Shown: piece by piece, positions 1 to 64,000 of the stretch
Layout: each line of letters opens with the position of its first letter
Numbering within the stretch: position 1 is the stretch's first letter
NCBI RefSeq assembly: GCF_021168475.1
Contig: NZ_JAJOZT010000002.1
Coordinates: 434,001-498,000, forward strand
Source: Pseudoclavibacter sp. 13-3
GTDB lineage: Bacteria > Actinomycetota > Actinomycetes > Actinomycetales > Microbacteriaceae
Length of the DNA stretch: 64,000 nt
Direction: 5' to 3'
Program-made: the position numbers and the translations under genes
Notes under the pieces: model-generated
The model's database searches: none
Seen by the model: the letters and a program-made list of their open reading frames with translations, nothing else
What the model was told of the DNA's origin: nothing

Positions 1-783
1 GCGGAAGATGCGCACCGGCGAGAGAGAGCCTCCTCGACGGGTGTCGATGCGCCGGTAGACGGCTGGCGGGTCGGCAGGCGAGGTCTCGGCGTCACCCCCG
101 GCGGCATCCTTCTCGTCGCGGGGCACGACGACGAGATCTCGGTCTCCGTGATCGTTGGCCGCGTGGACGGCCTCGACCAGGTCGTGCTTCACCACGGCTT
201 CGAAGATGCGCTCGTGATCGCGCAGCTTCTCTTCGGCTGGCGACGACTTGACCTTGCCGTCACGGATGCTGAGCTTCACCGCGTGGGCGAGGCCCTGATA
301 GAGCTCCGTCAGCAGCGGGTTGCCGCTGGCCTGCACCAGTGCGACATGGAAGGGGCCAGGCGGGTCGAGCGCCTCGGCGTGGCCGCTCTGGACGTGCTCG
401 CGCTCCTCCTCGAGAGCGCTGCGCAGGGCGTGGATGTGCTCGTCGCTGAGGTCGAGAGCCGCTTTGCGGGCGGCTTCGATCTCGAGCGTGCGGCGGATGC
501 CGAGCACGTCTGAGATCTCTTTCTCGCCCAGGTAGTCGGTGAGCACGGCGCTCACCGGGCTGCTCGACCGCACGAAGGTGCCTCGGCCTGGGGCTGTCTC
601 GAGAATGCCCAGGCTGGCCAGCGCGCGCACCGCCTCGCGAACGGTACTGCGCCCGACGCCCAGCTGCTCGGTGAGCTCGGGCTCGGTGGGGATCTTGGTG
701 CCGATCGGCCATGTTCCGCTTGTGACCTGCTCGCGCAGCCAGGAGATGACTCGCGCGGCCCGTTTCGATCCAGTGGTCGGCAT
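1..783 (-). CDS. GntR-family (FadR/FCD type) transcriptional regulator, 3' end cut by window edge
   Basis: The reading frame is open from an ATG at 783 to the left edge, giving 261 visible codons. The N-terminus carries a GntR winged helix-turn-helix (residues about 8-65): the stretch GTKIPTEPELTEQLGVGRST is followed by VREAVRALASLGILE and GRGTFV, a classic GntR signature. The rest is helical and fits an FCD effector domain (alternating His/Asp/Glu residues such as DEHIHAL and REHERIFEAV). FCD regulators usually sense small organic acids and repress catabolic or transport genes; the target here lies outside the window or is unknown. A GAGGAG ribosome-binding site sits just upstream of the ATG. 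A -10-like TAGACT on this strand (818-813) would give a leader of about 23 nt. It is divergent from the M23 peptidase gene. The last visible residues are Arg-rich and the natural stop is not seen. Confidence 0.85.
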   Translation of the reverse strand, partial: MPTTGSKRAARVISWLREQVTSGTWPIGTKIPTEPELTEQLGVGRSTVREAVRALASLGILETAPGRGTFVRSSSPVSAVLTDYLGEKEISDVLGIRRTLEIEAARKAALDLSDEHIHALRSALEEEREHVQSGHAEALDPPGPFHVALVQASGNPLLTELYQGLAHAVKLSIRDGKVKSSPAEEKLRDHERIFEAVVKHDLVEAVHAANDHGDRDLVVVPRDEKDAAGGDAETSPADPPAVYRRIDTRRGGSLSPVRIFR

Positions 784-812
784 GCTGCTCCTCAATAGGT
801 ATCTGAGCAACC

Positions 813-886
813 AGTCTAGAACTGCGAAGATTCCCCGAACGAATCGTGGTGGCTTCTGCGACGCGAGCGGAAGCGACGTGTAGTCT
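813..886. promoter_or_regulatory. Divergent promoter region between GntR gene and M23 peptidase gene
   Basis: On the minus strand TAGACT (818-813) is a good -10 hexamer for the GntR regulator. On the plus strand TAGTCT (881-886) is a good -10 for the peptidase gene, leaving a short leader that contains the GAAGGGAG ribosome-binding site at 901-908. No clear -35 elements are seen. Assignment is by pattern only. Confidence 0.5.
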
Positions 887-909
887 GGCGGGGTCTACGT
901 GAAGGGAGC

Positions 910-2244
910 ATGATGCGCGCACTGCGTCGAGTCGTCATCGGCACGGCTCTTTCCGTGGCTCTGGTCGGGGGGCAGAGCCTGGTGGCCCCGGTGACTCCGA
1001 GCCAGGCGGCGAACTATCCGTCGTGGGACGACATCAACAACGCCAAGAACAACGAGCAGGCGAAACAGGGTGAGATCACTCGTGTTCAGGGGCTCATCTC
1101 CGATCTGAACGGTCAGCTCGATGCTGCACAGGCGGCGGTCGACTCAGCCCAGGCAGCTGCAGACTCCGCGCTGCAGCAGGTCGCTGACCAGCAGTCGACG
1201 TATGACACCCTTCGCGTGCAACAGCTCAACGCCGAGTCGCGTGCCGACGTGTCGAAACGGGCCGCCGGGGCCAGCATCGCCCAGCTCTATCGCAGCGGTG
1301 GAAGCAACGCGAGCATGAACATCTATCTTTCTGGCGACGGCGCAGACGAGGTGCTGTATCAGCTCGGTGTGATGGGCCGGTTCGGCGAGAGCAGCGACGA
1401 GACCTATCGCAGCGCGATCGCCGATGCGAAGACCGCCGAATCGCTGAAGAGCCAGTCGGACGCCGCACTGACCCAGCTCCAAGACCTCGCCGACGACGCA
1501 GCGGCGAAGGCGCAGCAGGCGCAGCAGGCGCAGCAGCAGGTCGACAGCACGCTGAAAGAGCAGCAGACCCACGCCGGTGAGCTGACGGCGCAGCTCTCGG
1601 CGCTGCAGGGAGAGACCGCCGAGCTGCAGCAGCAGCGGGCTGCCGGCGTGCAGGCTGAAGCCGAGGCCCGGGCGAAGGCGATCGCAGCTGCACAGGCAGC
1701 CGCAGCAGCACAGGCCTCGGGCGGCAACGACTCCGACGGCTCGTACGCGGCGGCCCCGTCGACCGGCCAGTCGTCAGGCGGCGGCGTGCCCACTCCGAGC
1801 CCCAGCGGCGCGATCGGGTTCCCGCTGCCGTATCTGAAGGGGTCGAGCGGCTACGGCATGCGCATGCACCCGATCTATCACGAGCCGAGGTTCCACTACG
1901 GCACCGACTTCGCCGTGCCGCAGGGCACGCCGATTCTCGCCATCGCCAACGGCACGGTCGTGGGCGCCGGGTTCGGCTCGTCGATGGGCAATTACGTCGA
2001 TGTGCGCTCCGTGGTCGGCGGGCAGACCATCATCGCGCGCTACTTCCACCTCAGCCGCATCGGCGTCTCGAACGGCCAGAGCGTCAGCAAGGGGCAGAAC
2101 CTGGGCGCCAGCGGCAACACCGGAGCCTCGACAGGCGCGCATCTGCACTTCGAGATTCACATCGGCTCGATCGGCTACGGCAGCCCGATGTGGAAGACCG
2201 CAGGCAACACGGTCAACCCGGTGACCTGGATGGCCAGCCACTGA
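910..2244 (+). CDS. Secreted M23 (LytM-type) peptidoglycan endopeptidase with long coiled-coil domain
   Basis: This 444-residue protein begins with a signal peptide: Arg-rich start, hydrophobic core to about residue 26, and a likely cleavage near SQA-AN around residue 33. Residues about 40-260 are a Gln/Ala-rich coiled coil resembling NlpC-associated or EnvC/PcsB-like hydrolases. A Ser/Gly/Pro linker follows. The C-terminal M23 domain (about 300-444) has the zinc motif HYGTDF (His near 329) and the HLHFE motif near 411, so the catalytic His/Asp/His set looks complete. The expected role is cutting peptide cross-links in the cell wall, with the coiled coil acting as an autoinhibitory or divisome-binding arm, as in EnvC-type proteins (family knowledge). 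ATG 910 is chosen because GAAGGGAG lies just upstream; ATG 913 is an equivalent alternative. A strong hairpin terminator follows. Confidence 0.88.
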   Translation: MMRALRRVVIGTALSVALVGGQSLVAPVTPSQAANYPSWDDINNAKNNEQAKQGEITRVQGLISDLNGQLDAAQAAVDSAQAAADSALQQVADQQSTYDTLRVQQLNAESRADVSKRAAGASIAQLYRSGGSNASMNIYLSGDGADEVLYQLGVMGRFGESSDETYRSAIADAKTAESLKSQSDAALTQLQDLADDAAAKAQQAQQAQQQVDSTLKEQQTHAGELTAQLSALQGETAELQQQRAAGVQAEAEARAKAIAAAQAAAAAQASGGNDSDGSYAAAPSTGQSSGGGVPTPSPSGAIGFPLPYLKGSSGYGMRMHPIYHEPRFHYGTDFAVPQGTPILAIANGTVVGAGFGSSMGNYVDVRSVVGGQTIIARYFHLSRIGVSNGQSVSKGQNLGASGNTGASTGAHLHFEIHIGSIGYGSPMWKTAGNTVNPVTWMASH

Positions 2245-2270
2245 TCGAACGCATCGCGTCCCAGCGATGA

Positions 2271-2321
2271 CTCAGGGCCCGACCGAGCACGTGCGAGTTC
2301 GCACGGCGGTCGGGCCCTGAG
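2271..2321. terminator. Bidirectional terminator between the M23 peptidase gene and ppa
   Basis: A perfect 15-bp inverted repeat (2271-2285 with 2307-2321) encloses a second, smaller hairpin, GTGCGA-GT-TCGCAC (2291-2304). It lies between two convergent genes. No long T-tract is present, as is common for GC-rich actinobacterial terminators. Confidence 0.8.
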
Positions 2322-2338
2322 CGCTGTTGCGCAGAAGG

Positions 2339-2830
2339 CTACTCGGCCTCTTCGGCCTTCAGCCGGTCGAAGCCCTCCTGCACCTCGCGCTCGGCGGCCT
2401 CGACACCCTCCCAGCCGCCCAGAGTGACCTCTTTGCCCTTCTCGAGATCTTTGTAGTGGGCGAAGAAGTGCTCGATGCGATCCTTGAGCTCCTGAGGCAC
2501 GTCGTCGATGTCCTGAATGTGATCGAAGCGCGGGTCTTTCGGCACCGCGATGACCTTCGTGTCGATGCCGGCCTCGTCTTTCATGTTCAGCATGCCGACC
2601 GGGCGCACCTTGACGCCCACGCCCGGGAACACGGGGATCTCGGTGAGCACGAGCACATCGACCGGGTCGCCGTCCTGGCCGAGCGTGTTCTCGAAGAAGC
2701 CGTAGTCGGTGGGGTAGACGAAGTTGGTGAACAGCACGCGATCGAGAAAGACGCGGCCGGTCTCGTGGTCGACCTCGTACTTGTTGCGCGAACCAGCTGG
2801 GATCTCGATGATTGCGTCGTAGATTGCCAT
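2339..2830 (-). CDS. ppa: Inorganic pyrophosphatase (family I)
   Basis: This 163-residue cytosolic enzyme hydrolyses pyrophosphate to two phosphates and so pulls biosynthetic reactions forward. The family I signature is clear: [12 protein letters not shown] near the N-terminus, [11 protein letters not shown], then [10 protein letters not shown] with the metal-binding aspartates, followed by HIQDIDDVP and YKDLEKGK. Length matches the family (about 160-175). The ATG at 2830 is preceded by AAGGAGA with 7-nt spacing. It is transcribed alone, convergent with the M23 peptidase and divergent from tilS. Confidence 0.97.
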
Positions 2831-2975
2831 GGGTTGTCTCCTTGTGTGGCGTGCCCGGGTGCGCCGTCAGTCGGCGTCGGGCGAGCGCCCGTGTCTTGCG
2901 AATGTCGGGCGGTGGTCGATGCTGCGTGCGGCGCTGCGGCTCAGCAGTCGCTCGGCGTCGCTCCGACCCCCGCAC

Positions 2976-2981
2976 TAGATT
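2976..2981 (+). promoter_or_regulatory. -10 box of tilS, leaderless arrangement
   Basis: TAGATT ends 7 nt before the tilS ATG at 2989 and no Shine-Dalgarno sequence is present, so transcription probably starts at or next to the start codon. Confidence 0.55.
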
Positions 2982-2988
2982 AGTGCAC

Positions 2989-3996
2989 ATGCCTGAACAG
3001 CGCCCGCCGGAGCGTCGCCCGTCGCTTGACGCGGCCACCGCTGCGATTCGACACGATGTGCGGCGGATGCTGCAGCAGCCCGTCCCGTCGGCTCCGGCTG
3101 GTCTTGCGCGCGTGCTGGTCGGCGTCAGCGGCGGGGCCGACTCGATGGCGCTCGCGGCGGCGGTCGCCCACGTGGCGCCGCGTCTGGGCATCGAGTGGGG
3201 AACGCTGACCGTCGACCATGCGCTGCAGGCGGGAAGCGCCGCCGTGGCGAGGCGGGCGCAGGCTGAGATGCCGGCCCTGGGCGCATCCTTCGCACATGTG
3301 CGACGAGTCGAGGTCGGCGCTGCCGGCGGCCCCGAAGCGGCGGCCCGTCGGGCTCGATATGCGGCGCTCGAAGCCGAGCGGGCCGCGACGCAGAGCGATC
3401 TGATTCTGCTGGCGCACACCATGGACGATCAGGCCGAGACAGTGCTGCTCGGGCTTGCCCGCGGTTCGGGCGCCGCGTCGCTGCAGGGCATGCGCCCGCT
3501 GGCGGGACGACTGGGGCGTCCACTGCTCGGCCTGCGTCGCGAGGCCACGCGTGCCTCGTGCCGGGCGCAGGGCATCGGCACGTGGGATGATCCGCAGAAT
3601 CACGACGCCTCGTTCGCCCGGGTGCGGGTACGTGATCGGGTGCTGCCCGTGCTCGAGCGCGAGCTCGGCCCCGGCATGGTCGCGGCACTCGCCCGCACAG
3701 CCGACCTCCTTGCCGAAGACGCGGCCGTGCTCGACGCGATGGCGGTCGAGCGGCTGGAGGCCTGCGAGCCCGGGGTGCTGCCGGCCGAGGTGCTGCGCGA
3801 GCTGCCGACGGCGCTCGCTACCCGGGTCGTCAAAAGGATGCTGGAACGAGTGACCGGGCGGGCTCCCGCACGTCGACATGTGCTCGAGGTGCTGCGCCTG
3901 GCGACCGAGTGGCACGGACAGGGTCCGCTCGACGTGCCGGGCGGTCGGGTGCAGAGGGCCGGCGGCGAAGTGCGGGTGTGCCGCCGGGCGCACTAG
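2989..3996 (+). CDS. tilS: tRNA(Ile)-lysidine synthase
   Basis: TilS joins lysine to cytidine 34 of the CAU-anticodon tRNA-Ile, using ATP, so that it reads AUA. The 335-residue protein has the PP-loop motif [13 protein letters not shown] near residue 45 and the family's [16 protein letters not shown] and [11 protein letters not shown] segments. A C-terminal substrate-recognition part follows. Upstream in-frame codons exist, but ATG 2989 fits the family start and is placed 7 nt after a -10 box, consistent with a leaderless transcript. hpt follows directly: its promoter -10 overlaps the tilS stop codon. The tilS-hpt-ftsH order is conserved in many Gram-positives. Confidence 0.93.
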
Positions 3997-4021
3997 AGTG
4001 GTGAACGGGTTCCGACCCGTT
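3994..4021 (+). promoter_or_regulatory. hpt promoter -10 overlapping the tilS stop, with a 5' hairpin
   Basis: TAGAGT (3994-3999) contains the TAG stop of tilS and is a good -10 hexamer. A start about 7 nt later would place the hairpin AACGGGT-TCCG-ACCCGTT (4004-4021) at the very 5' end of the hpt mRNA, where it could stabilise the message. hpt then has its own ribosome-binding site (TGAGGAG) near 4038. Confidence 0.45.
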
Positions 4022-4054
4022 TCCCGATCACACCCCCTGAGGAGCCGAACACAC

Positions 4055-4606
4055 ATGGAGCTTGCTGACATCCAGAACGATCTGAAAGAGGTCCTGCTCA
4101 CCCCGGAGCAGATCAGCACCCGGGTTGCCGAGATGGCGCGCGAGATCGAAAAGGACTACCAGGGCAAGGACGTGCTGCTCGTCGGCGTGCTGAAGGGCGC
4201 GGTGATGATCATGGCCGATCTCTCCCGCGAGCTGAAGCTGCCGGTGACGATGGACTGGATGGCCGTCTCGTCGTACGGTTCGGGCACGAAGTCGTCGGGC
4301 GTGGTGCGCATTCTCAAAGATCTCGACACCGACCTGCACGGCAAGCACGTGCTCATCGTCGAAGACGTCATCGACTCGGGACTCACACTCTCGTGGCTGC
4401 AGAAGAACCTGCGCTCGCGCGGCACCGAGTCGATCGAGATCTGCGCGCTGCTGCGCAAGCCCGAGGCGCTCGCGGTCGACATCGACGTGAAGTACGTCGG
4501 CTTCGACATCCCGGTCGACTTCGTGGTCGGCTACGGGCTCGACTATGACGAGCGCTACCGCAACGTCAAGGGCGTGGGCATCCTCAAGCCCGAGGTGTAC
4601 AGCTGA
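4055..4606 (+). CDS. hpt: Hypoxanthine(-guanine) phosphoribosyltransferase
   Basis: This 183-residue salvage enzyme converts hypoxanthine or guanine plus PRPP to IMP or GMP. The PRPP-binding motif [16 protein letters not shown] is intact and followed by the LLRKPEA segment. [14 protein letters not shown] forms the N-terminal PPi loop, and [13 protein letters not shown] marks the C-terminal purine-binding region. ATG 4055 is preceded by GAGGAG; the frame extends further upstream into tilS, but that part lacks family similarity. It sits between tilS and ftsH, a common arrangement. Confidence 0.96.
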
Positions 4607-4767
4607 TTCTGCGCCTGCCGTGCACGGGCGGCTCGAACGTCGGGTCGCTCAGGCACCGATCGGGACGACTGCTCACAGCGAACACGCAGAACGCCGCAGA
4701 ACGCCTCAAGTACTATTAGGCACTATCGCACCAACGTACGGAAGGATTCGGGGGCTGCCCGCAATCT

Positions 4768-6767
<2,000 letters not shown>

Positions 6768-6768
<1 letters not shown>

Positions 6769-7352
6769 TGGTCGACCAGGTCGCCGTGCAGCAGGCGGTG
6801 CGCAGCTTTCTCACCGCCGTCGGGCTCGATCCCGATGACGAGGTGCTGCGCGAAACTCCTACGCGCGTCGCCAAGGCCGCAGCCGAGCTGTTCGCCGGTG
6901 TCTCTGCCGACCCGGTCGCACTCTTCGAGAAGACCATGCCCGCCGAGTCTCACGACTTGGTGGCGATGACCGGCATCACCGTGCGCTCGATGTGCGCGCA
7001 CCACCTGCTGCCGATGTACGGCACTGCCTCGATCGCCTATCTGCCGAATGACCGCATCGTCGGGCTCAGCACGCTGCCCCATCTGGTCGATCTGCTGGCC
7101 TCGCGCCCGCAGGTGCAAGAAACGCTGACTGCACAGATCGCCGATGCGCTGATGACCGGCATCGACGCACGCGGAGCGCTCGTCACGCTGCGGCTGCACC
7201 AGGACTGCGTCAGCGCGCGCGGCGCGCGGCAGCAGGATGCCGTGTCGATCACCGTCGCAGCCCGTGGCGATCTGCAGGAGCCTGCCAGACGGCTCGACGC
7301 GCTGGCGGCGCTGTCGGAGCAGGCGACGAAAGGCCAGTGCCGTGAGGTCTGA
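6768..7352 (+). CDS. folE: GTP cyclohydrolase I, divergent in active-site residues
   Basis: FolE makes dihydroneopterin triphosphate from GTP, the first step of folate synthesis. The 194-residue protein aligns along the family: RETPTRVAKAAAELFAG, then SMCAHHLLP, IVGLS, RPQVQETLTAQIADAL and CVSARGAR. Zinc ligands corresponding to E. coli Cys110, His113 and Cys181 are kept (Cys76, His79, Cys147), as is the Glu152 equivalent (Glu118). However, the usual CEHH is CAHH, the usual GLSK..R is GLST..H, and the conserved His two residues before the last Cys is displaced. ATG 6768 overlaps the ftsH stop; GTG 6765 is a less likely start. folP, folB and folK follow, so the pathway context is firm even though catalytic competence is not proven. 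Confidence 0.82.
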
Positions 7353-8196
7353 ACCCGTGCGGCCCAAGATCATGGGCGTGCTCAACGTCACCCCCGACTC
7401 GTTCAGCGACGGCGGACGCTGGCTCGACCCGGCAGAAGCGGTGCGCCATGGCCTCGATCTCACGGCGCAGGGCGCAGACCTGATCGACGTGGGCGGCGAA
7501 TCGACCCGACCCGGCAGCCGGCGCGTGCCGGTCGAGGTCGAGCAGCAGCGCATCCTGCCGGTGGTGCGGCCGCTCGTCGCGGCGGGCGTCAGCCTGAGCA
7601 TCGACACCATGAACGCCGCGACCGCGCTGGCGACGGCTCAGGCCGGCGCCGCCTACGTCAACGACGTCTCGGCCGGCCTGGCCGACCCCGACATGCTCGA
7701 TGCGGTCAGCGACACCGAGGCCGGGCTCATCCTCTCGCACTGGCGCGGCCTGCTCACCCCGGGGCGCGCACCCGCGCACTATGACGACGTCGTCGGCGAA
7801 GTGCTCGCCGAGCTCGAGCTGCGCGTCGAGGCGGCGCGGGCGGCGGGCATCGACGACTCCCGGCTGGTTCTCGACCCGGGGCTGGGCTTCAGCAAGAACG
7901 CCGAGCACAACTGGCAGATCATCAACGGGTTCGCGCGGCTGCTCACCCTCGGGCTGCCGGTGATGATCGGGGCGAGCCGCAAGCGCTTCATCGGCCGGCT
8001 GCTGCCCGCGGCGCTGCGTGAGCCGGATGCCGACCCCGAGACGGTGCTGCGCGCGAAGGACGCCGCCACGGCTGCGATCTCGGCGCTGATGGCACATCGC
8101 GGGGTATGGGGGTTCCGCGTACACGACGTGGCGTCGACAGCGGCAGCGCTGGCGGCGGCAGGACTGTTCGAACCGACCGAGGGGGAGTCCCGATGA
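7342..8196 (+). CDS. folP: Dihydropteroate synthase
   Basis: FolP joins 4-aminobenzoate to dihydropterin pyrophosphate and is the sulfonamide target. Near the N-terminus it has MGVLNVTPDSFSDGG, followed by DLIDVGGESTRPGS, SIDTMNAATA, YVNDVSAG, LDPGLGFSKNAEHN and MIGASRKRFIG, all TIM-barrel signature loops of the family. GTG 7342 (11-nt overlap with folE) is favoured because AAAGG lies 7 nt upstream and the family normally has about ten residues before the MGVLNVT strand; GTG 7357 or ATG 7372 are alternatives. Predicted length is 284 residues. The stop overlaps the folB start. Confidence 0.95.
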   Translation: MRSEPVRPKIMGVLNVTPDSFSDGGRWLDPAEAVRHGLDLTAQGADLIDVGGESTRPGSRRVPVEVEQQRILPVVRPLVAAGVSLSIDTMNAATALATAQAGAAYVNDVSAGLADPDMLDAVSDTEAGLILSHWRGLLTPGRAPAHYDDVVGEVLAELELRVEAARAAGIDDSRLVLDPGLGFSKNAEHNWQIINGFARLLTLGLPVMIGASRKRFIGRLLPAALREPDADPETVLRAKDAATAAISALMAHRGVWGFRVHDVASTAAALAAAGLFEPTEGESR

Positions 8197-8588
8197 GTGC
8201 AGAGCCAGCGCAGACGAATGCTGCGGAGAGGCCGGATCTCATTCGGCTGAGCGGCGTGCGCGCCCGCGGACGGCACGGGGTGTTTCCGGCCGAGCGGCGG
8301 GACGGTCAGTGGTTCACCGTCGACGCGGTGCTCGAGGTGTCGACGCGTGTCGCCGGGCGCAGCGACCGGCTCGAAGACACGGTCGACTACGGCGTGGCCG
8401 CAGAGCTGATCAATGCGCGCATCACAGGCGAGCCGGTCGATCTGATCGAACGGCTCGCCGAGCTGATCGCCGGCGACCTCTTGACCCTGAGCGGTGTGCA
8501 GGCGGTCGAGGTCACGGTGCACAAGCCGCAGGCGCCGATCACCGTCGCATTCAGCGACGTGACACTGACCGTTCGCAGGCAGCGATGA
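8193..8588 (+). CDS. folB: Dihydroneopterin aldolase
   Basis: FolB cleaves dihydroneopterin to 6-hydroxymethyl-dihydropterin and glycolaldehyde. The 131-residue protein has the T-fold signature: RLSGVRARGRHGVF, then the catalytic LEDTVDYGVAAELI and VDLIERLAELIA segments, and VTVHKPQAPI near the C-terminus. Its ATG overlaps the folP stop by four bases and its own stop overlaps folK the same way, which implies coupled translation and fixes the start. Confidence 0.95.
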   Translation: MSAEPAQTNAAERPDLIRLSGVRARGRHGVFPAERRDGQWFTVDAVLEVSTRVAGRSDRLEDTVDYGVAAELINARITGEPVDLIERLAELIAGDLLTLSGVQAVEVTVHKPQAPITVAFSDVTLTVRRQR

Positions 8589-9106
8589 CGGGCGAGTCCT
8601 CGCCGCAGCGCACGGCATCCGCAGGGCATCCTGCGGTGATCGCGCTGGGCAGCAACCTCGGTGACACCGGCGCGACGCTGCGGGCGGCTGTGCGCGATCT
8701 CGACGCGACCCCGGGCATCACCGTCGAACGCACGTCCGGCATCCACCAGACGATCGCGGTCTCGCTCGACGGGCCTGACCCGTCGCGCCCTCGCTTCGCC
8801 AACGCAGTGGCGCTGATCTCGACGACGCTCGAACCGCTGCCGCTGCTGCATGCGCTGCAGGCGATCGAGCAGCGTCACCATCGGCGTCGCGACGTGCGCT
8901 GGGGTGACCGCACGCTTGATCTCGACATCGTCGACATCCCCGGGGTGCGCCTGCAGACTGCCGAGCTCACCGTGCCGCACGTTCGCGCGGCCGAGCGGAG
9001 CTTCGTGCTTGCACCGTGGGCCGAGATCGACCCCGCGGCCATGCTCGACGGCACGCCGGTCGCCGAGCTGCTCGCCCGCGTGCGGTCTGTCGGGCAGGAG
9101 TGCTGA
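8585..9106 (+). CDS. folK: 2-amino-4-hydroxy-6-hydroxymethyldihydropteridine pyrophosphokinase
   Basis: FolK transfers pyrophosphate from ATP to 6-hydroxymethyl-dihydropterin, making the FolP substrate. The 173-residue protein shows IALGSNLGD at the N-terminus, PRFANAVALISTTL, and the metal/ATP-binding motif RWGDRTLDLDIVDIPG followed by LTVPHVRAAERSFVLAPWAEI. All are family hallmarks. It overlaps folB upstream and shares one base with the downstream DUF3180 gene (TGATG). Confidence 0.95.
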   Translation: MTGESSPQRTASAGHPAVIALGSNLGDTGATLRAAVRDLDATPGITVERTSGIHQTIAVSLDGPDPSRPRFANAVALISTTLEPLPLLHALQAIEQRHHRRRDVRWGDRTLDLDIVDIPGVRLQTAELTVPHVRAAERSFVLAPWAEIDPAAMLDGTPVAELLARVRSVGQEC

Positions 9107-9669
9107 TGGGCACCACGCGCATTCGTTCGCTGGTCGTGATCACCGGCATCTTCCTGGTGCTGGGCTGGGCCGGACAGGCGAGTCTCGTGCAGCTCGGCCA
9201 GCGTCAGCTGCTGCCCCCGTGGACCTTACCGGGTGCGCTCATCGTGATCGCGCTCGTCGTGCTCGGCATGGGATGGCGGGTGCGCTCGCGCACCCGGGCC
9301 CGAGACCGCGAGCTGCGCGAGCACGGCACGTCGAAGATCGAAGCGGTCGACCCGTTCTTCGCCACGCGTGTGCTGCTGCTGGCCAAGGCCACCTCGGTGA
9401 GCTCCTCGGGGCTGACCGGCGTGTTCGTCGGTCTGCTGATCTTCGCGCTCGTGCCGCCTGCGACGCCGAGCGCGGGCATCGTGCTGCCGCTGGTCGTCAC
9501 GGCCGGCGCGTCACTCGTGCTCGCTGCCTGCGGCGTCGTCGCCGAGTTCTGGTGCCGGCTGCCGCCCGACGATGGTGACGACCAGGGCCGGAGCGGCTCT
9601 CCGAAGTCGGGTGCGCCGGCGGCCGGGCCGATCGATCCGGCTCCTGCGCGTACGAGGAGTCGGCTGTGA
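9106..9669 (+). CDS. DUF3180-family membrane protein
   Basis: A 187-residue protein with a hydrophobic N-terminal segment (about residues 8-25), a second (about 39-60), and two more (about 100-120 and 128-150), so probably four membrane spans. The tail is Pro/Gly-rich and likely cytoplasmic. Members of DUF3180 are found between folK and the DUF2520 gene in many Actinobacteria; no biochemical role is established that I know of. Its position inside the folate-pantothenate operon is conserved and translationally coupled, but a folate-related job would be inference only. Confidence 0.75.
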   Translation: MGTTRIRSLVVITGIFLVLGWAGQASLVQLGQRQLLPPWTLPGALIVIALVVLGMGWRVRSRTRARDRELREHGTSKIEAVDPFFATRVLLLAKATSVSSSGLTGVFVGLLIFALVPPATPSAGIVLPLVVTAGASLVLAACGVVAEFWCRLPPDDGDDQGRSGSPKSGAPAAGPIDPAPARTRSRL

Positions 9670-10394
9670 ACCAGGCGCCCCGACTCGACGTCGGCGTGGT
9701 CGGCGCTGGTGCGGTCGGCATCGCCCTGGGGCTGGCGCTGGCCGGAGCCGGGCATCGCATCACGGCCGTCTCGACCTCGTCAGAGCGGCATCGCGACCGA
9801 CTGGAGACGGCGATGCCGCAGGTTCCGGTCGTCGATGAGGCCGAGGTGATCGACCGGGCCGATCTCGTCGTGCTGGCCATCCCCGGCGACCAGCTCGCCT
9901 CGTTCGTCGAGGGCACCGCTGCCGCCGGTCTGTGGCATCCGGGGCAGCTCGCCCTGCACACCGTCCCGGAGTTCGGCGAACGCGTGCTCGACCCGATCGC
10001 CCGGCAGGGCGTGATTCCGCTGGCCGTGAGCCCGGCGGTGCAGCTCACCGACACCGGGCTCGACGTGCAGCGGATGCACGGAGCTGCCTTCGCGGTCTCG
10101 GCACCTCCTGCGGTGGCCCCGATCGCTCAGGCCCTGGTGATCGAGATGGGCGGCGACCCAGTGCCGATCGGCGATGCAGACCGCTCGGTGTATGCTGAAG
10201 CGCGTGCGGTCGCGGGCGACTTCTCGCGTGCGATCGTCGATCAGTCGACGGGTCTGCTGCGTGAGATCGGTGTGCAGAACCCGGCCAGGCTGATCCGTTC
10301 GGTGATTCAGTCATCGGTGGATGCTGCCCTCGACCGATCCCAGTGGCCAGACTCCAACCCGGGTCTGACCGACCCCCGCCCAGACGAGAGATGA
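9666..10394 (+). CDS. Rossmann-fold NAD(P)-binding protein with DUF2520 domain
   Basis: The 242-residue protein starts at a GTG overlapping the upstream stop. Residues 8-35 form a dinucleotide-binding fold (VGVVGAGAVGIALGLALAGA), followed by a pyrroline-5-carboxylate reductase-like N-terminal domain (DLVVLAIPGDQLA). From about 155 the helical DUF2520 domain follows (YAEARAVAGDFSRAIVD ... NPARLIRSVIQSSVDAAL). These proteins sit next to panC throughout Actinobacteria and resemble ketopantoate reductase/ProC-type oxidoreductases, so a role in pantothenate supply has been suggested by context; the substrate is not known. It is shorter than many homologues (about 300). Confidence 0.8.
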   Translation: MNQAPRLDVGVVGAGAVGIALGLALAGAGHRITAVSTSSERHRDRLETAMPQVPVVDEAEVIDRADLVVLAIPGDQLASFVEGTAAAGLWHPGQLALHTVPEFGERVLDPIARQGVIPLAVSPAVQLTDTGLDVQRMHGAAFAVSAPPAVAPIAQALVIEMGGDPVPIGDADRSVYAEARAVAGDFSRAIVDQSTGLLREIGVQNPARLIRSVIQSSVDAALDRSQWPDSNPGLTDPRPDER

Positions 10395-11353
10395 GCGTTG
10401 TGTCCACGTCACCTGAAGAAGCCGACACCCCGATTCCAGACGGTCAGGCTGCAGCCGATGCCGCACCTGCTCTCGGACCGGTGGTGATGCACAGCATCGC
10501 CGAAATCCGGACATACGTCAGTGCGCTGCGTGAGCAGGGGCTGACCGTCGGTCTCGTACCGACCATGGGCGCGCTGCACGCCGGTCACCTCTCACTCGTC
10601 GAGGCGGTTCAGCGCGAGGTCGACGCGGTGGTCGTCTCGATCTTCGTCAATCCCACGCAGTTCGCGCCCGGGGAAGACTACGACGCCTACCCGCGCACGC
10701 TCGAGGCCGACGCCGAGCTGCTCGCCACCGTTGGAGCCGATGCGGTGTTCGCCCCAACGCGCACCGAGATGTACCCGCAGGGCGAGCTGCGCACCAGCAT
10801 CCTGCCGGGCCTGCCGGGCCGCTATTTCGAAGGCAAGACGCGACCCACGCACTTCGCCGGCGCACTCACGGTGGTCGACAAGCTGCTGAACATCGTGCAG
10901 CCTGATGTGGCCGCCTTCGGCGAGAAGGACTTTCAGCAGCTCGTGCTGGTCACGAACATGGTCACCGACCTCAACCTGCCCGTGCGCATTCTGCCCGTGC
11001 CGATTCGTCGCGACACCGACGGCTTGGCGCTGTCGAGCCGAAATGCCCGACTCAGCGAGACAGAACGCGTCACGGCGCTCTTTCTCTCGAAGACTGTGCT
11101 CGCGGTGCAGCGACAGTGCGCGGACGGGGCGCTGCCGAGCGAGGCGAAACGCGTCGGCATCTCGCTGCTCGAGGCACAGCCCGGCATCGAGGTCGACTAC
11201 CTCGAGATCGTCGAACCACAGACATTCGTGCCGGTCGCAGACGACGTCGCCGGCACAGCTCGTGTGATTCTGGCCGCACGCGTCGGCCAGGTGAGACTCA
11301 TCGACAACGCTGCAGTCGAGATCGCCGGGCCAGCAACGAAGGAGAACGCATGA
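10391..11353 (+). CDS. panC: Pantothenate synthetase (pantoate-beta-alanine ligase)
   Basis: PanC condenses pantoate and beta-alanine using ATP to give pantothenate, the coenzyme A precursor. The 320-residue protein has a 30-residue variable N-terminus and then VGLVPTMGALHAGHLSLV (HIGH-like motif), IFVNPTQFAPGEDYDAYPR, FAGALTVVDKLLNIVQPDVAAFGEKD-type segments and the KMSKS-like LALSSRNARLS. ATG 10391 overlaps the upstream stop (ATGA). The stop of panC overlaps the lysS ATG in the same way. No panB or panD is seen in the window. Confidence 0.96.
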   Translation: MSVVSTSPEEADTPIPDGQAAADAAPALGPVVMHSIAEIRTYVSALREQGLTVGLVPTMGALHAGHLSLVEAVQREVDAVVVSIFVNPTQFAPGEDYDAYPRTLEADAELLATVGADAVFAPTRTEMYPQGELRTSILPGLPGRYFEGKTRPTHFAGALTVVDKLLNIVQPDVAAFGEKDFQQLVLVTNMVTDLNLPVRILPVPIRRDTDGLALSSRNARLSETERVTALFLSKTVLAVQRQCADGALPSEAKRVGISLLEAQPGIEVDYLEIVEPQTFVPVADDVAGTARVILAARVGQVRLIDNAAVEIAGPATKENA

Positions 11354-12906
11354 CCGAACACGATGTGACCGCCGAACAGCAGCTCAGCGCTGAACAGCAG
11401 CTGGTCACTGACTCGAACGAGCAGCGCGAGGTGCGCCTGGCCAAGCGCGACCGTCTGCTGGCCGAGGGAGACGCCTACCCGGTGAGCGTGCCGGTGACCA
11501 CGAGCATCCGGGCCGTTCGAGAGCGTCACGCGGGGCTCGACGCCGGTGAAGAGACCGATGACATCGTCGGCATCGCCGGGCGCGTCGTGCACATCCGCAA
11601 CACCGGTCGCCTCTGCTTCGTGGCGCTGCAGGCCGGAGACGGCGAGCGCATCCAGGCGATGCTCAGTCAGGGGGAGGTGGGCAAGGAGTCGCTCGCCGCC
11701 TTCAAAGAGCTCGTCGACCTCGGCGACCACCTCTTCGTGCACGGCAGGGTCATCGCCTCGAAGCGCGGCGAGCTGTCGGTCTTCGTCGATCGTTGGCAGA
11801 TCGCATCGAAGGCGATCCGTCCGCTGCCGAACCTGCACAGCGAGCTCGGCGAGGAGTTTCGCGTGCGCAACCGCTACCTCGATCTGATCGCGCGCGATGC
11901 GGCCCGCGACATGGTGATCACCCGTGCGCACACCAACGCGTCGCTGCGGCACACCTTTGCCGAGCACGGCTTCGTCGAAGTCGAGACCCCGATGCTGCAG
12001 ACCGTGCATGGCGGCGCCTCGGCTCGGCCGTTCGTCACACATTCGAACGCGTTCGACATGGATCTCTATCTGCGCATCGCTCCCGAGCTCTTCCTCAAGC
12101 GCGCGCTGGTCGGCGGCATCGACCGCGTCTTCGAGATCAACCGCAACTTTCGCAACGAGGGTGCCGATTCCACGCACAGCCCCGAGTTCGCGATGCTCGA
12201 GGCCTACGAGGCCTACGGCGACTACCACAGCATCGCCGATCTGACGCAGGAGCTGATCCAGGACGCGGCGAAGGCCTCGAGCCCGGACGGCGGCGAGACC
12301 GTGGTGTGGGGCGACGGCACCGCGCACGACTACTCGGGCGACTGGGATCGCATCGATCTGTACGGGTCGCTCAACGAGCGGCTCGCCGAACAGTGGACGG
12401 CCAGTGGCGCCGCGCCGCAGATCACGGTTGAGACCTCGGTCGCCGAGCTCTCGGCGCTGGCCGACGCCGTCGGCATCACGCTCGACCCGAAGACCGCCAC
12501 GCACGGCAAATTCGTCGAAGAGCTCTGGGAGCACTACGTCAAGCCCGGGCTGACGCGTCCGACGTTCGTGATGGACTTTCCGCTCGACACCAGCCCGCTC
12601 ACGCGCGCGCATCGCTCGAAGCCCGGAGTGGTCGAGAAGTGGGATCTCTACGTGCGCGGGTTCGAGCTGGCCACCGGCTACTCCGAGCTCGCCGACCCCG
12701 TGATCCAGCGTCAGCGCTTCGTCGAGCAGTCGCTCTTGGCCGCCGCCGGCGATCCCGAGGCGATGCAGGTCGATGAAGACTTTCTGACCGCCATGGAGTA
12801 CGGCATGCCTCCCGCAGGAGGCATGGGCATGGGCATCGATCGCCTGCTGATGGCCCTCACAGGCCTCGGCATCCGTGAGACGGTGCTCTTCCCCCTGGTG
12901 CGATAG
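11350..12906 (+). CDS. lysS: Lysyl-tRNA synthetase, class II
   Basis: LysS charges tRNA-Lys. The 518-residue protein has an N-terminal OB-fold anticodon-binding domain (about 75-170: IAGRVVHIRNTGRLCFVAL) and the class II catalytic core: motif 1 around FVEVETPMLQ, motif 2 FRNEGADSTHSPEFAMLEAYEAY, and motif 3 MGMGIDRLLMALTG near the C-terminus. ATG 11350 overlaps the panC stop and has AAGGAG just upstream. It is the last large gene of the ftsH-fol-pan operon, an arrangement typical of Actinobacteria. Confidence 0.97.
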   Translation: MTEHDVTAEQQLSAEQQLVTDSNEQREVRLAKRDRLLAEGDAYPVSVPVTTSIRAVRERHAGLDAGEETDDIVGIAGRVVHIRNTGRLCFVALQAGDGERIQAMLSQGEVGKESLAAFKELVDLGDHLFVHGRVIASKRGELSVFVDRWQIASKAIRPLPNLHSELGEEFRVRNRYLDLIARDAARDMVITRAHTNASLRHTFAEHGFVEVETPMLQTVHGGASARPFVTHSNAFDMDLYLRIAPELFLKRALVGGIDRVFEINRNFRNEGADSTHSPEFAMLEAYEAYGDYHSIADLTQELIQDAAKASSPDGGETVVWGDGTAHDYSGDWDRIDLYGSLNERLAEQWTASGAAPQITVETSVAELSALADAVGITLDPKTATHGKFVEELWEHYVKPGLTRPTFVMDFPLDTSPLTRAHRSKPGVVEKWDLYVRGFELATGYSELADPVIQRQRFVEQSLLAAAGDPEAMQVDEDFLTAMEYGMPPAGGMGMGIDRLLMALTGLGIRETVLFPLVR

Positions 12907-12914
12907 GCAATGCG

Positions 12915-13202
12915 ATGAGTGCACAGGAATGGATGACCGCAGCACTGTGGGCGATCACGCCCACAGCCCTGGTCGGCGTGCTGTTCTGGTACACGTTCCG
13001 GTCGGTGCTGCGAGCCGACCGCACGGAGCGCAGAGTGCGCAAGAGCGTGGAGCAGCAGGAAGAAGCCCGGTTCGCCGAGCGCTATGGCGCGCTCTCCGAC
13101 GACGATCGGCAGCCGACCGCAGCCGCACATCCCGCTTCGCCGGCTGACGGGTCGACCCAGCCGGGGCATCCGTCTGACGCTGACGACGCCGCCAGCCGCT
13201 GA
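12915..13202 (+). CDS. Small single-pass membrane protein of unknown function
   Basis: A 95-residue protein 8 nt after lysS and on the same strand, so probably the operon's last gene. It has one hydrophobic span (about residues 8-32, LWAITPTALVGVLFWYTF), then a strongly basic stretch (RADRTERRVRKSVEQQEE) and an Ala/Asp/Pro-rich tail. I do not recognise a named family. Similar short membrane proteins often follow lysS in Micrococcales; function is unknown. Confidence 0.6.
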   Translation: MSAQEWMTAALWAITPTALVGVLFWYTFRSVLRADRTERRVRKSVEQQEEARFAERYGALSDDDRQPTAAAHPASPADGSTQPGHPSDADDAASR

Positions 13203-13238
13203 ACGCTTAGCCCACGGCGAACAGGCCCCGATCTGCGG

Positions 13239-13274
13239 CCGGTTTCTGGTTTGATGTTCATAACCGGCAAACCG
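13239..13274. repeat. Two interleaved inverted repeats in the clpC promoter region
   Basis: GCCGGTT (13239-13245) is repeated inverted as AACCGGC (13263-13269), and GGTTTG (13249-13254) inverted as CAAACC (13269-13274). They occupy the 85-bp gap before clpC and end just upstream of its ribosome-binding site. They could be operator half-sites for a heat-shock or Clp regulator; the pattern does not match the usual CtsR or ClgR boxes. Confidence 0.4.
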
Positions 13275-13287
13275 CGAAGGAGATGCC

Positions 13288-15786
<2,499 letters not shown>

Positions 15787-15855
15787 GCCCATGGCGCTGC
15801 GTCTCGTCGTCGGGATGCGACGCTGAAGAACGCTGAGGAGCTCTGAAGAGCAGAG

Positions 15856-15899
15856 GAGCCATGCCCGCCAGGGGTTATTCTGGTGGGCATGGCTCTTTT
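15856..15899 (+). terminator. clpC terminator whose loop holds the argA -10 box
   Basis: A 16-bp stem (15856-15871 with 15880-15895, one G-T wobble) and an 8-nt loop GGGTTATT are followed by TTTT (15896-15899): a textbook intrinsic terminator. The argA start codon (15889) lies in the right arm. TATTCT (15876-15881) runs from the loop into the right arm and ends 7 nt before that ATG, fitting a -10 box of a leaderless argA mRNA. Confidence 0.75.
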
Positions 15900-16455
15900 G
15901 ATTCGCCCCGCCCGCACCAGTGACATTCAGGCCATTCGCGACCTGATCACCCCCTATGTCGAAGAGCGCGTGCTGCTCGGCAAAGAACTGGTGGTGCTCT
16001 ATGAGGCGACGCAGGAGTTCCTGGTCGCCGAGCTCGACGGCCGCGTCGTCGGCGCAGGTGCGCTGCACATCTTCTGGGAAGACCTCGCCGAGGTGCGCAC
16101 CCTCGTCGTCGACCGCACCGTGCAGGGGCACGGCATCGGTCACAGACTGGTCTCAGCCCTCATCGAGAGGGGTCGCACGATCGGCGTGTGGCGCATCTTC
16201 TGCCTGACCTTCGAAGTCGACTTCTTCACGCGCAGCGGCTTCGCACGCATGCTCGATCCCGGAGTCGACCCCGACACCTACGTCGAGCTCGTGCGGTCAC
16301 CCGACGAAGGCGTGGCGGAGTTCCTCGAGTTGCAGCGTGTGAAGCAGAACACCTTGGGCAACACCCGCATGATTCTGCATCTCGAGCATGATTCGTCGAG
16401 CGATGACTCGTCGGGCGACCACGTGGAACGATTCGACGAGTCGGCCGATCGGTAG
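15889..16455 (+). CDS. argA: N-acetylglutamate synthase, short actinobacterial type (GNAT)
   Basis: This 188-residue GNAT protein matches the single-domain ArgA of Actinobacteria (M. tuberculosis Rv2747 type): IRPARTSDIQAIRDLI, LYEATQEFLVAELDGRVVGAGALH, a DLAEVRTLVVD strand, the acetyl-CoA loop QGHGIGHRL, LTFEVDFFTRSGF, and the family's C-terminal VAEFLEL..VKQNTLGNTRMIL. It makes N-acetylglutamate for arginine synthesis. The ATG at 15889 is required to keep the first strand; it lies within the clpC terminator stem and has no Shine-Dalgarno, so translation probably depends on a leaderless transcript. The last 20 residues are Ser/Asp-rich and non-conserved. Confidence 0.85.
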   Translation: MALLIRPARTSDIQAIRDLITPYVEERVLLGKELVVLYEATQEFLVAELDGRVVGAGALHIFWEDLAEVRTLVVDRTVQGHGIGHRLVSALIERGRTIGVWRIFCLTFEVDFFTRSGFARMLDPGVDPDTYVELVRSPDEGVAEFLELQRVKQNTLGNTRMILHLEHDSSSDDSSGDHVERFDESADR

Positions 16456-16464
16456 TCTGGAATC

Positions 16465-17148
16465 ATGCATGCCACGACGAAACGTCCTTCGCCCGCGGTC
16501 TATCGCCGCAGGCGTCTCGCAGCGCTCATTCTGCTGGTCGTCATCGTGCTCCTCGTCGTCTGGGCGGTGAGCTGCGCGAAGAGCAGCGGCAGGAACAGCA
16601 GCAGCGCGGCCGACTCGGCGGCGCAGACGTCGCAGACGAGCGACGAGCAGTCTGGCTCGGCGGGTGACGATGCTGAGAAGAGCGCTGCGGCACAGGACTC
16701 CGACACGAGCGCCGACACCGAGGCCTCGGCCGCGCCGTCGACGGATCCCAGCTCGGTGCCGACCTGTGATCCGGGGGAGCTCTCGGTGAGCGTGAAGACC
16801 GAGAAGGGCCAGTACTCCTTCGCGCAGCTGCCGGTCTTCGTCTATGAGGTCTCGAACATCACCTCGGCTCCGTGCTCGGCCAACGTCGGCACGTCACAGC
16901 AAGAGCTGGTCGTGGGATCGGGCCCGGCCGAGATCTGGAAGTCGACTCCGTGCATCGCGAACCCCTCTGACGCCATGAACATACTGGAGCCCGGCAAGCC
17001 GCTCACCGGAACGGTTTCGTGGGACGTCTCGATGAACGACGGCTCGAGCTGCTCGAAAGATCGACACGCGTCGGTCGCCGGCACCTACTGGGTGCAGGCC
17101 ACCATCGTCGGTCGGTCGTCTGAGCAGTACTCGTTCGTCATGCAGTAG
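16465..17148 (+). CDS. Membrane-anchored extracellular protein, Ser/Asp-rich linker plus Cys-containing domain
   Basis: The 227-residue protein has a basic N-terminus (RRRR), a hydrophobic span (about residues 20-34) ending in AVSC, which could be a weak lipobox or simply the end of a membrane anchor. Residues about 40-95 are a Ser/Ala/Asp linker typical of wall-spanning regions. The C-terminal domain (about 98-227) has four cysteines (TCD, PCS, PCI, SCS), probably two disulfides, and beta-rich spacing. I do not recognise the family. The start is fixed by TAGTCT (16453-16458) ending 6 nt before ATG 16465 with no ribosome-binding site. It ends 7 nt from the convergent radA stop with no hairpin between. 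Confidence 0.7.
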   Translation: MHATTKRPSPAVYRRRRLAALILLVVIVLLVVWAVSCAKSSGRNSSSAADSAAQTSQTSDEQSGSAGDDAEKSAAAQDSDTSADTEASAAPSTDPSSVPTCDPGELSVSVKTEKGQYSFAQLPVFVYEVSNITSAPCSANVGTSQQELVVGSGPAEIWKSTPCIANPSDAMNILEPGKPLTGTVSWDVSMNDGSSCSKDRHASVAGTYWVQATIVGRSSEQYSFVMQ

Positions 17149-17155
17149 GGCAGCA

Positions 17156-18523
17156 TCAGATTCTGCGGTGCTGCAGCGCCCTCGCCAGCGCCTCGTGCAG
17201 GCTCGAGACGCTGCGATCGTCGAGATGGGTGGTATAGCCGAGGCGTACGGCTTCGTCAGCCCGCTGGGCCGACTGTGCCGTTCGGCGCACCTGGCCGGCG
17301 AGGCTGATCTCGCCGTAGGCCACGGTGTGCTCGTCGATCGGGCGCCCGGTGGCGGCGGATGCGATGGCCAGCGCGATGGGCAGGTCGGCTGCCGGGTCGG
17401 TCACCTTCACCCCACCCACGGTTGAGACGTAGACCTCCATATTGCTCACGGTGATGCCTGCCCGCCGTTCCAGAACGGCGATCAGCATCGAGACGCGCGA
17501 CGAGTCGAGACCATTGGTGACTCGACGCGGCTGCGGTGCGGTCGACGCCACGACGAGCGCCTGGATCTCGACCGGCAGCGCACGGCGGCCCTCCATCGCG
17601 ATGGTGACGATCGTGCCCGGCACGCTGCCGCCACGCGTGAGGAAGAGGCCCGAGGGATCGGGCACCTCGCGGATGCCCTCGCTGCCCATCTCGAAGCAGC
17701 CCACCTCGTCGATCGACCCGAAGCGGTTCTTGTGCGCGCGCAGAAAGCGCAGCGAGGTCTGGGGGTCGCCCTCGAACTGGCAGACGACGTCGACGAGGTG
17801 CTCCAGCAGTCGTGGGCCGGCGATCGACCCGTCTTTGGTCACATGGCCGACGAGCAGCAGGGGGATGCCCCACTGCTTCGCCGCGCGGGTCAGGGTGTGC
17901 GCGACGGCTCGCACCTGGGCCGTGCCGCCGGGGATGCCCTCGATGTTCGCATCGGTGATCGTCTGCACAGAGTCGACGATGACCAGAGACGGCTGTGCGG
18001 CCTCGACCTGTGCCAATGCCGCGGTGAGGTCGGTCTCAGCCGCGAGCAGCAGGCGCTCGTGTACGGCTCCGGTGCGCTCGGCGCGCAGGCGCACCTGGCC
18101 GGCTGACTCCTCAGCGGTCAGGTAGAGCACGGTGCGACCTTCAGAAGCCCAGCGCGCGGCGACTTCGAGCAGCAGCGTCGATTTGCCGACGCCGGGCTCG
18201 CCGCTGAGCAGAATGGCCGCACCCGGGACGATGCCGCCGCCGAGCACGCGGTCGAGCTCGCCGATGCCGGTCGGCACATGTGTGGCGTCGTGCGAAGACA
18301 GCTCGGTGATCGGCTTGGCCAGACGGTCAGCGTCGAGCGTCGGCAGCGCGCCCAGCGCATCGACCATCTGCACCGACCCGCGCCGACCACTGCTGATGCC
18401 CGTCTGCGTGCCGACCTCGACGACGGTGCCCCACGCCTGGCACTCGGGGCAGCGTCCGACCCACTTTGACGCCTTGAAGCCGCACTCGGTGCAGTGATAC
18501 GGAGCAAATGTGTTCTTCGCCAT
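17156..18523 (-). CDS. radA: DNA repair protein RadA (Sms)
   Basis: RadA is a RecA-like, DnaB-type ATPase that extends recombination intermediates. The 455-residue protein starts with a C4 zinc finger (YHCTECGFKASKWVGRCPECQAWGT), then Walker A GEPGVGKST near residue 88, the hallmark RAHKNRFGS motif (KNRFG), and a C-terminal Lon-like domain (VYVSTVGGVKVTDPAADLPIALAI). ATG 18523 is chosen because it starts just before the zinc finger and TACTGT (18535-18530) ends exactly 6 nt upstream, a leaderless pattern. The gene lies downstream of, and in the same direction as, the LysR-family gene. Confidence 0.96.
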   Translation of the reverse strand: MAKNTFAPYHCTECGFKASKWVGRCPECQAWGTVVEVGTQTGISSGRRGSVQMVDALGALPTLDADRLAKPITELSSHDATHVPTGIGELDRVLGGGIVPGAAILLSGEPGVGKSTLLLEVAARWASEGRTVLYLTAEESAGQVRLRAERTGAVHERLLLAAETDLTAALAQVEAAQPSLVIVDSVQTITDANIEGIPGGTAQVRAVAHTLTRAAKQWGIPLLLVGHVTKDGSIAGPRLLEHLVDVVCQFEGDPQTSLRFLRAHKNRFGSIDEVGCFEMGSEGIREVPDPSGLFLTRGGSVPGTIVTIAMEGRRALPVEIQALVVASTAPQPRRVTNGLDSSRVSMLIAVLERRAGITVSNMEVYVSTVGGVKVTDPAADLPIALAIASAATGRPIDEHTVAYGEISLAGQVRRTAQSAQRADEAVRLGYTTHLDDRSVSSLHEALARALQHRRI

Positions 18524-18581
18524 GCGTCCACAGTAGGCGACCCCACTGACACGAGACACGGTGTCGGTCGTGCTGGGCCGG

Positions 18582-19565
18582 CTATTCGCTCTGCAGCAGG
18601 CTCTTCGCGGCGTGCGCCACCACGGTCTCGCTCAGCATCTCCAGCGCATCAGAGGGCAGCTTCCAGCGCTGCCAGTACAGCGGCACCCGCACCGACGATC
18701 CGGGCATGAGCTCGACGAGCCGGCCGGTTCGCAGCCAGGCATCGGCCTGCTGATCGGGCAGCAGACCCCAGCCGAGGCCGAGCACGATGGCGTCGCCGAA
18801 ATCCTGGGCAGCCGGAACATAGTGGCTCGGGGGATGGGCGCGCCTGTGCAGCACAGAGTCGAGGTAGCGCTGCTGCAGCGTGTCGGAGCGGTCGAAATTG
18901 ACCATCGGCGAGGGCAGTCGCAGCGGCCAGCCAGATGCCGTGTCTGATGCTGCGCCGGCCGGCTCGTCGCCGGGGTCGCGCCGCCAGCGCTCGCAGAAGT
19001 CGGGAGACGACACCGCGCGGTAGCGCATCATGCCGAGAGCCGTGCTGGTGCAACCCTGCACGGGCTTCGCGGTCGTCGTGATCGCCGCCATCACCTCGCC
19101 TCGACGCAGCAGCCGGGTGGCGAGCTCTTCGTCTTCGCGACGGATGTCATAGACCGCGTCGATTCGATCGCGGGCCCCTGCCAGTGCGCCCAGAAACCAG
19201 GTCGCGAGGCTGTCGCCGTTGACCGCGATCGGAATGGTGAGCGGCGCGCTCGATGCCGCCTCGCCGTCCTCCCCGCCGCCGTGCTCCACAGCCGGGCGCC
19301 CGCCGTCGAGACGGAGCGCACGCGTCGCATCCGCACTCACCAGCAGCAGCTGTCGGGCATATCGCAGTGCCACGCGACCCGCCTGCGTGGGCACGACCGG
19401 GGTGGTGCGCTGGACGAGCACACTGCCGATCGCCTCTTCCATCGCATGGATGCGCTGCGAGACCGCCGAGGGCGTCACGTGCAGCGAACGGGCCGTGCGC
19501 TCGAAGCTGCCTTCGTCGACAAGGGCGACGAGGGTGGCGGCGTGGTCGAGCTGAAAGGACATCAC
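18582..19565 (-). CDS. lysG: LysR-family regulator of the ArgP/LysG type
   Basis: LysG/ArgP senses intracellular lysine or arginine and activates the exporter gene beside it. The N-terminal HTH (DHAATLVALVDEGSFERTARSLHVTPSAVSQRIHAMEE) is the ArgP/LysG signature, followed by the effector domain. The 327-residue length is slightly long because of an acidic insert near residue 90. It is divergent from lysE, the classic LysG-LysE pairing of Corynebacterium. GTG 19565 is preceded at 6 nt by TATGCT (19577-19572), fitting a leaderless mRNA; ATG 19562 is one codon further in. Confidence 0.87.
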   Translation of the reverse strand: MMSFQLDHAATLVALVDEGSFERTARSLHVTPSAVSQRIHAMEEAIGSVLVQRTTPVVPTQAGRVALRYARQLLLVSADATRALRLDGGRPAVEHGGGEDGEAASSAPLTIPIAVNGDSLATWFLGALAGARDRIDAVYDIRREDEELATRLLRRGEVMAAITTTAKPVQGCTSTALGMMRYRAVSSPDFCERWRRDPGDEPAGAASDTASGWPLRLPSPMVNFDRSDTLQQRYLDSVLHRRAHPPSHYVPAAQDFGDAIVLGLGWGLLPDQQADAWLRTGRLVELMPGSSVRVPLYWQRWKLPSDALEMLSETVVAHAAKSLLQSE

Positions 19566-19638
19566 GTATGAAGCATAGCTAATGCAGGTTCAGATAGATG
19601 AGCTGGACTTGATCGACGCCGCGGGTGACGATCGAAGC

Positions 19639-20295
19639 ATGCAAAACTCACTTCTGCTCTCGTCGGCGCTCGGCTTGATGACCGGTCTCTCGCTGATCGT
19701 CGCGATAGGCAGTCAGAACGCCTACCTGCTGCGGCTGGGGGTCACGGCGAGTCGGTCGGTGATGCTGCCGGTGGTCACGGTGTGCGCGCTGTCGGATGCG
19801 GTGCTGATCATCGCGGGCGTTGCGGGAGTCGGTGCGCTGGTGCAGTCGCTGCCCGTGGTGATGACGGTGATTCGTGCGCTGGGTGCGGCATTCCTGATCG
19901 GGTATGGCGTGCTCGCGGCGAAGCGCGCGCTGAAGCCGACGGCGATGGTCGTCGGTGCCGGGACGGGCAGGGGTGCAGATGCCGGCGGGGATGCCGGCCA
20001 GGCCCGCCGTTCGCTGGTCTCGGTGCTGCTGACCGTGCTCGCCTTCACCTGGCTGAATCCGCACGTCTATATCGACACTGTGGTGCTGCTCGGGTCACTG
20101 GCGCAGCACCAGACGCACCCGTGGTGGTGGGCCGCCGGGGCGATTCTGTCGAGCTTCATCTGGTTCTACGCGCTCGGCTTCGGCGCGCGGATGCTGCGGC
20201 CGCTTTTCGAGAAGCCGCGTGCCTGGCAGATCCTCGATGTCTGCATCGCCGTCATCATGTTCGTGCTGGGGCTGAGGCTGCTGCTCGGGTTCTGA
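19639..20295 (+). CDS. lysE: LysE/ArgO-family basic amino acid exporter
   Basis: This 218-residue inner-membrane protein has six hydrophobic segments and the family start LGLMTGLSLIVAIGSQNAYLLRLG, plus the conserved TWLNPHVYIDTVVLLG in the middle. LysE-type transporters export L-lysine and L-arginine to prevent toxic build-up when peptides are used. The ATG at 19639 begins directly before TM1; an upstream in-frame ATG at 19582 would add an acidic leader not typical of the family. It is divergent from lysG, so LysG probably acts in the 70-bp gap. Between TM3 and TM4 is a Gly/Ala-rich loop. Confidence 0.9.
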   Translation: MQNSLLLSSALGLMTGLSLIVAIGSQNAYLLRLGVTASRSVMLPVVTVCALSDAVLIIAGVAGVGALVQSLPVVMTVIRALGAAFLIGYGVLAAKRALKPTAMVVGAGTGRGADAGGDAGQARRSLVSVLLTVLAFTWLNPHVYIDTVVLLGSLAQHQTHPWWWAAGAILSSFIWFYALGFGARMLRPLFEKPRAWQILDVCIAVIMFVLGLRLLLGF

Positions 20296-20352
20296 AGTCG
20301 GCCCGCTCGCGCGCGCTCACGAGGCGGATTTGGCGAGTCGGTCGGACTCCGC

Positions 20353-20358
20353 TATATT
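20353..20358 (+). promoter_or_regulatory. -10 box of the tRNA-Ser gene
   Basis: TATATT lies 7 nt before the tRNA 5' end, with TTGGCG (20330-20335) 17 bp further upstream as a -35 element. This is the most consensus-like promoter of the left half of the window. Confidence 0.65.
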
Positions 20359-20365
20359 TGCTTGC

Positions 20366-20453
20366 GGTGACGTGTCTGAGCGGCCGAAAGTGCATCACTC
20401 GAAATGATGTGTAGGGCAACCTACCGCGGGTTCAAATCCCGCCGTCACCGCCA
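20366..20453 (+). tRNA. tRNA-Ser (anticodon CGA)
   Basis: The acceptor stem pairs GGTGACG (20366-20372) with CGTCACC (20443-20449), then discriminator G and encoded CCA. The anticodon stem CATCA/TGATG encloses the loop CTCGAAA, giving anticodon CGA for UCG codons. The T-arm CGGGTTCAAATCCCG is canonical and a long variable arm (GTAGGGCAACCTAC) identifies a class II tRNA, as expected for serine. Confidence 0.95.
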
Positions 20454-20458
20454 CAGGT

Positions 20459-20503
20459 CGAAGGCCCTGTATCCAGTGTGTTAACTGGGTGCGGGGTCTT
20501 CGT
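20459..20503 (+). terminator. Imperfect hairpin terminator after tRNA-Ser
   Basis: CGAAGGCCCTG pairs with CGGGGTCTTCG apart from a few mismatches, and an inner CCAGT/ACTGG stem adds to it. It lies directly after the encoded CCA. Confidence 0.55.
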
Positions 20504-20535
20504 CGTCTGCACACTTCGGCGGGTACAGTGCTCAT

Positions 20536-21180
20536 ATGACCGCCATCTCACCACTGCCGCAGCATCTCGTCGGCCACCGCATCCGCCTCGACCCGCTCAC
20601 CGAACAGGATCTGCCGGCACTGCACGCGGCGATCGGCCGACCCGAGATCTTCGCCGACGGCTATGGCGGGGGAGCGGGCAACTATCACGCCGACCTGCCG
20701 GGCTTCACCGAGTGGGCGCGGGGCTACTACCCGTGGCAGGCGGGACTGCCGTTCGTCGTGCGTCTTCAGGGCGGCCCAGACGACGGGCACGTCATCGGCA
20801 CCAGCTCGCTGACCGACTTCGAGCTGCGCAAAGAGCGTCTGCACCTCGGCTGGACGGCCTACCACCCGTGCGTCTGGGGCACCTCGGTCAATGCCGAGAC
20901 GAAGCTGCTGCTGCTCAGCTTGGCGTTCGATCACGGCTTCGGCCGAGTGCGCATCCAGGCCGACGCGCGAAACGAGCATTCGCGGCGGGCGATTCTCAAG
21001 CTGGGCGCCACCTTCGAGGGCATCTCGCGTCGAGATCAGCCGCGCGCTGACGGCAGCTGGCGGGATGCGGCGATTTTCTCGATCGTCGCCGACGACTGGC
21101 CGCGGGTGCGTGCAGGCCTGCAGGCCCGTGTGGATGCTGCGCCGGCGGAGCCGATCACGCTGAGTGTGCCTGCGGTGTGA
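20536..21180 (+). CDS. GNAT N-acetyltransferase (RimJ/RimL-like)
   Basis: The 214-residue protein has the RimJ/RimL-type start HLVGHRIRLDPLTEQDLPALHAAI, a central FVVRLQGGPDDGHVIGTSSLTDF strand pair, then LGWTAYHPCVWGTSVNAETKLLLLSLAF with the acetyl-CoA region, VRIQADARNEHSRRAILKLGATFEG and a C-terminal strand. Such enzymes acetylate protein N-termini or small amines; the substrate cannot be told from sequence. ATG 20536 follows TACAGT (20524-20529) by 6 nt, a leaderless arrangement, and no ribosome-binding site is visible. Confidence 0.85.
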   Translation: MTAISPLPQHLVGHRIRLDPLTEQDLPALHAAIGRPEIFADGYGGGAGNYHADLPGFTEWARGYYPWQAGLPFVVRLQGGPDDGHVIGTSSLTDFELRKERLHLGWTAYHPCVWGTSVNAETKLLLLSLAFDHGFGRVRIQADARNEHSRRAILKLGATFEGISRRDQPRADGSWRDAAIFSIVADDWPRVRAGLQARVDAAPAEPITLSVPAV

Positions 21181-21365
21181 GGCCGCGTCTCAGGCTGCAG
21201 TTGTCTGGGTGTGGCAGACAGGCTGGGGTCGCAGCATCCGGCTGTCAGATCTTGTCGACCCCTGCTCGATGCGGCCGGCGCTGATGCCGGAGATTCTGCG
21301 GGCGGGCGAGCCGCATCCGAAGCAGACGCCGCCTCAATGTCAGTGGGTGCTGGCAGAGTGAGAAC

Positions 21366-23510
21366 ATGAACAACCGCACCGGCGCCCGCAGAGAGAGCCA
21401 AGTCACAGACGACTGGGCTCTCTCACACGTGCGCGAGACTACGGAGGTTCTTGACTCCCAAAGTCTCGGTGGCCAAGACCTCTTCTCGCCACATCTCGGC
21501 GACACTGTTCATGACGATGAAGGTCTCATCGACGACCGGCACGGCGACGAAGGGCACGGTGACGAACGCTTCATTGACGAGTCGTACAGTGACGAGCGCT
21601 TCATCGACGAATGCTTCGTCGACGCAGACCCGGCTGGAACACGTGCAGACGAAGACAAGCTCTCGGTCGACAGGCTCATGTCTGATTCGGTCGTCTCCGC
21701 GCAGATCGAGGCAGACCGCGCACTTGCGCGTCAGGCGCGCTGGTTGGCCGACATCTACGCGCTGACGGTCGCCGACGCTCGGCGTCGAGGCCTTGACCCC
21801 GGTGTGCTGCTGCGCGGCGTGCACGCCGATCTCGGGCGTGCGCTGCAGATCTCGGAGCGCACGGTCGCTCACCGCATGAATACCGCCGAGCGGCTGGTGC
21901 GCATGCTCCCCGAGACGCTCGCGTCGTGGGCAGACGGGATGCTCACGCAGCGGCACGTCGAGATGGTGGTCGACGAGTCGGTCGGGGTCCCGCCAGAGGC
22001 GCTGCCGACATGGGAATCACAGGTGCTCGCCGAGCAGCAGCGAGCAGGGCTGACTCCAGCGCAGCTGCGCGCCTATGCACGCAGCCTGCGCGAGGTCGCC
22101 GAGCCACAGACGTTGGTCGATCGGCATCGGCAGGCACGTTCCGAACGGCATCTCGTCATCGAACCTGCTGACGACGGCATGGCCTGGCTGTCGGCGCTGC
22201 TGCCCGCGGTCGAGGCAGTGGGCATCTATCAGCGCATCCGGTCGATTGCGAAGCACGCCCAAACGGTGAGTGATGAACCGCACCGTGCAGAGAACAGTCG
22301 GCAGGGTCGTCAACGGGCCTCCGCACGGGGCTGCAGGCAGACCCCTGAACGAGGCTGCGAACGAGATTGCGAACGAGGCTGCGAACACGGTTGCGAACAG
22401 GGCGCTGGCGCTCGCAGCGACAACCGAACCTTCGGTCAGCTGCAGGTCGATGTGCTTCGAGACCTGCTCATTCACGGCACCGTCGTCGGTGCGCAGAAGC
22501 CCGACGCCGCAGAGTTCCATGGGCAGCGCCTGCCAGCGCAGCCAGCTCAAGAAGCTGCGTCGCGCGCCGGAACGGCTGGACCTGACGCCACCGACCATGC
22601 AGGCAGAATCACCAGGCGCGCCTCATCGAGCGTGCGCAACGGCTCCGCCCCGGACAGCAACATCGACCCTGACAGCGGCGCAGACCCACCCAGTACCAGA
22701 GGCCAGCACTTCGGCGAAGGCCACTCTGATGAGAAGGGCCTGGGCAGCAACGAGCGTCAGACCACAGAAGCGAGCCCTCCCCATGAGGCGGCACGGCATC
22801 AGACGTCGAGACCAGGCTTGGGGGCAGGGATCACCGCAAAGGTCACGGTCACTGTGCCGATGATGGTGCTCGTCCACGGGGCTCAGAGCCAGAACAGGCC
22901 GACTGCGGCAGAGTCTGCAGTCGCGCCAGGGGTCGGCAGAATCGGCTTTTCGTCTGCTGACAGGACAAGTGCGTCTGCATTTGGTGCATCCGCTGCAGCG
23001 GGCGCAGCGGGCTTCGCCTGGCTCGACGGATACGGCCCGATCGACGATGAAACGGCGCGTGAGCTCGTCGCCGGGTGTGATGATCTTCGCAGGATGCTGA
23101 CTGATCCCGTCTCAGGCGTCGCGCTGGCCTATGGGCGCAAGACCTACCGGCCACCGGCAGCCCTCGCAGCGTATGTGCGGGATCGCGACCAGACCTGCCG
23201 TTTTCCCGGGTGCGCGACCGCGGCATCCGTCTGCGAGATCGATCACACGCTCGACTGGCAGTTTGACGGGCCGACCGACGCGACAAACCTGGCGTGCCTC
23301 TGCAGGCGCCATCATGTGGTGAAACACCATACGTCGTGGAAGGCGGTGCACATCGATGAGCACGGTACGCTGCGCTGGACGTCACCGACGGGACAGGCCT
23401 ATGTCACCGCGCCGCAGTCGGCCGACCGGAGTCTGACGCCCCAGTCGGTCGAGGCCATCGCACAGCGGCCTGCCTTCATCGATCAGAGCGACGAGCCTGC
23501 GCCGTTCTGA
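21366..23510 (+). CDS. DUF222 / HNH endonuclease (13E12-like) with internal peptide repeats
   Basis: The 714-residue protein has an acidic N-terminal tail (about 45-95) containing near-tandem GDE.FIDE repeats, a DUF222 domain in two parts (about 115-300 and 560-610), and a C-terminal HNH nuclease with CRFPGC..IDHTLDW....NLACLCRRHHVVKHH, which holds the expected Cys and His residues (about 620-675). Between the DUF222 halves lies a low-complexity region (about 300-560) with a Cys-rich ERGC repeat. Relatives are multi-copy in Actinobacteria (REP13E12 in mycobacteria) and may be mobile-element-like, though no insertion ends are seen. Codon use in the low-complexity part is less biased than in neighbours. 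The start follows CAGAGT (21354-21359) by 6 nt. Confidence 0.85.
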   Translation: MNNRTGARRESQVTDDWALSHVRETTEVLDSQSLGGQDLFSPHLGDTVHDDEGLIDDRHGDEGHGDERFIDESYSDERFIDECFVDADPAGTRADEDKLSVDRLMSDSVVSAQIEADRALARQARWLADIYALTVADARRRGLDPGVLLRGVHADLGRALQISERTVAHRMNTAERLVRMLPETLASWADGMLTQRHVEMVVDESVGVPPEALPTWESQVLAEQQRAGLTPAQLRAYARSLREVAEPQTLVDRHRQARSERHLVIEPADDGMAWLSALLPAVEAVGIYQRIRSIAKHAQTVSDEPHRAENSRQGRQRASARGCRQTPERGCERDCERGCEHGCEQGAGARSDNRTFGQLQVDVLRDLLIHGTVVGAQKPDAAEFHGQRLPAQPAQEAASRAGTAGPDATDHAGRITRRASSSVRNGSAPDSNIDPDSGADPPSTRGQHFGEGHSDEKGLGSNERQTTEASPPHEAARHQTSRPGLGAGITAKVTVTVPMMVLVHGAQSQNRPTAAESAVAPGVGRIGFSSADRTSASAFGASAAAGAAGFAWLDGYGPIDDETARELVAGCDDLRRMLTDPVSGVALAYGRKTYRPPAALAAYVRDRDQTCRFPGCATAASVCEIDHTLDWQFDGPTDATNLACLCRRHHVVKHHTSWKAVHIDEHGTLRWTSPTGQAYVTAPQSADRSLTPQSVEAIAQRPAFIDQSDEPAPF
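21559..21618 (+). repeat. 30-bp near-tandem repeat, two copies, in the DUF222 gene
   Basis: 21559-21588 and 21589-21618 share GTGACGA-CGCTTCAT-GACGA and encode GDERFIDESY and SDERFIDECF. The repeat unit is a multiple of three, so expansion or contraction would keep the frame. Confidence 0.7.
22347..22394 (+). repeat. 12-bp tandem repeat, four copies, encoding ERGC-type tetrapeptides
   Basis: Four 12-bp units beginning GAAC and ending TGC encode ERGC, ERDC, ERGC and EHGC, followed by a degenerate EQGA. The regular Cys spacing of four residues is unusual for a cytosolic nuclease. Confidence 0.8.
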
Positions 23511-23523
23511 GCGCCGCGCCGCA

Positions 23524-24084
23524 TCAGTCGCGTGTCTCAGCAGCCTGCAGCATCAGCTTGCGCACCACGACGATCGCCGACTCGATGTCGTGCTGCGTCG
23601 GCGCGAGCTGCTGCACGGCCGGCACCTGCGAGAGCGCCGAGCCGTAGTAGATGCCGTCGCTGATCAGCAGAATCGTCCGGGCCAGATCCTCGTCGTGCAC
23701 GGTGTCGCGCAGCAGCGTCAGCCACCGCTGGTTCACGTCGCGAAGGGCCTGCTGCGCCGCCTCACTGCCCTGCGCCAGACGAACGGTCGCGAGCAGCGCG
23801 CGATCGAGCGGCGTGCCGGCATTGTTCGACGTGCGCAGAAAACTCTCGACGGTCTCCACCGCGGCCCCCTCCAAGCTGTGCACGTCTTCGTCCATCAGCG
23901 TGTCGAGACGCTCGAGCAGCCCACCCTCGAGGTCGCTCTTCGAGGCGAAGTGGTACAGCAGCCCGCCCTTCGAGACCCCGGCGCGCTCGGCGACGGCCTC
24001 AAGCGTCGCAGCGCGCTCGCCGGAGTCGAGCAGCAGGTCGATGTATGCGTCGAGCACCCGCTCACGGGCTGGTCTGTCACTCAC
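23524..24084 (-). CDS. TetR-family transcriptional repressor
   Basis: The 186-residue protein has an N-terminal TetR HTH (RERVLDAYIDLLLDSGERAATLEAVAERAGVSKGGLLYHFASKSDLEGGLLERLD) and a helical ligand domain. It is divergent from an MFS drug-exporter gene, and a TetR-style palindrome lies within the exporter promoter, so it most likely represses the exporter and is released by an exported drug. GTG 24084 is chosen because AGGAG lies 11 nt upstream; a GTG at 24132 would add 16 residues. A minus-strand TATAGT (24229-24224) overlapping the palindrome could be its own -10, implying autoregulation. Confidence 0.88.
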   Translation of the reverse strand: MSDRPARERVLDAYIDLLLDSGERAATLEAVAERAGVSKGGLLYHFASKSDLEGGLLERLDTLMDEDVHSLEGAAVETVESFLRTSNNAGTPLDRALLATVRLAQGSEAAQQALRDVNQRWLTLLRDTVHDEDLARTILLISDGIYYGSALSQVPAVQQLAPTQHDIESAIVVVRKLMLQAAETRD

Positions 24085-24217
24085 GTTGATCTTGGCTCCT
24101 GTGGTCTGTCTGGCGGGTGCCGTGCTCGGCACCCGGCGCGTCGCCGACCAGTCCTTTGGTCAGCTGCCGTTTCGCCAGCAGCGTCGTCGTCGGGTCGGTT
24201 CACTCTATTGTGCTCCC

Positions 24218-24247
24218 GTGACAACTATACCGTCCGTACGGTACAGT
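24218..24247 (+). promoter_or_regulatory. MFS exporter promoter with TetR operator between -35 and -10
   Basis: GTGACA (24218-24223) and TACAGT (24242-24247) form a -35/-10 pair with 18-bp spacing. The palindrome TACCGT-CCGT-ACGGTA (24228-24243) fills the spacer and touches the -10. The GTG start of the exporter lies 7 nt after the -10, so the message appears leaderless. Repressor bound here would block RNA polymerase directly. Confidence 0.75.
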
Positions 24248-24254
24248 AACTCCT

Positions 24255-25925
24255 GTGAGGCAGTACGAATCTTCTGAACCAGTCAACAAAGCCGGTGAAC
24301 CCGTGAACCGGTCAGCGAAGCCCGCGGCAGGCGCATCCGCAGACCATTCGTCAGCGCACGCAACAGTCGCCGTGCAGCCGACCGCAGAGTCCGACCACCG
24401 CGCTGCAGGCAGTCTGCGCGCCGAATCGGTCGAGACACCCCCGCGTGCGACGGCACGAGACTGGATTGCGCTCGCGGTGCTGATGCTCCCCGTGCTCCTC
24501 ATCTCGATCGACAACACCGTGCTCAGTCTCGCGCTGCCGCACATCGCCGAGGCACTCGAGCCTGACGCTGCCCAGCAGCTGTGGATCATCGACGCCTACT
24601 CGATCGTGCTCGCCGGCCTGCTCGTCACCATGGGCAGCCTGGGCGACCGCATCGGCCGACGCCGCCTGCTGCTCGTCGGGGCCGCCGGCTTCGCCGTCTT
24701 CTCGGTCGTCAGCGCATTCGCGACGACCGCACTCGAACTCATCCTGCTGCGCGCGCTTACCGGCGTCTTCGGCGCGATGCTGATGCCGTCGACCCTTGCG
24801 CTGATCCGAGGCATCTTCCGCGACCGCGACCAGCGCCGAGTCGCGATCGCCGTGTGGGCCGGATGCTTCTCGGCGGGCTCTGCCGCAGGCCCGCTGGTCG
24901 GCGGCGTCGTGCTGGAGCACTTTCACTGGAACGCGATCTTCCTCATCGCACTGCCCGTGCTGCTGCCGCTCTTCATCCTGACGCCGCTGCTCGTCAAAGA
25001 ATCGCGCGACCCGCAACCGGGCCCCATCGACGTGCCCGGAATGCTCGCCTCGATCGTCGCGCTGGTCACCATCGTGCTGGGCATCAAGGAGTTCGCCGCT
25101 CAGGGCTTCGGCCTGCTGCCGATCGTCTCGATCGTGGCCGGCCTCGTCGTCGGCGTCTGGTTCGTGCGCCGCCAGCTTCGCCGTCCCGTGCCGCTGCTCG
25201 ACCTCGCCCTCTTCCGCAACCCCCTCTTCAGCGGCAGCATCGCCGTCAACCTGCTCAGCGTGGTCTCGCTGGTCGGCTTTCTCTTCTTCATCAGCCAGCA
25301 CCTGCAGATCGTCGTCGGCCTCACTCCGCTGGCGGCAGGTGTCGTGCTTCTGCCGGGCATCGTGCTGATGATCATCGCGGGATTCGCCGTCGTGTCGCTG
25401 TCGAAGCGCGTCTCCGCACGCATCATCATCACCGGATCGGTGCTGCTCTCTGCGACGGCCTACGTGCTGATGGCGGTGCTCGGAGCCGGATCGGCCTGGC
25501 AGGTCGTGCTCATCGCCTTCGTGATTCTCGGCGTCGGCGTGGGCATGGCAGAAACGCTCTCGAACGATCTCATTCTCTCGGCTGCGCCCAAAGACCGAGC
25601 CGGTGCTGCGTCCGCGCTGTCAGAGACGGCCTACGAGATCGGGGCCGTGCTCGGAACGGCGCTGCTCGGCGGCCTGCTGACGGCTCACTATCGCGGCGCG
25701 CTGGTCGTGCCTGACGGCGTCGATGCGGATGCCGGCGCGCGCGCTCGAGAGACCCTCGCGGGCGCCGAGCAGGTGGCCGCTTCACTGCCGGGCGATCTCG
25801 GAGCGGAGCTGATGCGCGCGGCCAATGCCGCGTTCGAAGGCGGGGTCACCATGACGTCGGTCATCGGTGCGATTCTGATGGTGGTGGCGGCTTCGGCGGC
25901 GTGGCTCGTGCTGCCGAGGCGCTGA
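24255..25925 (+). CDS. MFS drug efflux transporter, DHA2 (QacA/EmrB) type with 14 spans
   Basis: The 556-residue protein has a 70-residue hydrophilic N-terminus, then about 14 transmembrane segments. TM1 carries LLISIDNTVLSLALPHIA; the loop 2-3 motif GSLGDRIGRRRLLLVG is motif A; the RALTGVFGAMLMPSTLALIR and GCFSAGSAAGPLVGGVVLEHFHWNAIF segments are motifs B and C of DHA2 antiporters. Such pumps export cationic dyes, quaternary ammonium compounds or antibiotics in exchange for protons. The GTG start is the first codon after the regulated promoter. The substrate is not predictable. Confidence 0.92.
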   Translation: MRQYESSEPVNKAGEPVNRSAKPAAGASADHSSAHATVAVQPTAESDHRAAGSLRAESVETPPRATARDWIALAVLMLPVLLISIDNTVLSLALPHIAEALEPDAAQQLWIIDAYSIVLAGLLVTMGSLGDRIGRRRLLLVGAAGFAVFSVVSAFATTALELILLRALTGVFGAMLMPSTLALIRGIFRDRDQRRVAIAVWAGCFSAGSAAGPLVGGVVLEHFHWNAIFLIALPVLLPLFILTPLLVKESRDPQPGPIDVPGMLASIVALVTIVLGIKEFAAQGFGLLPIVSIVAGLVVGVWFVRRQLRRPVPLLDLALFRNPLFSGSIAVNLLSVVSLVGFLFFISQHLQIVVGLTPLAAGVVLLPGIVLMIIAGFAVVSLSKRVSARIIITGSVLLSATAYVLMAVLGAGSAWQVVLIAFVILGVGVGMAETLSNDLILSAAPKDRAGAASALSETAYEIGAVLGTALLGGLLTAHYRGALVVPDGVDADAGARARETLAGAEQVAASLPGDLGAELMRAANAAFEGGVTMTSVIGAILMVVAASAAWLVLPRR

Positions 25926-26135
25926 GCGCAGAGCAGCGAGGCCCCACACCCGGCCAGCATCTAGACTGTAGTCGCACGTTGGTTGCGTGAAGACCGCTTG
26001 ACGTTTCCCTTCCCGTAACCTTTCGGGCGCAGACTCGGCAATTGCCGTCGACGAATCGTCTATCGGGGAGAGTTCCCGGAGACCTCGTCGAGACAATCAT
26101 GTATTGGTCTCTCAGAAGGGAACCACGAAGCTCAG

Positions 26136-27290
26136 ATGGATGCTTCCACAATCATCATCGTCGTGCTCGTTGTCGTCACGGCGCTGACATTCGACTTCAC
26201 CAACGGGTTCCATGACACGGCGAACGCCATGGCCACCTCGATTGCCACCGGAGCGCTCAAGCCCAAGACCGCAGTCATCGCCGCAGGCATCCTCAATCTG
26301 ATCGGCGCGTTCCTGTCGACCGAGGTCGCGAAGACGATCTCGGGCGGCATCATCAACGAGGGCGACGGCGGGGTCGTGATCGGCCCTGAGGTCATCTTCG
26401 CCGGCCTCGTCGGCGCCATCATCTGGAACATGCTCACCTGGCTCGTGGGGCTGCCCTCCAGCTCTTCGCACGCGCTCTTCGGCGGCCTCGTCGGCGCCGT
26501 GATCGTCGCGGTCGGCGCTTCGGGCGTGAACTTCTTCAACGTGATCACCAAGGTGCTGCTGCCAGCGTTCGTCTCGCCGGTGGTCGCCGGTCTGGCCGCG
26601 TTCTGCGCGGTCAAGATCATTCTCGCCATCGTGCGCAAGATGGACGCCAAGAAGGTCGAGAGCGGATTCCGCCACGGCCAGACCGCCACCGCTCTGCTGG
26701 TCGCCCTCTCGCACGGCACGAACGACGCGCAGAAGACCATGGGCATCATCACGCTGACGCTCATCGCCGCCGGCATGCAGCCCAGCGGCAGCGGTCCCGA
26801 GCTCTGGGTCATCGCGGCCTGCGGCCTCGCCATCGCCCTGGGCACTTACACCGGCGGCTGGCGCGTCATTCGCACGCTGGGCAAGGGCATCACCGAGATC
26901 ACCACGCCGCAGGGCTTCGCCGCTGAGGCGAGCTCGGCGACGACGATTCTGGTCTCATCGCACCTCGGCTTCGCGCTCTCGACCACGCAGGTCTGCTCGG
27001 GATCGATCCTCGGTGCCGGCCTTGGCCGCAAAGGCGCCGCAGTCAACTGGGGTGTCGCCGGTCGCATGGGCATCGCCTGGCTGGTCACCTTTCCGGCGGC
27101 GGCACTGGTCTCGGCAGCGGCTTCGGCTCTGGCCCACACCGGTCTGGTCGGCACTCTCGGCGTCGCAGTCATCGCTCTCGCCATCGTCTGGGGCATCGTC
27201 CGGCTGTCGCATCGCAACCCGGTGACCGCTGACAACGTGAACCATGAGACCACCGGTGAGCCCGTTCCGGCCACTGTTCCGGCTGCATAG
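26136..27290 (+). CDS. pitA: PiT-family inorganic phosphate permease
   Basis: The 384-residue membrane protein has both PiT signature repeats: FDFTNGFHDTANAMATSIATGALKPK in the first half (split as GFHDTANAMATS) and LLVALSHGTNDAQKTMG in the second. About ten hydrophobic spans are present. It should import metal-phosphate complexes with protons. The 210-bp gap upstream contains TAGACT (25962-25967), a possible -10 giving a long leader, and an AGAAGGGAA element before the ATG. The next two plus-strand genes are close enough to be co-transcribed. Confidence 0.94.
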   Translation: MDASTIIIVVLVVVTALTFDFTNGFHDTANAMATSIATGALKPKTAVIAAGILNLIGAFLSTEVAKTISGGIINEGDGGVVIGPEVIFAGLVGAIIWNMLTWLVGLPSSSSHALFGGLVGAVIVAVGASGVNFFNVITKVLLPAFVSPVVAGLAAFCAVKIILAIVRKMDAKKVESGFRHGQTATALLVALSHGTNDAQKTMGIITLTLIAAGMQPSGSGPELWVIAACGLAIALGTYTGGWRVIRTLGKGITEITTPQGFAAEASSATTILVSSHLGFALSTTQVCSGSILGAGLGRKGAAVNWGVAGRMGIAWLVTFPAAALVSAAASALAHTGLVGTLGVAVIALAIVWGIVRLSHRNPVTADNVNHETTGEPVPATVPAA

Positions 27291-27313
27291 TCTGAAAGGA
27301 ACAGAACACAACA

Positions 27314-27538
27314 ATGCCTTCTCTCATCAGCTTTCTGACCGTCCTCGTCGTCGCCGTCGTGATCGCCAGCGTCGTCAGCACCCTCTATGCGACTGCGCTG
27401 CGCCTCTGGGAATCCGGTCAGGTCGACCGCAGCGGCGACGCGCATCTGATCGCTCGCACCGGGTCAGTGATCTGCTTCTCGCTCTGCGTCGCCATCGTGC
27501 TGTTCACCCTGTGGCTCATCGTGCCGCAGTTCCACTGA
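27314..27538 (+). CDS. Small two-span membrane protein after the phosphate permease
   Basis: A 74-residue protein with two hydrophobic segments (about 3-22 and 48-68) joined by a short polar loop. ATG 27314 has AAAGGAA upstream and lies 23 nt after the permease gene, so it is probably in the same operon. Proteins of this size and layout often follow pit genes in Actinobacteria; a role as transporter accessory is inference from position. Confidence 0.65.
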   Translation: MPSLISFLTVLVVAVVIASVVSTLYATALRLWESGQVDRSGDAHLIARTGSVICFSLCVAIVLFTLWLIVPQFH

Positions 27539-27624
27539 GTCGCACGCGACTCGGCATCACACAGGCTGCACCCGGGACGCCTCAGTCGAGCCCAGCCCGG
27601 GGCCTTCGAACCAAGGAGTACTAC

Positions 27625-28482
27625 ATGACCACCATCATCGTCGGCATCGACGGCACCGTGCGCGGAGAACGCGCACTCGAATGGGCGCTGGCACAGACCA
27701 GGCTCGTCGCTGACCCGCAGCTGCATCTGCTGACAGTGGTCGACCCTCATGCGCTGCGCGGCACCGGCGTCAGCGAGGTGGATGCGACGCAGGGGGCCGA
27801 GAACCTGATCGCCTCAGTGCAGCGCGCCGCTGCAGAGTCGAACCCCGGCCTCGGCATCACCACGACGGTCGCCCACGGCGGCATCGTCGATGCGCTGATC
27901 GACGCGGCCGATCAGAGCGATCTGATCGTACTGGGCTCGCACCACGGCTCCTCGTTCAGCGAAGCGGTCGGCGGCGCCAAGGGGCTGCGCGTCTCAGTGT
28001 CGACGAACGTTCCGACTGCGGTGATCCCATCAGACTGGACTGCCGCCGGGCAGCACGAACCCGGAATCGTCGTCGGCGTGGGCCCGGACGACGTCAGCGA
28101 GAGTGCGGTCGAGTTCGCCGTCACCCAGGCGCTGGCCACGGATCAGCCGCTTGAGCTGGTCTCTGTCTGGGGTCTGCCGCCGGTGATCAGCAGGCCGGCA
28201 GAGGCCATGGGCGGGGGGCTCGCTCCGGTGGGTCGCCAGTTCCAGGAACAGCTCGACGTACGCGCCCTGCAGCTGCGCACGAGGCACGAGGATCTCGACG
28301 TCACCGGTCGCTCGATCGAAGGCGCTCCGGCGTCACAGCTGACTGCGGCCGCGGCCGGCCGACGCATGCTGGTGCTGGGCACTCATTCGCGCACCGTGCT
28401 CGGACGTGCGCTGTTCGGCTCGGTGTCGCACGGCGTGCTGCTCGATCTTCGTGTTCCGACGGTGGTCGTGCCGAACGTCTGA
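27625..28482 (+). CDS. Universal stress protein with two UspA domains
   Basis: The 285-residue cytosolic protein has two UspA folds: residues 1-140 (IIVGIDGTVRGERALEWAL ... LIVLGSHHGSSFSEAVGGAKGLRVSVSTNVPTAVI) and about 150-285 (GIVVGVGPDDVSESAVEFAV ... MLVLGTHSRTVLGRALFGSVSHGVLLDLRVPTVVV). The first ATP-binding-type Gly motif is near canonical; in the second, one Gly is replaced, so nucleotide binding there may be weaker. ATG 27625 is fixed by AAGGAG 6 nt upstream; the frame open further upstream is non-coding. It may be co-expressed with the phosphate permease. Confidence 0.9.
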   Translation: MTTIIVGIDGTVRGERALEWALAQTRLVADPQLHLLTVVDPHALRGTGVSEVDATQGAENLIASVQRAAAESNPGLGITTTVAHGGIVDALIDAADQSDLIVLGSHHGSSFSEAVGGAKGLRVSVSTNVPTAVIPSDWTAAGQHEPGIVVGVGPDDVSESAVEFAVTQALATDQPLELVSVWGLPPVISRPAEAMGGGLAPVGRQFQEQLDVRALQLRTRHEDLDVTGRSIEGAPASQLTAAAAGRRMLVLGTHSRTVLGRALFGSVSHGVLLDLRVPTVVVPNV

Positions 28483-28509
28483 GCGAGACTCTTCGCGGGG
28501 CCGGCCCGC

Positions 28510-28998
28510 TCAGCGAGACTCTCGGGCCTGCCGCGCTGCTGCGACGTCGCGGGCGTTGTCGATGAGCACATTGATGCGCTGCAGCAGGCTGCGTTCGTCG
28601 ATGCCGGTCAGCAGAGCGTTCTCGAAGGTGTCGAGACCCTGCCAGGCTTCGGTCAGTCGGCGTGCACCACGTTCGGTGAGGGCGACGCGCTGCGTGCGAC
28701 GGTCGTTCGGGTCTTGGTACAACGACGCGAACCCGACCTTGACCAGTGTTCGGGTGCGTGTGGCGGCTGCCGCACGGGAGATGCCGAGCTGCTCGGCGAT
28801 CTCTCGAACGCTGAGCTTCTCTTTGCCCGCTGCCGCAAGAGCCATCAGCGCATAGAACTGAGTGGCCGGAAGCTGCCACTCAGCACGCAGGTAGTCATCG
28901 ATCAGACGGTCGAAGAGCGAGGTCGCGTAGTGCAGGCGAAAACCGGCATCGGTGATGCGGGGCAGAGGGCCCTGGGAGTCTTCGGACTGCTGCGTCAT
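28510..28998 (-). CDS. MarR-family transcriptional regulator
   Basis: The 162-residue protein contains a MarR winged helix (about 50-115): ALMALAAAGKEKLSVREIAEQLGISRAAAATRTRTLVKVGFASLYQDPNDRRTQRVALTERG with the DPNDRRTQ wing. MarR proteins bind palindromic operators and respond to small phenolics or metabolites. It lies just downstream of the mevalonate genes on the same strand but has its own -35-like TTGACT (29036-29031). ATG 28998 is preferred over an upstream in-frame start. It could control the isoprenoid operon, but only position suggests this. Confidence 0.85.
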   Translation of the reverse strand: MTQQSEDSQGPLPRITDAGFRLHYATSLFDRLIDDYLRAEWQLPATQFYALMALAAAGKEKLSVREIAEQLGISRAAAATRTRTLVKVGFASLYQDPNDRRTQRVALTERGARRLTEAWQGLDTFENALLTGIDERSLLQRINVLIDNARDVAAARQARESR

Positions 28999-29087
28999 GG
29001 TATTTGCAGTGAACCGCTTTCCCCGGCGCAAGTCAAGGACATCGTGCGGGCGTCGCGGAATGTCTGTGAAGAGTTCTCCAACACGAC

Positions 29088-29107
29088 ATATGCATTTGCA
29101 GGCATAT
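29088..29107. promoter_or_regulatory. Inverted repeat ATATGC-N8-GCATAT, candidate MarR operator
   Basis: The repeat lies between the fni stop and the MarR promoter. The spacer contains ATTTGCAG, which recurs at 29002-29009 inside the MarR start region. MarR proteins commonly bind such palindromes and autoregulate. Confidence 0.4.
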
Positions 29108-29108
29108 C

Positions 29109-30167
29109 TCAGTGGCGGTGCGCCAGTTCCGCGAGATCGATGCCTCGCAGCCGAGCGAACTCCGCCGTCGGCCCGGTGATGAGCAAGTCAGTGCGGGCAA
29201 TGGCCTCCAGGTCGGCCGCTCCGAGCAGCGTGAGCAGAGTCTGCACCTGCTCCTTCCATGACTCCAGCTCTGCAGTCAGAGCCTCGACCCCGTCAGCGAC
29301 GAGCACGTGCAGAAAGTGGCCGCTGACCCCGACGGCGCGAGCGCCCAAGGCGAGTGCGCGCACGACATCCAGCGGATTGCGCACGCCGCCGGAGGCGATC
29401 GCCTCGACCGGCAGCGCAGGCGCCGCGTGCAGGGAATCGAGCAGGCACTCGACGGCGGTCTGGCCCCAGCCAGACAGGTAGTCGTACTCGCTTCGCTGCC
29501 GCCGACGGTTCTCGATCGCGATGAAGTTCGTGCCGCCGCGTCCGCTGACGTCGACGGTGCGCACACCGCGTTCGAGCAGCTGCTCGACGCTGTGTCGGCT
29601 GAGGCCGAACCCGACCTCTTTGACCACGACCGGCACGCCGACCTCGTCCACAATCCGCTCGATCCGGTCGAGCCAGCCGCGAAAGTCGCGGTCGCCCTCG
29701 GGCATCACGAGCTCTTGGGCCGGGTTCACATGGATCTGCAGCGCGTCGGCAGAGAGAATCCCGACGGCTCGCTTCGCCTGCTCGACGGTCATCTCGGGGC
29801 TCACATTCGCGAATACGAACGCCTCAGGGGCGTTCTCTCGGATTACCCGAAACGTCGATTCAAGGCCCGGATCGCGCAGTGCAGGGCTCACCGAACCGCT
29901 GGCGATCGACACACCTGCAGCCGCAGCAGCCTGCGCGAGGTCGGCGTTGAGCGCCCCGGTCATCCTGCTGCCGCCGGTCATCGCGTTGATGTAGAACGGC
30001 ACCGGCCAACGCCGACCGGCCACGGTCGTGCTGATGTCGACCGCGTCGCGCGTCACACCGTTGAAGGTGTGATGAAGAAACCGCACGTCGTCGAAGCCCG
30101 AACCGCGTTGTTCGTCGCGAAGCTCCTCGGCGAGGCGAACGTGCTCGTCTTTGCGCTCACTGCTCAT
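29109..30167 (-). CDS. fni: Type 2 isopentenyl-diphosphate isomerase (FMN, NADPH)
   Basis: This 352-residue enzyme interconverts IPP and DMAPP using reduced FMN. It has RKDEHVRLAEE at the N-terminus, FYINAMTGGS, SGSVSPALRDP, HVNPAQELVMPEGDRDF, VVVKEVGFGLS, the DVSGRGGTNF motif and ASGGVRNPLDVVRALALGARAVGVSG. All FMN-barrel landmarks are present. ATG 30167 is chosen over 30179 because AAAGGA is properly spaced only from it. It is the last gene of the lower mevalonate cluster; 61 nt separate it from pmk. Confidence 0.95.
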   Translation of the reverse strand: MSSERKDEHVRLAEELRDEQRGSGFDDVRFLHHTFNGVTRDAVDISTTVAGRRWPVPFYINAMTGGSRMTGALNADLAQAAAAAGVSIASGSVSPALRDPGLESTFRVIRENAPEAFVFANVSPEMTVEQAKRAVGILSADALQIHVNPAQELVMPEGDRDFRGWLDRIERIVDEVGVPVVVKEVGFGLSRHSVEQLLERGVRTVDVSGRGGTNFIAIENRRRQRSEYDYLSGWGQTAVECLLDSLHAAPALPVEAIASGGVRNPLDVVRALALGARAVGVSGHFLHVLVADGVEALTAELESWKEQVQTLLTLLGAADLEAIARTDLLITGPTAEFARLRGIDLAELAHRH

Positions 30168-30228
30168 GCTGCTCTGCATCCTTTCTGTCTGCGGCCGTCC
30201 TCCGCCGCCGAACCACTCCGGTGAGGCC

Positions 30229-31347
30229 CTACTCGACCATGCCCTGTGGCTGGTGCACCCGCAGGTTGAGCGGCCTGATGTCGGCCCGCTCCCAGGCGGC
30301 GAGCATGCCGTCGATGTCGGCGTCGCGGTCGATCAGCACGATGCCGCAGTCTCCGCCGCCCGCCCCCGAGGTCTTGGCGGCACCGCCGCACACCTCGGCC
30401 GTCTCGATCAGACGCTGCAGCTTCGGAGTCTCGATGGTGATGCCCGAGTGCTCGCCCAGCTCGCGCAGCAGCTCGCGGTTGCGGCGGATGCCGGCGGCGA
30501 TGCCGACCCCGTCGTCGCGTTCCAGCGCTTCGGCGAGTTCGGTCACGCACGCGTGGCTCTCCGCCAGAAAGCGGCTGTAGTGCACACTGCGCTGACCCTT
30601 GCGAGCCTGCACCCCGCCGACCAGACGAGCGGTCGAGGCGGGCGATCCCGTCCACCCCACGACGAGGCGCAGACGATCGGGCGGCACGATCCTGCGCACC
30701 TCGAGACCCGGCCAGTCGATTGCGAGCATCTCGGTCAGCGGCCTGGCGACGCGCTCGGCGCGCGCCCACTCGCGGTCGAAGGCGCGGTAGACGATCCAGC
30801 CGCCGAACATGCTCGCGGCGACGTCGCCGCCCGAGCCGCTGCGTTGCACTTCGATGCTGGCGATGAGCGCGAGCTTCAGCTGCTCCATGCGGGTCAGATC
30901 GAGCCGATAGTGCTCGCAGAGCGCCCGCACCGTGGCCACCGTGACCGCCGCAGACGACCCGAGGCCGAACTTGCGGCCGGCGTCGTCGTCGAGCTCGCTC
31001 GTGATGTCGAGGTCGTACAGCTCAAGCGGCGTGCCGAGGCCGATGGCGGCCTCTTCGACGACTCTGATGGCCGCGAGCACGAAGTCGAACGGCGTCTGCT
31101 CGGGCTCGATCACCATGTCGTTGTCGCGCCGATGCCATTCGAGCGAGAGGCTCGCGTACTGATCCGAGGTGATGTGCCCGGTGCCGCGCGCGGGGCTCAC
31201 CCGCACCTGCACGTAGCGGTCGACGGCGATCAGCACCGCCGGGTATCCGGCTTCGACGACGGCGTACTCGCCGGCGATGTAGAGCTTGCCGGGCGCCCGC
31301 ACGACGGTGGCGCGGGACGGAACGGCGATGTCATGGACGGCGCACAT
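30229..31347 (-). CDS. Phosphomevalonate kinase (GHMP family)
   Basis: The 372-residue kinase turns mevalonate 5-phosphate into the diphosphate. It has the GHMP N-terminal motif RAPGKLYIAGEYAVVEAGYPAVL, the ATP-binding loop KFGLGSSAAVTVATV near residue 132, SGSGGDVAASMFGGWIVYR typical of PMK, and the C-terminal KTSGAGGGDCGIVLID loop. The start ATG 31347 follows an excellent AGGAGGT site at 8-nt spacing that lies inside the end of mvaD; the intergenic distance is 2 nt. The order MK-MDD-PMK-FNI is the same as in the Streptomyces mevalonate cluster. Confidence 0.93.
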   Translation of the reverse strand: MCAVHDIAVPSRATVVRAPGKLYIAGEYAVVEAGYPAVLIAVDRYVQVRVSPARGTGHITSDQYASLSLEWHRRDNDMVIEPEQTPFDFVLAAIRVVEEAAIGLGTPLELYDLDITSELDDDAGRKFGLGSSAAVTVATVRALCEHYRLDLTRMEQLKLALIASIEVQRSGSGGDVAASMFGGWIVYRAFDREWARAERVARPLTEMLAIDWPGLEVRRIVPPDRLRLVVGWTGSPASTARLVGGVQARKGQRSVHYSRFLAESHACVTELAEALERDDGVGIAAGIRRNRELLRELGEHSGITIETPKLQRLIETAEVCGGAAKTSGAGGGDCGIVLIDRDADIDGMLAAWERADIRPLNLRVHQPQGMVE

Positions 31348-31349
31348 GT

Positions 31350-32459
31350 CTAGAGACCTCCTGCATGGTTCGTCGCGTCGCTGCCGACTGCGGCGGTCTG
31401 GCTGCCGGCGGATGCGCCAGGTGCGCCGATCTCGCCCGGCCAGACGCTCAGGGCCGGGCCCGACCGGGCCACCACGGTCTGCAGACCCGGCACGGTCGGC
31501 TCCAGCCGCCGCCGCAGCCACGATCGCACCTGTTCACCGGCGGAGCCGCTGGTGAGCACCTTGACGTTCGCCCCGGCATCCATCGTCGCCCAGGCCGGCA
31601 GGCCGGCGGCGCGGGCCTCGCGCACGGCTCGCAGCGCTTCGATGCTCGAGGCGTTCAGATACTGCACCCGGGGCTCAGCGCCGAGCATCGTCGCGTGCAT
31701 GCCGAATGCGTTCGCCTCGGAGGTCTCGCCCAGCCGCGAGAGGTCTGCCTGCGCGATCGCGTCGAGCGCCTCGTCCAGATCGTCGTGGCTGCGCCGCACC
31801 CAGGGCTCGTACTCGGCAGAGGTCTCGACGGTGCGGCGCATGGCCTCACGGCTCGAGACCGCTTTGCGTCCGGAGTCGATGACCAGCACGACGATCGCCA
31901 GATCGAGGTCGCTCTGCAGCGGCTCGGCATACGACGACTCGTCGTCATGGCCGGCATGCCAGATGGCCAGCCCGCCGAAGACCGACCGCGACGCCGATCC
32001 CGACCCTCTTCGCGCGAGCCGTGACAGGTCGCGATCGTCGAGTTCGAGCCCCGCAGCGGCGGCTGCCGCGCCGGCGAGTGCGGCGAACCCGCTGGCCGAA
32101 CTGGCCAGCCCCGCGGCAGTCGGCACGGTGTTGCGCGTGACGACGTCGGCGGCAGCGGTGATGCCGGCTCGCCGGCGCACGATGTCGAGAAAGTCTGAGA
32201 TGCGCCGCAGCGGCTGGCCGTTGAGCGGCTGCCCGTCGAGCACGGCATGGTCGCCTGTGCCGGCCTCAGCGCCATCGTCGACGAAGCGCACCGTGGTGAC
32301 CGTGTGCAGATCGTCGAGTGTCAGCGAGACGCTGGAGGTTCGCGGGAGGATGAGCCGCTCGTCGGCCTTGCCCCAGTACTTGATCAGCGCGATGTTCGCA
32401 TGTGCCACAGCTGTGGCCACGCCGGGTGCAGCTGCCACCGGTGTCGGGCGAACGGTCAC
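31350..32459 (-). CDS. mvaD: Diphosphomevalonate decarboxylase
   Basis: The 369-residue GHMP enzyme decarboxylates mevalonate diphosphate to IPP. It shows the signature AHANIALIKYWGKADERLILPRTSSVSLTLDD, then PTAAGLASSASGFAALA (phosphate loop), ARRGSGSASRSVFGGLAIW, and the C-terminal AWATMDAGANVKVLT with the catalytic Asp. GTG 32459 overlaps the mevalonate kinase stop by four bases (GTGA), implying translational coupling. The family is specific to the mevalonate pathway, which makes the pathway call firm. Confidence 0.95.
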   Translation of the reverse strand: MTVRPTPVAAAPGVATAVAHANIALIKYWGKADERLILPRTSSVSLTLDDLHTVTTVRFVDDGAEAGTGDHAVLDGQPLNGQPLRRISDFLDIVRRRAGITAAADVVTRNTVPTAAGLASSASGFAALAGAAAAAAGLELDDRDLSRLARRGSGSASRSVFGGLAIWHAGHDDESSYAEPLQSDLDLAIVVLVIDSGRKAVSSREAMRRTVETSAEYEPWVRRSHDDLDEALDAIAQADLSRLGETSEANAFGMHATMLGAEPRVQYLNASSIEALRAVREARAAGLPAWATMDAGANVKVLTSGSAGEQVRSWLRRRLEPTVPGLQTVVARSGPALSVWPGEIGAPGASAGSQTAAVGSDATNHAGGL

Positions 32460-33448
32460 GCGGCGACCTCATAGGCGTGCGGCGCATAGACCCACGTGCC
32501 GGTGGCTCCGGCCATGCCGAGCGCAGCGGCCACGCGCTTCGCGTCAGCGCTGGTGCGGGCGAGGGCGATCACGCAGCCGCCGCGACCGCCGCCGGTGAGC
32601 TTCGCGCCCACGGCACCCGCGCCGCGCGCCGCGGCGGTGAGCTGGTCGAGGCGCGCGTTGCTCACGCCGAGCTCGGTCAGCAGCCGGTGGGCGTCGTTCA
32701 TCTTCTCGCCGAGCCCTCCGACGTCACCGGCCCGCACGTCGTCGACCGCCGCGGCGGTGATGCGTCCCAGCTCGGCCAGCCGCGGCCGGGTGATCTCGGG
32801 GCACCGCTCGTGCTCTTCGCGAATATGCCCGACGGTCTCGCGGGTGCTGCCGTGAATGCCGGAGTCGGCCACGACGATCCACGCGGAGAGGCTGATCTGC
32901 ACGGCTGTGGTCGCGCCGGCCTGAAAGTGGATCGGCGTCTGCGACGAGGTCGCCGTCGCGTCGAGACCGGACGGATGCCCATGCGCGATGCGCTCGGCCA
33001 CCTGCGTCAGGTCGAAGAGGTCTTCGGGCTCGGCGTCGACGTCGAAGGCGTTGAGCACGGCACGGATGACCGCACCTGCCGCTGCCGCCGACGACCCGAG
33101 CCCCCGCTCGGGCGGAAACTCGGCGTGCGTTGCGATGCGCAGACGGGCGTGCGGATGCCCCGCGAACTCGAGTGCCGCATGCACCGCACGCACGATGCTC
33201 GCGAATCGGGCCGGTGCCTCGGCGAGCGGGCCGGTCCAGCCCAGGCTCGACAGCTCTGAGGGGCCGGTGGTCGGCTCGACGCGCGCGATCATGCGCAGGT
33301 TGCGCAGCGGCATCGCGATGGCCGGGTAGCCGTAGACGACAGAGTGCTCGCCGAAGAGGATGATCTTCGCGACGGTCTGACCGACGCCTGCATGCATCGG
33401 AGTGTCGACCGACGAGCGGTCTGAGGGGGAGGGGTCGCCGACCTGCAC
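32456..33448 (-). CDS. mvk: Mevalonate kinase
   Basis: The 330-residue GHMP kinase phosphorylates mevalonate at C5, the entry step of the lower pathway. Signatures are AKIILFGEHSVVYGYPAIAMPL, the ATP loop PPERGLGSSAAAAGAVIRAVL, and the C-terminal GAKLTGGGRGGCVIAL. GTG 33448 is chosen because GGGAAAGG lies about 10 nt upstream; an ATG at 33397 is possible. The frame opens further upstream into the gap after the TctA-like gene, but without family similarity. The 50-nt gap to that gene shows no promoter or terminator, so co-transcription is likely. Confidence 0.93.
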   Translation of the reverse strand: MQVGDPSPSDRSSVDTPMHAGVGQTVAKIILFGEHSVVYGYPAIAMPLRNLRMIARVEPTTGPSELSSLGWTGPLAEAPARFASIVRAVHAALEFAGHPHARLRIATHAEFPPERGLGSSAAAAGAVIRAVLNAFDVDAEPEDLFDLTQVAERIAHGHPSGLDATATSSQTPIHFQAGATTAVQISLSAWIVVADSGIHGSTRETVGHIREEHERCPEITRPRLAELGRITAAAVDDVRAGDVGGLGEKMNDAHRLLTELGVSNARLDQLTAAARGAGAVGAKLTGGGRGGCVIALARTSADAKRVAAALGMAGATGTWVYAPHAYEVAA

Positions 33449-33498
33449 AGTGAAGAAGCCTTTCCCGGTGCATGCGCACCGACGCACAACGCTGCTGC

Positions 33499-34851
33499 TC
33501 AGAGCAGGTTCTGCACGATCCATGGTGCGGCGTACAGCGTCATGAACTGCACGCCGTAGCTGACGCCAAGCTTATTCAGGGTACCGCAGGCGACGCCGAC
33601 GAGCAGCACGCCGAAGATGTTGGCCACGCCGGCGTCGAGATAGGCGAGCAGCAGAATGAACCCGATGAAGAGCCCGAGCACGGCCTCGTGCGGGATGTAG
33701 CGCATCACGAAGTAGGTGATCTGGTACGAGTAGCGCACAGCGATCACATAGGTCAGCACCAGGGCGAGCAGGGCGCCGACGATCACTGCCGTGACGAACT
33801 GGCCGGTGCTCAGCAGCTGGTGCAGGTTGTGATCGAGCGAGAAGGCCGGCGGCGCATTGAACAGCGCCTGCGCCGGGCCGATCGCGACCGGCGAGAGCGG
33901 GATGCCCACGGCCAGCAGCGGGATGATCACGCCTGACAGGTAGGCGGCGTGTGCGACGCCGTTCATGCTCGACACCGCACGGTTCGCGTGTTTGAGCCTG
34001 TCGGTGCTGCGGCCTGCCGACGCCTCGCCGACCAGGAAGGTCAGACCGACCGGGCTGAGAAAGAACAGCGGGGTGGTGATCAGCGACGCGAGGCCGGTTC
34101 GCCCCATCTCGTCACGAGTGAGAATGCGGTTGGGAGCGAGCGACTGGCCGCCCAGATCCTTGAGCGAGATCTCGACCTCAGTCGGTGCGTACCGGGGCAG
34201 GCGGTCGCGACTGCGCTTGTTGAGCAGGCCGAGAATCGAGACCAGCAGCGGGCCGATGGTGATGCCCAAGAAGAACGAGACCGAGATGTTGCCGTCTTTG
34301 GGAATCACCTCTTGGGTGCGATAGAGCGAGAGCAGCCCCTGAAAGAGCAGCGCCATCGGGATGATCGAGATGAGCGAGAGCAGTCGGTTGCCGCCGAGCA
34401 GCGCGAGCAGCACCGCGCCGAACACGAACAGCAGCGAGCCGTACTGGCGCAGCGTCTCGGCATACGGCGTGATCGCCGTGGCGATGGCGAGGCTCACCGG
34501 AATCGCGATGATCGTGCCGACTGCGCTGCCGGCGGCCATCTTCTTGATCGTCTCGGCCGCGCGCCCTTTGCTCTTCAGATAGAGCGAGTGCTCCATCATG
34601 GGCGTCGACATCACGCCGCCGGGCAGGCCGACCAGCGCTGTGGGAATCGCGTTGGTGAGGTTGAGCGTCACGATCGCGGCGATGAAGAAGGTCAGCACCA
34701 CGATCGGTGCCGTGCCGGCGAGCACCAGTGCGAGGGTGACGGGCACCAGCACGCTGGTCTCATCGGTGCCGGGGATGAACCCGATGAACGAATAGAGCAG
34801 GATCGCGCCGATCGCGGCGATGAGCATCTGCAGGATGATCGAGGCGTCCAT
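33499..34851 (-). CDS. TctA-like (tripartite tricarboxylate transporter) large membrane permease
   Basis: The 450-residue protein has about 10-12 membrane spans. TctA-type landmarks are SFIGFIPGTDETSVLVPVTLAL near the N-terminus, VGLPGGVMSTPMMEHSLYLKSKGRA (a substrate-site-like Gly-Pro loop), and a second, related half with FLSPVGLTFL and GVIIPLLAVGIPLSPVAIGPA. It is shorter than typical TctA (about 500). The normal partners, a four-span TctB and a periplasmic TctC, are missing; instead a two-span protein gene overlaps its start by one base. Mevalonate kinase follows after 50 nt. TctA-family systems move carboxylates such as citrate, so mevalonate (a hydroxy-acid) is a possible substrate; this is inference. 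Confidence 0.72.
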   Translation of the reverse strand: MDASIILQMLIAAIGAILLYSFIGFIPGTDETSVLVPVTLALVLAGTAPIVVLTFFIAAIVTLNLTNAIPTALVGLPGGVMSTPMMEHSLYLKSKGRAAETIKKMAAGSAVGTIIAIPVSLAIATAITPYAETLRQYGSLLFVFGAVLLALLGGNRLLSLISIIPMALLFQGLLSLYRTQEVIPKDGNISVSFFLGITIGPLLVSILGLLNKRSRDRLPRYAPTEVEISLKDLGGQSLAPNRILTRDEMGRTGLASLITTPLFFLSPVGLTFLVGEASAGRSTDRLKHANRAVSSMNGVAHAAYLSGVIIPLLAVGIPLSPVAIGPAQALFNAPPAFSLDHNLHQLLSTGQFVTAVIVGALLALVLTYVIAVRYSYQITYFVMRYIPHEAVLGLFIGFILLLAYLDAGVANIFGVLLVGVACGTLNKLGVSYGVQFMTLYAAPWIVQNLL

Positions 34852-35204
34852 CAGCGGTCACCGCCGTCGCCGGGCCCGGTGCCCGAATCGGGTCGCGCGT
34901 CGACGTCTGCGGTGACGTCGTCGGCGACGATGTGGATGCTGTGCTCGTGCCCGTCGTCTGTGCTCACGATGCGCACGTCTCGCTTCGGCGTGAACGCGAA
35001 GGCGCTGATGACGAAGCCGACGACCGAGCCGCCGAGGCCCCAGAAGAAGACGTTGAACGAGAGCAGCGTTGCGATCAGCAGTGCGGCTGCGGTGGTGCCA
35101 CCGCAGATCAGAAGTGCCCACGTGAGGTCTCGCGGAGAGACCAGGTCGTTCCACACTTCGATGTACCGCGCCTGATCGTCCGATTGACGGTCAGTGGAAG
35201 TCAT
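34851..35204 (-). CDS. Two-span membrane protein, likely partner of the TctA-like permease
   Basis: The 117-residue protein has a polar N-terminus, two hydrophobic segments (about 27-48 and 50-70, ALLICGGTTAAALLIATLL and VFFWGLGGSVVGFVISAFAF) and an acidic, His- and Asp-rich C-terminal tail of about 45 residues. The stop codon shares a base with the permease start (TGATG), indicating coupled synthesis. TctB proteins are larger with four spans, so this is at best a reduced analogue. TAGCAT (35218-35213) lies 8 nt before the ATG, which would give an almost leaderless transcript for the whole mevalonate block. I recognise no family. Confidence 0.6.
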   Translation of the reverse strand: MTSTDRQSDDQARYIEVWNDLVSPRDLTWALLICGGTTAAALLIATLLSFNVFFWGLGGSVVGFVISAFAFTPKRDVRIVSTDDGHEHSIHIVADDVTADVDARPDSGTGPGDGGDR

Positions 35205-35294
35205 GCTTCCTGATGCTAGACGCTCGGCTGGCGCAACGGAAGATCTGCGGCGCTGCGCAGCCCGCGCGGCGAAGCCTCCGCGTCGCGGCAGCGA

Positions 35295-35756
35295 TCAGTT
35301 GATGCCGCGGATGACGATCGTCTCAGTGCCGGGGGCGTGCGCCGCCTCGTCGGCCAGGATGGCGTCGATGACTGACGGGTCGCTGTCGGTGAGGAAGGTG
35401 TGCACGCGCTCGACCTCGTCGTTCTCGCCGATCAGCTCGGCGGCCTTGCCCAGCTCGAAGAGTGAGAGCAGGAAGCCGCGGTTCGGCTCGTGCGACCATG
35501 GAATCGGCCCCTGGCCCTTCCAGCCGTGCTTGCGCAGAGCGTCGAGGCCGCGGTGGTAGCCGGTGCGTGCGTAGGCGTAGGCGTTCACATAGTTGCCGTG
35601 CGTGCGGGCCTGCTGCGCCAGCAGCGCCCACGGCAGCGACGCAGCGGGGAACGAGGCCGCCACACGATTGAGCGGCTCGTCGGCGAGAGCGTCGGCGAGG
35701 CCCGGCACCTCATCGAGGAGGGTCGGTGGAATCGAAAGCAGGTTGTTGTCGCCCAT
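35295..35756 (-). CDS. DUF3151 family protein
   Basis: The 153-residue soluble protein matches the actinobacterial DUF3151 family: LSIPPTLLDEVPGLADAL, SLPWALLAQQA, AYAYARTGYHRGLDALRKHGWKGQGPIPW, EPNRGFLLSLFELGKAAELIGE. No function is established. An in-frame ATG at 35807 exists, but ATG 35756 fits the family start and has CATACT (35769-35764) ending 7 nt upstream, a leaderless pattern. Confidence 0.85.
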   Translation of the reverse strand: MGDNNLLSIPPTLLDEVPGLADALADEPLNRVAASFPAASLPWALLAQQARTHGNYVNAYAYARTGYHRGLDALRKHGWKGQGPIPWSHEPNRGFLLSLFELGKAAELIGENDEVERVHTFLTDSDPSVIDAILADEAAHAPGTETIVIRGIN

Positions 35757-35868
35757 GCCATCCAGTATGCCTGCTCGTGCCAGCAGTGTCGATGAGAACC
35801 CAGACACCTGTCGGAGGGGAGTCGGCCGCGTCGTGCGAGACGAATCTCGACGACCTGCGCGGAGCCGT

Positions 35869-37980
<2,112 letters not shown>

Positions 37981-38058
37981 CCGGCTGCGCAGCGCTTCGC
38001 TCAGCTGCACCGACCTCGTCGAGTGCGCCGGCCCGGGCAGATGCGTCATAATCAGATC

Positions 38059-38640
38059 ATGAGCATCGTTGGCACGCCCGACCCGCAGGATCCAGACGAT
38101 GACGTCATCGGCAGCAACGGTGGCGCCGACTCTGGCTGGCTGACCGATTCCGAGCTGGAAGAAGCCAGACGGCACCTGCCCATGCTCTACGTCGAAGCGC
38201 TTCCCGTGCGCCTGACCGGCAGCGGCAAGGTCGCGCAGATCGGCCTGCTCATGCGGGTCAGCGACACCGACTCGATCACCCGCACCATCGTCTCGGGCCG
38301 TGTGCGCTTCGGCGAGAGCCTGCGCGAAGCGCTGCTTCGCCACCTCGAGAACGACCTCGGCCCGATCGCCTTCCCGCAGCTGCCGCTGTCGATGTCGCCG
38401 CAGACGGTGGGCGAGTACTTTCCGGTGCCCTCGACCACGAGCGAGCTGTTCGACGGTCGCCAGCACGCGGTCTCGCTGGCCTACGTCGTGCCGGTGACCG
38501 GCACCTGCCAGCCGCGTCAGGACGCCCTCGAACTCGCCTGGCTCACCCCGCAGGAGGTGCGCGAGCAGGACGCGCTCTCAGATCTCGAAGGCAACCGCGG
38601 CGTGCTGGTCGAACGCCTGCTGGCCTCGGTCAGCTGCTGA
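38059..38640 (+). CDS. DUF4916 protein with NUDIX-like fold
   Basis: The 193-residue protein resembles the actinobacterial DUF4916 family, which is related to NUDIX hydrolases: LTDSELEEARRHLPMLYVEALPVRL, a strand pair, FGESLREALLRHLENDLGP (in the position of the NUDIX helix but without the full GX5EX7REUXEEXGU box), then AVSLAYVVPVTG and LAWLTPQEV. The incomplete catalytic box suggests binding or altered chemistry. ATG 38059 is 6 nt after CATAAT (38047-38052), leaderless. Confidence 0.75.
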   Translation: MSIVGTPDPQDPDDDVIGSNGGADSGWLTDSELEEARRHLPMLYVEALPVRLTGSGKVAQIGLLMRVSDTDSITRTIVSGRVRFGESLREALLRHLENDLGPIAFPQLPLSMSPQTVGEYFPVPSTTSELFDGRQHAVSLAYVVPVTGTCQPRQDALELAWLTPQEVREQDALSDLEGNRGVLVERLLASVSC

Positions 38641-38693
38641 GCGACGCAGACCCGCACTGCCCGAAGCCGGCGCCGGCGGCCGTCGAAGAGCCT

Positions 38694-39914
38694 TCAGTCG
38701 ATCTCGACCCGCATACCCTCGGCGAAGCGGTACGGCGCCGCGATGATCACCGGCCCCAGCGCTCGCCGAATGCGGCTGACCTCGGCACGCACGGTGACTG
38801 TATGCGTTCGGTCGCCGAAGATCGCCTCTGAGAGGTCTGCCGCGCTGACGCCGTCTTGGTGCGCGTTGATCTGAGCGATGACGTCGACCTGCCGAGGCGG
38901 GATCTCGACGCTCCAGTGCACGTCGCCGGCATCCATCGTCACGTGCGCCCCGCCCGACGTGCGCGTGATCTGCAGCCGGTTCTCTCCAGGCTCGGCCTCG
39001 ACGACGGTCTGCCCCTGAATGAACCAGCCGCCCGGCAGCGAGGTCGCCTTCGCGCTGCCGAACTCGGGCAGCCAGAGCAGGTCTCGATCAGGATGCTCGG
39101 GCAGGGTGAATCGGCTGCCCGCCGACGCACTGCTGGTCGCCGCGACCCAGCCCAGACGGTCGGTCACCGCCCACGGCTCGTCGCCCTGCGTGTGCTGCAT
39201 CGGCCAGCTGATGGTGCGCAGTCGTTCGAGCTCGTGCTGATGGGCCTCGTGCAGCTCCATCTCGAGGGTGTGCGCGAGCAGCGAGGCCAGCGCGAGCATG
39301 GCCGGGTGCGCCTCGGCGACGGCGCACGAGATGTTGACGATGCCCAGGCAGGCGCGCGAGCGCGGGTCGATGATCGGCGCGGCGGCGCAGCTCCACTGCT
39401 GGTGCGCGAGGCAGAAGTGCTCGGCGCCGTGCACCTGCACCGGGTGCCGAACCGCGAGCGCCGTGCCGATCGCGTTCGTGCCCACGGTGCTCTCACGCCA
39501 CAGCGCACCCTTGACGAAGCCGATGCGGTCGGCGCGCCGCCGGGCCTCGGTCGCCCCGTAGCGCCACACGATGCGCGCCTCGGCATCGGTGAGCACGACG
39601 AGGTAGTTGCCGTTCTCGAACATGCCGTTGTCGTGCTGCGGCAGCGTCTGCTTGAGCAGCGGGATCAGCTGCCGGGTGTTCGAGGTTCGCGACGGGGCAC
39701 GGCGCGCTCGCACGGGGGAGTGCAGCGGACAGCGGCAGCTGTCCGGCTTGAGGCCCGCACGGCGGGAGCGCTTCCAGGATGCGCTGATCAGCGGACGCGG
39801 TCGGGCCGGAGGCCGTTCTCCTCGCGACGTCGCTCGAAAGACCTCCTGCAGCAGGTGGTCGTATTCGACGGGGTCTTCCCCGGTTGAGAACGACGATTCC
39901 AGCTCATTGGCCAT
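38694..39914 (-). CDS. GAF-domain transcriptional regulator (AcoR-like sensor, no AAA domain)
   Basis: The 406-residue protein starts like AcoR-type regulators (SASWKRSRRAGLKPD near residue 46), then a GAF domain (about 95-230) with ESTVGTNAIGTALAVRHPVQVHGAEHFC and ACLGIVNISC, the hallmark of the AcoR/DhaR sensor part. No AAA+ sigma-54 module follows; instead the C-terminus (about 320-406) looks like a winged-helix output domain (ADLSEAIFGDRTHTVTVRAEVSRIRRALG). It is divergent from the diacetyl/acetoin reductase gene, so sensing of an aldehyde, alcohol or acetoin-like compound is plausible. ATG 39914 follows GAGGTG. Confidence 0.8.
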   Translation of the reverse strand: MANELESSFSTGEDPVEYDHLLQEVFRATSRGERPPARPRPLISASWKRSRRAGLKPDSCRCPLHSPVRARRAPSRTSNTRQLIPLLKQTLPQHDNGMFENGNYLVVLTDAEARIVWRYGATEARRRADRIGFVKGALWRESTVGTNAIGTALAVRHPVQVHGAEHFCLAHQQWSCAAAPIIDPRSRACLGIVNISCAVAEAHPAMLALASLLAHTLEMELHEAHQHELERLRTISWPMQHTQGDEPWAVTDRLGWVAATSSASAGSRFTLPEHPDRDLLWLPEFGSAKATSLPGGWFIQGQTVVEAEPGENRLQITRTSGGAHVTMDAGDVHWSVEIPPRQVDVIAQINAHQDGVSAADLSEAIFGDRTHTVTVRAEVSRIRRALGPVIIAAPYRFAEGMRVEID

Positions 39915-40064
39915 CGCGTGTGCACCTCATTGTCTCTGGCCGCAGCGCGGCGGCCCGAAGCGGACAGCCGTTGCGTCCGGTTGCATGAGGTATTTTCGCG
40001 CGAGTTGTCGCGGTTGGCAAGGTCTCCCTTACCAGACGCGCTGACTCACAGCACACGCCTGTCT

Positions 40065-40109
40065 TAAAGTAGCTGCCAGATGCACCGCGCACCACAGGAC
40101 GGTGTGCGG
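40065..40109 (+). promoter_or_regulatory. Probable butA promoter and leader hairpin
   Basis: TAAAGT (40065-40070) is a candidate -10. It is followed by an inverted repeat, CCGCGCACC (40085-40093) and GGTGTGCGG (40101-40109), with one G-T pair, in what would be the leader. The element could be an operator for the divergent GAF regulator or an RNA hairpin. The remainder of the 250-bp gap shows nothing else clear. Confidence 0.4.
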
Positions 40110-40165
40110 AGGATGGCCTCGACGCGAGGTCATTTGTACGACATCGCGAAGAGGAAGGATCTCCC

Positions 40166-40951
40166 ATGAGTGATCAGAAGGTTGCGCTCGTTACCGGCGC
40201 TGGGCAGGGAATCGGCCGCAGCATCGCACTGCAGCTGGCCAAGGACGGCTTCGACGTCGCCGTCGCCGACCTGGATTTCCAGCAGGAGAAGGCAGAGGCC
40301 GTCGTCAAAGAGATCGAGGCTCTCGGCCGCAAGGCGTTCTTCGTCGCCGCTGACGTGTCGAAGCGCGACCAGGTGTTCGCCGCCGTCGACGCAGCTGCTG
40401 AGAAGCTCGGCAGCTTCGACGTGATCGCCAACAACGCGGGCATTGCACAGATCAAGCCGCTGAGCGACGTGACCACCGAAGACCTCGAGAAGATCTTCAA
40501 CATCAACGTCTTCAGCATCGTCTACGGCATTCAGGCCGCCGAGAAGAAGTTCGCCGAGCTGGGCAAAGAGAAGGGCAAGATCATCAACGCCTCTTCGATC
40601 GCCGGCATCAAGGGCTTCCCGATTCTGGGCGCCTACTCGGCCAGCAAGTTCGCTGTGCGCGGCCTGACACAGGTCGCCGCTCAGGAGCTCGCTCCCCGGA
40701 ACATCACCGTGAACGCCTGGGCGCCCGGCATCGTCGGCACCGGCATGTGGGATCTCATCGACGAGGAGCTGGGCAAGCTCAACGGCAAGGCCAAGGGCGA
40801 GAACCTGAAGGACAATGTCGAGTCGATCGCCCTCGGTCGCATCGAGACCCCTGAAGACGTCGCCGGTGTGGTGTCGTTCTTCGCGAGCGACAAGGCAGAC
40901 TACGTCACCGGCCAGACTCTGCTGGTCGACGGCGGCATGCTCTACAACTAA
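40166..40951 (+). CDS. butA: (S)-acetoin-forming diacetyl reductase (short-chain dehydrogenase)
   Basis: The 261-residue SDR has the NAD-binding TGAGQGIGRSIA, NNAG in VIANNAGIAQ, Ser in NASSIAG and the catalytic YSASK (Tyr about 156). Strong similarity of the C-terminal half (NAWAPGIVGTGMWDLIDEELG ... DKADYVTGQTLLVDGGMLYN) to BudC/ButA diacetyl or 2,3-butanediol dehydrogenases supports the specific call. It reduces diacetyl to acetoin and acetoin to 2,3-butanediol, or runs in reverse. GAGGAAGGA precedes the ATG. Its codon use is strongly biased, suggesting high expression. Confidence 0.88.
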   Translation: MSDQKVALVTGAGQGIGRSIALQLAKDGFDVAVADLDFQQEKAEAVVKEIEALGRKAFFVAADVSKRDQVFAAVDAAAEKLGSFDVIANNAGIAQIKPLSDVTTEDLEKIFNINVFSIVYGIQAAEKKFAELGKEKGKIINASSIAGIKGFPILGAYSASKFAVRGLTQVAAQELAPRNITVNAWAPGIVGTGMWDLIDEELGKLNGKAKGENLKDNVESIALGRIETPEDVAGVVSFFASDKADYVTGQTLLVDGGMLYN

Positions 40952-40976
40952 GCCGAGAGCGACTCGGTCGAGACAT

Positions 40977-41031
40977 CCGGTCGAGTCGGGCGCCTGTGCG
41001 GGGTGATCCTGCGCAGAGCCGACTCGACCGG
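40977..41031. terminator. Terminator between butA and the SulP transporter gene
   Basis: A perfect 13-bp inverted repeat (40977-40989 with 41019-41031) encloses a second stem, CTGTGCG pairing with the CTGCGCAG region. It lies between convergent genes. Confidence 0.7.
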
Positions 41032-41130
41032 TGCCTCGTGCGCACGGAAGGCGTGGTGACGATTCGTCGTGACCGCGCCATCTCTGCGTCTGGGGTGTTC
41101 CTGTCAGCCGACCTCGTCGCCGAGTCGGGC

Positions 41131-42783
41131 TCAGGCGACCAGAGCCCTGGCCTGGGCGATGGCCTCCGGGGTGGTCTCGAAGACCTCGCCGTCGGCCCAC
41201 AGCGCATCGAGCTCGTCGACGCTGCGCAGCACCTGCTCGTGCCCGGGGCGCACGGCCGAGAGCAGCACCACCACGCCGCGGTCGTGCAGCTGATGCACCG
41301 CGCTGCCGATCGCCTGCGCGCCGGTGGCGTCGACCGTGCTCAGATGCCCCATGCGCAGAATCACCACGCGCACCTCGCTCATCTCGGTCAGGTCGATCAG
41401 AAATCGCTGGGCGACGCCGAAGAACAGTGCTCCCTCGAGCCGGTACGGCACGATGGCCTGCCTGAGCAGCTCTCGCTCGGCCTCGCTGTGATCGGCGGGA
41501 TCGAGCGGCTCGGGCTTCGCCTGCGTCGCGTCGCTCACGGCCTTCAGCGTGACGAGTGAGGCGAGGGCGAAGCCCACGATGACCGCCGTGATCACGTCGA
41601 CGACCACGGTCGTCGCGAAGGTGGCGAAGAAGACGAGTGCGTCGCCGCGGGTGGCGCGCACGACGCTGCGGATGCTGCCCGGCGAGATCATGTTGACGCA
41701 CGTCGCGAGCAGCACGCCGGCCAGCACGGCCAGCGGGATCTCTGCGACGACGCTGCCCGCGACCAGCACGACCGCGAGCAGGATCAGCGAGTGCGTCACC
41801 GCCGAGGTTCGCGACCGGGCTCCGGAGCGCACGTTGACCGCGGTGCGTGCGATGGCGGCCGTGGCGGGAACCCCGCCGAAGAACGGCACCGTGATGTTGG
41901 CGAGACCCTGTCCGAAGAGCTCGCGATCCGGGTCGTGCTGCTCGCCGACCGTCATGCCGTCGGCCACGCTCGCGCTGAGCAGACTCTCGAGCGCGCCCAG
42001 CGCCGCGACGGCCAGCGCACTGGGAATCAGTCCGGCCAGCGCATCCCACTGCAGAAAATCGAGGCTCGGGGCAGGCAGCCCGACCGGCAGCTCGCCGATG
42101 CGCGCCGTCGGCAGGCCCAGCCACCAGGCGAGTGCGGTGACTGCGGCCACCAGCAGCAGCGGCCACGGCAGCCCGGGGCGCAGGCGGCCGGCGATCAGGA
42201 TCACGGCCGCCGTGACCAGTGCGACGAGCGGTTCGAGCCAGTGCGGTTCGGCGAACCAGCGCGTCAGCGCCTCGCCGGCGGTGGCCCAGACCTGCTCGTG
42301 CTGCCCGGCTGACACGCCCAGAGCCGTCGGCACCTGCTGCAGGGCGATGACCACGGCGATGCCCGCGGTGAAGCCCTCGAGCAGCGAGGTGGGCAGCATC
42401 TGCACGTAGCGTCCGATGCGGGCGAAGGCGACGACCAGCAGCATCACGCCGGCCATCAGTCCGACGGTCAGCACTCCGCCGACGCCGTGCTGGTGCACGA
42501 TCGGCAGCAGCACCACGGTCATCGCGCCGGTGGGGCCGGTGACCTGCAGGTTGCTGCCGCCGAAGACCGCGGCGATGATGCCGGCGATGATGGCGGTCGT
42601 CATGCCCGCGGCGGCGCCGACGCCCGAGGCGACGCCGAAGGCGAGTGCGAGGGGCAGGGCGACGACGGCGACGGTCGCGCCCGCCAACAGGTCGGTGCCC
42701 GGGCTGCGCCGAGCGTCGGCGAGATCCTGCGGGCCGGGCAGCAGCGAGCGGATGCGATGGCCGAACCCGGCTTGAGCGTTCAT
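41131..42783 (-). CDS. SulP-family anion transporter with STAS domain
   Basis: The 550-residue protein has about 11-14 hydrophobic spans (starting LLAGATVAVVALPLALAFGVASG, GGSNLQVTGPTGAMTVVLLPIV) and the SulP core motifs NITVPFFGGVPATAAIARTAVNVRSGARS. The C-terminal STAS domain (about 440-550) contains VDATGAQAIGSAVHQL. SulP proteins carry sulfate, bicarbonate or dicarboxylates; no carbonic anhydrase or sulfate gene is adjacent, so the substrate is open. ATG 42783 has GGGGAA upstream; an ATG at 42948 is in frame but its extension is not family-like. It is divergent from rpoB. Confidence 0.9.
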   Translation of the reverse strand: MNAQAGFGHRIRSLLPGPQDLADARRSPGTDLLAGATVAVVALPLALAFGVASGVGAAAGMTTAIIAGIIAAVFGGSNLQVTGPTGAMTVVLLPIVHQHGVGGVLTVGLMAGVMLLVVAFARIGRYVQMLPTSLLEGFTAGIAVVIALQQVPTALGVSAGQHEQVWATAGEALTRWFAEPHWLEPLVALVTAAVILIAGRLRPGLPWPLLLVAAVTALAWWLGLPTARIGELPVGLPAPSLDFLQWDALAGLIPSALAVAALGALESLLSASVADGMTVGEQHDPDRELFGQGLANITVPFFGGVPATAAIARTAVNVRSGARSRTSAVTHSLILLAVVLVAGSVVAEIPLAVLAGVLLATCVNMISPGSIRSVVRATRGDALVFFATFATTVVVDVITAVIVGFALASLVTLKAVSDATQAKPEPLDPADHSEAERELLRQAIVPYRLEGALFFGVAQRFLIDLTEMSEVRVVILRMGHLSTVDATGAQAIGSAVHQLHDRGVVVLLSAVRPGHEQVLRSVDELDALWADGEVFETTPEAIAQARALVA

Positions 42784-42941
42784 GATGTTCCCCGTCTCAC
42801 AGGGCCGTCGCATCAGTGCGCGGCGACGCTGCAGAAATCGTACAACACGTACATGTTTCTTTGGCGCGTCGTATACGTCGGCAGGGGAAGGCCTCGGTGA
42901 AGCGTCGAATGCGTGAACGAGCGGGAGGAATGTTGCAGGTC

Positions 42942-43181
42942 TGGACATCGCGTGCTATATGACGTATGCTGAACCTCTGCGCTCGACGGTGTCTTCTTCA
43001 TGCCCGCATATGGCGGTGGGCAGGTGGTGTGTCATATTGCGGTCACATTGCACTCGATCCACGTCGGCCGCGGGTACAGATTGTACCCCCGGTCGAGGTG
43101 TCGCATCGGTGTGGATGCTGGCGAGTCGCGGTCGAAGTCAATGAAACGACAAGCCCCACCAGGCTTTATTGGAGGAATCCC
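42942..43181 (+). promoter_or_regulatory. rpoBC promoter and long 5' leader
   Basis: TGGACA (42942-42947) and TATGCT (42965-42970) with 17-bp spacing form a strong promoter. Transcription from about 42977 gives a leader of about 205 nt containing a hairpin, CCGCGGGTAC (43068-43077) with GTACCCCCGG (43083-43092), one mismatch. GGAGGA (43171-43176) is the ribosome-binding site. In the remainder of the 398-bp gap, upstream of 42942, I see the SulP promoter side with a minus-strand TACGAT and the small palindrome CGTATACG. Confidence 0.65.
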
Positions 43182-46100
43182 TTGGCTGCTGCGCGCAACG
43201 CATCCAACACCACCGTCAACTCTCAGGGCCGCAATTACAAGCGCCTCTCCTTCGCCAAAATCACCGAGCCGATCAACGTTCCCGATCTGCTCGCCCTGCA
43301 GACCGAGAGCTTCGACTGGCTGATCGGCAACGAGGGCTGGAAGAAGCGTCTGGCCGACGATCAGTCCGCGGGGCGTCACGACGTGCCCGTCAAGAGCGGT
43401 CTCGACGCGGTCTTCGAAGAGATCTCGCCCATCGAGGACAATCTCGAGAAGATGCACCTCAGCTTCGCCAATCCCACGCTCGAGCCGGTGCGCTACAGCA
43501 TCGACGAGTGCAAGGAGCGCGGCAAGACATACGAGGCCCCGCTCTACGTCGAGGCCGAGTTCATGAACTACGAGACCGGTGAGATCAAGACGCAGACGGT
43601 CTTCATGGGCAACTTCCCGATGATGACCCGCAAGGGCACCTTCATCGTCAACGGCTCGGAGCGCGTCGTCGTCTCGCAGCTGGTGCGTTCGCCCGGTGTG
43701 TACTTCGAGCGCCAGTTCGAGAAGAACTCCGACAAAGAGGTCTTCTCGGCGCGTGTGATCCCGAGCCGTGGTGCGTGGCTCGAGTTCGAGGTCGACAAGC
43801 GCGATCAGGTCGGGGTGCGCATCGACCGCAAGCGCAAGCAGTCGGTCACGGTGTTCCTCAAGGCCCTGGGCCTGACCGCCGAAGACATCCAGGCCGAGTT
43901 CGCCGGCTACGACTCGATTCTCTCGACGCTCGAGAAAGACACCATCGCCACCAAAGACGAGGCGCTGCGTGACATCTACCGCAAACTTCGCCCGGGCGAG
44001 CAGGTCGCTGCCGAGGCGGCCCGCGCTCTGCTCGACAACTTCTACTTCAACGACAAGCGCTACGACCTCGCCAAGGTGGGTCGCTACAAGATCGACCGCA
44101 AGCTCGGCATCGAGGCGCCGATCCAGCAGTCGGTGCTGACCGTCGAAGACATCGTCAAGACCATCAAGTACCTCGTCGCGCTGCACGCCGGCGAGGCCAC
44201 GGTCGAGGGTGTGCGCGAGGGCAATGAGGTCGAGATCCCCGTCGACGTCGATGACATCGACCACTTCGGCAACCGTCGCATCCGCGCCGTCGGCGAGCTC
44301 ATCCAGAACCAGGTGCGCACCGGCCTCAGCCGCATGGAGCGCGTCGTTCGCGAGCGCATGACCACGCAGGACGCCGAGGCGATCACGCCGCAGACCCTGA
44401 TCAACGTGCGCCCCGTCGTCGCCGCGATCAAGGAGTTCTTCGGAACCAGCCAGCTGTCGCAGTTCATGGACCAGAACAACCCCCTGGCCGGGGTCACGCA
44501 CAAGCGTCGTCTCTCGGCTCTGGGCCCCGGTGGTCTGTCGCGCGAGCGCGCCGGCGTCGAGGTGCGAGACGTGCACCCCTCGCACTACGGCCGCATGTGC
44601 CCCATCGAGACTCCTGAAGGCCCGAACATCGGTCTGATCGGATCGATGGCGACCTTCGCCCGCATCAACTCGTTCGGGTTCATCGAGACCCCGTACCGCA
44701 AGGTCGAGAACGGTCGCCTGACCGACCAGATCGACTACCTCACCGCATCCGACGAAGACGAGTTCGTGGTCGCCCAGGCCAACGCCAACGTCGACGACCA
44801 GGGCAACTTCATCAGCGACCGCGTGCTGGTGCGACTCAAGGGCGGCGACGTCGAGCTGGTGCCGGCCGATCAGGTCGACTACATCGACGTCTCGCCGCGC
44901 CAGATGGTCTCGGTCGGCACGTCGCTGATCCCGTTCCTCGAGCACGACGACGCGCACCGCGCCCTCATGGGCGCGAACATGCAGCGCCAGGCGGTGCCGC
45001 TGCTGCGCAGCGACAGCCCGCTGGTCGGCACCGGCATGGAGGCCTACACCGCAGTCGACTCCGGTGACGTCATCACCGCCGATCACGGCGGCGTCGTCAC
45101 CGAGGTCTCGGCCGACCTGATCGTCGTCGAGAACGACGAGGGTGAGATCAGCAGCTACCCGACGCGCAAGTTCGATCGCGCCAACCAGGGCACCTGCTTC
45201 AACAACCGCGTGCTGGTTCGCGAAGGCGACCGCGTCGAGGCCGGCCAGGTCATCGCCGACGGCCCCGCCACACAGGGCGGTGAGCTCGCGCTCGGCAAGA
45301 ACCTGCTGGTCGCGTTCATGCCGTGGGAGGGTCTGAACTACGAGGATGCGATCATCCTCAACCAGAACCTGGTCAAGAACGACACGCTGACCTCGATCCA
45401 CATCGAGGAGTACGACGTTGACGCCCGTGACACCAAGCTCGGCAAAGAAGAGATCACTCGCGACCTGCCGAACGTCTCGCAGGACATGCTCGCCGATCTC
45501 GACGAGCGCGGCATCATCCGCATCGGCGCCGAGGTTCGCCCCGGCGACATCCTCGTCGGCAAGGTCACGCCGAAGGGCGAGACCGAGCTCAGCGCCGAAG
45601 AGCGCCTGTTGCGCGCCATCTTCAACGAGAAGAGCCGTGAGGTTCGCGACACCTCGCTGAAGGTGCCGCACGGCGAGCGGGGCACCGTCATCGGCGTTCG
45701 TCTGTTCGACGCCGAAGAGGGCGACGACGAGCTCGGCAACGGCGTGAACCAGCGCGTGGTCGTGTACATCGCTCAGAAGCGCAAGATCACCGAGGGCGAC
45801 AAGCTCTCGGGCCGTCACGGCAACAAGGGCGTCATCTCGAAGATCGTGCCCGCCGAAGACATGCCCTTCCTGCCCGACGGCACGCCGGTCGACATCATCC
45901 TCAACCCGCTGGGCGTGCCCGGCCGAATGAACTTCGGCCAGGTGCTCGAGCTCCACCTCGGGTGGGCGGCCAAGCAGGGCTGGAAGGTCGACGACAACGC
46001 CGAGTGGGCCAAGGAGCTCCCGGAGCGCGCCCGTCAGGCCGAGCCGAACACGAAGGTCGCCACGCCGGTCTTCGACGGTGCGTCCGAAGACGAGATCTCG

Positions 46101-46676
46101 GGTCTGCTCGACTCGACGCTGCCCAACCGCGATGGCGATCGTCTGATCGACCACAACGGCAAGGTGCAGCTGTTCGACGGTCGTTCCGGTGAGCCCTTCC
46201 CCGACCCGGTGTCGGTGGGCTACATGTACATCCTGAAGCTGCACCACCTGGTCGATGACAAGATTCACGCGCGTTCGACCGGCCCGTACTCGATGATCAC
46301 GCAGCAGCCGCTGGGCGGTAAGGCCCAGTTCGGCGGCCAGCGATTCGGCGAGATGGAGGTCTGGGCGCTGTACGCCTACGGCGCCGCGCACGCGCTGCAG
46401 GAGATGCTCACGATCAAGTCCGACGATGTCACCGGCCGTGTGAAGGCGTACGAGGCCATCGTCAAGGGCGAGAACATCCAGGAGCCCGGCATTCCCGAGT
46501 CGTTCAAGGTGCTCATCAAAGAGATGCAGTCACTGTGCCTGAACGTTGAGGTGCTGAACTCGGCCGGTCAGGCCGTCAGCCTGCGCGACAGCGAGGATGA
46601 CGCGTACAACGCCGTCGAAGAGCTCGGCATCAACATCTCGAAGCAGTTCGAGAACGGCCCGATCGACGAGATCTGA
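43182..46676 (+). CDS. rpoB: RNA polymerase beta subunit
   Basis: The 1164-residue core subunit begins at TTG 43182, five nt after GGAGGA; the actinobacterial start is typically LAASRNAS-like, and LAAARNAS is seen here. Landmarks are [13 protein letters not shown], the rifampicin region ([15 protein letters not shown] and [17 protein letters not shown]), [24 protein letters not shown]-type region ([13 protein letters not shown]), [10 protein letters not shown] and the C-terminal [22 protein letters not shown]. The residues usually changed in rifampicin resistance are all wild type. rpoC follows after 47 nt. Confidence 0.98.
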
Positions 46677-46723
46677 CCCGGCTGATCAACAGACACACAG
46701 AGACTTCCAGAAAGAGAGACAAA

Positions 46724-50596
<3,873 letters not shown>

Positions 50597-50629
50597 GTCG
50601 GTCGCACGAACTCGCTGATCAGCAGCTCC

Positions 50630-50669
50630 GAAGAGGGCCGCGTGCAGGTCTCTGCACGCGGCCCTCTTC
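50630..50669 (+). terminator. rpoBC terminator
   Basis: A perfect 17-bp inverted repeat (50630-50646 with 50653-50669) with a 6-nt loop GGTCTC lies 33 nt after the rpoC stop. Confidence 0.9.
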
Positions 50670-50760
50670 GTCTGCCGTCTGCAGGCGCTCAGCCGTCATC
50701 TGCCGACACCCGCACCGCTGTCCGGCGCCGCAGGAACTCGGTACTACGCTGGAGAAGGTC

Positions 50761-53172
50761 ATGACCAAGAAGGAACAGAGCACACCAGCCGAGGCACCCT
50801 GGCGGGAGCCCTCGAACCAGACTGATGTTCAGCGAGACGGGACGCAGCGGCCCGCTGCTCCCGCGCAGTCTGCTCCCTCGAAAGCTCAGCAGCCGGCCCA
50901 GACCGCAGTGGAACACGTGACAAAGTCTTCGGTTCGGCGCGCCCAACGGCCGACAGGCGCGCCCGCTGCAGTGCCGACTGCAGCGCCAGAGCCTGCATCT
51001 GCGTCTGCAGCAGCACCGCCACGTCGACAAGGAATCGAACCGCAGCATTGGCGCCCCGCGCCGGTGAAGAGTTGCCCCGAGCCACCTGCTCCGCGCACGC
51101 CGCGGACTGGGAACACACCGCGGGCAGGGAGCACGCCGGTGCGTCCGACGCTGCCAGTAGCGCAGGCGGCGCAGGCGGTGCCGGCGAGGCAGAAACCGGT
51201 TCCAGTTCCCGCGCCAGCTCCTCTCGCGCCAGCCCCACCCGCGCCAGCCCCACCGGTGTCAGCACCTCCGAAGCCGACCCCGCCGACGTCTCGCGTTTCG
51301 GCCCGGCCTGTGGCCCGGCCCGCTGCCCGACCCCCTGCAGGGCGACGCCTCGGCGCCCTTGACGGACTCCGCGCGATCGCAGTGCTCGCCGTCATCGTCT
51401 ATCACCTCAACGTCGCATGGCTGCCGGGCGGCTACCTCGGTGTCGACGTCTTCTTCGTGCTCAGCGGCTTTCTCATCACCTCGGGCCTCGTTCGCGACCA
51501 CGACGACCGAGGCGGCATCAGACTGGGCCGATTCTGGCTGCGCCGCTTTCGACGGCTGATCCCGGCGCTCTGGACGATGGTGCTCGTCTGCACGGCGGCG
51601 CTCGCCCTGTTTCCGCCAGATCTGCGCGCCGCGCTGGGCCGGCAGCTGCTCGGCGCGTTCACGTACACCTCGAACTGGCTGTCGATCGCGGCTCACGACT
51701 CGTACTTCGCCAAAGACACCCCGCTCGCCTTCGTGCATCTCTGGTCGCTGGCCATCGAAGAGCAGTTCTACCTGGTCTGGCCGCTGCTGCTCTTCGCGGT
51801 GCTCGCGCTGCGCCGAGCCGGCCGTGTGGGCATCGCCCTCGTGCTCGCCATCGCCTCGGGGCTCGGCATGGCGGTCATGTACGTGCCCGGCGCCGATCCG
51901 AGCCCGGTCTATTTCGGCACGCTGACCCATCTCTTCGGGCTGATGCTCGGCGCCGGCCTCGCCTTCGCGCGGCCCCTCTACAGCGCGGGCGGGCTCGGGC
52001 AGATCGCCCCGAGGCACCCGCTGACTGCGGGTGTCGTCAATCTCGTCGCACTCGGGTCGCTTGCCGTGCTCGGCGTCGCGTTCGCCCTGCTCGGCGACCA
52101 GCTCCCGTTCACCTATCAGGGCGGCATCTTCCTGGTCTCGGCACTGGTCGTGGTCATCATCGCAACGCTCGGCGACCAGCGATCGGTCGTCACCAAGGTG
52201 CTGCAGACGCAGCCGTTCCGCCTGATCGGCCGTCTCTCGTACGGCATGTACCTGTGGCACTGGCCGGTCATCATCATGGTGCGTCACCTCGTCGGCGGGC
52301 AGGGCCAGCCCCTGCCGACCGCGCTGGTCATCGTGCTCAGCCTCGGCCTGACGATGCTGGCGAGCTGGCTCAGCTACCGCTTCATCGAGCAGCCGATTCT
52401 TCGGCTCGGCTTTCGGCAGACCCTCAAGCTCGTGCACACCCGCCTGGTCGTGGCCGGAGGGATGCGTCGGCACGTCATCCCGATCGGTGCGGCCGCGGCC
52501 GTCAGCGTGCTCTGCATCGTCTCACTGGTCAGCGCACCCGATCGGTCGTCGGCCCAGCAGTACGTCGAGACCGGGGCGGAGTACGCCAACATGGCCTCGG
52601 CGAAGGCACCGGCGATCGATCCTCACGGAGCCCCTCCGGCCGAGCCGCTCTTCCCGTCGACGCAGCCCATCGCACAGATCCACGGCACCGACATGATCGC
52701 CGCCGGAGACTCGGTCATGCTCGCCAGCGCACGCCAGATCAGCCAGAGCTACCCGGGCATCCTCATCGACGCGCAGGTCGCGCGGCAGAGCGGCGACACC
52801 TTCCGCGCCGCCCGCCAGCTGCTCGCCGACAACCGCGACCGCCGTGTGCTCGTCGTGCACGCCGGCACCAACGGCGGCATCGACGCCGACGCTCTCGAAG
52901 ACCTCGTGACCTGGTGCGGCCCGAACCGACGCATCGTGCTGGTCGACATCTTCGCGGCGCGCAGCTGGGAGCAGCCCGGCAACGCGACGCTGGAGTCGAT
53001 CGCCGCACAGCATCCGCAGACGGTCGCCGTGGCTCACTGGCACGCCGCCGTCCAGGATCACGTCGACGAGCTGGCCGGCGATCAGATCCATCCGGGGGAT
53101 GCCGCCGCGGGCCGGTATGTCGCATCGGTGACGGATGCGCTGGGCCGGCTGGGTGTGACCGTCGTCGGCTGA
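50761..53172 (+). CDS. OatA-like acyltransferase: AT3 membrane domain plus extracellular SGNH domain
   Basis: The 803-residue protein has a 200-residue Pro/Ala-rich hydrophilic N-terminus, an AT3 (acyltransferase 3) domain (about 198-560; LDGLRAIAVLAVIVYHLN and LGVDVFFVLSGFLIT, WSLAIEEQFYLVWPLLL) and a C-terminal SGNH hydrolase-like domain with GDSVMLASARQI (about 645) and a late DQIHPGDAAAGRY. This layout matches OatA-type O-acetyltransferases that acetylate peptidoglycan or other surface glycans. ATG 50761 follows GGAGAAGG. The very long cytoplasmic Pro-rich tail is unusual for the family. It sits between rpoC and the str operon, an uncommon place, followed by ppk2. Confidence 0.85.
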   Translation: MTKKEQSTPAEAPWREPSNQTDVQRDGTQRPAAPAQSAPSKAQQPAQTAVEHVTKSSVRRAQRPTGAPAAVPTAAPEPASASAAAPPRRQGIEPQHWRPAPVKSCPEPPAPRTPRTGNTPRAGSTPVRPTLPVAQAAQAVPARQKPVPVPAPAPLAPAPPAPAPPVSAPPKPTPPTSRVSARPVARPAARPPAGRRLGALDGLRAIAVLAVIVYHLNVAWLPGGYLGVDVFFVLSGFLITSGLVRDHDDRGGIRLGRFWLRRFRRLIPALWTMVLVCTAALALFPPDLRAALGRQLLGAFTYTSNWLSIAAHDSYFAKDTPLAFVHLWSLAIEEQFYLVWPLLLFAVLALRRAGRVGIALVLAIASGLGMAVMYVPGADPSPVYFGTLTHLFGLMLGAGLAFARPLYSAGGLGQIAPRHPLTAGVVNLVALGSLAVLGVAFALLGDQLPFTYQGGIFLVSALVVVIIATLGDQRSVVTKVLQTQPFRLIGRLSYGMYLWHWPVIIMVRHLVGGQGQPLPTALVIVLSLGLTMLASWLSYRFIEQPILRLGFRQTLKLVHTRLVVAGGMRRHVIPIGAAAAVSVLCIVSLVSAPDRSSAQQYVETGAEYANMASAKAPAIDPHGAPPAEPLFPSTQPIAQIHGTDMIAAGDSVMLASARQISQSYPGILIDAQVARQSGDTFRAARQLLADNRDRRVLVVHAGTNGGIDADALEDLVTWCGPNRRIVLVDIFAARSWEQPGNATLESIAAQHPQTVAVAHWHAAVQDHVDELAGDQIHPGDAAAGRYVASVTDALGRLGVTVVG

Positions 53173-53293
53173 TCGGGGCGGGCTGCGTCTACGCGTCGGC
53201 CTGCGCGGTCGCGATGCGTCGAGGGTCGCAAGGTGGGATACTGGAGAGCGGCGCACTCTCGGTGCCGCACCACAGCCGCGAGTAAGGGGAAGA

Positions 53294-54142
53294 ATGAGCA
53301 AGGGCAAACTGCCGAAGAAGGTCTATGAGTCAGAGCTGCGTCGCCTGCAGGCCGAGCTCGTGAACCTGCAGCAGTGGGTGAAGACGACCGGAGCACGCGT
53401 GCTGATCATCTTCGAAGGGCGTGACGCCGCCGGCAAGGGGTCGGCGATCAAGCGCATCACCGAATACCTCAACCCGCGCTCTGCTCGCGTCGTGGCTCTG
53501 CCCGCCCCGAGCGAGCGCGAGCAGACCCAGTGGTACTTCCAGCGATACATCGAGCATCTGCCGGCCGCCGGCGAGATCGTGCTCTTCGATCGGTCGTGGT
53601 ACAACCGTGCCGGTGTCGAGCGGGTGATGGGGTTCTGCTCGTCTGAGGAGTACCGTCGCTTTCTGCACCAGACGCCGATCTTCGAGCGACTGCTCGTCGA
53701 AGACGGCATCCTGCTCTTCAAGTACTGGTTCTCGGTCAGCGACGTGGAGCAGGAGAAGCGCTTCCGCTCACGCCTCAACGACCCGATGCGCCGCTGGAAG
53801 CTCTCTGACATGGATCTGCAGTCGATCACTCGGTGGGAGGACTACTCTCGGGCCAAAGACGAGATGTTCGTGCACACCGATATCCCCGAGGCGCACTGGT
53901 ACACGGTCGAGAGCGAAGACAAGAAGCGCTCTCGACTGAATGTGATCCACCATCTGCTCAGCTCGATTCCGTACACGGTGCAGGAGCCGAAGCAGATCGT
54001 GATTCCCGAGCGACCTGAGCGAGCGGGGTATGAACGGCCCCCGCGCGAAGAGAACATCTATGTTCCCGACTTCGCGCAGACGCTCGTCGACCAGACCGAG
54101 AACGAGTCTGCGGGCAAGAAACACACCGGCAAAGACAAATGA
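53294..54142 (+). CDS. ppk2: Polyphosphate kinase 2 (PPK2 family)
   Basis: The 282-residue cytosolic enzyme transfers phosphate between polyphosphate and nucleotides, mostly making GTP/ATP from GDP/ADP. It has Walker A FEGRDAAGKGSAIKRI near residue 45, the lid/Arg region ALPAPSEREQTQWYFQRY, Walker B EIVLFDRSWYNRAGVERVMGF, and the PPK2 signature KYWFSVSDVEQEKRFRSR and RWKLSDMDLQSITRWEDYSRAKDEMF. Single-domain length fits PPK2. It lies upstream of rpsL, in the same direction, behind a GGGGAAG ribosome-binding site. The upstream GATACT near 53238 may be its -10. Confidence 0.95.
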   Translation: MSKGKLPKKVYESELRRLQAELVNLQQWVKTTGARVLIIFEGRDAAGKGSAIKRITEYLNPRSARVVALPAPSEREQTQWYFQRYIEHLPAAGEIVLFDRSWYNRAGVERVMGFCSSEEYRRFLHQTPIFERLLVEDGILLFKYWFSVSDVEQEKRFRSRLNDPMRRWKLSDMDLQSITRWEDYSRAKDEMFVHTDIPEAHWYTVESEDKKRSRLNVIHHLLSSIPYTVQEPKQIVIPERPERAGYERPPREENIYVPDFAQTLVDQTENESAGKKHTGKDK

Positions 54143-54149
54143 TCGACAT

Positions 54150-54198
54150 TTGACGCGCCTAGGGTGTATTGACTAAGCTCAGTCGATGGCGCATTAGT
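54150..54198 (+). promoter_or_regulatory. Overlapping str operon promoters
   Basis: TTGACG (54150-54155) with TAAGCT (54174-54179) gives 18-bp spacing; TTGACT (54169-54174) with ATTAGT (54193-54198) gives a second 18-bp pair whose -35 overlaps the first -10. Both lead to a leader of about 130-150 nt before rpsL. Confidence 0.65.
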
Positions 54199-54335
54199 GG
54201 TGTGCCAAGAGAGTTCAGATGTTCGCGCGGGTCAGCAGTGAATGCCGGACTCGCCGCATCGTGAAGATGTCGACTCGACAGAGTTTGCGCCGCAGTGCGC
54301 GTCAGACGTAGAGAGCAACGAAACAAGGAGAAGTT

Positions 54336-54710
54336 GTGCCAACAATTCAGCAGTTGGTTCGCAAGGGGCGCAAGCCGAAGGTGACCAAGACCAAGGCCCC
54401 GGCCCTGAAGTCGAACCCGCAGCAGCGCGGCGTGTGCACTCGTGTGTACACGACCACCCCGAAGAAGCCGAACTCGGCGCTGCGCAAGGTCGCACGTGTC
54501 AAGCTCAGCAACGGCATCGAGGTCACCGCGTACATTCCGGGTGAAGGCCACAACCTCCAGGAGCACTCGATGGTGCTCGTCCGCGGCGGTCGTGTGAAAG
54601 ACCTCCCCGGCGTCCGTTACAAGATCGTCCGCGGTGCGCTCGACACCCAGGCCGTCAAAGACCGTCAGCAGGCCCGTAGCCGCTACGGAGCGAAGAGAGA
54701 GAAGAAGTAA
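54336..54710 (+). CDS. rpsL: 30S ribosomal protein S12
   Basis: The 124-residue decoding-centre protein is canonical: [35 protein letters not shown], and [17 protein letters not shown]. The lysines whose mutation gives streptomycin resistance (in TPKKPNS and GRVKDLPG) are wild type. GTG 54336 has AAGGAG 5 nt upstream. The stop overlaps the rpsG start by one base (TAATG). Confidence 0.98.
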
Positions 54711-55180
54711 TGCCACGTAAGGGTCCCGCTCCCAAACGTCCCGTCGTCGCCGATCCGGTGTACGGCGCTCCCGTCGTCACGCAGCTGGTCAATAAGATCC
54801 TGCTCGACGGCAAGAAGGGTCTGGCTGAGAACATCGTCTACGCAGCTCTCGAGGGCACGCGTGAGAAGAACGGCGAAGATCCGGTCGCGACGCTGAAGAA
54901 GGCGCTCGACAACGTGCGCCCCACGCTTGAGGTTCGCTCGCGCCGCGTCGGCGGCTCGACCTACCAGGTGCCGGTCGAGGTCAAGCCTCACCGCGCCAAC
55001 ACGCTGGCTCTGCGCTGGCTGGTGACCTATGCTCGCCTGCGTCGCGAGAAGACGATCACCGAGCGTCTCACCAATGAGATCCTCGATGCCTCGAACGGTC
55101 TCGGTGCCGCGGTCAAGCGCCGCGAAGACACTCACAAGATGGCCGAGTCGAACAAGGCCTTCGCGCACTACCGCTGGTGA
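54710..55180 (+). CDS. rpsG: 30S ribosomal protein S7
   Basis: The 156-residue primary 16S rRNA-binding protein has [64 protein letters not shown] and the C-terminal [20 protein letters not shown], all family-typical. Second gene of the str operon. The 101-nt gap before fusA contains the small inverted repeat GTCGGCGGCTGAGG...CCTCAGCCCTCAGCCGCCGAC near 55188-55223, which may modulate downstream expression. Confidence 0.98.
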
Positions 55181-55281
55181 CCATGGCTGTCGGCGGCTGA
55201 GGCCTCAGCCCTCAGCCGCCGACAGGTCATTGCTCTCGACAAAACACACACATAACACACACTAACGCGGAAGGAACCATC

Positions 55282-57384
55282 GTGGCGCTCGAAGTGCTCA
55301 CGGATCTCAAGAAGGTTCGCAACATCGGCATCATGGCTCACATCGATGCCGGTAAGACCACCACCACGGAACGCATCCTGTACTACACCGGTATCACCCA
55401 CAAGATCGGTGAGACCCACGATGGTGCTTCTCAGATGGACTGGATGGATCAGGAGCAGGAGCGCGGCATCACCATCACGTCTGCCGCGACGACGTGCTTC
55501 TGGCACAACGACCAGATCAACATCATCGACACTCCCGGACACGTCGACTTCACCGTCGAGGTCGAGCGTTCGCTGCGCGTGCTCGATGGCGCCGTCGCCG
55601 TCTTCGACGGCAAAGAGGGCGTCGAGCCCCAGTCAGAGACCGTGTGGCGTCAGGCCGACAAGTACGACGTGCCGCGCATCTGCTTCGTCAACAAGATGGA
55701 CAAGCTCGGCGCTGACTTCTACTACACCGTGCAGACCATCAAAGACCGCCTCGGTGCGCGTCCGCTCGTCATCCAGCTGCCCATCGGCGCTGAGAGCACC
55801 TTCGAGGGCGTCGTCGACCTGGTCGAGAACCGCGCACTCACCTGGCGCGGCGACGTCGAGCTCGGCACGCACTACGAGATCGAAGAGATCCCGGACGACC
55901 TCAAAGAGAAGGCCGCCAAGTATCGCGAAGAGCTGGTCGAGGCCGTTGCCGAGACCGACGACGCGCTGCTCGAGAAGTTCCTCGGCGGCGAGGAGCTCAC
56001 CATCCCTGAGATCAAGGCCGGCATCCGCAAGCTGACGATCTCGAGTCAGGCCTACCCGGTGCTCGCCGGCTCGGCGTTCAAGAACAAGGGTGTGCAGCCC
56101 ATGCTCGACGCGGTGGTCGACTACCTGCCGTCGCCCCTCGACGTGCCCGACATGGTCGGTTACGTTCCGGGCCACGAAGACGAGCAGATCACCCGCAAGC
56201 CTGACGCGTCGGAACCGTTCGCAGCACTGGCGTTCAAAGTGGTGGCGCACCCGTTCTACGGTCGCCTCACCTACATCCGCGTGTACTCGGGTCATGCCAA
56301 GTCGGGCGAGCAGGTGCTCAACTCGACCAAGGGTCGCAAGGAGCGCATCGGCAAGCTCTTCCAGATGCACGCCAACAAAGAGAACCCGGTCGAAGAGATC
56401 ACCGCCGGTCACATCTACGCGGCCATCGGTCTGAAAGACACCACGACCGGTGACACGCTGAGCGACCTCCACAACCCGGTCGTCCTCGAGTCGATGACCT
56501 TCCCCGACCCGGTCATCTTCGTGGCCATCGAGCCCAAGACCAAGGCCGACCAGGAGAAGCTCGGCATCGCGATTCAGAAGCTCGCCGAAGAAGACCCGAC
56601 CTTCAAGGTCAGCCTCAACCCCGAGACCGGTCAGACAGAGATCGGCGGCATGGGCGAGCTGCACCTCGACATTCTGGTCGATCGCATGAAGCGCGAGTTC
56701 AAGGTCGAGGCGAACGTGGGCAAGCCCCAGGTCGCCTACCGCGAGACGATTCGCAAGACTGTCGAGAAGTACGACTACACCCACAAGAAGCAGACCGGCG
56801 GTTCGGGCCAGTTCGCCAAGGTGCAGATCAAACTCGAGCCCATGGAGGTCGAGGGCGACAACACGTACGAGTTCGTGAACGCCGTCACCGGTGGTCGCGT
56901 GCCTCGCGAGTACATCCCGTCCGTCGACGCGGGCATCCAGGATGCCATGGCGTCGGGCATCATCGCCGGTTACCCGGTGGTCGGTGTCAAGGCCTCGCTG
57001 CTCGACGGCCAGTACCACGACGTCGACTCATCTGAGATGGCGTTCAAGATCGCTGGTTCGATGGCGTTCCGCGAGGCGGCGAAGCTGGCCAAGCCGGTTC
57101 TGCTCGAGCCCGTCATGGCCGTCGAGGTGCGTACTCCTGAGGAGTACATGGGCGACGTCATCGGCGACCTGAACTCGCGTCGTGGTCAGATCCAGTCGAT
57201 GGAAGACGCCACCGGCGTCAAGGTCATCAAGGCGAATGTTCCGCTCTCTGAGATGTTCGGCTACGTCGGCGACCTGCGGTCGAAGACCCAGGGTCGCGCG
57301 ATGTACTCGATGCAGTTCGAGACGTATGCTGAGGTGCCTCGCGCCGTGGCAGACGAGATCGTCCAGAAGTCGAAGGGCGAATAA
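55282..57384 (+). CDS. fusA: Translation elongation factor G
   Basis: The 700-residue translocase GTPase has G1 [15 protein letters not shown], the switch region [12 protein letters not shown]3 [18 protein letters not shown]4 NKMDKLGAD, and domains II-V up to the C-terminal [32 protein letters not shown] 55282 has GGAAGGAA upstream. Size and domain order match EF-G; this is the main copy because it lies in the str operon. The usual fusidic-acid sites look unremarkable. Confidence 0.98.
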
Positions 57385-57399
57385 AGCTTGGGGTCTGGG

Positions 57400-57441
57400 G
57401 GCACGGTGCTGGTTACAGCACCGTGCCGTAGGCTGTAAGAT
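57400..57441 (+). terminator. fusA-tuf hairpin overlapping the tuf promoter
   Basis: A perfect 12-bp inverted repeat (57400-57411 with 57416-57427) with loop GTTA lies 15 nt after fusA. TTACAG (57413-57418), spanning the loop and the start of the right arm, is 17 bp from TAAGAT (57436-57441), so it can act as the -35 of a tuf-specific promoter. Confidence 0.65.
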
Positions 57442-57531
57442 AGGTAAGTACGCAAGAATCAAATCGTAGGTAACTCTCCGAGACAGAATCGGGTTGAGCC
57501 AACTACATGAGAGTCCTGAGGAGGACCCACA

Positions 57532-58722
57532 GTGGCGAAGGCAAAGTTCGAACGGACAAAGCCCCACGTCAACATTGGCACGCTTGGTCACGTCGACCAT
57601 GGTAAGACCACGTTGACGGCGGCGATCACCAAGGTGCTGCACGATAAGTACCCCGATCTCAACCCGTTCACCCCATTCGATCAGATCGACAACGCTCCTG
57701 AAGAGCGCCAGCGCGGCATCACGATCAACATCTCGCACGTCGAGTACCAGACTGAGAAGCGTCACTACGCACACGTTGACGCCCCCGGCCACGCTGACTA
57801 CATCAAGAACATGATCACCGGTGCTGCTCAGATGGACGGCGCGATCCTCGTGGTCGCCGCCACCGACGGCCCCATGCCCCAGACTCGCGAGCACGTGCTG
57901 CTCGCTCGCCAGGTGGGCGTGCCGTCGATCCTGGTCGCTCTGAACAAGACCGATATGGTCGACGACGAAGAGATCCTCGAGCTCGTTGAAGAAGAGGTCC
58001 GCGACCTCCTCGAGAGCCAGGACTACGATCGTGACGCTCCCGTCGTGCGCGTCTCGGCGCTGAAGGCGCTCGAGGGCGACGAGAAGTGGGCTGCCACTGT
58101 GGCCGACCTCATGGACAAAGTTGACGAGTACATCCCGGATCCGGTGCGCGACACCGAGAAGCCGTTCCTGATGCCGATCGAGGACGTCTTCACGATCACC
58201 GGTCGTGGCACCGTCGTCACCGGCCGTGTTGAGCGTGGCATCATCCACATCAACGAGGACGTCGAGATCGTCGGCATCCAGGAGGTCACTCAGAAGACCA
58301 CCGTCACCGGCATCGAGATGTTCCGCAAGCTGCTCGACGAGGGTCGTGCAGGTGAGAACGTCGGTCTGCTGCTCCGCGGCACCAAGCGCGAGGACGTCGA
58401 GCGCGGCCAGGTTGTGGCCAAGCCCGGCTCGGTCACCCCGCACAAGGAGTTCTCGGGCAGCGCCTACATCCTGACCAAGGATGAGGGCGGCCGTCACAAC
58501 CCGTTCTACTCGAACTACCGTCCGCAGTTCTACTTCCGCACCACCGACGTCACCGGCGTCATCACGCTGCCTGAGGGCACCGAGATGGTCATGCCCGGTG
58601 ACACCACCGACATGCAGGTCGATCTGATCCAGCCTGTTGCCATGGAAGAGGGCCTGCGCTTCGCCATCCGTGAGGGTGGACGCACCGTTGGCGCCGGCAC
58701 GGTGACCAAGATCATCAAGTAG
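57532..58722 (+). CDS. tuf: Translation elongation factor Tu
   Basis: The 396-residue GTPase delivers aminoacyl-tRNA to the ribosome. It has G1 [14 protein letters not shown], the switch [15 protein letters not shown]3 [37 protein letters not shown]4 NKTDMVDD, and the beta-barrel domains to the C-terminal [21 protein letters not shown] 57532 follows GAGGAGG. Codon bias is extreme, as expected. It has its own promoter (see 57413-57441) plus read-through from fusA, and a terminator 19 nt after its stop. Confidence 0.98.
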
Positions 58723-58740
58723 TCTTCGCAGACCGCTTGC

Positions 58741-58774
58741 CAGAAAGACCCCGGAGAGATCCGGGGTCTTTCTG
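58741..58774 (+). terminator. tuf terminator
   Basis: A perfect 15-bp inverted repeat (58741-58755 with 58760-58774) has loop GAGA and a T-rich right arm. It closes the str operon. Confidence 0.92.
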
Positions 58775-58850
58775 CGTCTTCGCACGAATCTGTAGAGTTG
58801 TCTGCAGTGGGCCGTTACTGGTGAGGCCCAGAATGAGAAAGGGGTCTGCA

Positions 58851-59087
58851 ATGGGACTTGAAGATCTGGTCAACAAGGCGAAGAGCGCGGCCGAGAACGC
58901 CGCAGGTCAGGCCGGCGGGCTGGCCGAGCAGGCCAGGCAGGCGCTGCAGAGTGACAAGGCCGAAGAGATCTCGGACTCCGTGCTCGACAAGGCCGCCGAT
59001 CTTGCGAACAAGGTCACCGGTGACAAGTTCTCGGATCAGGTGCAGCAGGCACGCGACGCGGCAGACAAAGCTATCGGCAACGAGTGA
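58851..59087 (+). CDS. MT0933-like (Rv0909-type) small helical protein
   Basis: The 78-residue protein is almost wholly amphipathic helix: GLEDLVNKAKSAAENAAGQ, then DKAEEISDSVLDKAADLANKVTGDKFSDQVQQARDAADKAIGNE. This matches the MT0933-like family of Actinobacteria, annotated as antitoxins because Rv0909 pairs with toxin Rv0910. No toxin gene is adjacent here, so the antitoxin role may not apply. It could be a stress-related Lea/CsbD-like helix protein. GAGAAAGGGG precedes the ATG and TAGAGT near 58793 is a likely -10. It is monocistronic and ends in a very strong terminator. Confidence 0.75.
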   Translation: MGLEDLVNKAKSAAENAAGQAGGLAEQARQALQSDKAEEISDSVLDKAADLANKVTGDKFSDQVQQARDAADKAIGNE

Positions 59088-59162
59088 TCTGCCGACGCTG
59101 AACGTCGGTCAGGCCTGACCGACCTCTCTGCAGAGGTACAGGCACGCGTCATCCCAATGGCA

Positions 59163-59215
59163 CAGACGCAGGAGGCGGGAGCCCGAGTCGATCGGGCTCC
59201 CGCCTCCTGCGTCTG
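59163..59215. terminator. Very strong bidirectional terminator
   Basis: A perfect 24-bp inverted repeat (59163-59186 with 59192-59215) has a 5-nt loop GTCGA. It separates the MT0933-like gene from the convergent alcohol dehydrogenase gene. Confidence 0.93.
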
Positions 59216-59278
59216 CTGCACTCTTCACGCGGTGGGCGCACTTGCGGCCCAGTCTCGGCGTGAGCGTCGCTCGGTGCC

Positions 59279-60325
59279 TCAGGCGAGCTGTGCGCGGGCA
59301 TCCTTGATGTTGAGCACGACGCGGCCGGTGATCTTTCCCGTGCGCATCTCGTCGAACACGTCATTGATCTCGCTGAGCGGCCGCTCGGTCGCGATCGTGT
59401 GCACCTTGTCTCGGGCGGCGAAGTCAAGAGCGTTGGCCAGATCGAGACGGGTTCCGACGATCGAACCGCGCAGCGTGATGCCGCGCAGCACAGTGTCGAA
59501 GATGTTGACCGGGAAGTCGCCGACGGGCAGACCGTTGATCGCGACGGTGCCACCGCGACCGACGATGTGCATCGCCTGCTCGAATGCGATGTTGCTCGGC
59601 GCAGTGACGAGCACGCCCTCAGTGCCACCGAGCTCGTTCTGCAGCACCTCGACTGGGTCCTGCTCACGAGCATTGACCGTGATCGAGGCGCCGAGGTCTT
59701 TCGCCAGCTTGAGCTTCTCATCGGCGACGTCGACTGCAGCGACGTTGAATCCCATCGCGACTGCGTACTGCACGGCGAGGTGCCCCAGCCCGCCGATGCC
59801 GCTGATCGTCACCCAGTCACCCGCTTTGGCGTCCGTCGACTTCAGGCCGCGATAGACGGTCACGCCGGCGCAGAGAATCGGCGCGATCTCGATCGGATCG
59901 ACCCCGTCTGGGATCTTGCCGACATAGCGCGAGTCGACCACCATGTACTCGGCGAAGCTGCCGGGAACCGCATAGCCGCCGTTGACGACCTTGGGGCACA
60001 GGTTCTCGTCGCCGGCCAGGCAGTACCTGCACTCGCCGCAGGCGCTCCAGAGCCATGCGTTGCCCACGCGGTCGCCGACTTTGACGTTCGTGACGTCGGG
60101 GCCCACCGAGACGACTGTGCCGTGGCCCTCGTGGCCGGGAATGAGCGGGAGGTTTGGCTTGACCGGCCAGTCGCCTTCGACGGCGTGCAGGTCGGTGTGG
60201 CAGACGCCCGTGTAGTCGACTTTGACCAGGGCCTGGTACTGACCGGGTTCGGGAATCGGCACCTCTTCGATGCTGAGACGGTCTCCGAAGTTGTGTTGAA
60301 CGGCAGCGAGCATGGTGTCGGACAT
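59279..60325 (-). CDS. adhP: Zinc-dependent alcohol dehydrogenase (AdhP/propanol-preferring type)
   Basis: The 348-residue MDR enzyme oxidises primary alcohols with NAD. Catalytic zinc ligands lie in GVCHTDLHAVEGDWP (Cys, with the following His region) and GHEGHG; the structural zinc lobe is CGECRYCLAGDENLC. The NAD-binding motif is ISGIGGLGHLAVQYA. The bound segment YTGVCHTD and VVNGGYAVPGSFAEY match AdhP/ADH1 of Gram-positives. ATG 60325 has AAGGAG at 7-nt spacing. It is divergent from cpfC. Its product would handle ethanol or short alcohols; a link to heme synthesis is not implied. Confidence 0.92.
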   Translation of the reverse strand: MSDTMLAAVQHNFGDRLSIEEVPIPEPGQYQALVKVDYTGVCHTDLHAVEGDWPVKPNLPLIPGHEGHGTVVSVGPDVTNVKVGDRVGNAWLWSACGECRYCLAGDENLCPKVVNGGYAVPGSFAEYMVVDSRYVGKIPDGVDPIEIAPILCAGVTVYRGLKSTDAKAGDWVTISGIGGLGHLAVQYAVAMGFNVAAVDVADEKLKLAKDLGASITVNAREQDPVEVLQNELGGTEGVLVTAPSNIAFEQAMHIVGRGGTVAINGLPVGDFPVNIFDTVLRGITLRGSIVGTRLDLANALDFAARDKVHTIATERPLSEINDVFDEMRTGKITGRVVLNIKDARAQLA

Positions 60326-60461
60326 GTGTGGCTCCTTCGTCTGTGGGTGTCGTCGCCCCGCGGGAGGCGTCGCTCTCTCGTGGTGAACCACAAGATTCGG
60401 CCAGCCTATGAACGGCCTCGCTGATGTGGCAAGCGAAACGTCTGATGATATTCTTTGGCTT

Positions 60462-61604
60462 GTGACCGTCCAGAATCCCTCAACTTCAGATACGCTCGAA
60501 CAGAGCGCGCTCAGCCCGTACGATGCCATTCTGCTGCTCTCGTACGGCGGCCCCAACAAACAGGAGGACGTCCTCCCGTTTCTGCGCGACGTGGTCTCTG
60601 GCAAGAACATCCCAGACGCACGACTCGAAGTCGTCGGCGAGCACTACCGCCTGTTCGGCGGGCGCAGCCCGATCAACGGCGAGAACCTCAGACTGATCGC
60701 CGACCTGCGCGCCGCACTCGACCGCCGAGCCGTCGACACTCCGATCCTCTTCGGCAACCGTCACTGGAACCCCTACACGGTCGACACGCTGCGCACTGCC
60801 ATCGCCTACGGCGCCCGTCGCATCCTGGTGATCATCACCGCGGCATACATCTCGTACTCGGGCTCGCGCCAGTACCGTGAGCACCTCGCCGAGACGCTCA
60901 CCGCGCTCGAGGCCGAGACGGGCGTACGACTCGACGTCGACATCCTGCGTGCGTTCTACAACGATCAGGCGTTCATCGAAGCCAACGTCAACGCCGTGCG
61001 TGAGGCCGCGAGCGAGCTGCCTGCAGGCCAGCCGCTGCACATCGCGTATGTGACACACAGCATCCCAGAGACGATGAACGAGGCCAGCGGCGCCACCGGG
61101 CCGACCTATCTCGAGCAGCACCAGCTGGTCGCCGCGGAGGTCACCCGAGCCGTCGAAGGCGAGCTGGGCGACCGTCTGCTCGGCACCTCGCTGTCGTTCT
61201 GCTCGCGCTCGGGCAGCCCGCACCAGCCATGGCTCGCCCCTGATATCAACGACCGTCTCGACGAACTCAAGGCGCAGGGCGTGCGCAACGTCGTCATCGC
61301 GCCCATCGGGTTCATCGCCGATCACATGGAGGTCGTCTTCGACCTTGACACCGAGGCCTCGGCGCATGCCGACGAGATCGGCCTCGAGGTGCGTCGCGCG
61401 ACGACGGCCGGCCATCGCCCCGAGTTCGTCGAGGGCCTCGCCGAGCTGGTGCTCGAGCGGGCCGCGCTCGAACGCGGCGAAGGCAGCCGACGTCCTGTGA
61501 TCGGTCTGCACCCCGTGGCGCCGGATGTCGCGCCCCCGAACAGCTGCCGCCAGCGTGCCGGTGTGGTCACCGGGCTGCCCGTGGTCGCAGGCGTCGAAGA
61601 CTGA
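60462..61604 (+). CDS. cpfC: Coproporphyrin ferrochelatase
   Basis: The 380-residue enzyme inserts Fe(II) into coproporphyrin III in the Gram-positive heme route. Landmarks are YDAILLLSYGGPNKQEDVLPFLRDV, the LFGGRSPING and LFGNRHWNPYTVDTL segments, a catalytic His in YVTHSIPETMNEASG, and SLSFCSRSGSPHQPWLAPDINDRL. The C-terminal Cys residues could bind a [2Fe-2S] cluster as in other actinobacterial members. GTG 60462 is chosen since TATTCT (60449-60454) ends 7 nt before it with a GTGGCA -35-like element 17 bp upstream; the upstream in-frame ATG at 60408 is less likely. chdC follows after 134 nt. Confidence 0.93.
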   Translation: MTVQNPSTSDTLEQSALSPYDAILLLSYGGPNKQEDVLPFLRDVVSGKNIPDARLEVVGEHYRLFGGRSPINGENLRLIADLRAALDRRAVDTPILFGNRHWNPYTVDTLRTAIAYGARRILVIITAAYISYSGSRQYREHLAETLTALEAETGVRLDVDILRAFYNDQAFIEANVNAVREAASELPAGQPLHIAYVTHSIPETMNEASGATGPTYLEQHQLVAAEVTRAVEGELGDRLLGTSLSFCSRSGSPHQPWLAPDINDRLDELKAQGVRNVVIAPIGFIADHMEVVFDLDTEASAHADEIGLEVRRATTAGHRPEFVEGLAELVLERAALERGEGSRRPVIGLHPVAPDVAPPNSCRQRAGVVTGLPVVAGVED

Positions 61605-61738
61605 CACGACCTGACTGCAGGCCGCCCGCGCATGCTCGACGACCTGGCGCATCCGGCGCACCCGGTGGTCGGCACGACGACCGATCGCACATAGAGCACA
61701 CACCCACGAGGCACAGAGCGAAAGAGGCACTGAGAACG

Positions 61739-62521
61739 ATGACTGCAGACAATGCGAACTCCAGCACGACGAACGACGTCACGCCCAAGGTGGAGCGCCC
61801 GAACGTGGCGAAGCCCGAGAGCTTCGCGCAGAAGGCCGAGCGCATCAACTCGACCGTGACCTACACGCAGTGGGCGGTGTTCACCGTCGACGAGCCGTTC
61901 TCTGAGGATGCTGCGGAGCGTGCGGTCGCGGCTCGTGAGACGGTGGCCGCTCTCGAAGAGATCGAGGGACTGACCGTTCGCGGATTCTACGACGTCGCCG
62001 GATACCGTGCAGAGGCCGACCTCATGTGCTGGTGGTATGCAGAGAGCCCCGAGACGGTGCAGCTCGCCTACCATCGCTTTCTCACCACTCCGCTGGGGCA
62101 GCACCTGTCGCCGTGCTGGTCGAACGTGGCGGTGCACCGTCAGGCGGAGTTCAACCCGCGGCACATTCCGGCGTTCCTGGCGGGGGAGCAGCCCCGCGAC
62201 TACCTCTGCGTGTACCCGTTCGTGCGTTCGTACGAGTGGTACCTTCTGCCCGACGAGGAGCGTTCGACGATTCTGCGCGAGCACGGACAGTACGCGGTCG
62301 AGTACCCCGACGTGCGTGCGAACACCATCGCTTCGTTCGGGCTCGGCGACTACGAGTGGATTCTGGCGTTCGAGGCAGATGAGCTGCACCGCATCGTCGA
62401 TCTGATGCGTCACATGCGCGGCACGAAGGCCCGCCTGCACGTGCGCGAAGAGACCCCGTTCTTCACGGGGCCCCGTGTCGAGCTCGAACAGTGGGCGGGG
62501 CTGGTGGCCACGGGTCGCTGA
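61739..62521 (+). CDS. chdC: Coproheme decarboxylase (hydrogen-peroxide-dependent heme synthase)
   Basis: ChdC (formerly HemQ) converts coproheme to heme b by two peroxide-driven decarboxylations. The 260-residue chlorite dismutase-like protein has TVTYTQWAVFTV, IEGLTVRGFYDVAGYRAEADLMCWWYAESPE, FVRSYEWYLLP, and the catalytic-side region HGQYAVEYPDVRANTIASFGLGDYEWILAFEADELHRIVDLMRHMR. It begins with a 30-residue variable tail. It follows cpfC, the enzyme before it in the pathway; the 134-nt gap has no terminator, so co-transcription is likely. Confidence 0.95.
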   Translation: MTADNANSSTTNDVTPKVERPNVAKPESFAQKAERINSTVTYTQWAVFTVDEPFSEDAAERAVAARETVAALEEIEGLTVRGFYDVAGYRAEADLMCWWYAESPETVQLAYHRFLTTPLGQHLSPCWSNVAVHRQAEFNPRHIPAFLAGEQPRDYLCVYPFVRSYEWYLLPDEERSTILREHGQYAVEYPDVRANTIASFGLGDYEWILAFEADELHRIVDLMRHMRGTKARLHVREETPFFTGPRVELEQWAGLVATGR

Positions 62522-62606
62522 GGGCGACACGCCTGCGCGCTGGAGCGATGGGCGAAGCGGGGAGCTTCGCTGCGACGCCAGCGGGCGCCCTCCAGGGGGA
62601 CCATCA

Positions 62607-62625
62607 CCCGGGCGACACGCCCGGG
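62607..62625 (+). terminator. chdC terminator
   Basis: CCCGGGCG-ACA-CGCCCGGG is a perfect 8-bp stem followed by TTGCTT, 85 nt after the chdC stop. Confidence 0.75.
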
Positions 62626-63062
62626 TTGCTTAATAGCCCACCCCTGTGGCAAACTTGTTCAGTTCCAGAAATTCCGCGTTCGCGCGGATCACTGCCAGTA
62701 TGTGTCGAATCTGAGATTCGGCCGCTTGCAGCAGAACACGTCGGTACGAACCCTGCGTCCAGTCGTGAACAACGGCAGTGATGCGGTTCTTACCGCCGAG
62801 ACCTCACAACACGTCAAGAGTGCGGGTGCCTGCGCGCCCGGACATCGGCAGTGCTGAGGGAGTTCACACAGGCAGTGAACGCAGCTTTGACAGAAGAACA
62901 GTGGTGCGTGAATGAGCGAGAGCTCACAAGCGTCCTGACGGGAGTCAAGGCGTCAGACAGACACAGACGTGTCAGCGAGACGTCAAGACCTCGGAAGCAA
63001 TGTCGGCACAATTGCCGAAACGATGAAGGCAGTATTGCCTGGAATGAAGATGGGAGTCAGCG
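62626..63062 (+). promoter_or_regulatory. Long S10 operon leader region
   Basis: No gene is seen in this stretch. TTGCTT (62626-62631) and CAAACT (62650-62655) are 18 bp apart and could be the promoter, giving a leader of about 400 nt. Near its 3' end are two small hairpins, CGGCA-CAAT-TGCCG (63004-63017) and AGGCA-GTAT-TGCCT (63027-63040), then GGGAG before rpsJ. A TTGACA at 62887-62892 lacks a good -10. S10 leaders are sites of feedback control in several bacteria; the mechanism here is unknown. Confidence 0.5.
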
Positions 63063-63371
63063 ATGGCGGGACAGAAGATCCGCATTCGACTGAAGTCGTA
63101 TGACCACGAGGTGATCGATTCCTCTGCACGCAAGATCGTCGACACGGTGACCCGTGCCGGTGCGACAGTGGTCGGCCCGGTGCCGCTCCCCACTGAGAAG
63201 AACGTGATCGCTGTGATCCGTTCGCCGCACAAGTACAAGGACAGCCGTGAGCACTTCGAGAAGCGCACCCACAAGCGCCTGATCGACATCGTCGATCCGA
63301 CGCCCAAGGCTGTCGACTCGCTGATGCGTCTCGACCTTCCTGCTGACGTGAACATCGAGATCAAGCTCTGA
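63063..63371 (+). CDS. rpsJ: 30S ribosomal protein S10 (NusE)
   Basis: The 102-residue protein is canonical: [69 protein letters not shown] and a C-terminal [11 protein letters not shown]. It is also the antitermination factor NusE. ATG 63063 has GGGAG upstream. First gene of the S10-spc type ribosomal operon; rplC follows after 13 nt. Confidence 0.98.
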
Positions 63372-63384
63372 GGAACACGAGAGA

Positions 63385-64000
63385 ATGACTACTGAAACCA
63401 AGACCCGCAAGGGCCTGCTGGGCATCAAGCTCGGCATGACCCAGGTGTGGGACGAGGAGAACAACCTCGTGCCCGTCACCGTCGTCGAGGCCACGACCAA
63501 CGTCGTGACCCAGATCCGCGACGCAGAGCGCGACGGCTACCAGGCCGTGCAGATCGCCTACGGGCAGATCGACCCGCGCAAGGTCAACAAGCCCGCTGGC
63601 GGTCACTTCGCCAAAGCCGGCGTGACCCCGCGTCGCCACCTCGTCGAGGTGCGCACCAACGACACCGATCAGTACAGCATCGGTCAGGAGCTCACCGTCG
63701 AGCAGTTCGAGGCCGGCCAGAAGGTCGACGTCATCGGCACCAGCAAGGGCAAGGGCCTGGCAGGTGTGATGAAACTGCACAACTTCCGTGGCGACAACGC
63801 ATCGCACGGTGCGCACCGCAACCACCGCAAGCCGGGTTCGATCGGTGAGGCCTCGACGCCGTCGCGCGTCTACAAGGGCCTCAAGATGGCAGGCCGCATG
63901 GGTGCCGAGCGCGTGAGCGTTCAGAACCTCAAGGTGCAGGCCATCGACGCCGAGAAGAACCTGCTGCTCATCAAGGGCGCAATCCCCGGCCCCAAGGGCC
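63385..64000 (+). CDS. rplC: 50S ribosomal protein L3, 3' end cut by window edge
   Basis: About 205 codons are visible: [29 protein letters not shown] at the N-terminus, the loop that reaches the peptidyl-transferase centre ([21 protein letters not shown]) and [23 protein letters not shown]. The family's length is about 210-220, so only the last few residues are missing. It follows rpsJ in the standard S10 operon order. Confidence 0.97.

Follow-up and report, generated by a model that had tools for sequence, protein, structure and literature searches.

Six genes of Pseudoclavibacter probably form an operon for import and salvage of mevalonate, with a divergent TctA-type permease and a new small partner

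Why does a bacterial genome in which no HMG-CoA reductase (HMGR) is found keep a set of genes for turning mevalonate into IPP and DMAPP, and why do these genes adjoin a permease? The question is raised by a 64,000-nt stretch of the genome of Pseudoclavibacter sp. 13-3 (the window, to which all coordinates of the operon refer), which carries the following six genes, listed from the first in the direction of reading.

34851..35204, minus strand: 2-TM protein of 117 aa, which would be the small subunit of the permease; motif E-[IV]-W-[NG]-D ... GLGG..xGF ... PKR
33499..34851, minus strand: divergent permease of TctA type, 450 aa, candidate mevalonate importer; PF01970, 88.3 bits
32456..33448, minus strand: mevalonate kinase (MK); TIGR00549, 233 bits, cut-off 163
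31350..32459, minus strand: diphosphomevalonate decarboxylase (MVD); TIGR01240, 304.7 bits, cut-off 171
30229..31347, minus strand: phosphomevalonate kinase (PMK); TIGR01220, 413.9 bits, cut-off 166
29109..30167, minus strand: type-2 isopentenyl-diphosphate Delta-isomerase (IDI2); TIGR02151, 363.5 bits, cut-off 281

An earlier note on this DNA had described six nearly contiguous minus-strand genes at 29109-35204, and our coordinates and identities agree with it. In a profile search, MK, MVD, PMK and IDI2 each exceeded the curated cut-off of their NCBIfam model, which bears out the claim that the lower pathway, including an IPP isomerase, is complete. The 2-TM protein had no match in Pfam or NCBIfam. 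The 2-TM and TctA genes overlap by 1 nt and MK and MVD by 4 nt, and the other junctions are gaps of 50 nt (TctA to MK, given the MK start GTG 33448), 2 nt (MVD to PMK) and 61 nt (PMK to IDI2). The MK start is either GTG 33448 or ATG 33397, while the mechanical open reading frame begins at 33523. The absence of an internal terminator was borne out as well, as no terminator-like site was found in 28400-36700 of the window. The pathway and the permease had been called fused; this holds for their adjacency in one operon, but not in the sense of a protein fusion.

To describe selection on these genes we compared the window with Pseudoclavibacter sp. CFCC 11306, its closest relative, and computed dN/dS (NG86). 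The permease (0.086), MK (0.075), PMK (0.083) and MVD (0.144) are intact and under purifying selection. The values are less informative for the 2-TM gene (0.39), which is short, and for IDI2 (0.28), which is very similar in the two genomes, with a dS of only 0.04.

Just downstream of IDI2 lies a gene for a MarR-family regulator (window 28510-29110, minus strand), and two further Pseudoclavibacter genomes (L013 and L014) have a homologue at the corresponding position. The gap between the regulator gene and IDI2 holds an inverted repeat, ATATGC-8 nt-GCATAT, at 29088-29107. It contains TGCAAATGCA and is a possible operator.

We searched the complete gene content of the host (2.35 Mb in 9 contigs, 100% complete) for the remaining isoprenoid genes. 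HMGR was not found genome-wide (PF00368), and there was no genome-wide match for HMG-CoA synthase (HMGS) to TIGR01833, an eukaryotic-type model and the sole model used; both results agree with the reported absence of HMGS and HMGR from the window, and they favour the reading of the earlier note, which had set a search for these genes elsewhere in the genome as a check. The degradative HMGR of mevalonate degradation operons was not found in this genome either. Because dxr and ispG are both present, the genome very probably encodes the MEP pathway, and salvage would therefore operate beside it and not replace it. Of the earlier suggestion that salvage runs alongside or instead of the MEP pathway, only the first half stands. 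Among TctA-family proteins, the search of this genome turned up only the permease of the operon, and a search for the TctC binding protein (PF03401) found none.

From comparative sequence evidence we propose, with strong confidence, that the six genes are a mevalonate import and salvage operon whose products supplement the MEP pathway. The divergent TctA-type permease and its 2-TM small subunit, working without TctC, would bring mevalonate across the membrane, and MK would phosphorylate and so trap it. PMK and MVD would then convert phosphorylated mevalonate to IPP, and the type-2 isomerase would yield DMAPP, so that the products join an IPP/DMAPP pool also fed by the cell's own MEP pathway, to the presumed benefit of the cell. 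The reading of the permease as a mevalonate importer with MK as the trap had already been put forward in the earlier note, and the comparisons described below support it.

The permease is rare in Microbacteriaceae, being present in 4 of 150 genomes, from two genera. Scanning 84,980 species genomes with an alignment of the permease retrieved 450 relatives, of which the best 80, with 50-96% identity, were examined. Co-occurrence of permease and mevalonate genes in relatives was a check set in advance, and lower mevalonate genes adjoin the permease in all of these best 80 loci. For 68 of them MK, MVD, PMK and IDI2 were all detected; for the remaining 12, either a contig end cuts the locus or IDI2 was not detected. 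The best 80 come from Actinomycetota (Pseudoclavibacter, Tessaracoccus, Corynebacterium, Ancrocorticia, Cellulomonas, Actinomyces, Propionibacterium), Bacillota and Mollicutes/Izimaplasma, the taxa other than Actinomycetota including Enterococcus, Carnobacteriaceae, Tissierellia, Erysipelotrichia and Izimaplasma/Mollicutes. The 2-TM gene is present in 77 of the 80 loci (tblastn). The permease pair lies upstream of the enzyme genes and in the same direction in 64 loci, and is convergent with them in 16 (Actinomyces, Schaalia, Propionibacterium and similar), where it can therefore have no transcript in common with the enzyme genes.

To assess whether mevalonate could be made in these hosts, HMGR, dxr and ispG were scored in 51 of the best-80 permease genomes, including that of the window. 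HMGR is missing in 35 of the 51, which thus show the predicted combination of permease and lower-pathway genes without HMGR. Among these 35, dxr and ispG are both present in 27 genomes, only ispG in four, only dxr in two, and neither in two. The other 16 genomes have HMGR, eight of them with both dxr and ispG and eight with neither. These 16 count against salvage, as they could make their own mevalonate. Genomes with only the lower pathway need a mevalonate input from outside, as do genomes with a degradative HMGR and no kinases.

The two genomes in which HMGR, dxr and ispG all went undetected, Schaalia vaccimaxillae DSM 15804 (L131) and Helcococcus sueciensis DSM 17243 (L154), possess the permease together with MK, MVD, PMK and IDI2. 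Because neither a mevalonate source nor either of the tested MEP markers (dxr and ispG) was detected in them, we predict that they are natural mevalonate auxotrophs, candidates subject to the completeness of their assemblies. Six genomes without HMGR and dxr were initially considered as auxotrophs, and four of them (Tissierellia-type) were dropped because ispG is present.

Is the transporter a member of a known system? The permease matches PF01970 over its whole length (residues 10-431; 88.3 bits against a cut-off of 28.9) and, as in TctABC, two membrane proteins are encoded side by side. However, operon-type permeases score only 66-88 bits with this profile, whereas canonical actinobacterial TctAs score 380-540 bits. 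A maximum-likelihood tree was built from 72 TctAs (41 salvage-linked, 8 degradation-linked and 23 canonical; quick search, midpoint rooting). In it the 41 salvage-linked and 8 degradation-linked permeases fall on one side of a branch with an SH-aLRT of 100, far from the canonical TctAs, and the degradation-linked permeases form one subgroup inside this clade. The small proteins of salvage and degradative loci belong to one family (hhalign 98.8%; common W-[GN]-D and PKR motifs). TctB has about four TM segments, whereas the operon partner has two, and no similarity was detected between the 2-TM family and 13 proteins in the TctB position (hhalign probability 3.6%). PF03401 is missing from 45 of the 51 permease genomes searched, and TctABC further differs from the operon in its TctC, for which the Pseudoclavibacter genome has no counterpart. 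Because the small partner is unlike TctB and the binding protein is missing from 45 of 51 genomes, the sequences describe a permease of TctA type that has a new small partner and lacks a binding protein; strictly speaking, this is no TTT system.

Structure comparisons added little to this assignment. No relative of the permease with a solved structure was found in the PDB by sequence, and a predicted model (pLDDT 83.7) gave no Foldseek match at E <= 0.001. A second fold comparison gave Z scores of up to 9.8 for barley Yellow stripe 1 and of about 6-7.5 for INDY/DASS-type and TRAP proteins, values that helical proteins can reach by common arrangement, and a fold assignment based on them was dropped for this reason.

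Unforeseen support for mevalonate import came from lineages in which the permease and small protein adjoin a degradative HMGR. At E <= 1e-10, a survey of 395 genomes of the class found the permease in nine, namely that of the window and eight others at 33-38% identity. The window genome has PMK and no HMGR, seven have HMGR and no PMK, and one has neither, so that PMK is missing from all eight distant genomes. PMK and HMGR occur together in six genomes of the class, and none of these has the permease. HMGR or PMK occurs in 8 of 9 permease genomes against 33 of 395 overall (hypergeometric P = 9e-9, with genome relatedness not removed). In the distant loci HMGR lies within ~2 kb of the permease, the small protein is present, and a PucR-type GAF/HTH_30 regulator (often) or HMG-CoA lyase (sometimes) is near the permease. 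Among 72,556 plasmids only six permease relatives were found, all of them on proteobacterial plasmids, in Roseomonas (two), Lichenicola, Rhizobium etli, Burkholderia cenocepacia and B. arboris. All six adjoin HMGR and the small protein, and on four of the six plasmids HMG-CoA lyase adjoins the locus.

All permease-linked HMGRs that were tested score above the threshold of TIGR00532 ('degradative'). In contrast, the HMGR inside one Streptomyces-type cluster matches TIGR00533 best, with a score below the cut-off of that model. The name of TIGR00532 alone is no proof of catabolism, because an Enterococcus HMGR also matches this model. A B. cenocepacia HMGR is termed oxidative in the title of Schwarz et al. 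2014, as cited in PMC13370337. In Pseudomonas mevalonii-type degradation loci (degradative HMGR and HMG-CoA lyase), several lineages carry the operon-type permease and small protein, probably as a mevalonate importer. The difference is that HMGR is not in the Pseudoclavibacter genome, where mevalonate would go to IPP, whereas degradation leads to acetyl-CoA and acetoacetate.

One permease locus has a different composition. In genome G527 (L022, 7766-14459), the one among the eight distant class genomes that has no HMGR, the permease lies beside HMG-CoA lyase, CoA-transferase III, aldehyde dehydrogenase and alcohol dehydrogenase genes. These may mark a route by which mevalonate reaches HMG-CoA through mevaldate and HMG without HMGR.

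Degradative HMGR loci without the operon-type permease have a TRAP, MHS or ABC transporter instead. If this slot is there to take up the pathway substrate, one would expect unrelated transporters to fill it. For instance, TRAP DctPQM genes lie beside the degradative HMGR of Ruegeria pomeroyi, Tistrella, Nitratireductor and Sulfitobacter, dipeptide-type ABC components occur in L066 and L068, and an MHS-type metabolite:H+ symporter is encoded in L067 (4156-5520) and, by sequence resemblance, in L078 (9152-10621). The Rhodococcus locus has no obvious transporter in a gene table that is incomplete. The TRAP binding proteins of Ruegeria and Nitratireductor have the lactate-binding TTHA0766 as their nearest solved structure, a resemblance that is only suggestive as to mevalonate uptake. 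No solved mevalonate-bound TRAP binding protein from degradative HMGR loci was found, the nearest being TTHA0766 and other TRAP binding proteins.

Mevalonate is common to salvage and degradation, and the same permease pair is found in both. Import with trapping by MK is for this reason the best reading. The permease could instead carry another isoprenoid-linked solute (HMG, prenol, a phosphorylated intermediate or an isoprenoid lipid), with mevalonate arising otherwise. The substrate of a TctA-family protein cannot be read from its sequence, this subfamily is very far from canonical TctAs, and HMG as the substrate would fit the gene content of the G527 locus. We nevertheless consider this unlikely, since salvage needs the substrate of MK and degradation needs that of a reverse HMGR; mevalonate is common to the two, but HMG, prenol and lipids are not. 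Less likely again is a relic, in which a once full mevalonate pathway lost its upper half, the remaining operon is decaying and the permease is incidental. Such a loss is easily pictured, given that Streptomyces-like clusters hold HMGR with the same lower genes, but the genes are intact, with dN/dS of 0.07-0.14 for the permease, MK, PMK and MVD, and the permease is linked to them in 80 of 80 loci across phyla (the best 80 of 450 relatives). Least probable, at a very slight chance, is that the pair exports or balances surplus mevalonate, which is conceivable in the 16 of 51 genomes with HMGR, but 35 of 51, including that of the window, have no HMGR to make mevalonate and thus nothing to export, and linkage to degradative HMGR and HMG-CoA lyase favours import.

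Although uptake by this pair is the reading we prefer, mevalonate import need not require an operon-type permease, since Staphylococcus aureus without mvaS grows on added mevalonate (PMC6052127). The mevalonate clusters of Streptomyces and other actinomycetes resemble the operon in having MK, MVD, PMK and IDI2 in the same order, but they include HMGR and no permease, whereas the operon has the permease and its genome no HMGR. The known mevalonate importers, mutant MCT1 F360C and evolved yeast JEN1, have the transport activity that we propose for the operon pair, but are mutant or evolved monocarboxylate transporters. One paper (PMC12405511) mentions bacterial mevalonate import systems, yet names MCT1 F360C as the sole importer known before. 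In the open literature we found no paper that names a native bacterial mevalonate importer, and open papers on TctA/TTT and mevalonate, mevalonate transporters and mevalonate degradation, a body that leaves most of the subscription literature outside, do not describe an operon-type system. The gene set is widespread and, it seems, unreported.

Bacteria use added mevalonate in feeding experiments, and E. coli K-12 strains with a blocked MEP pathway and the lower mevalonate pathway grow unaided when it is supplied at millimolar concentration. The operon offers a candidate gene pair for a native importer, one conserved across phyla and reused in salvage and degradation. We lean, with some reserve, towards a broader proposal, in which an unnamed two-subunit family (2-TM protein and divergent TctA, no binding protein) would be the mevalonate importer of many Actinomycetota, Bacillota and Mollicutes and some Pseudomonadota. 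It would serve two opposite fates, isoprenoid salvage and degradation to acetyl-CoA; S. vaccimaxillae and H. sueciensis would be natural auxotrophs relying on it, and mevalonate would be traded in microbial communities. If import is confirmed, it would give a reason for the retention of half a mevalonate pathway in many bacteria whose MEP pathway is complete, and would suggest that mevalonate is a shared nutrient. It also predicts that mevalonate can rescue cells from fosmidomycin and other MEP inhibitors, and would provide a natural transporter for isoprenoid engineering.

Three minor observations came from the surveyed loci. In L067 and L078 the MHS-type MFS symporter genes lie next to the regulator of actinomycete degradative HMGR loci, and their products are candidates for further mevalonate importers. 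In L214, L216, L218 and L219, TRAP DctPQM genes lie next to a degradative HMGR and a divergent MocR-type regulator, and are candidate mevalonate TRAP systems. In Enterococcus plantarum (G551), which has dxr and HMGR, ispG is split into two overlapping pieces (contig C7, 46927-47869), which suggests either that the MEP pathway is decaying or that the sequence contains an error.
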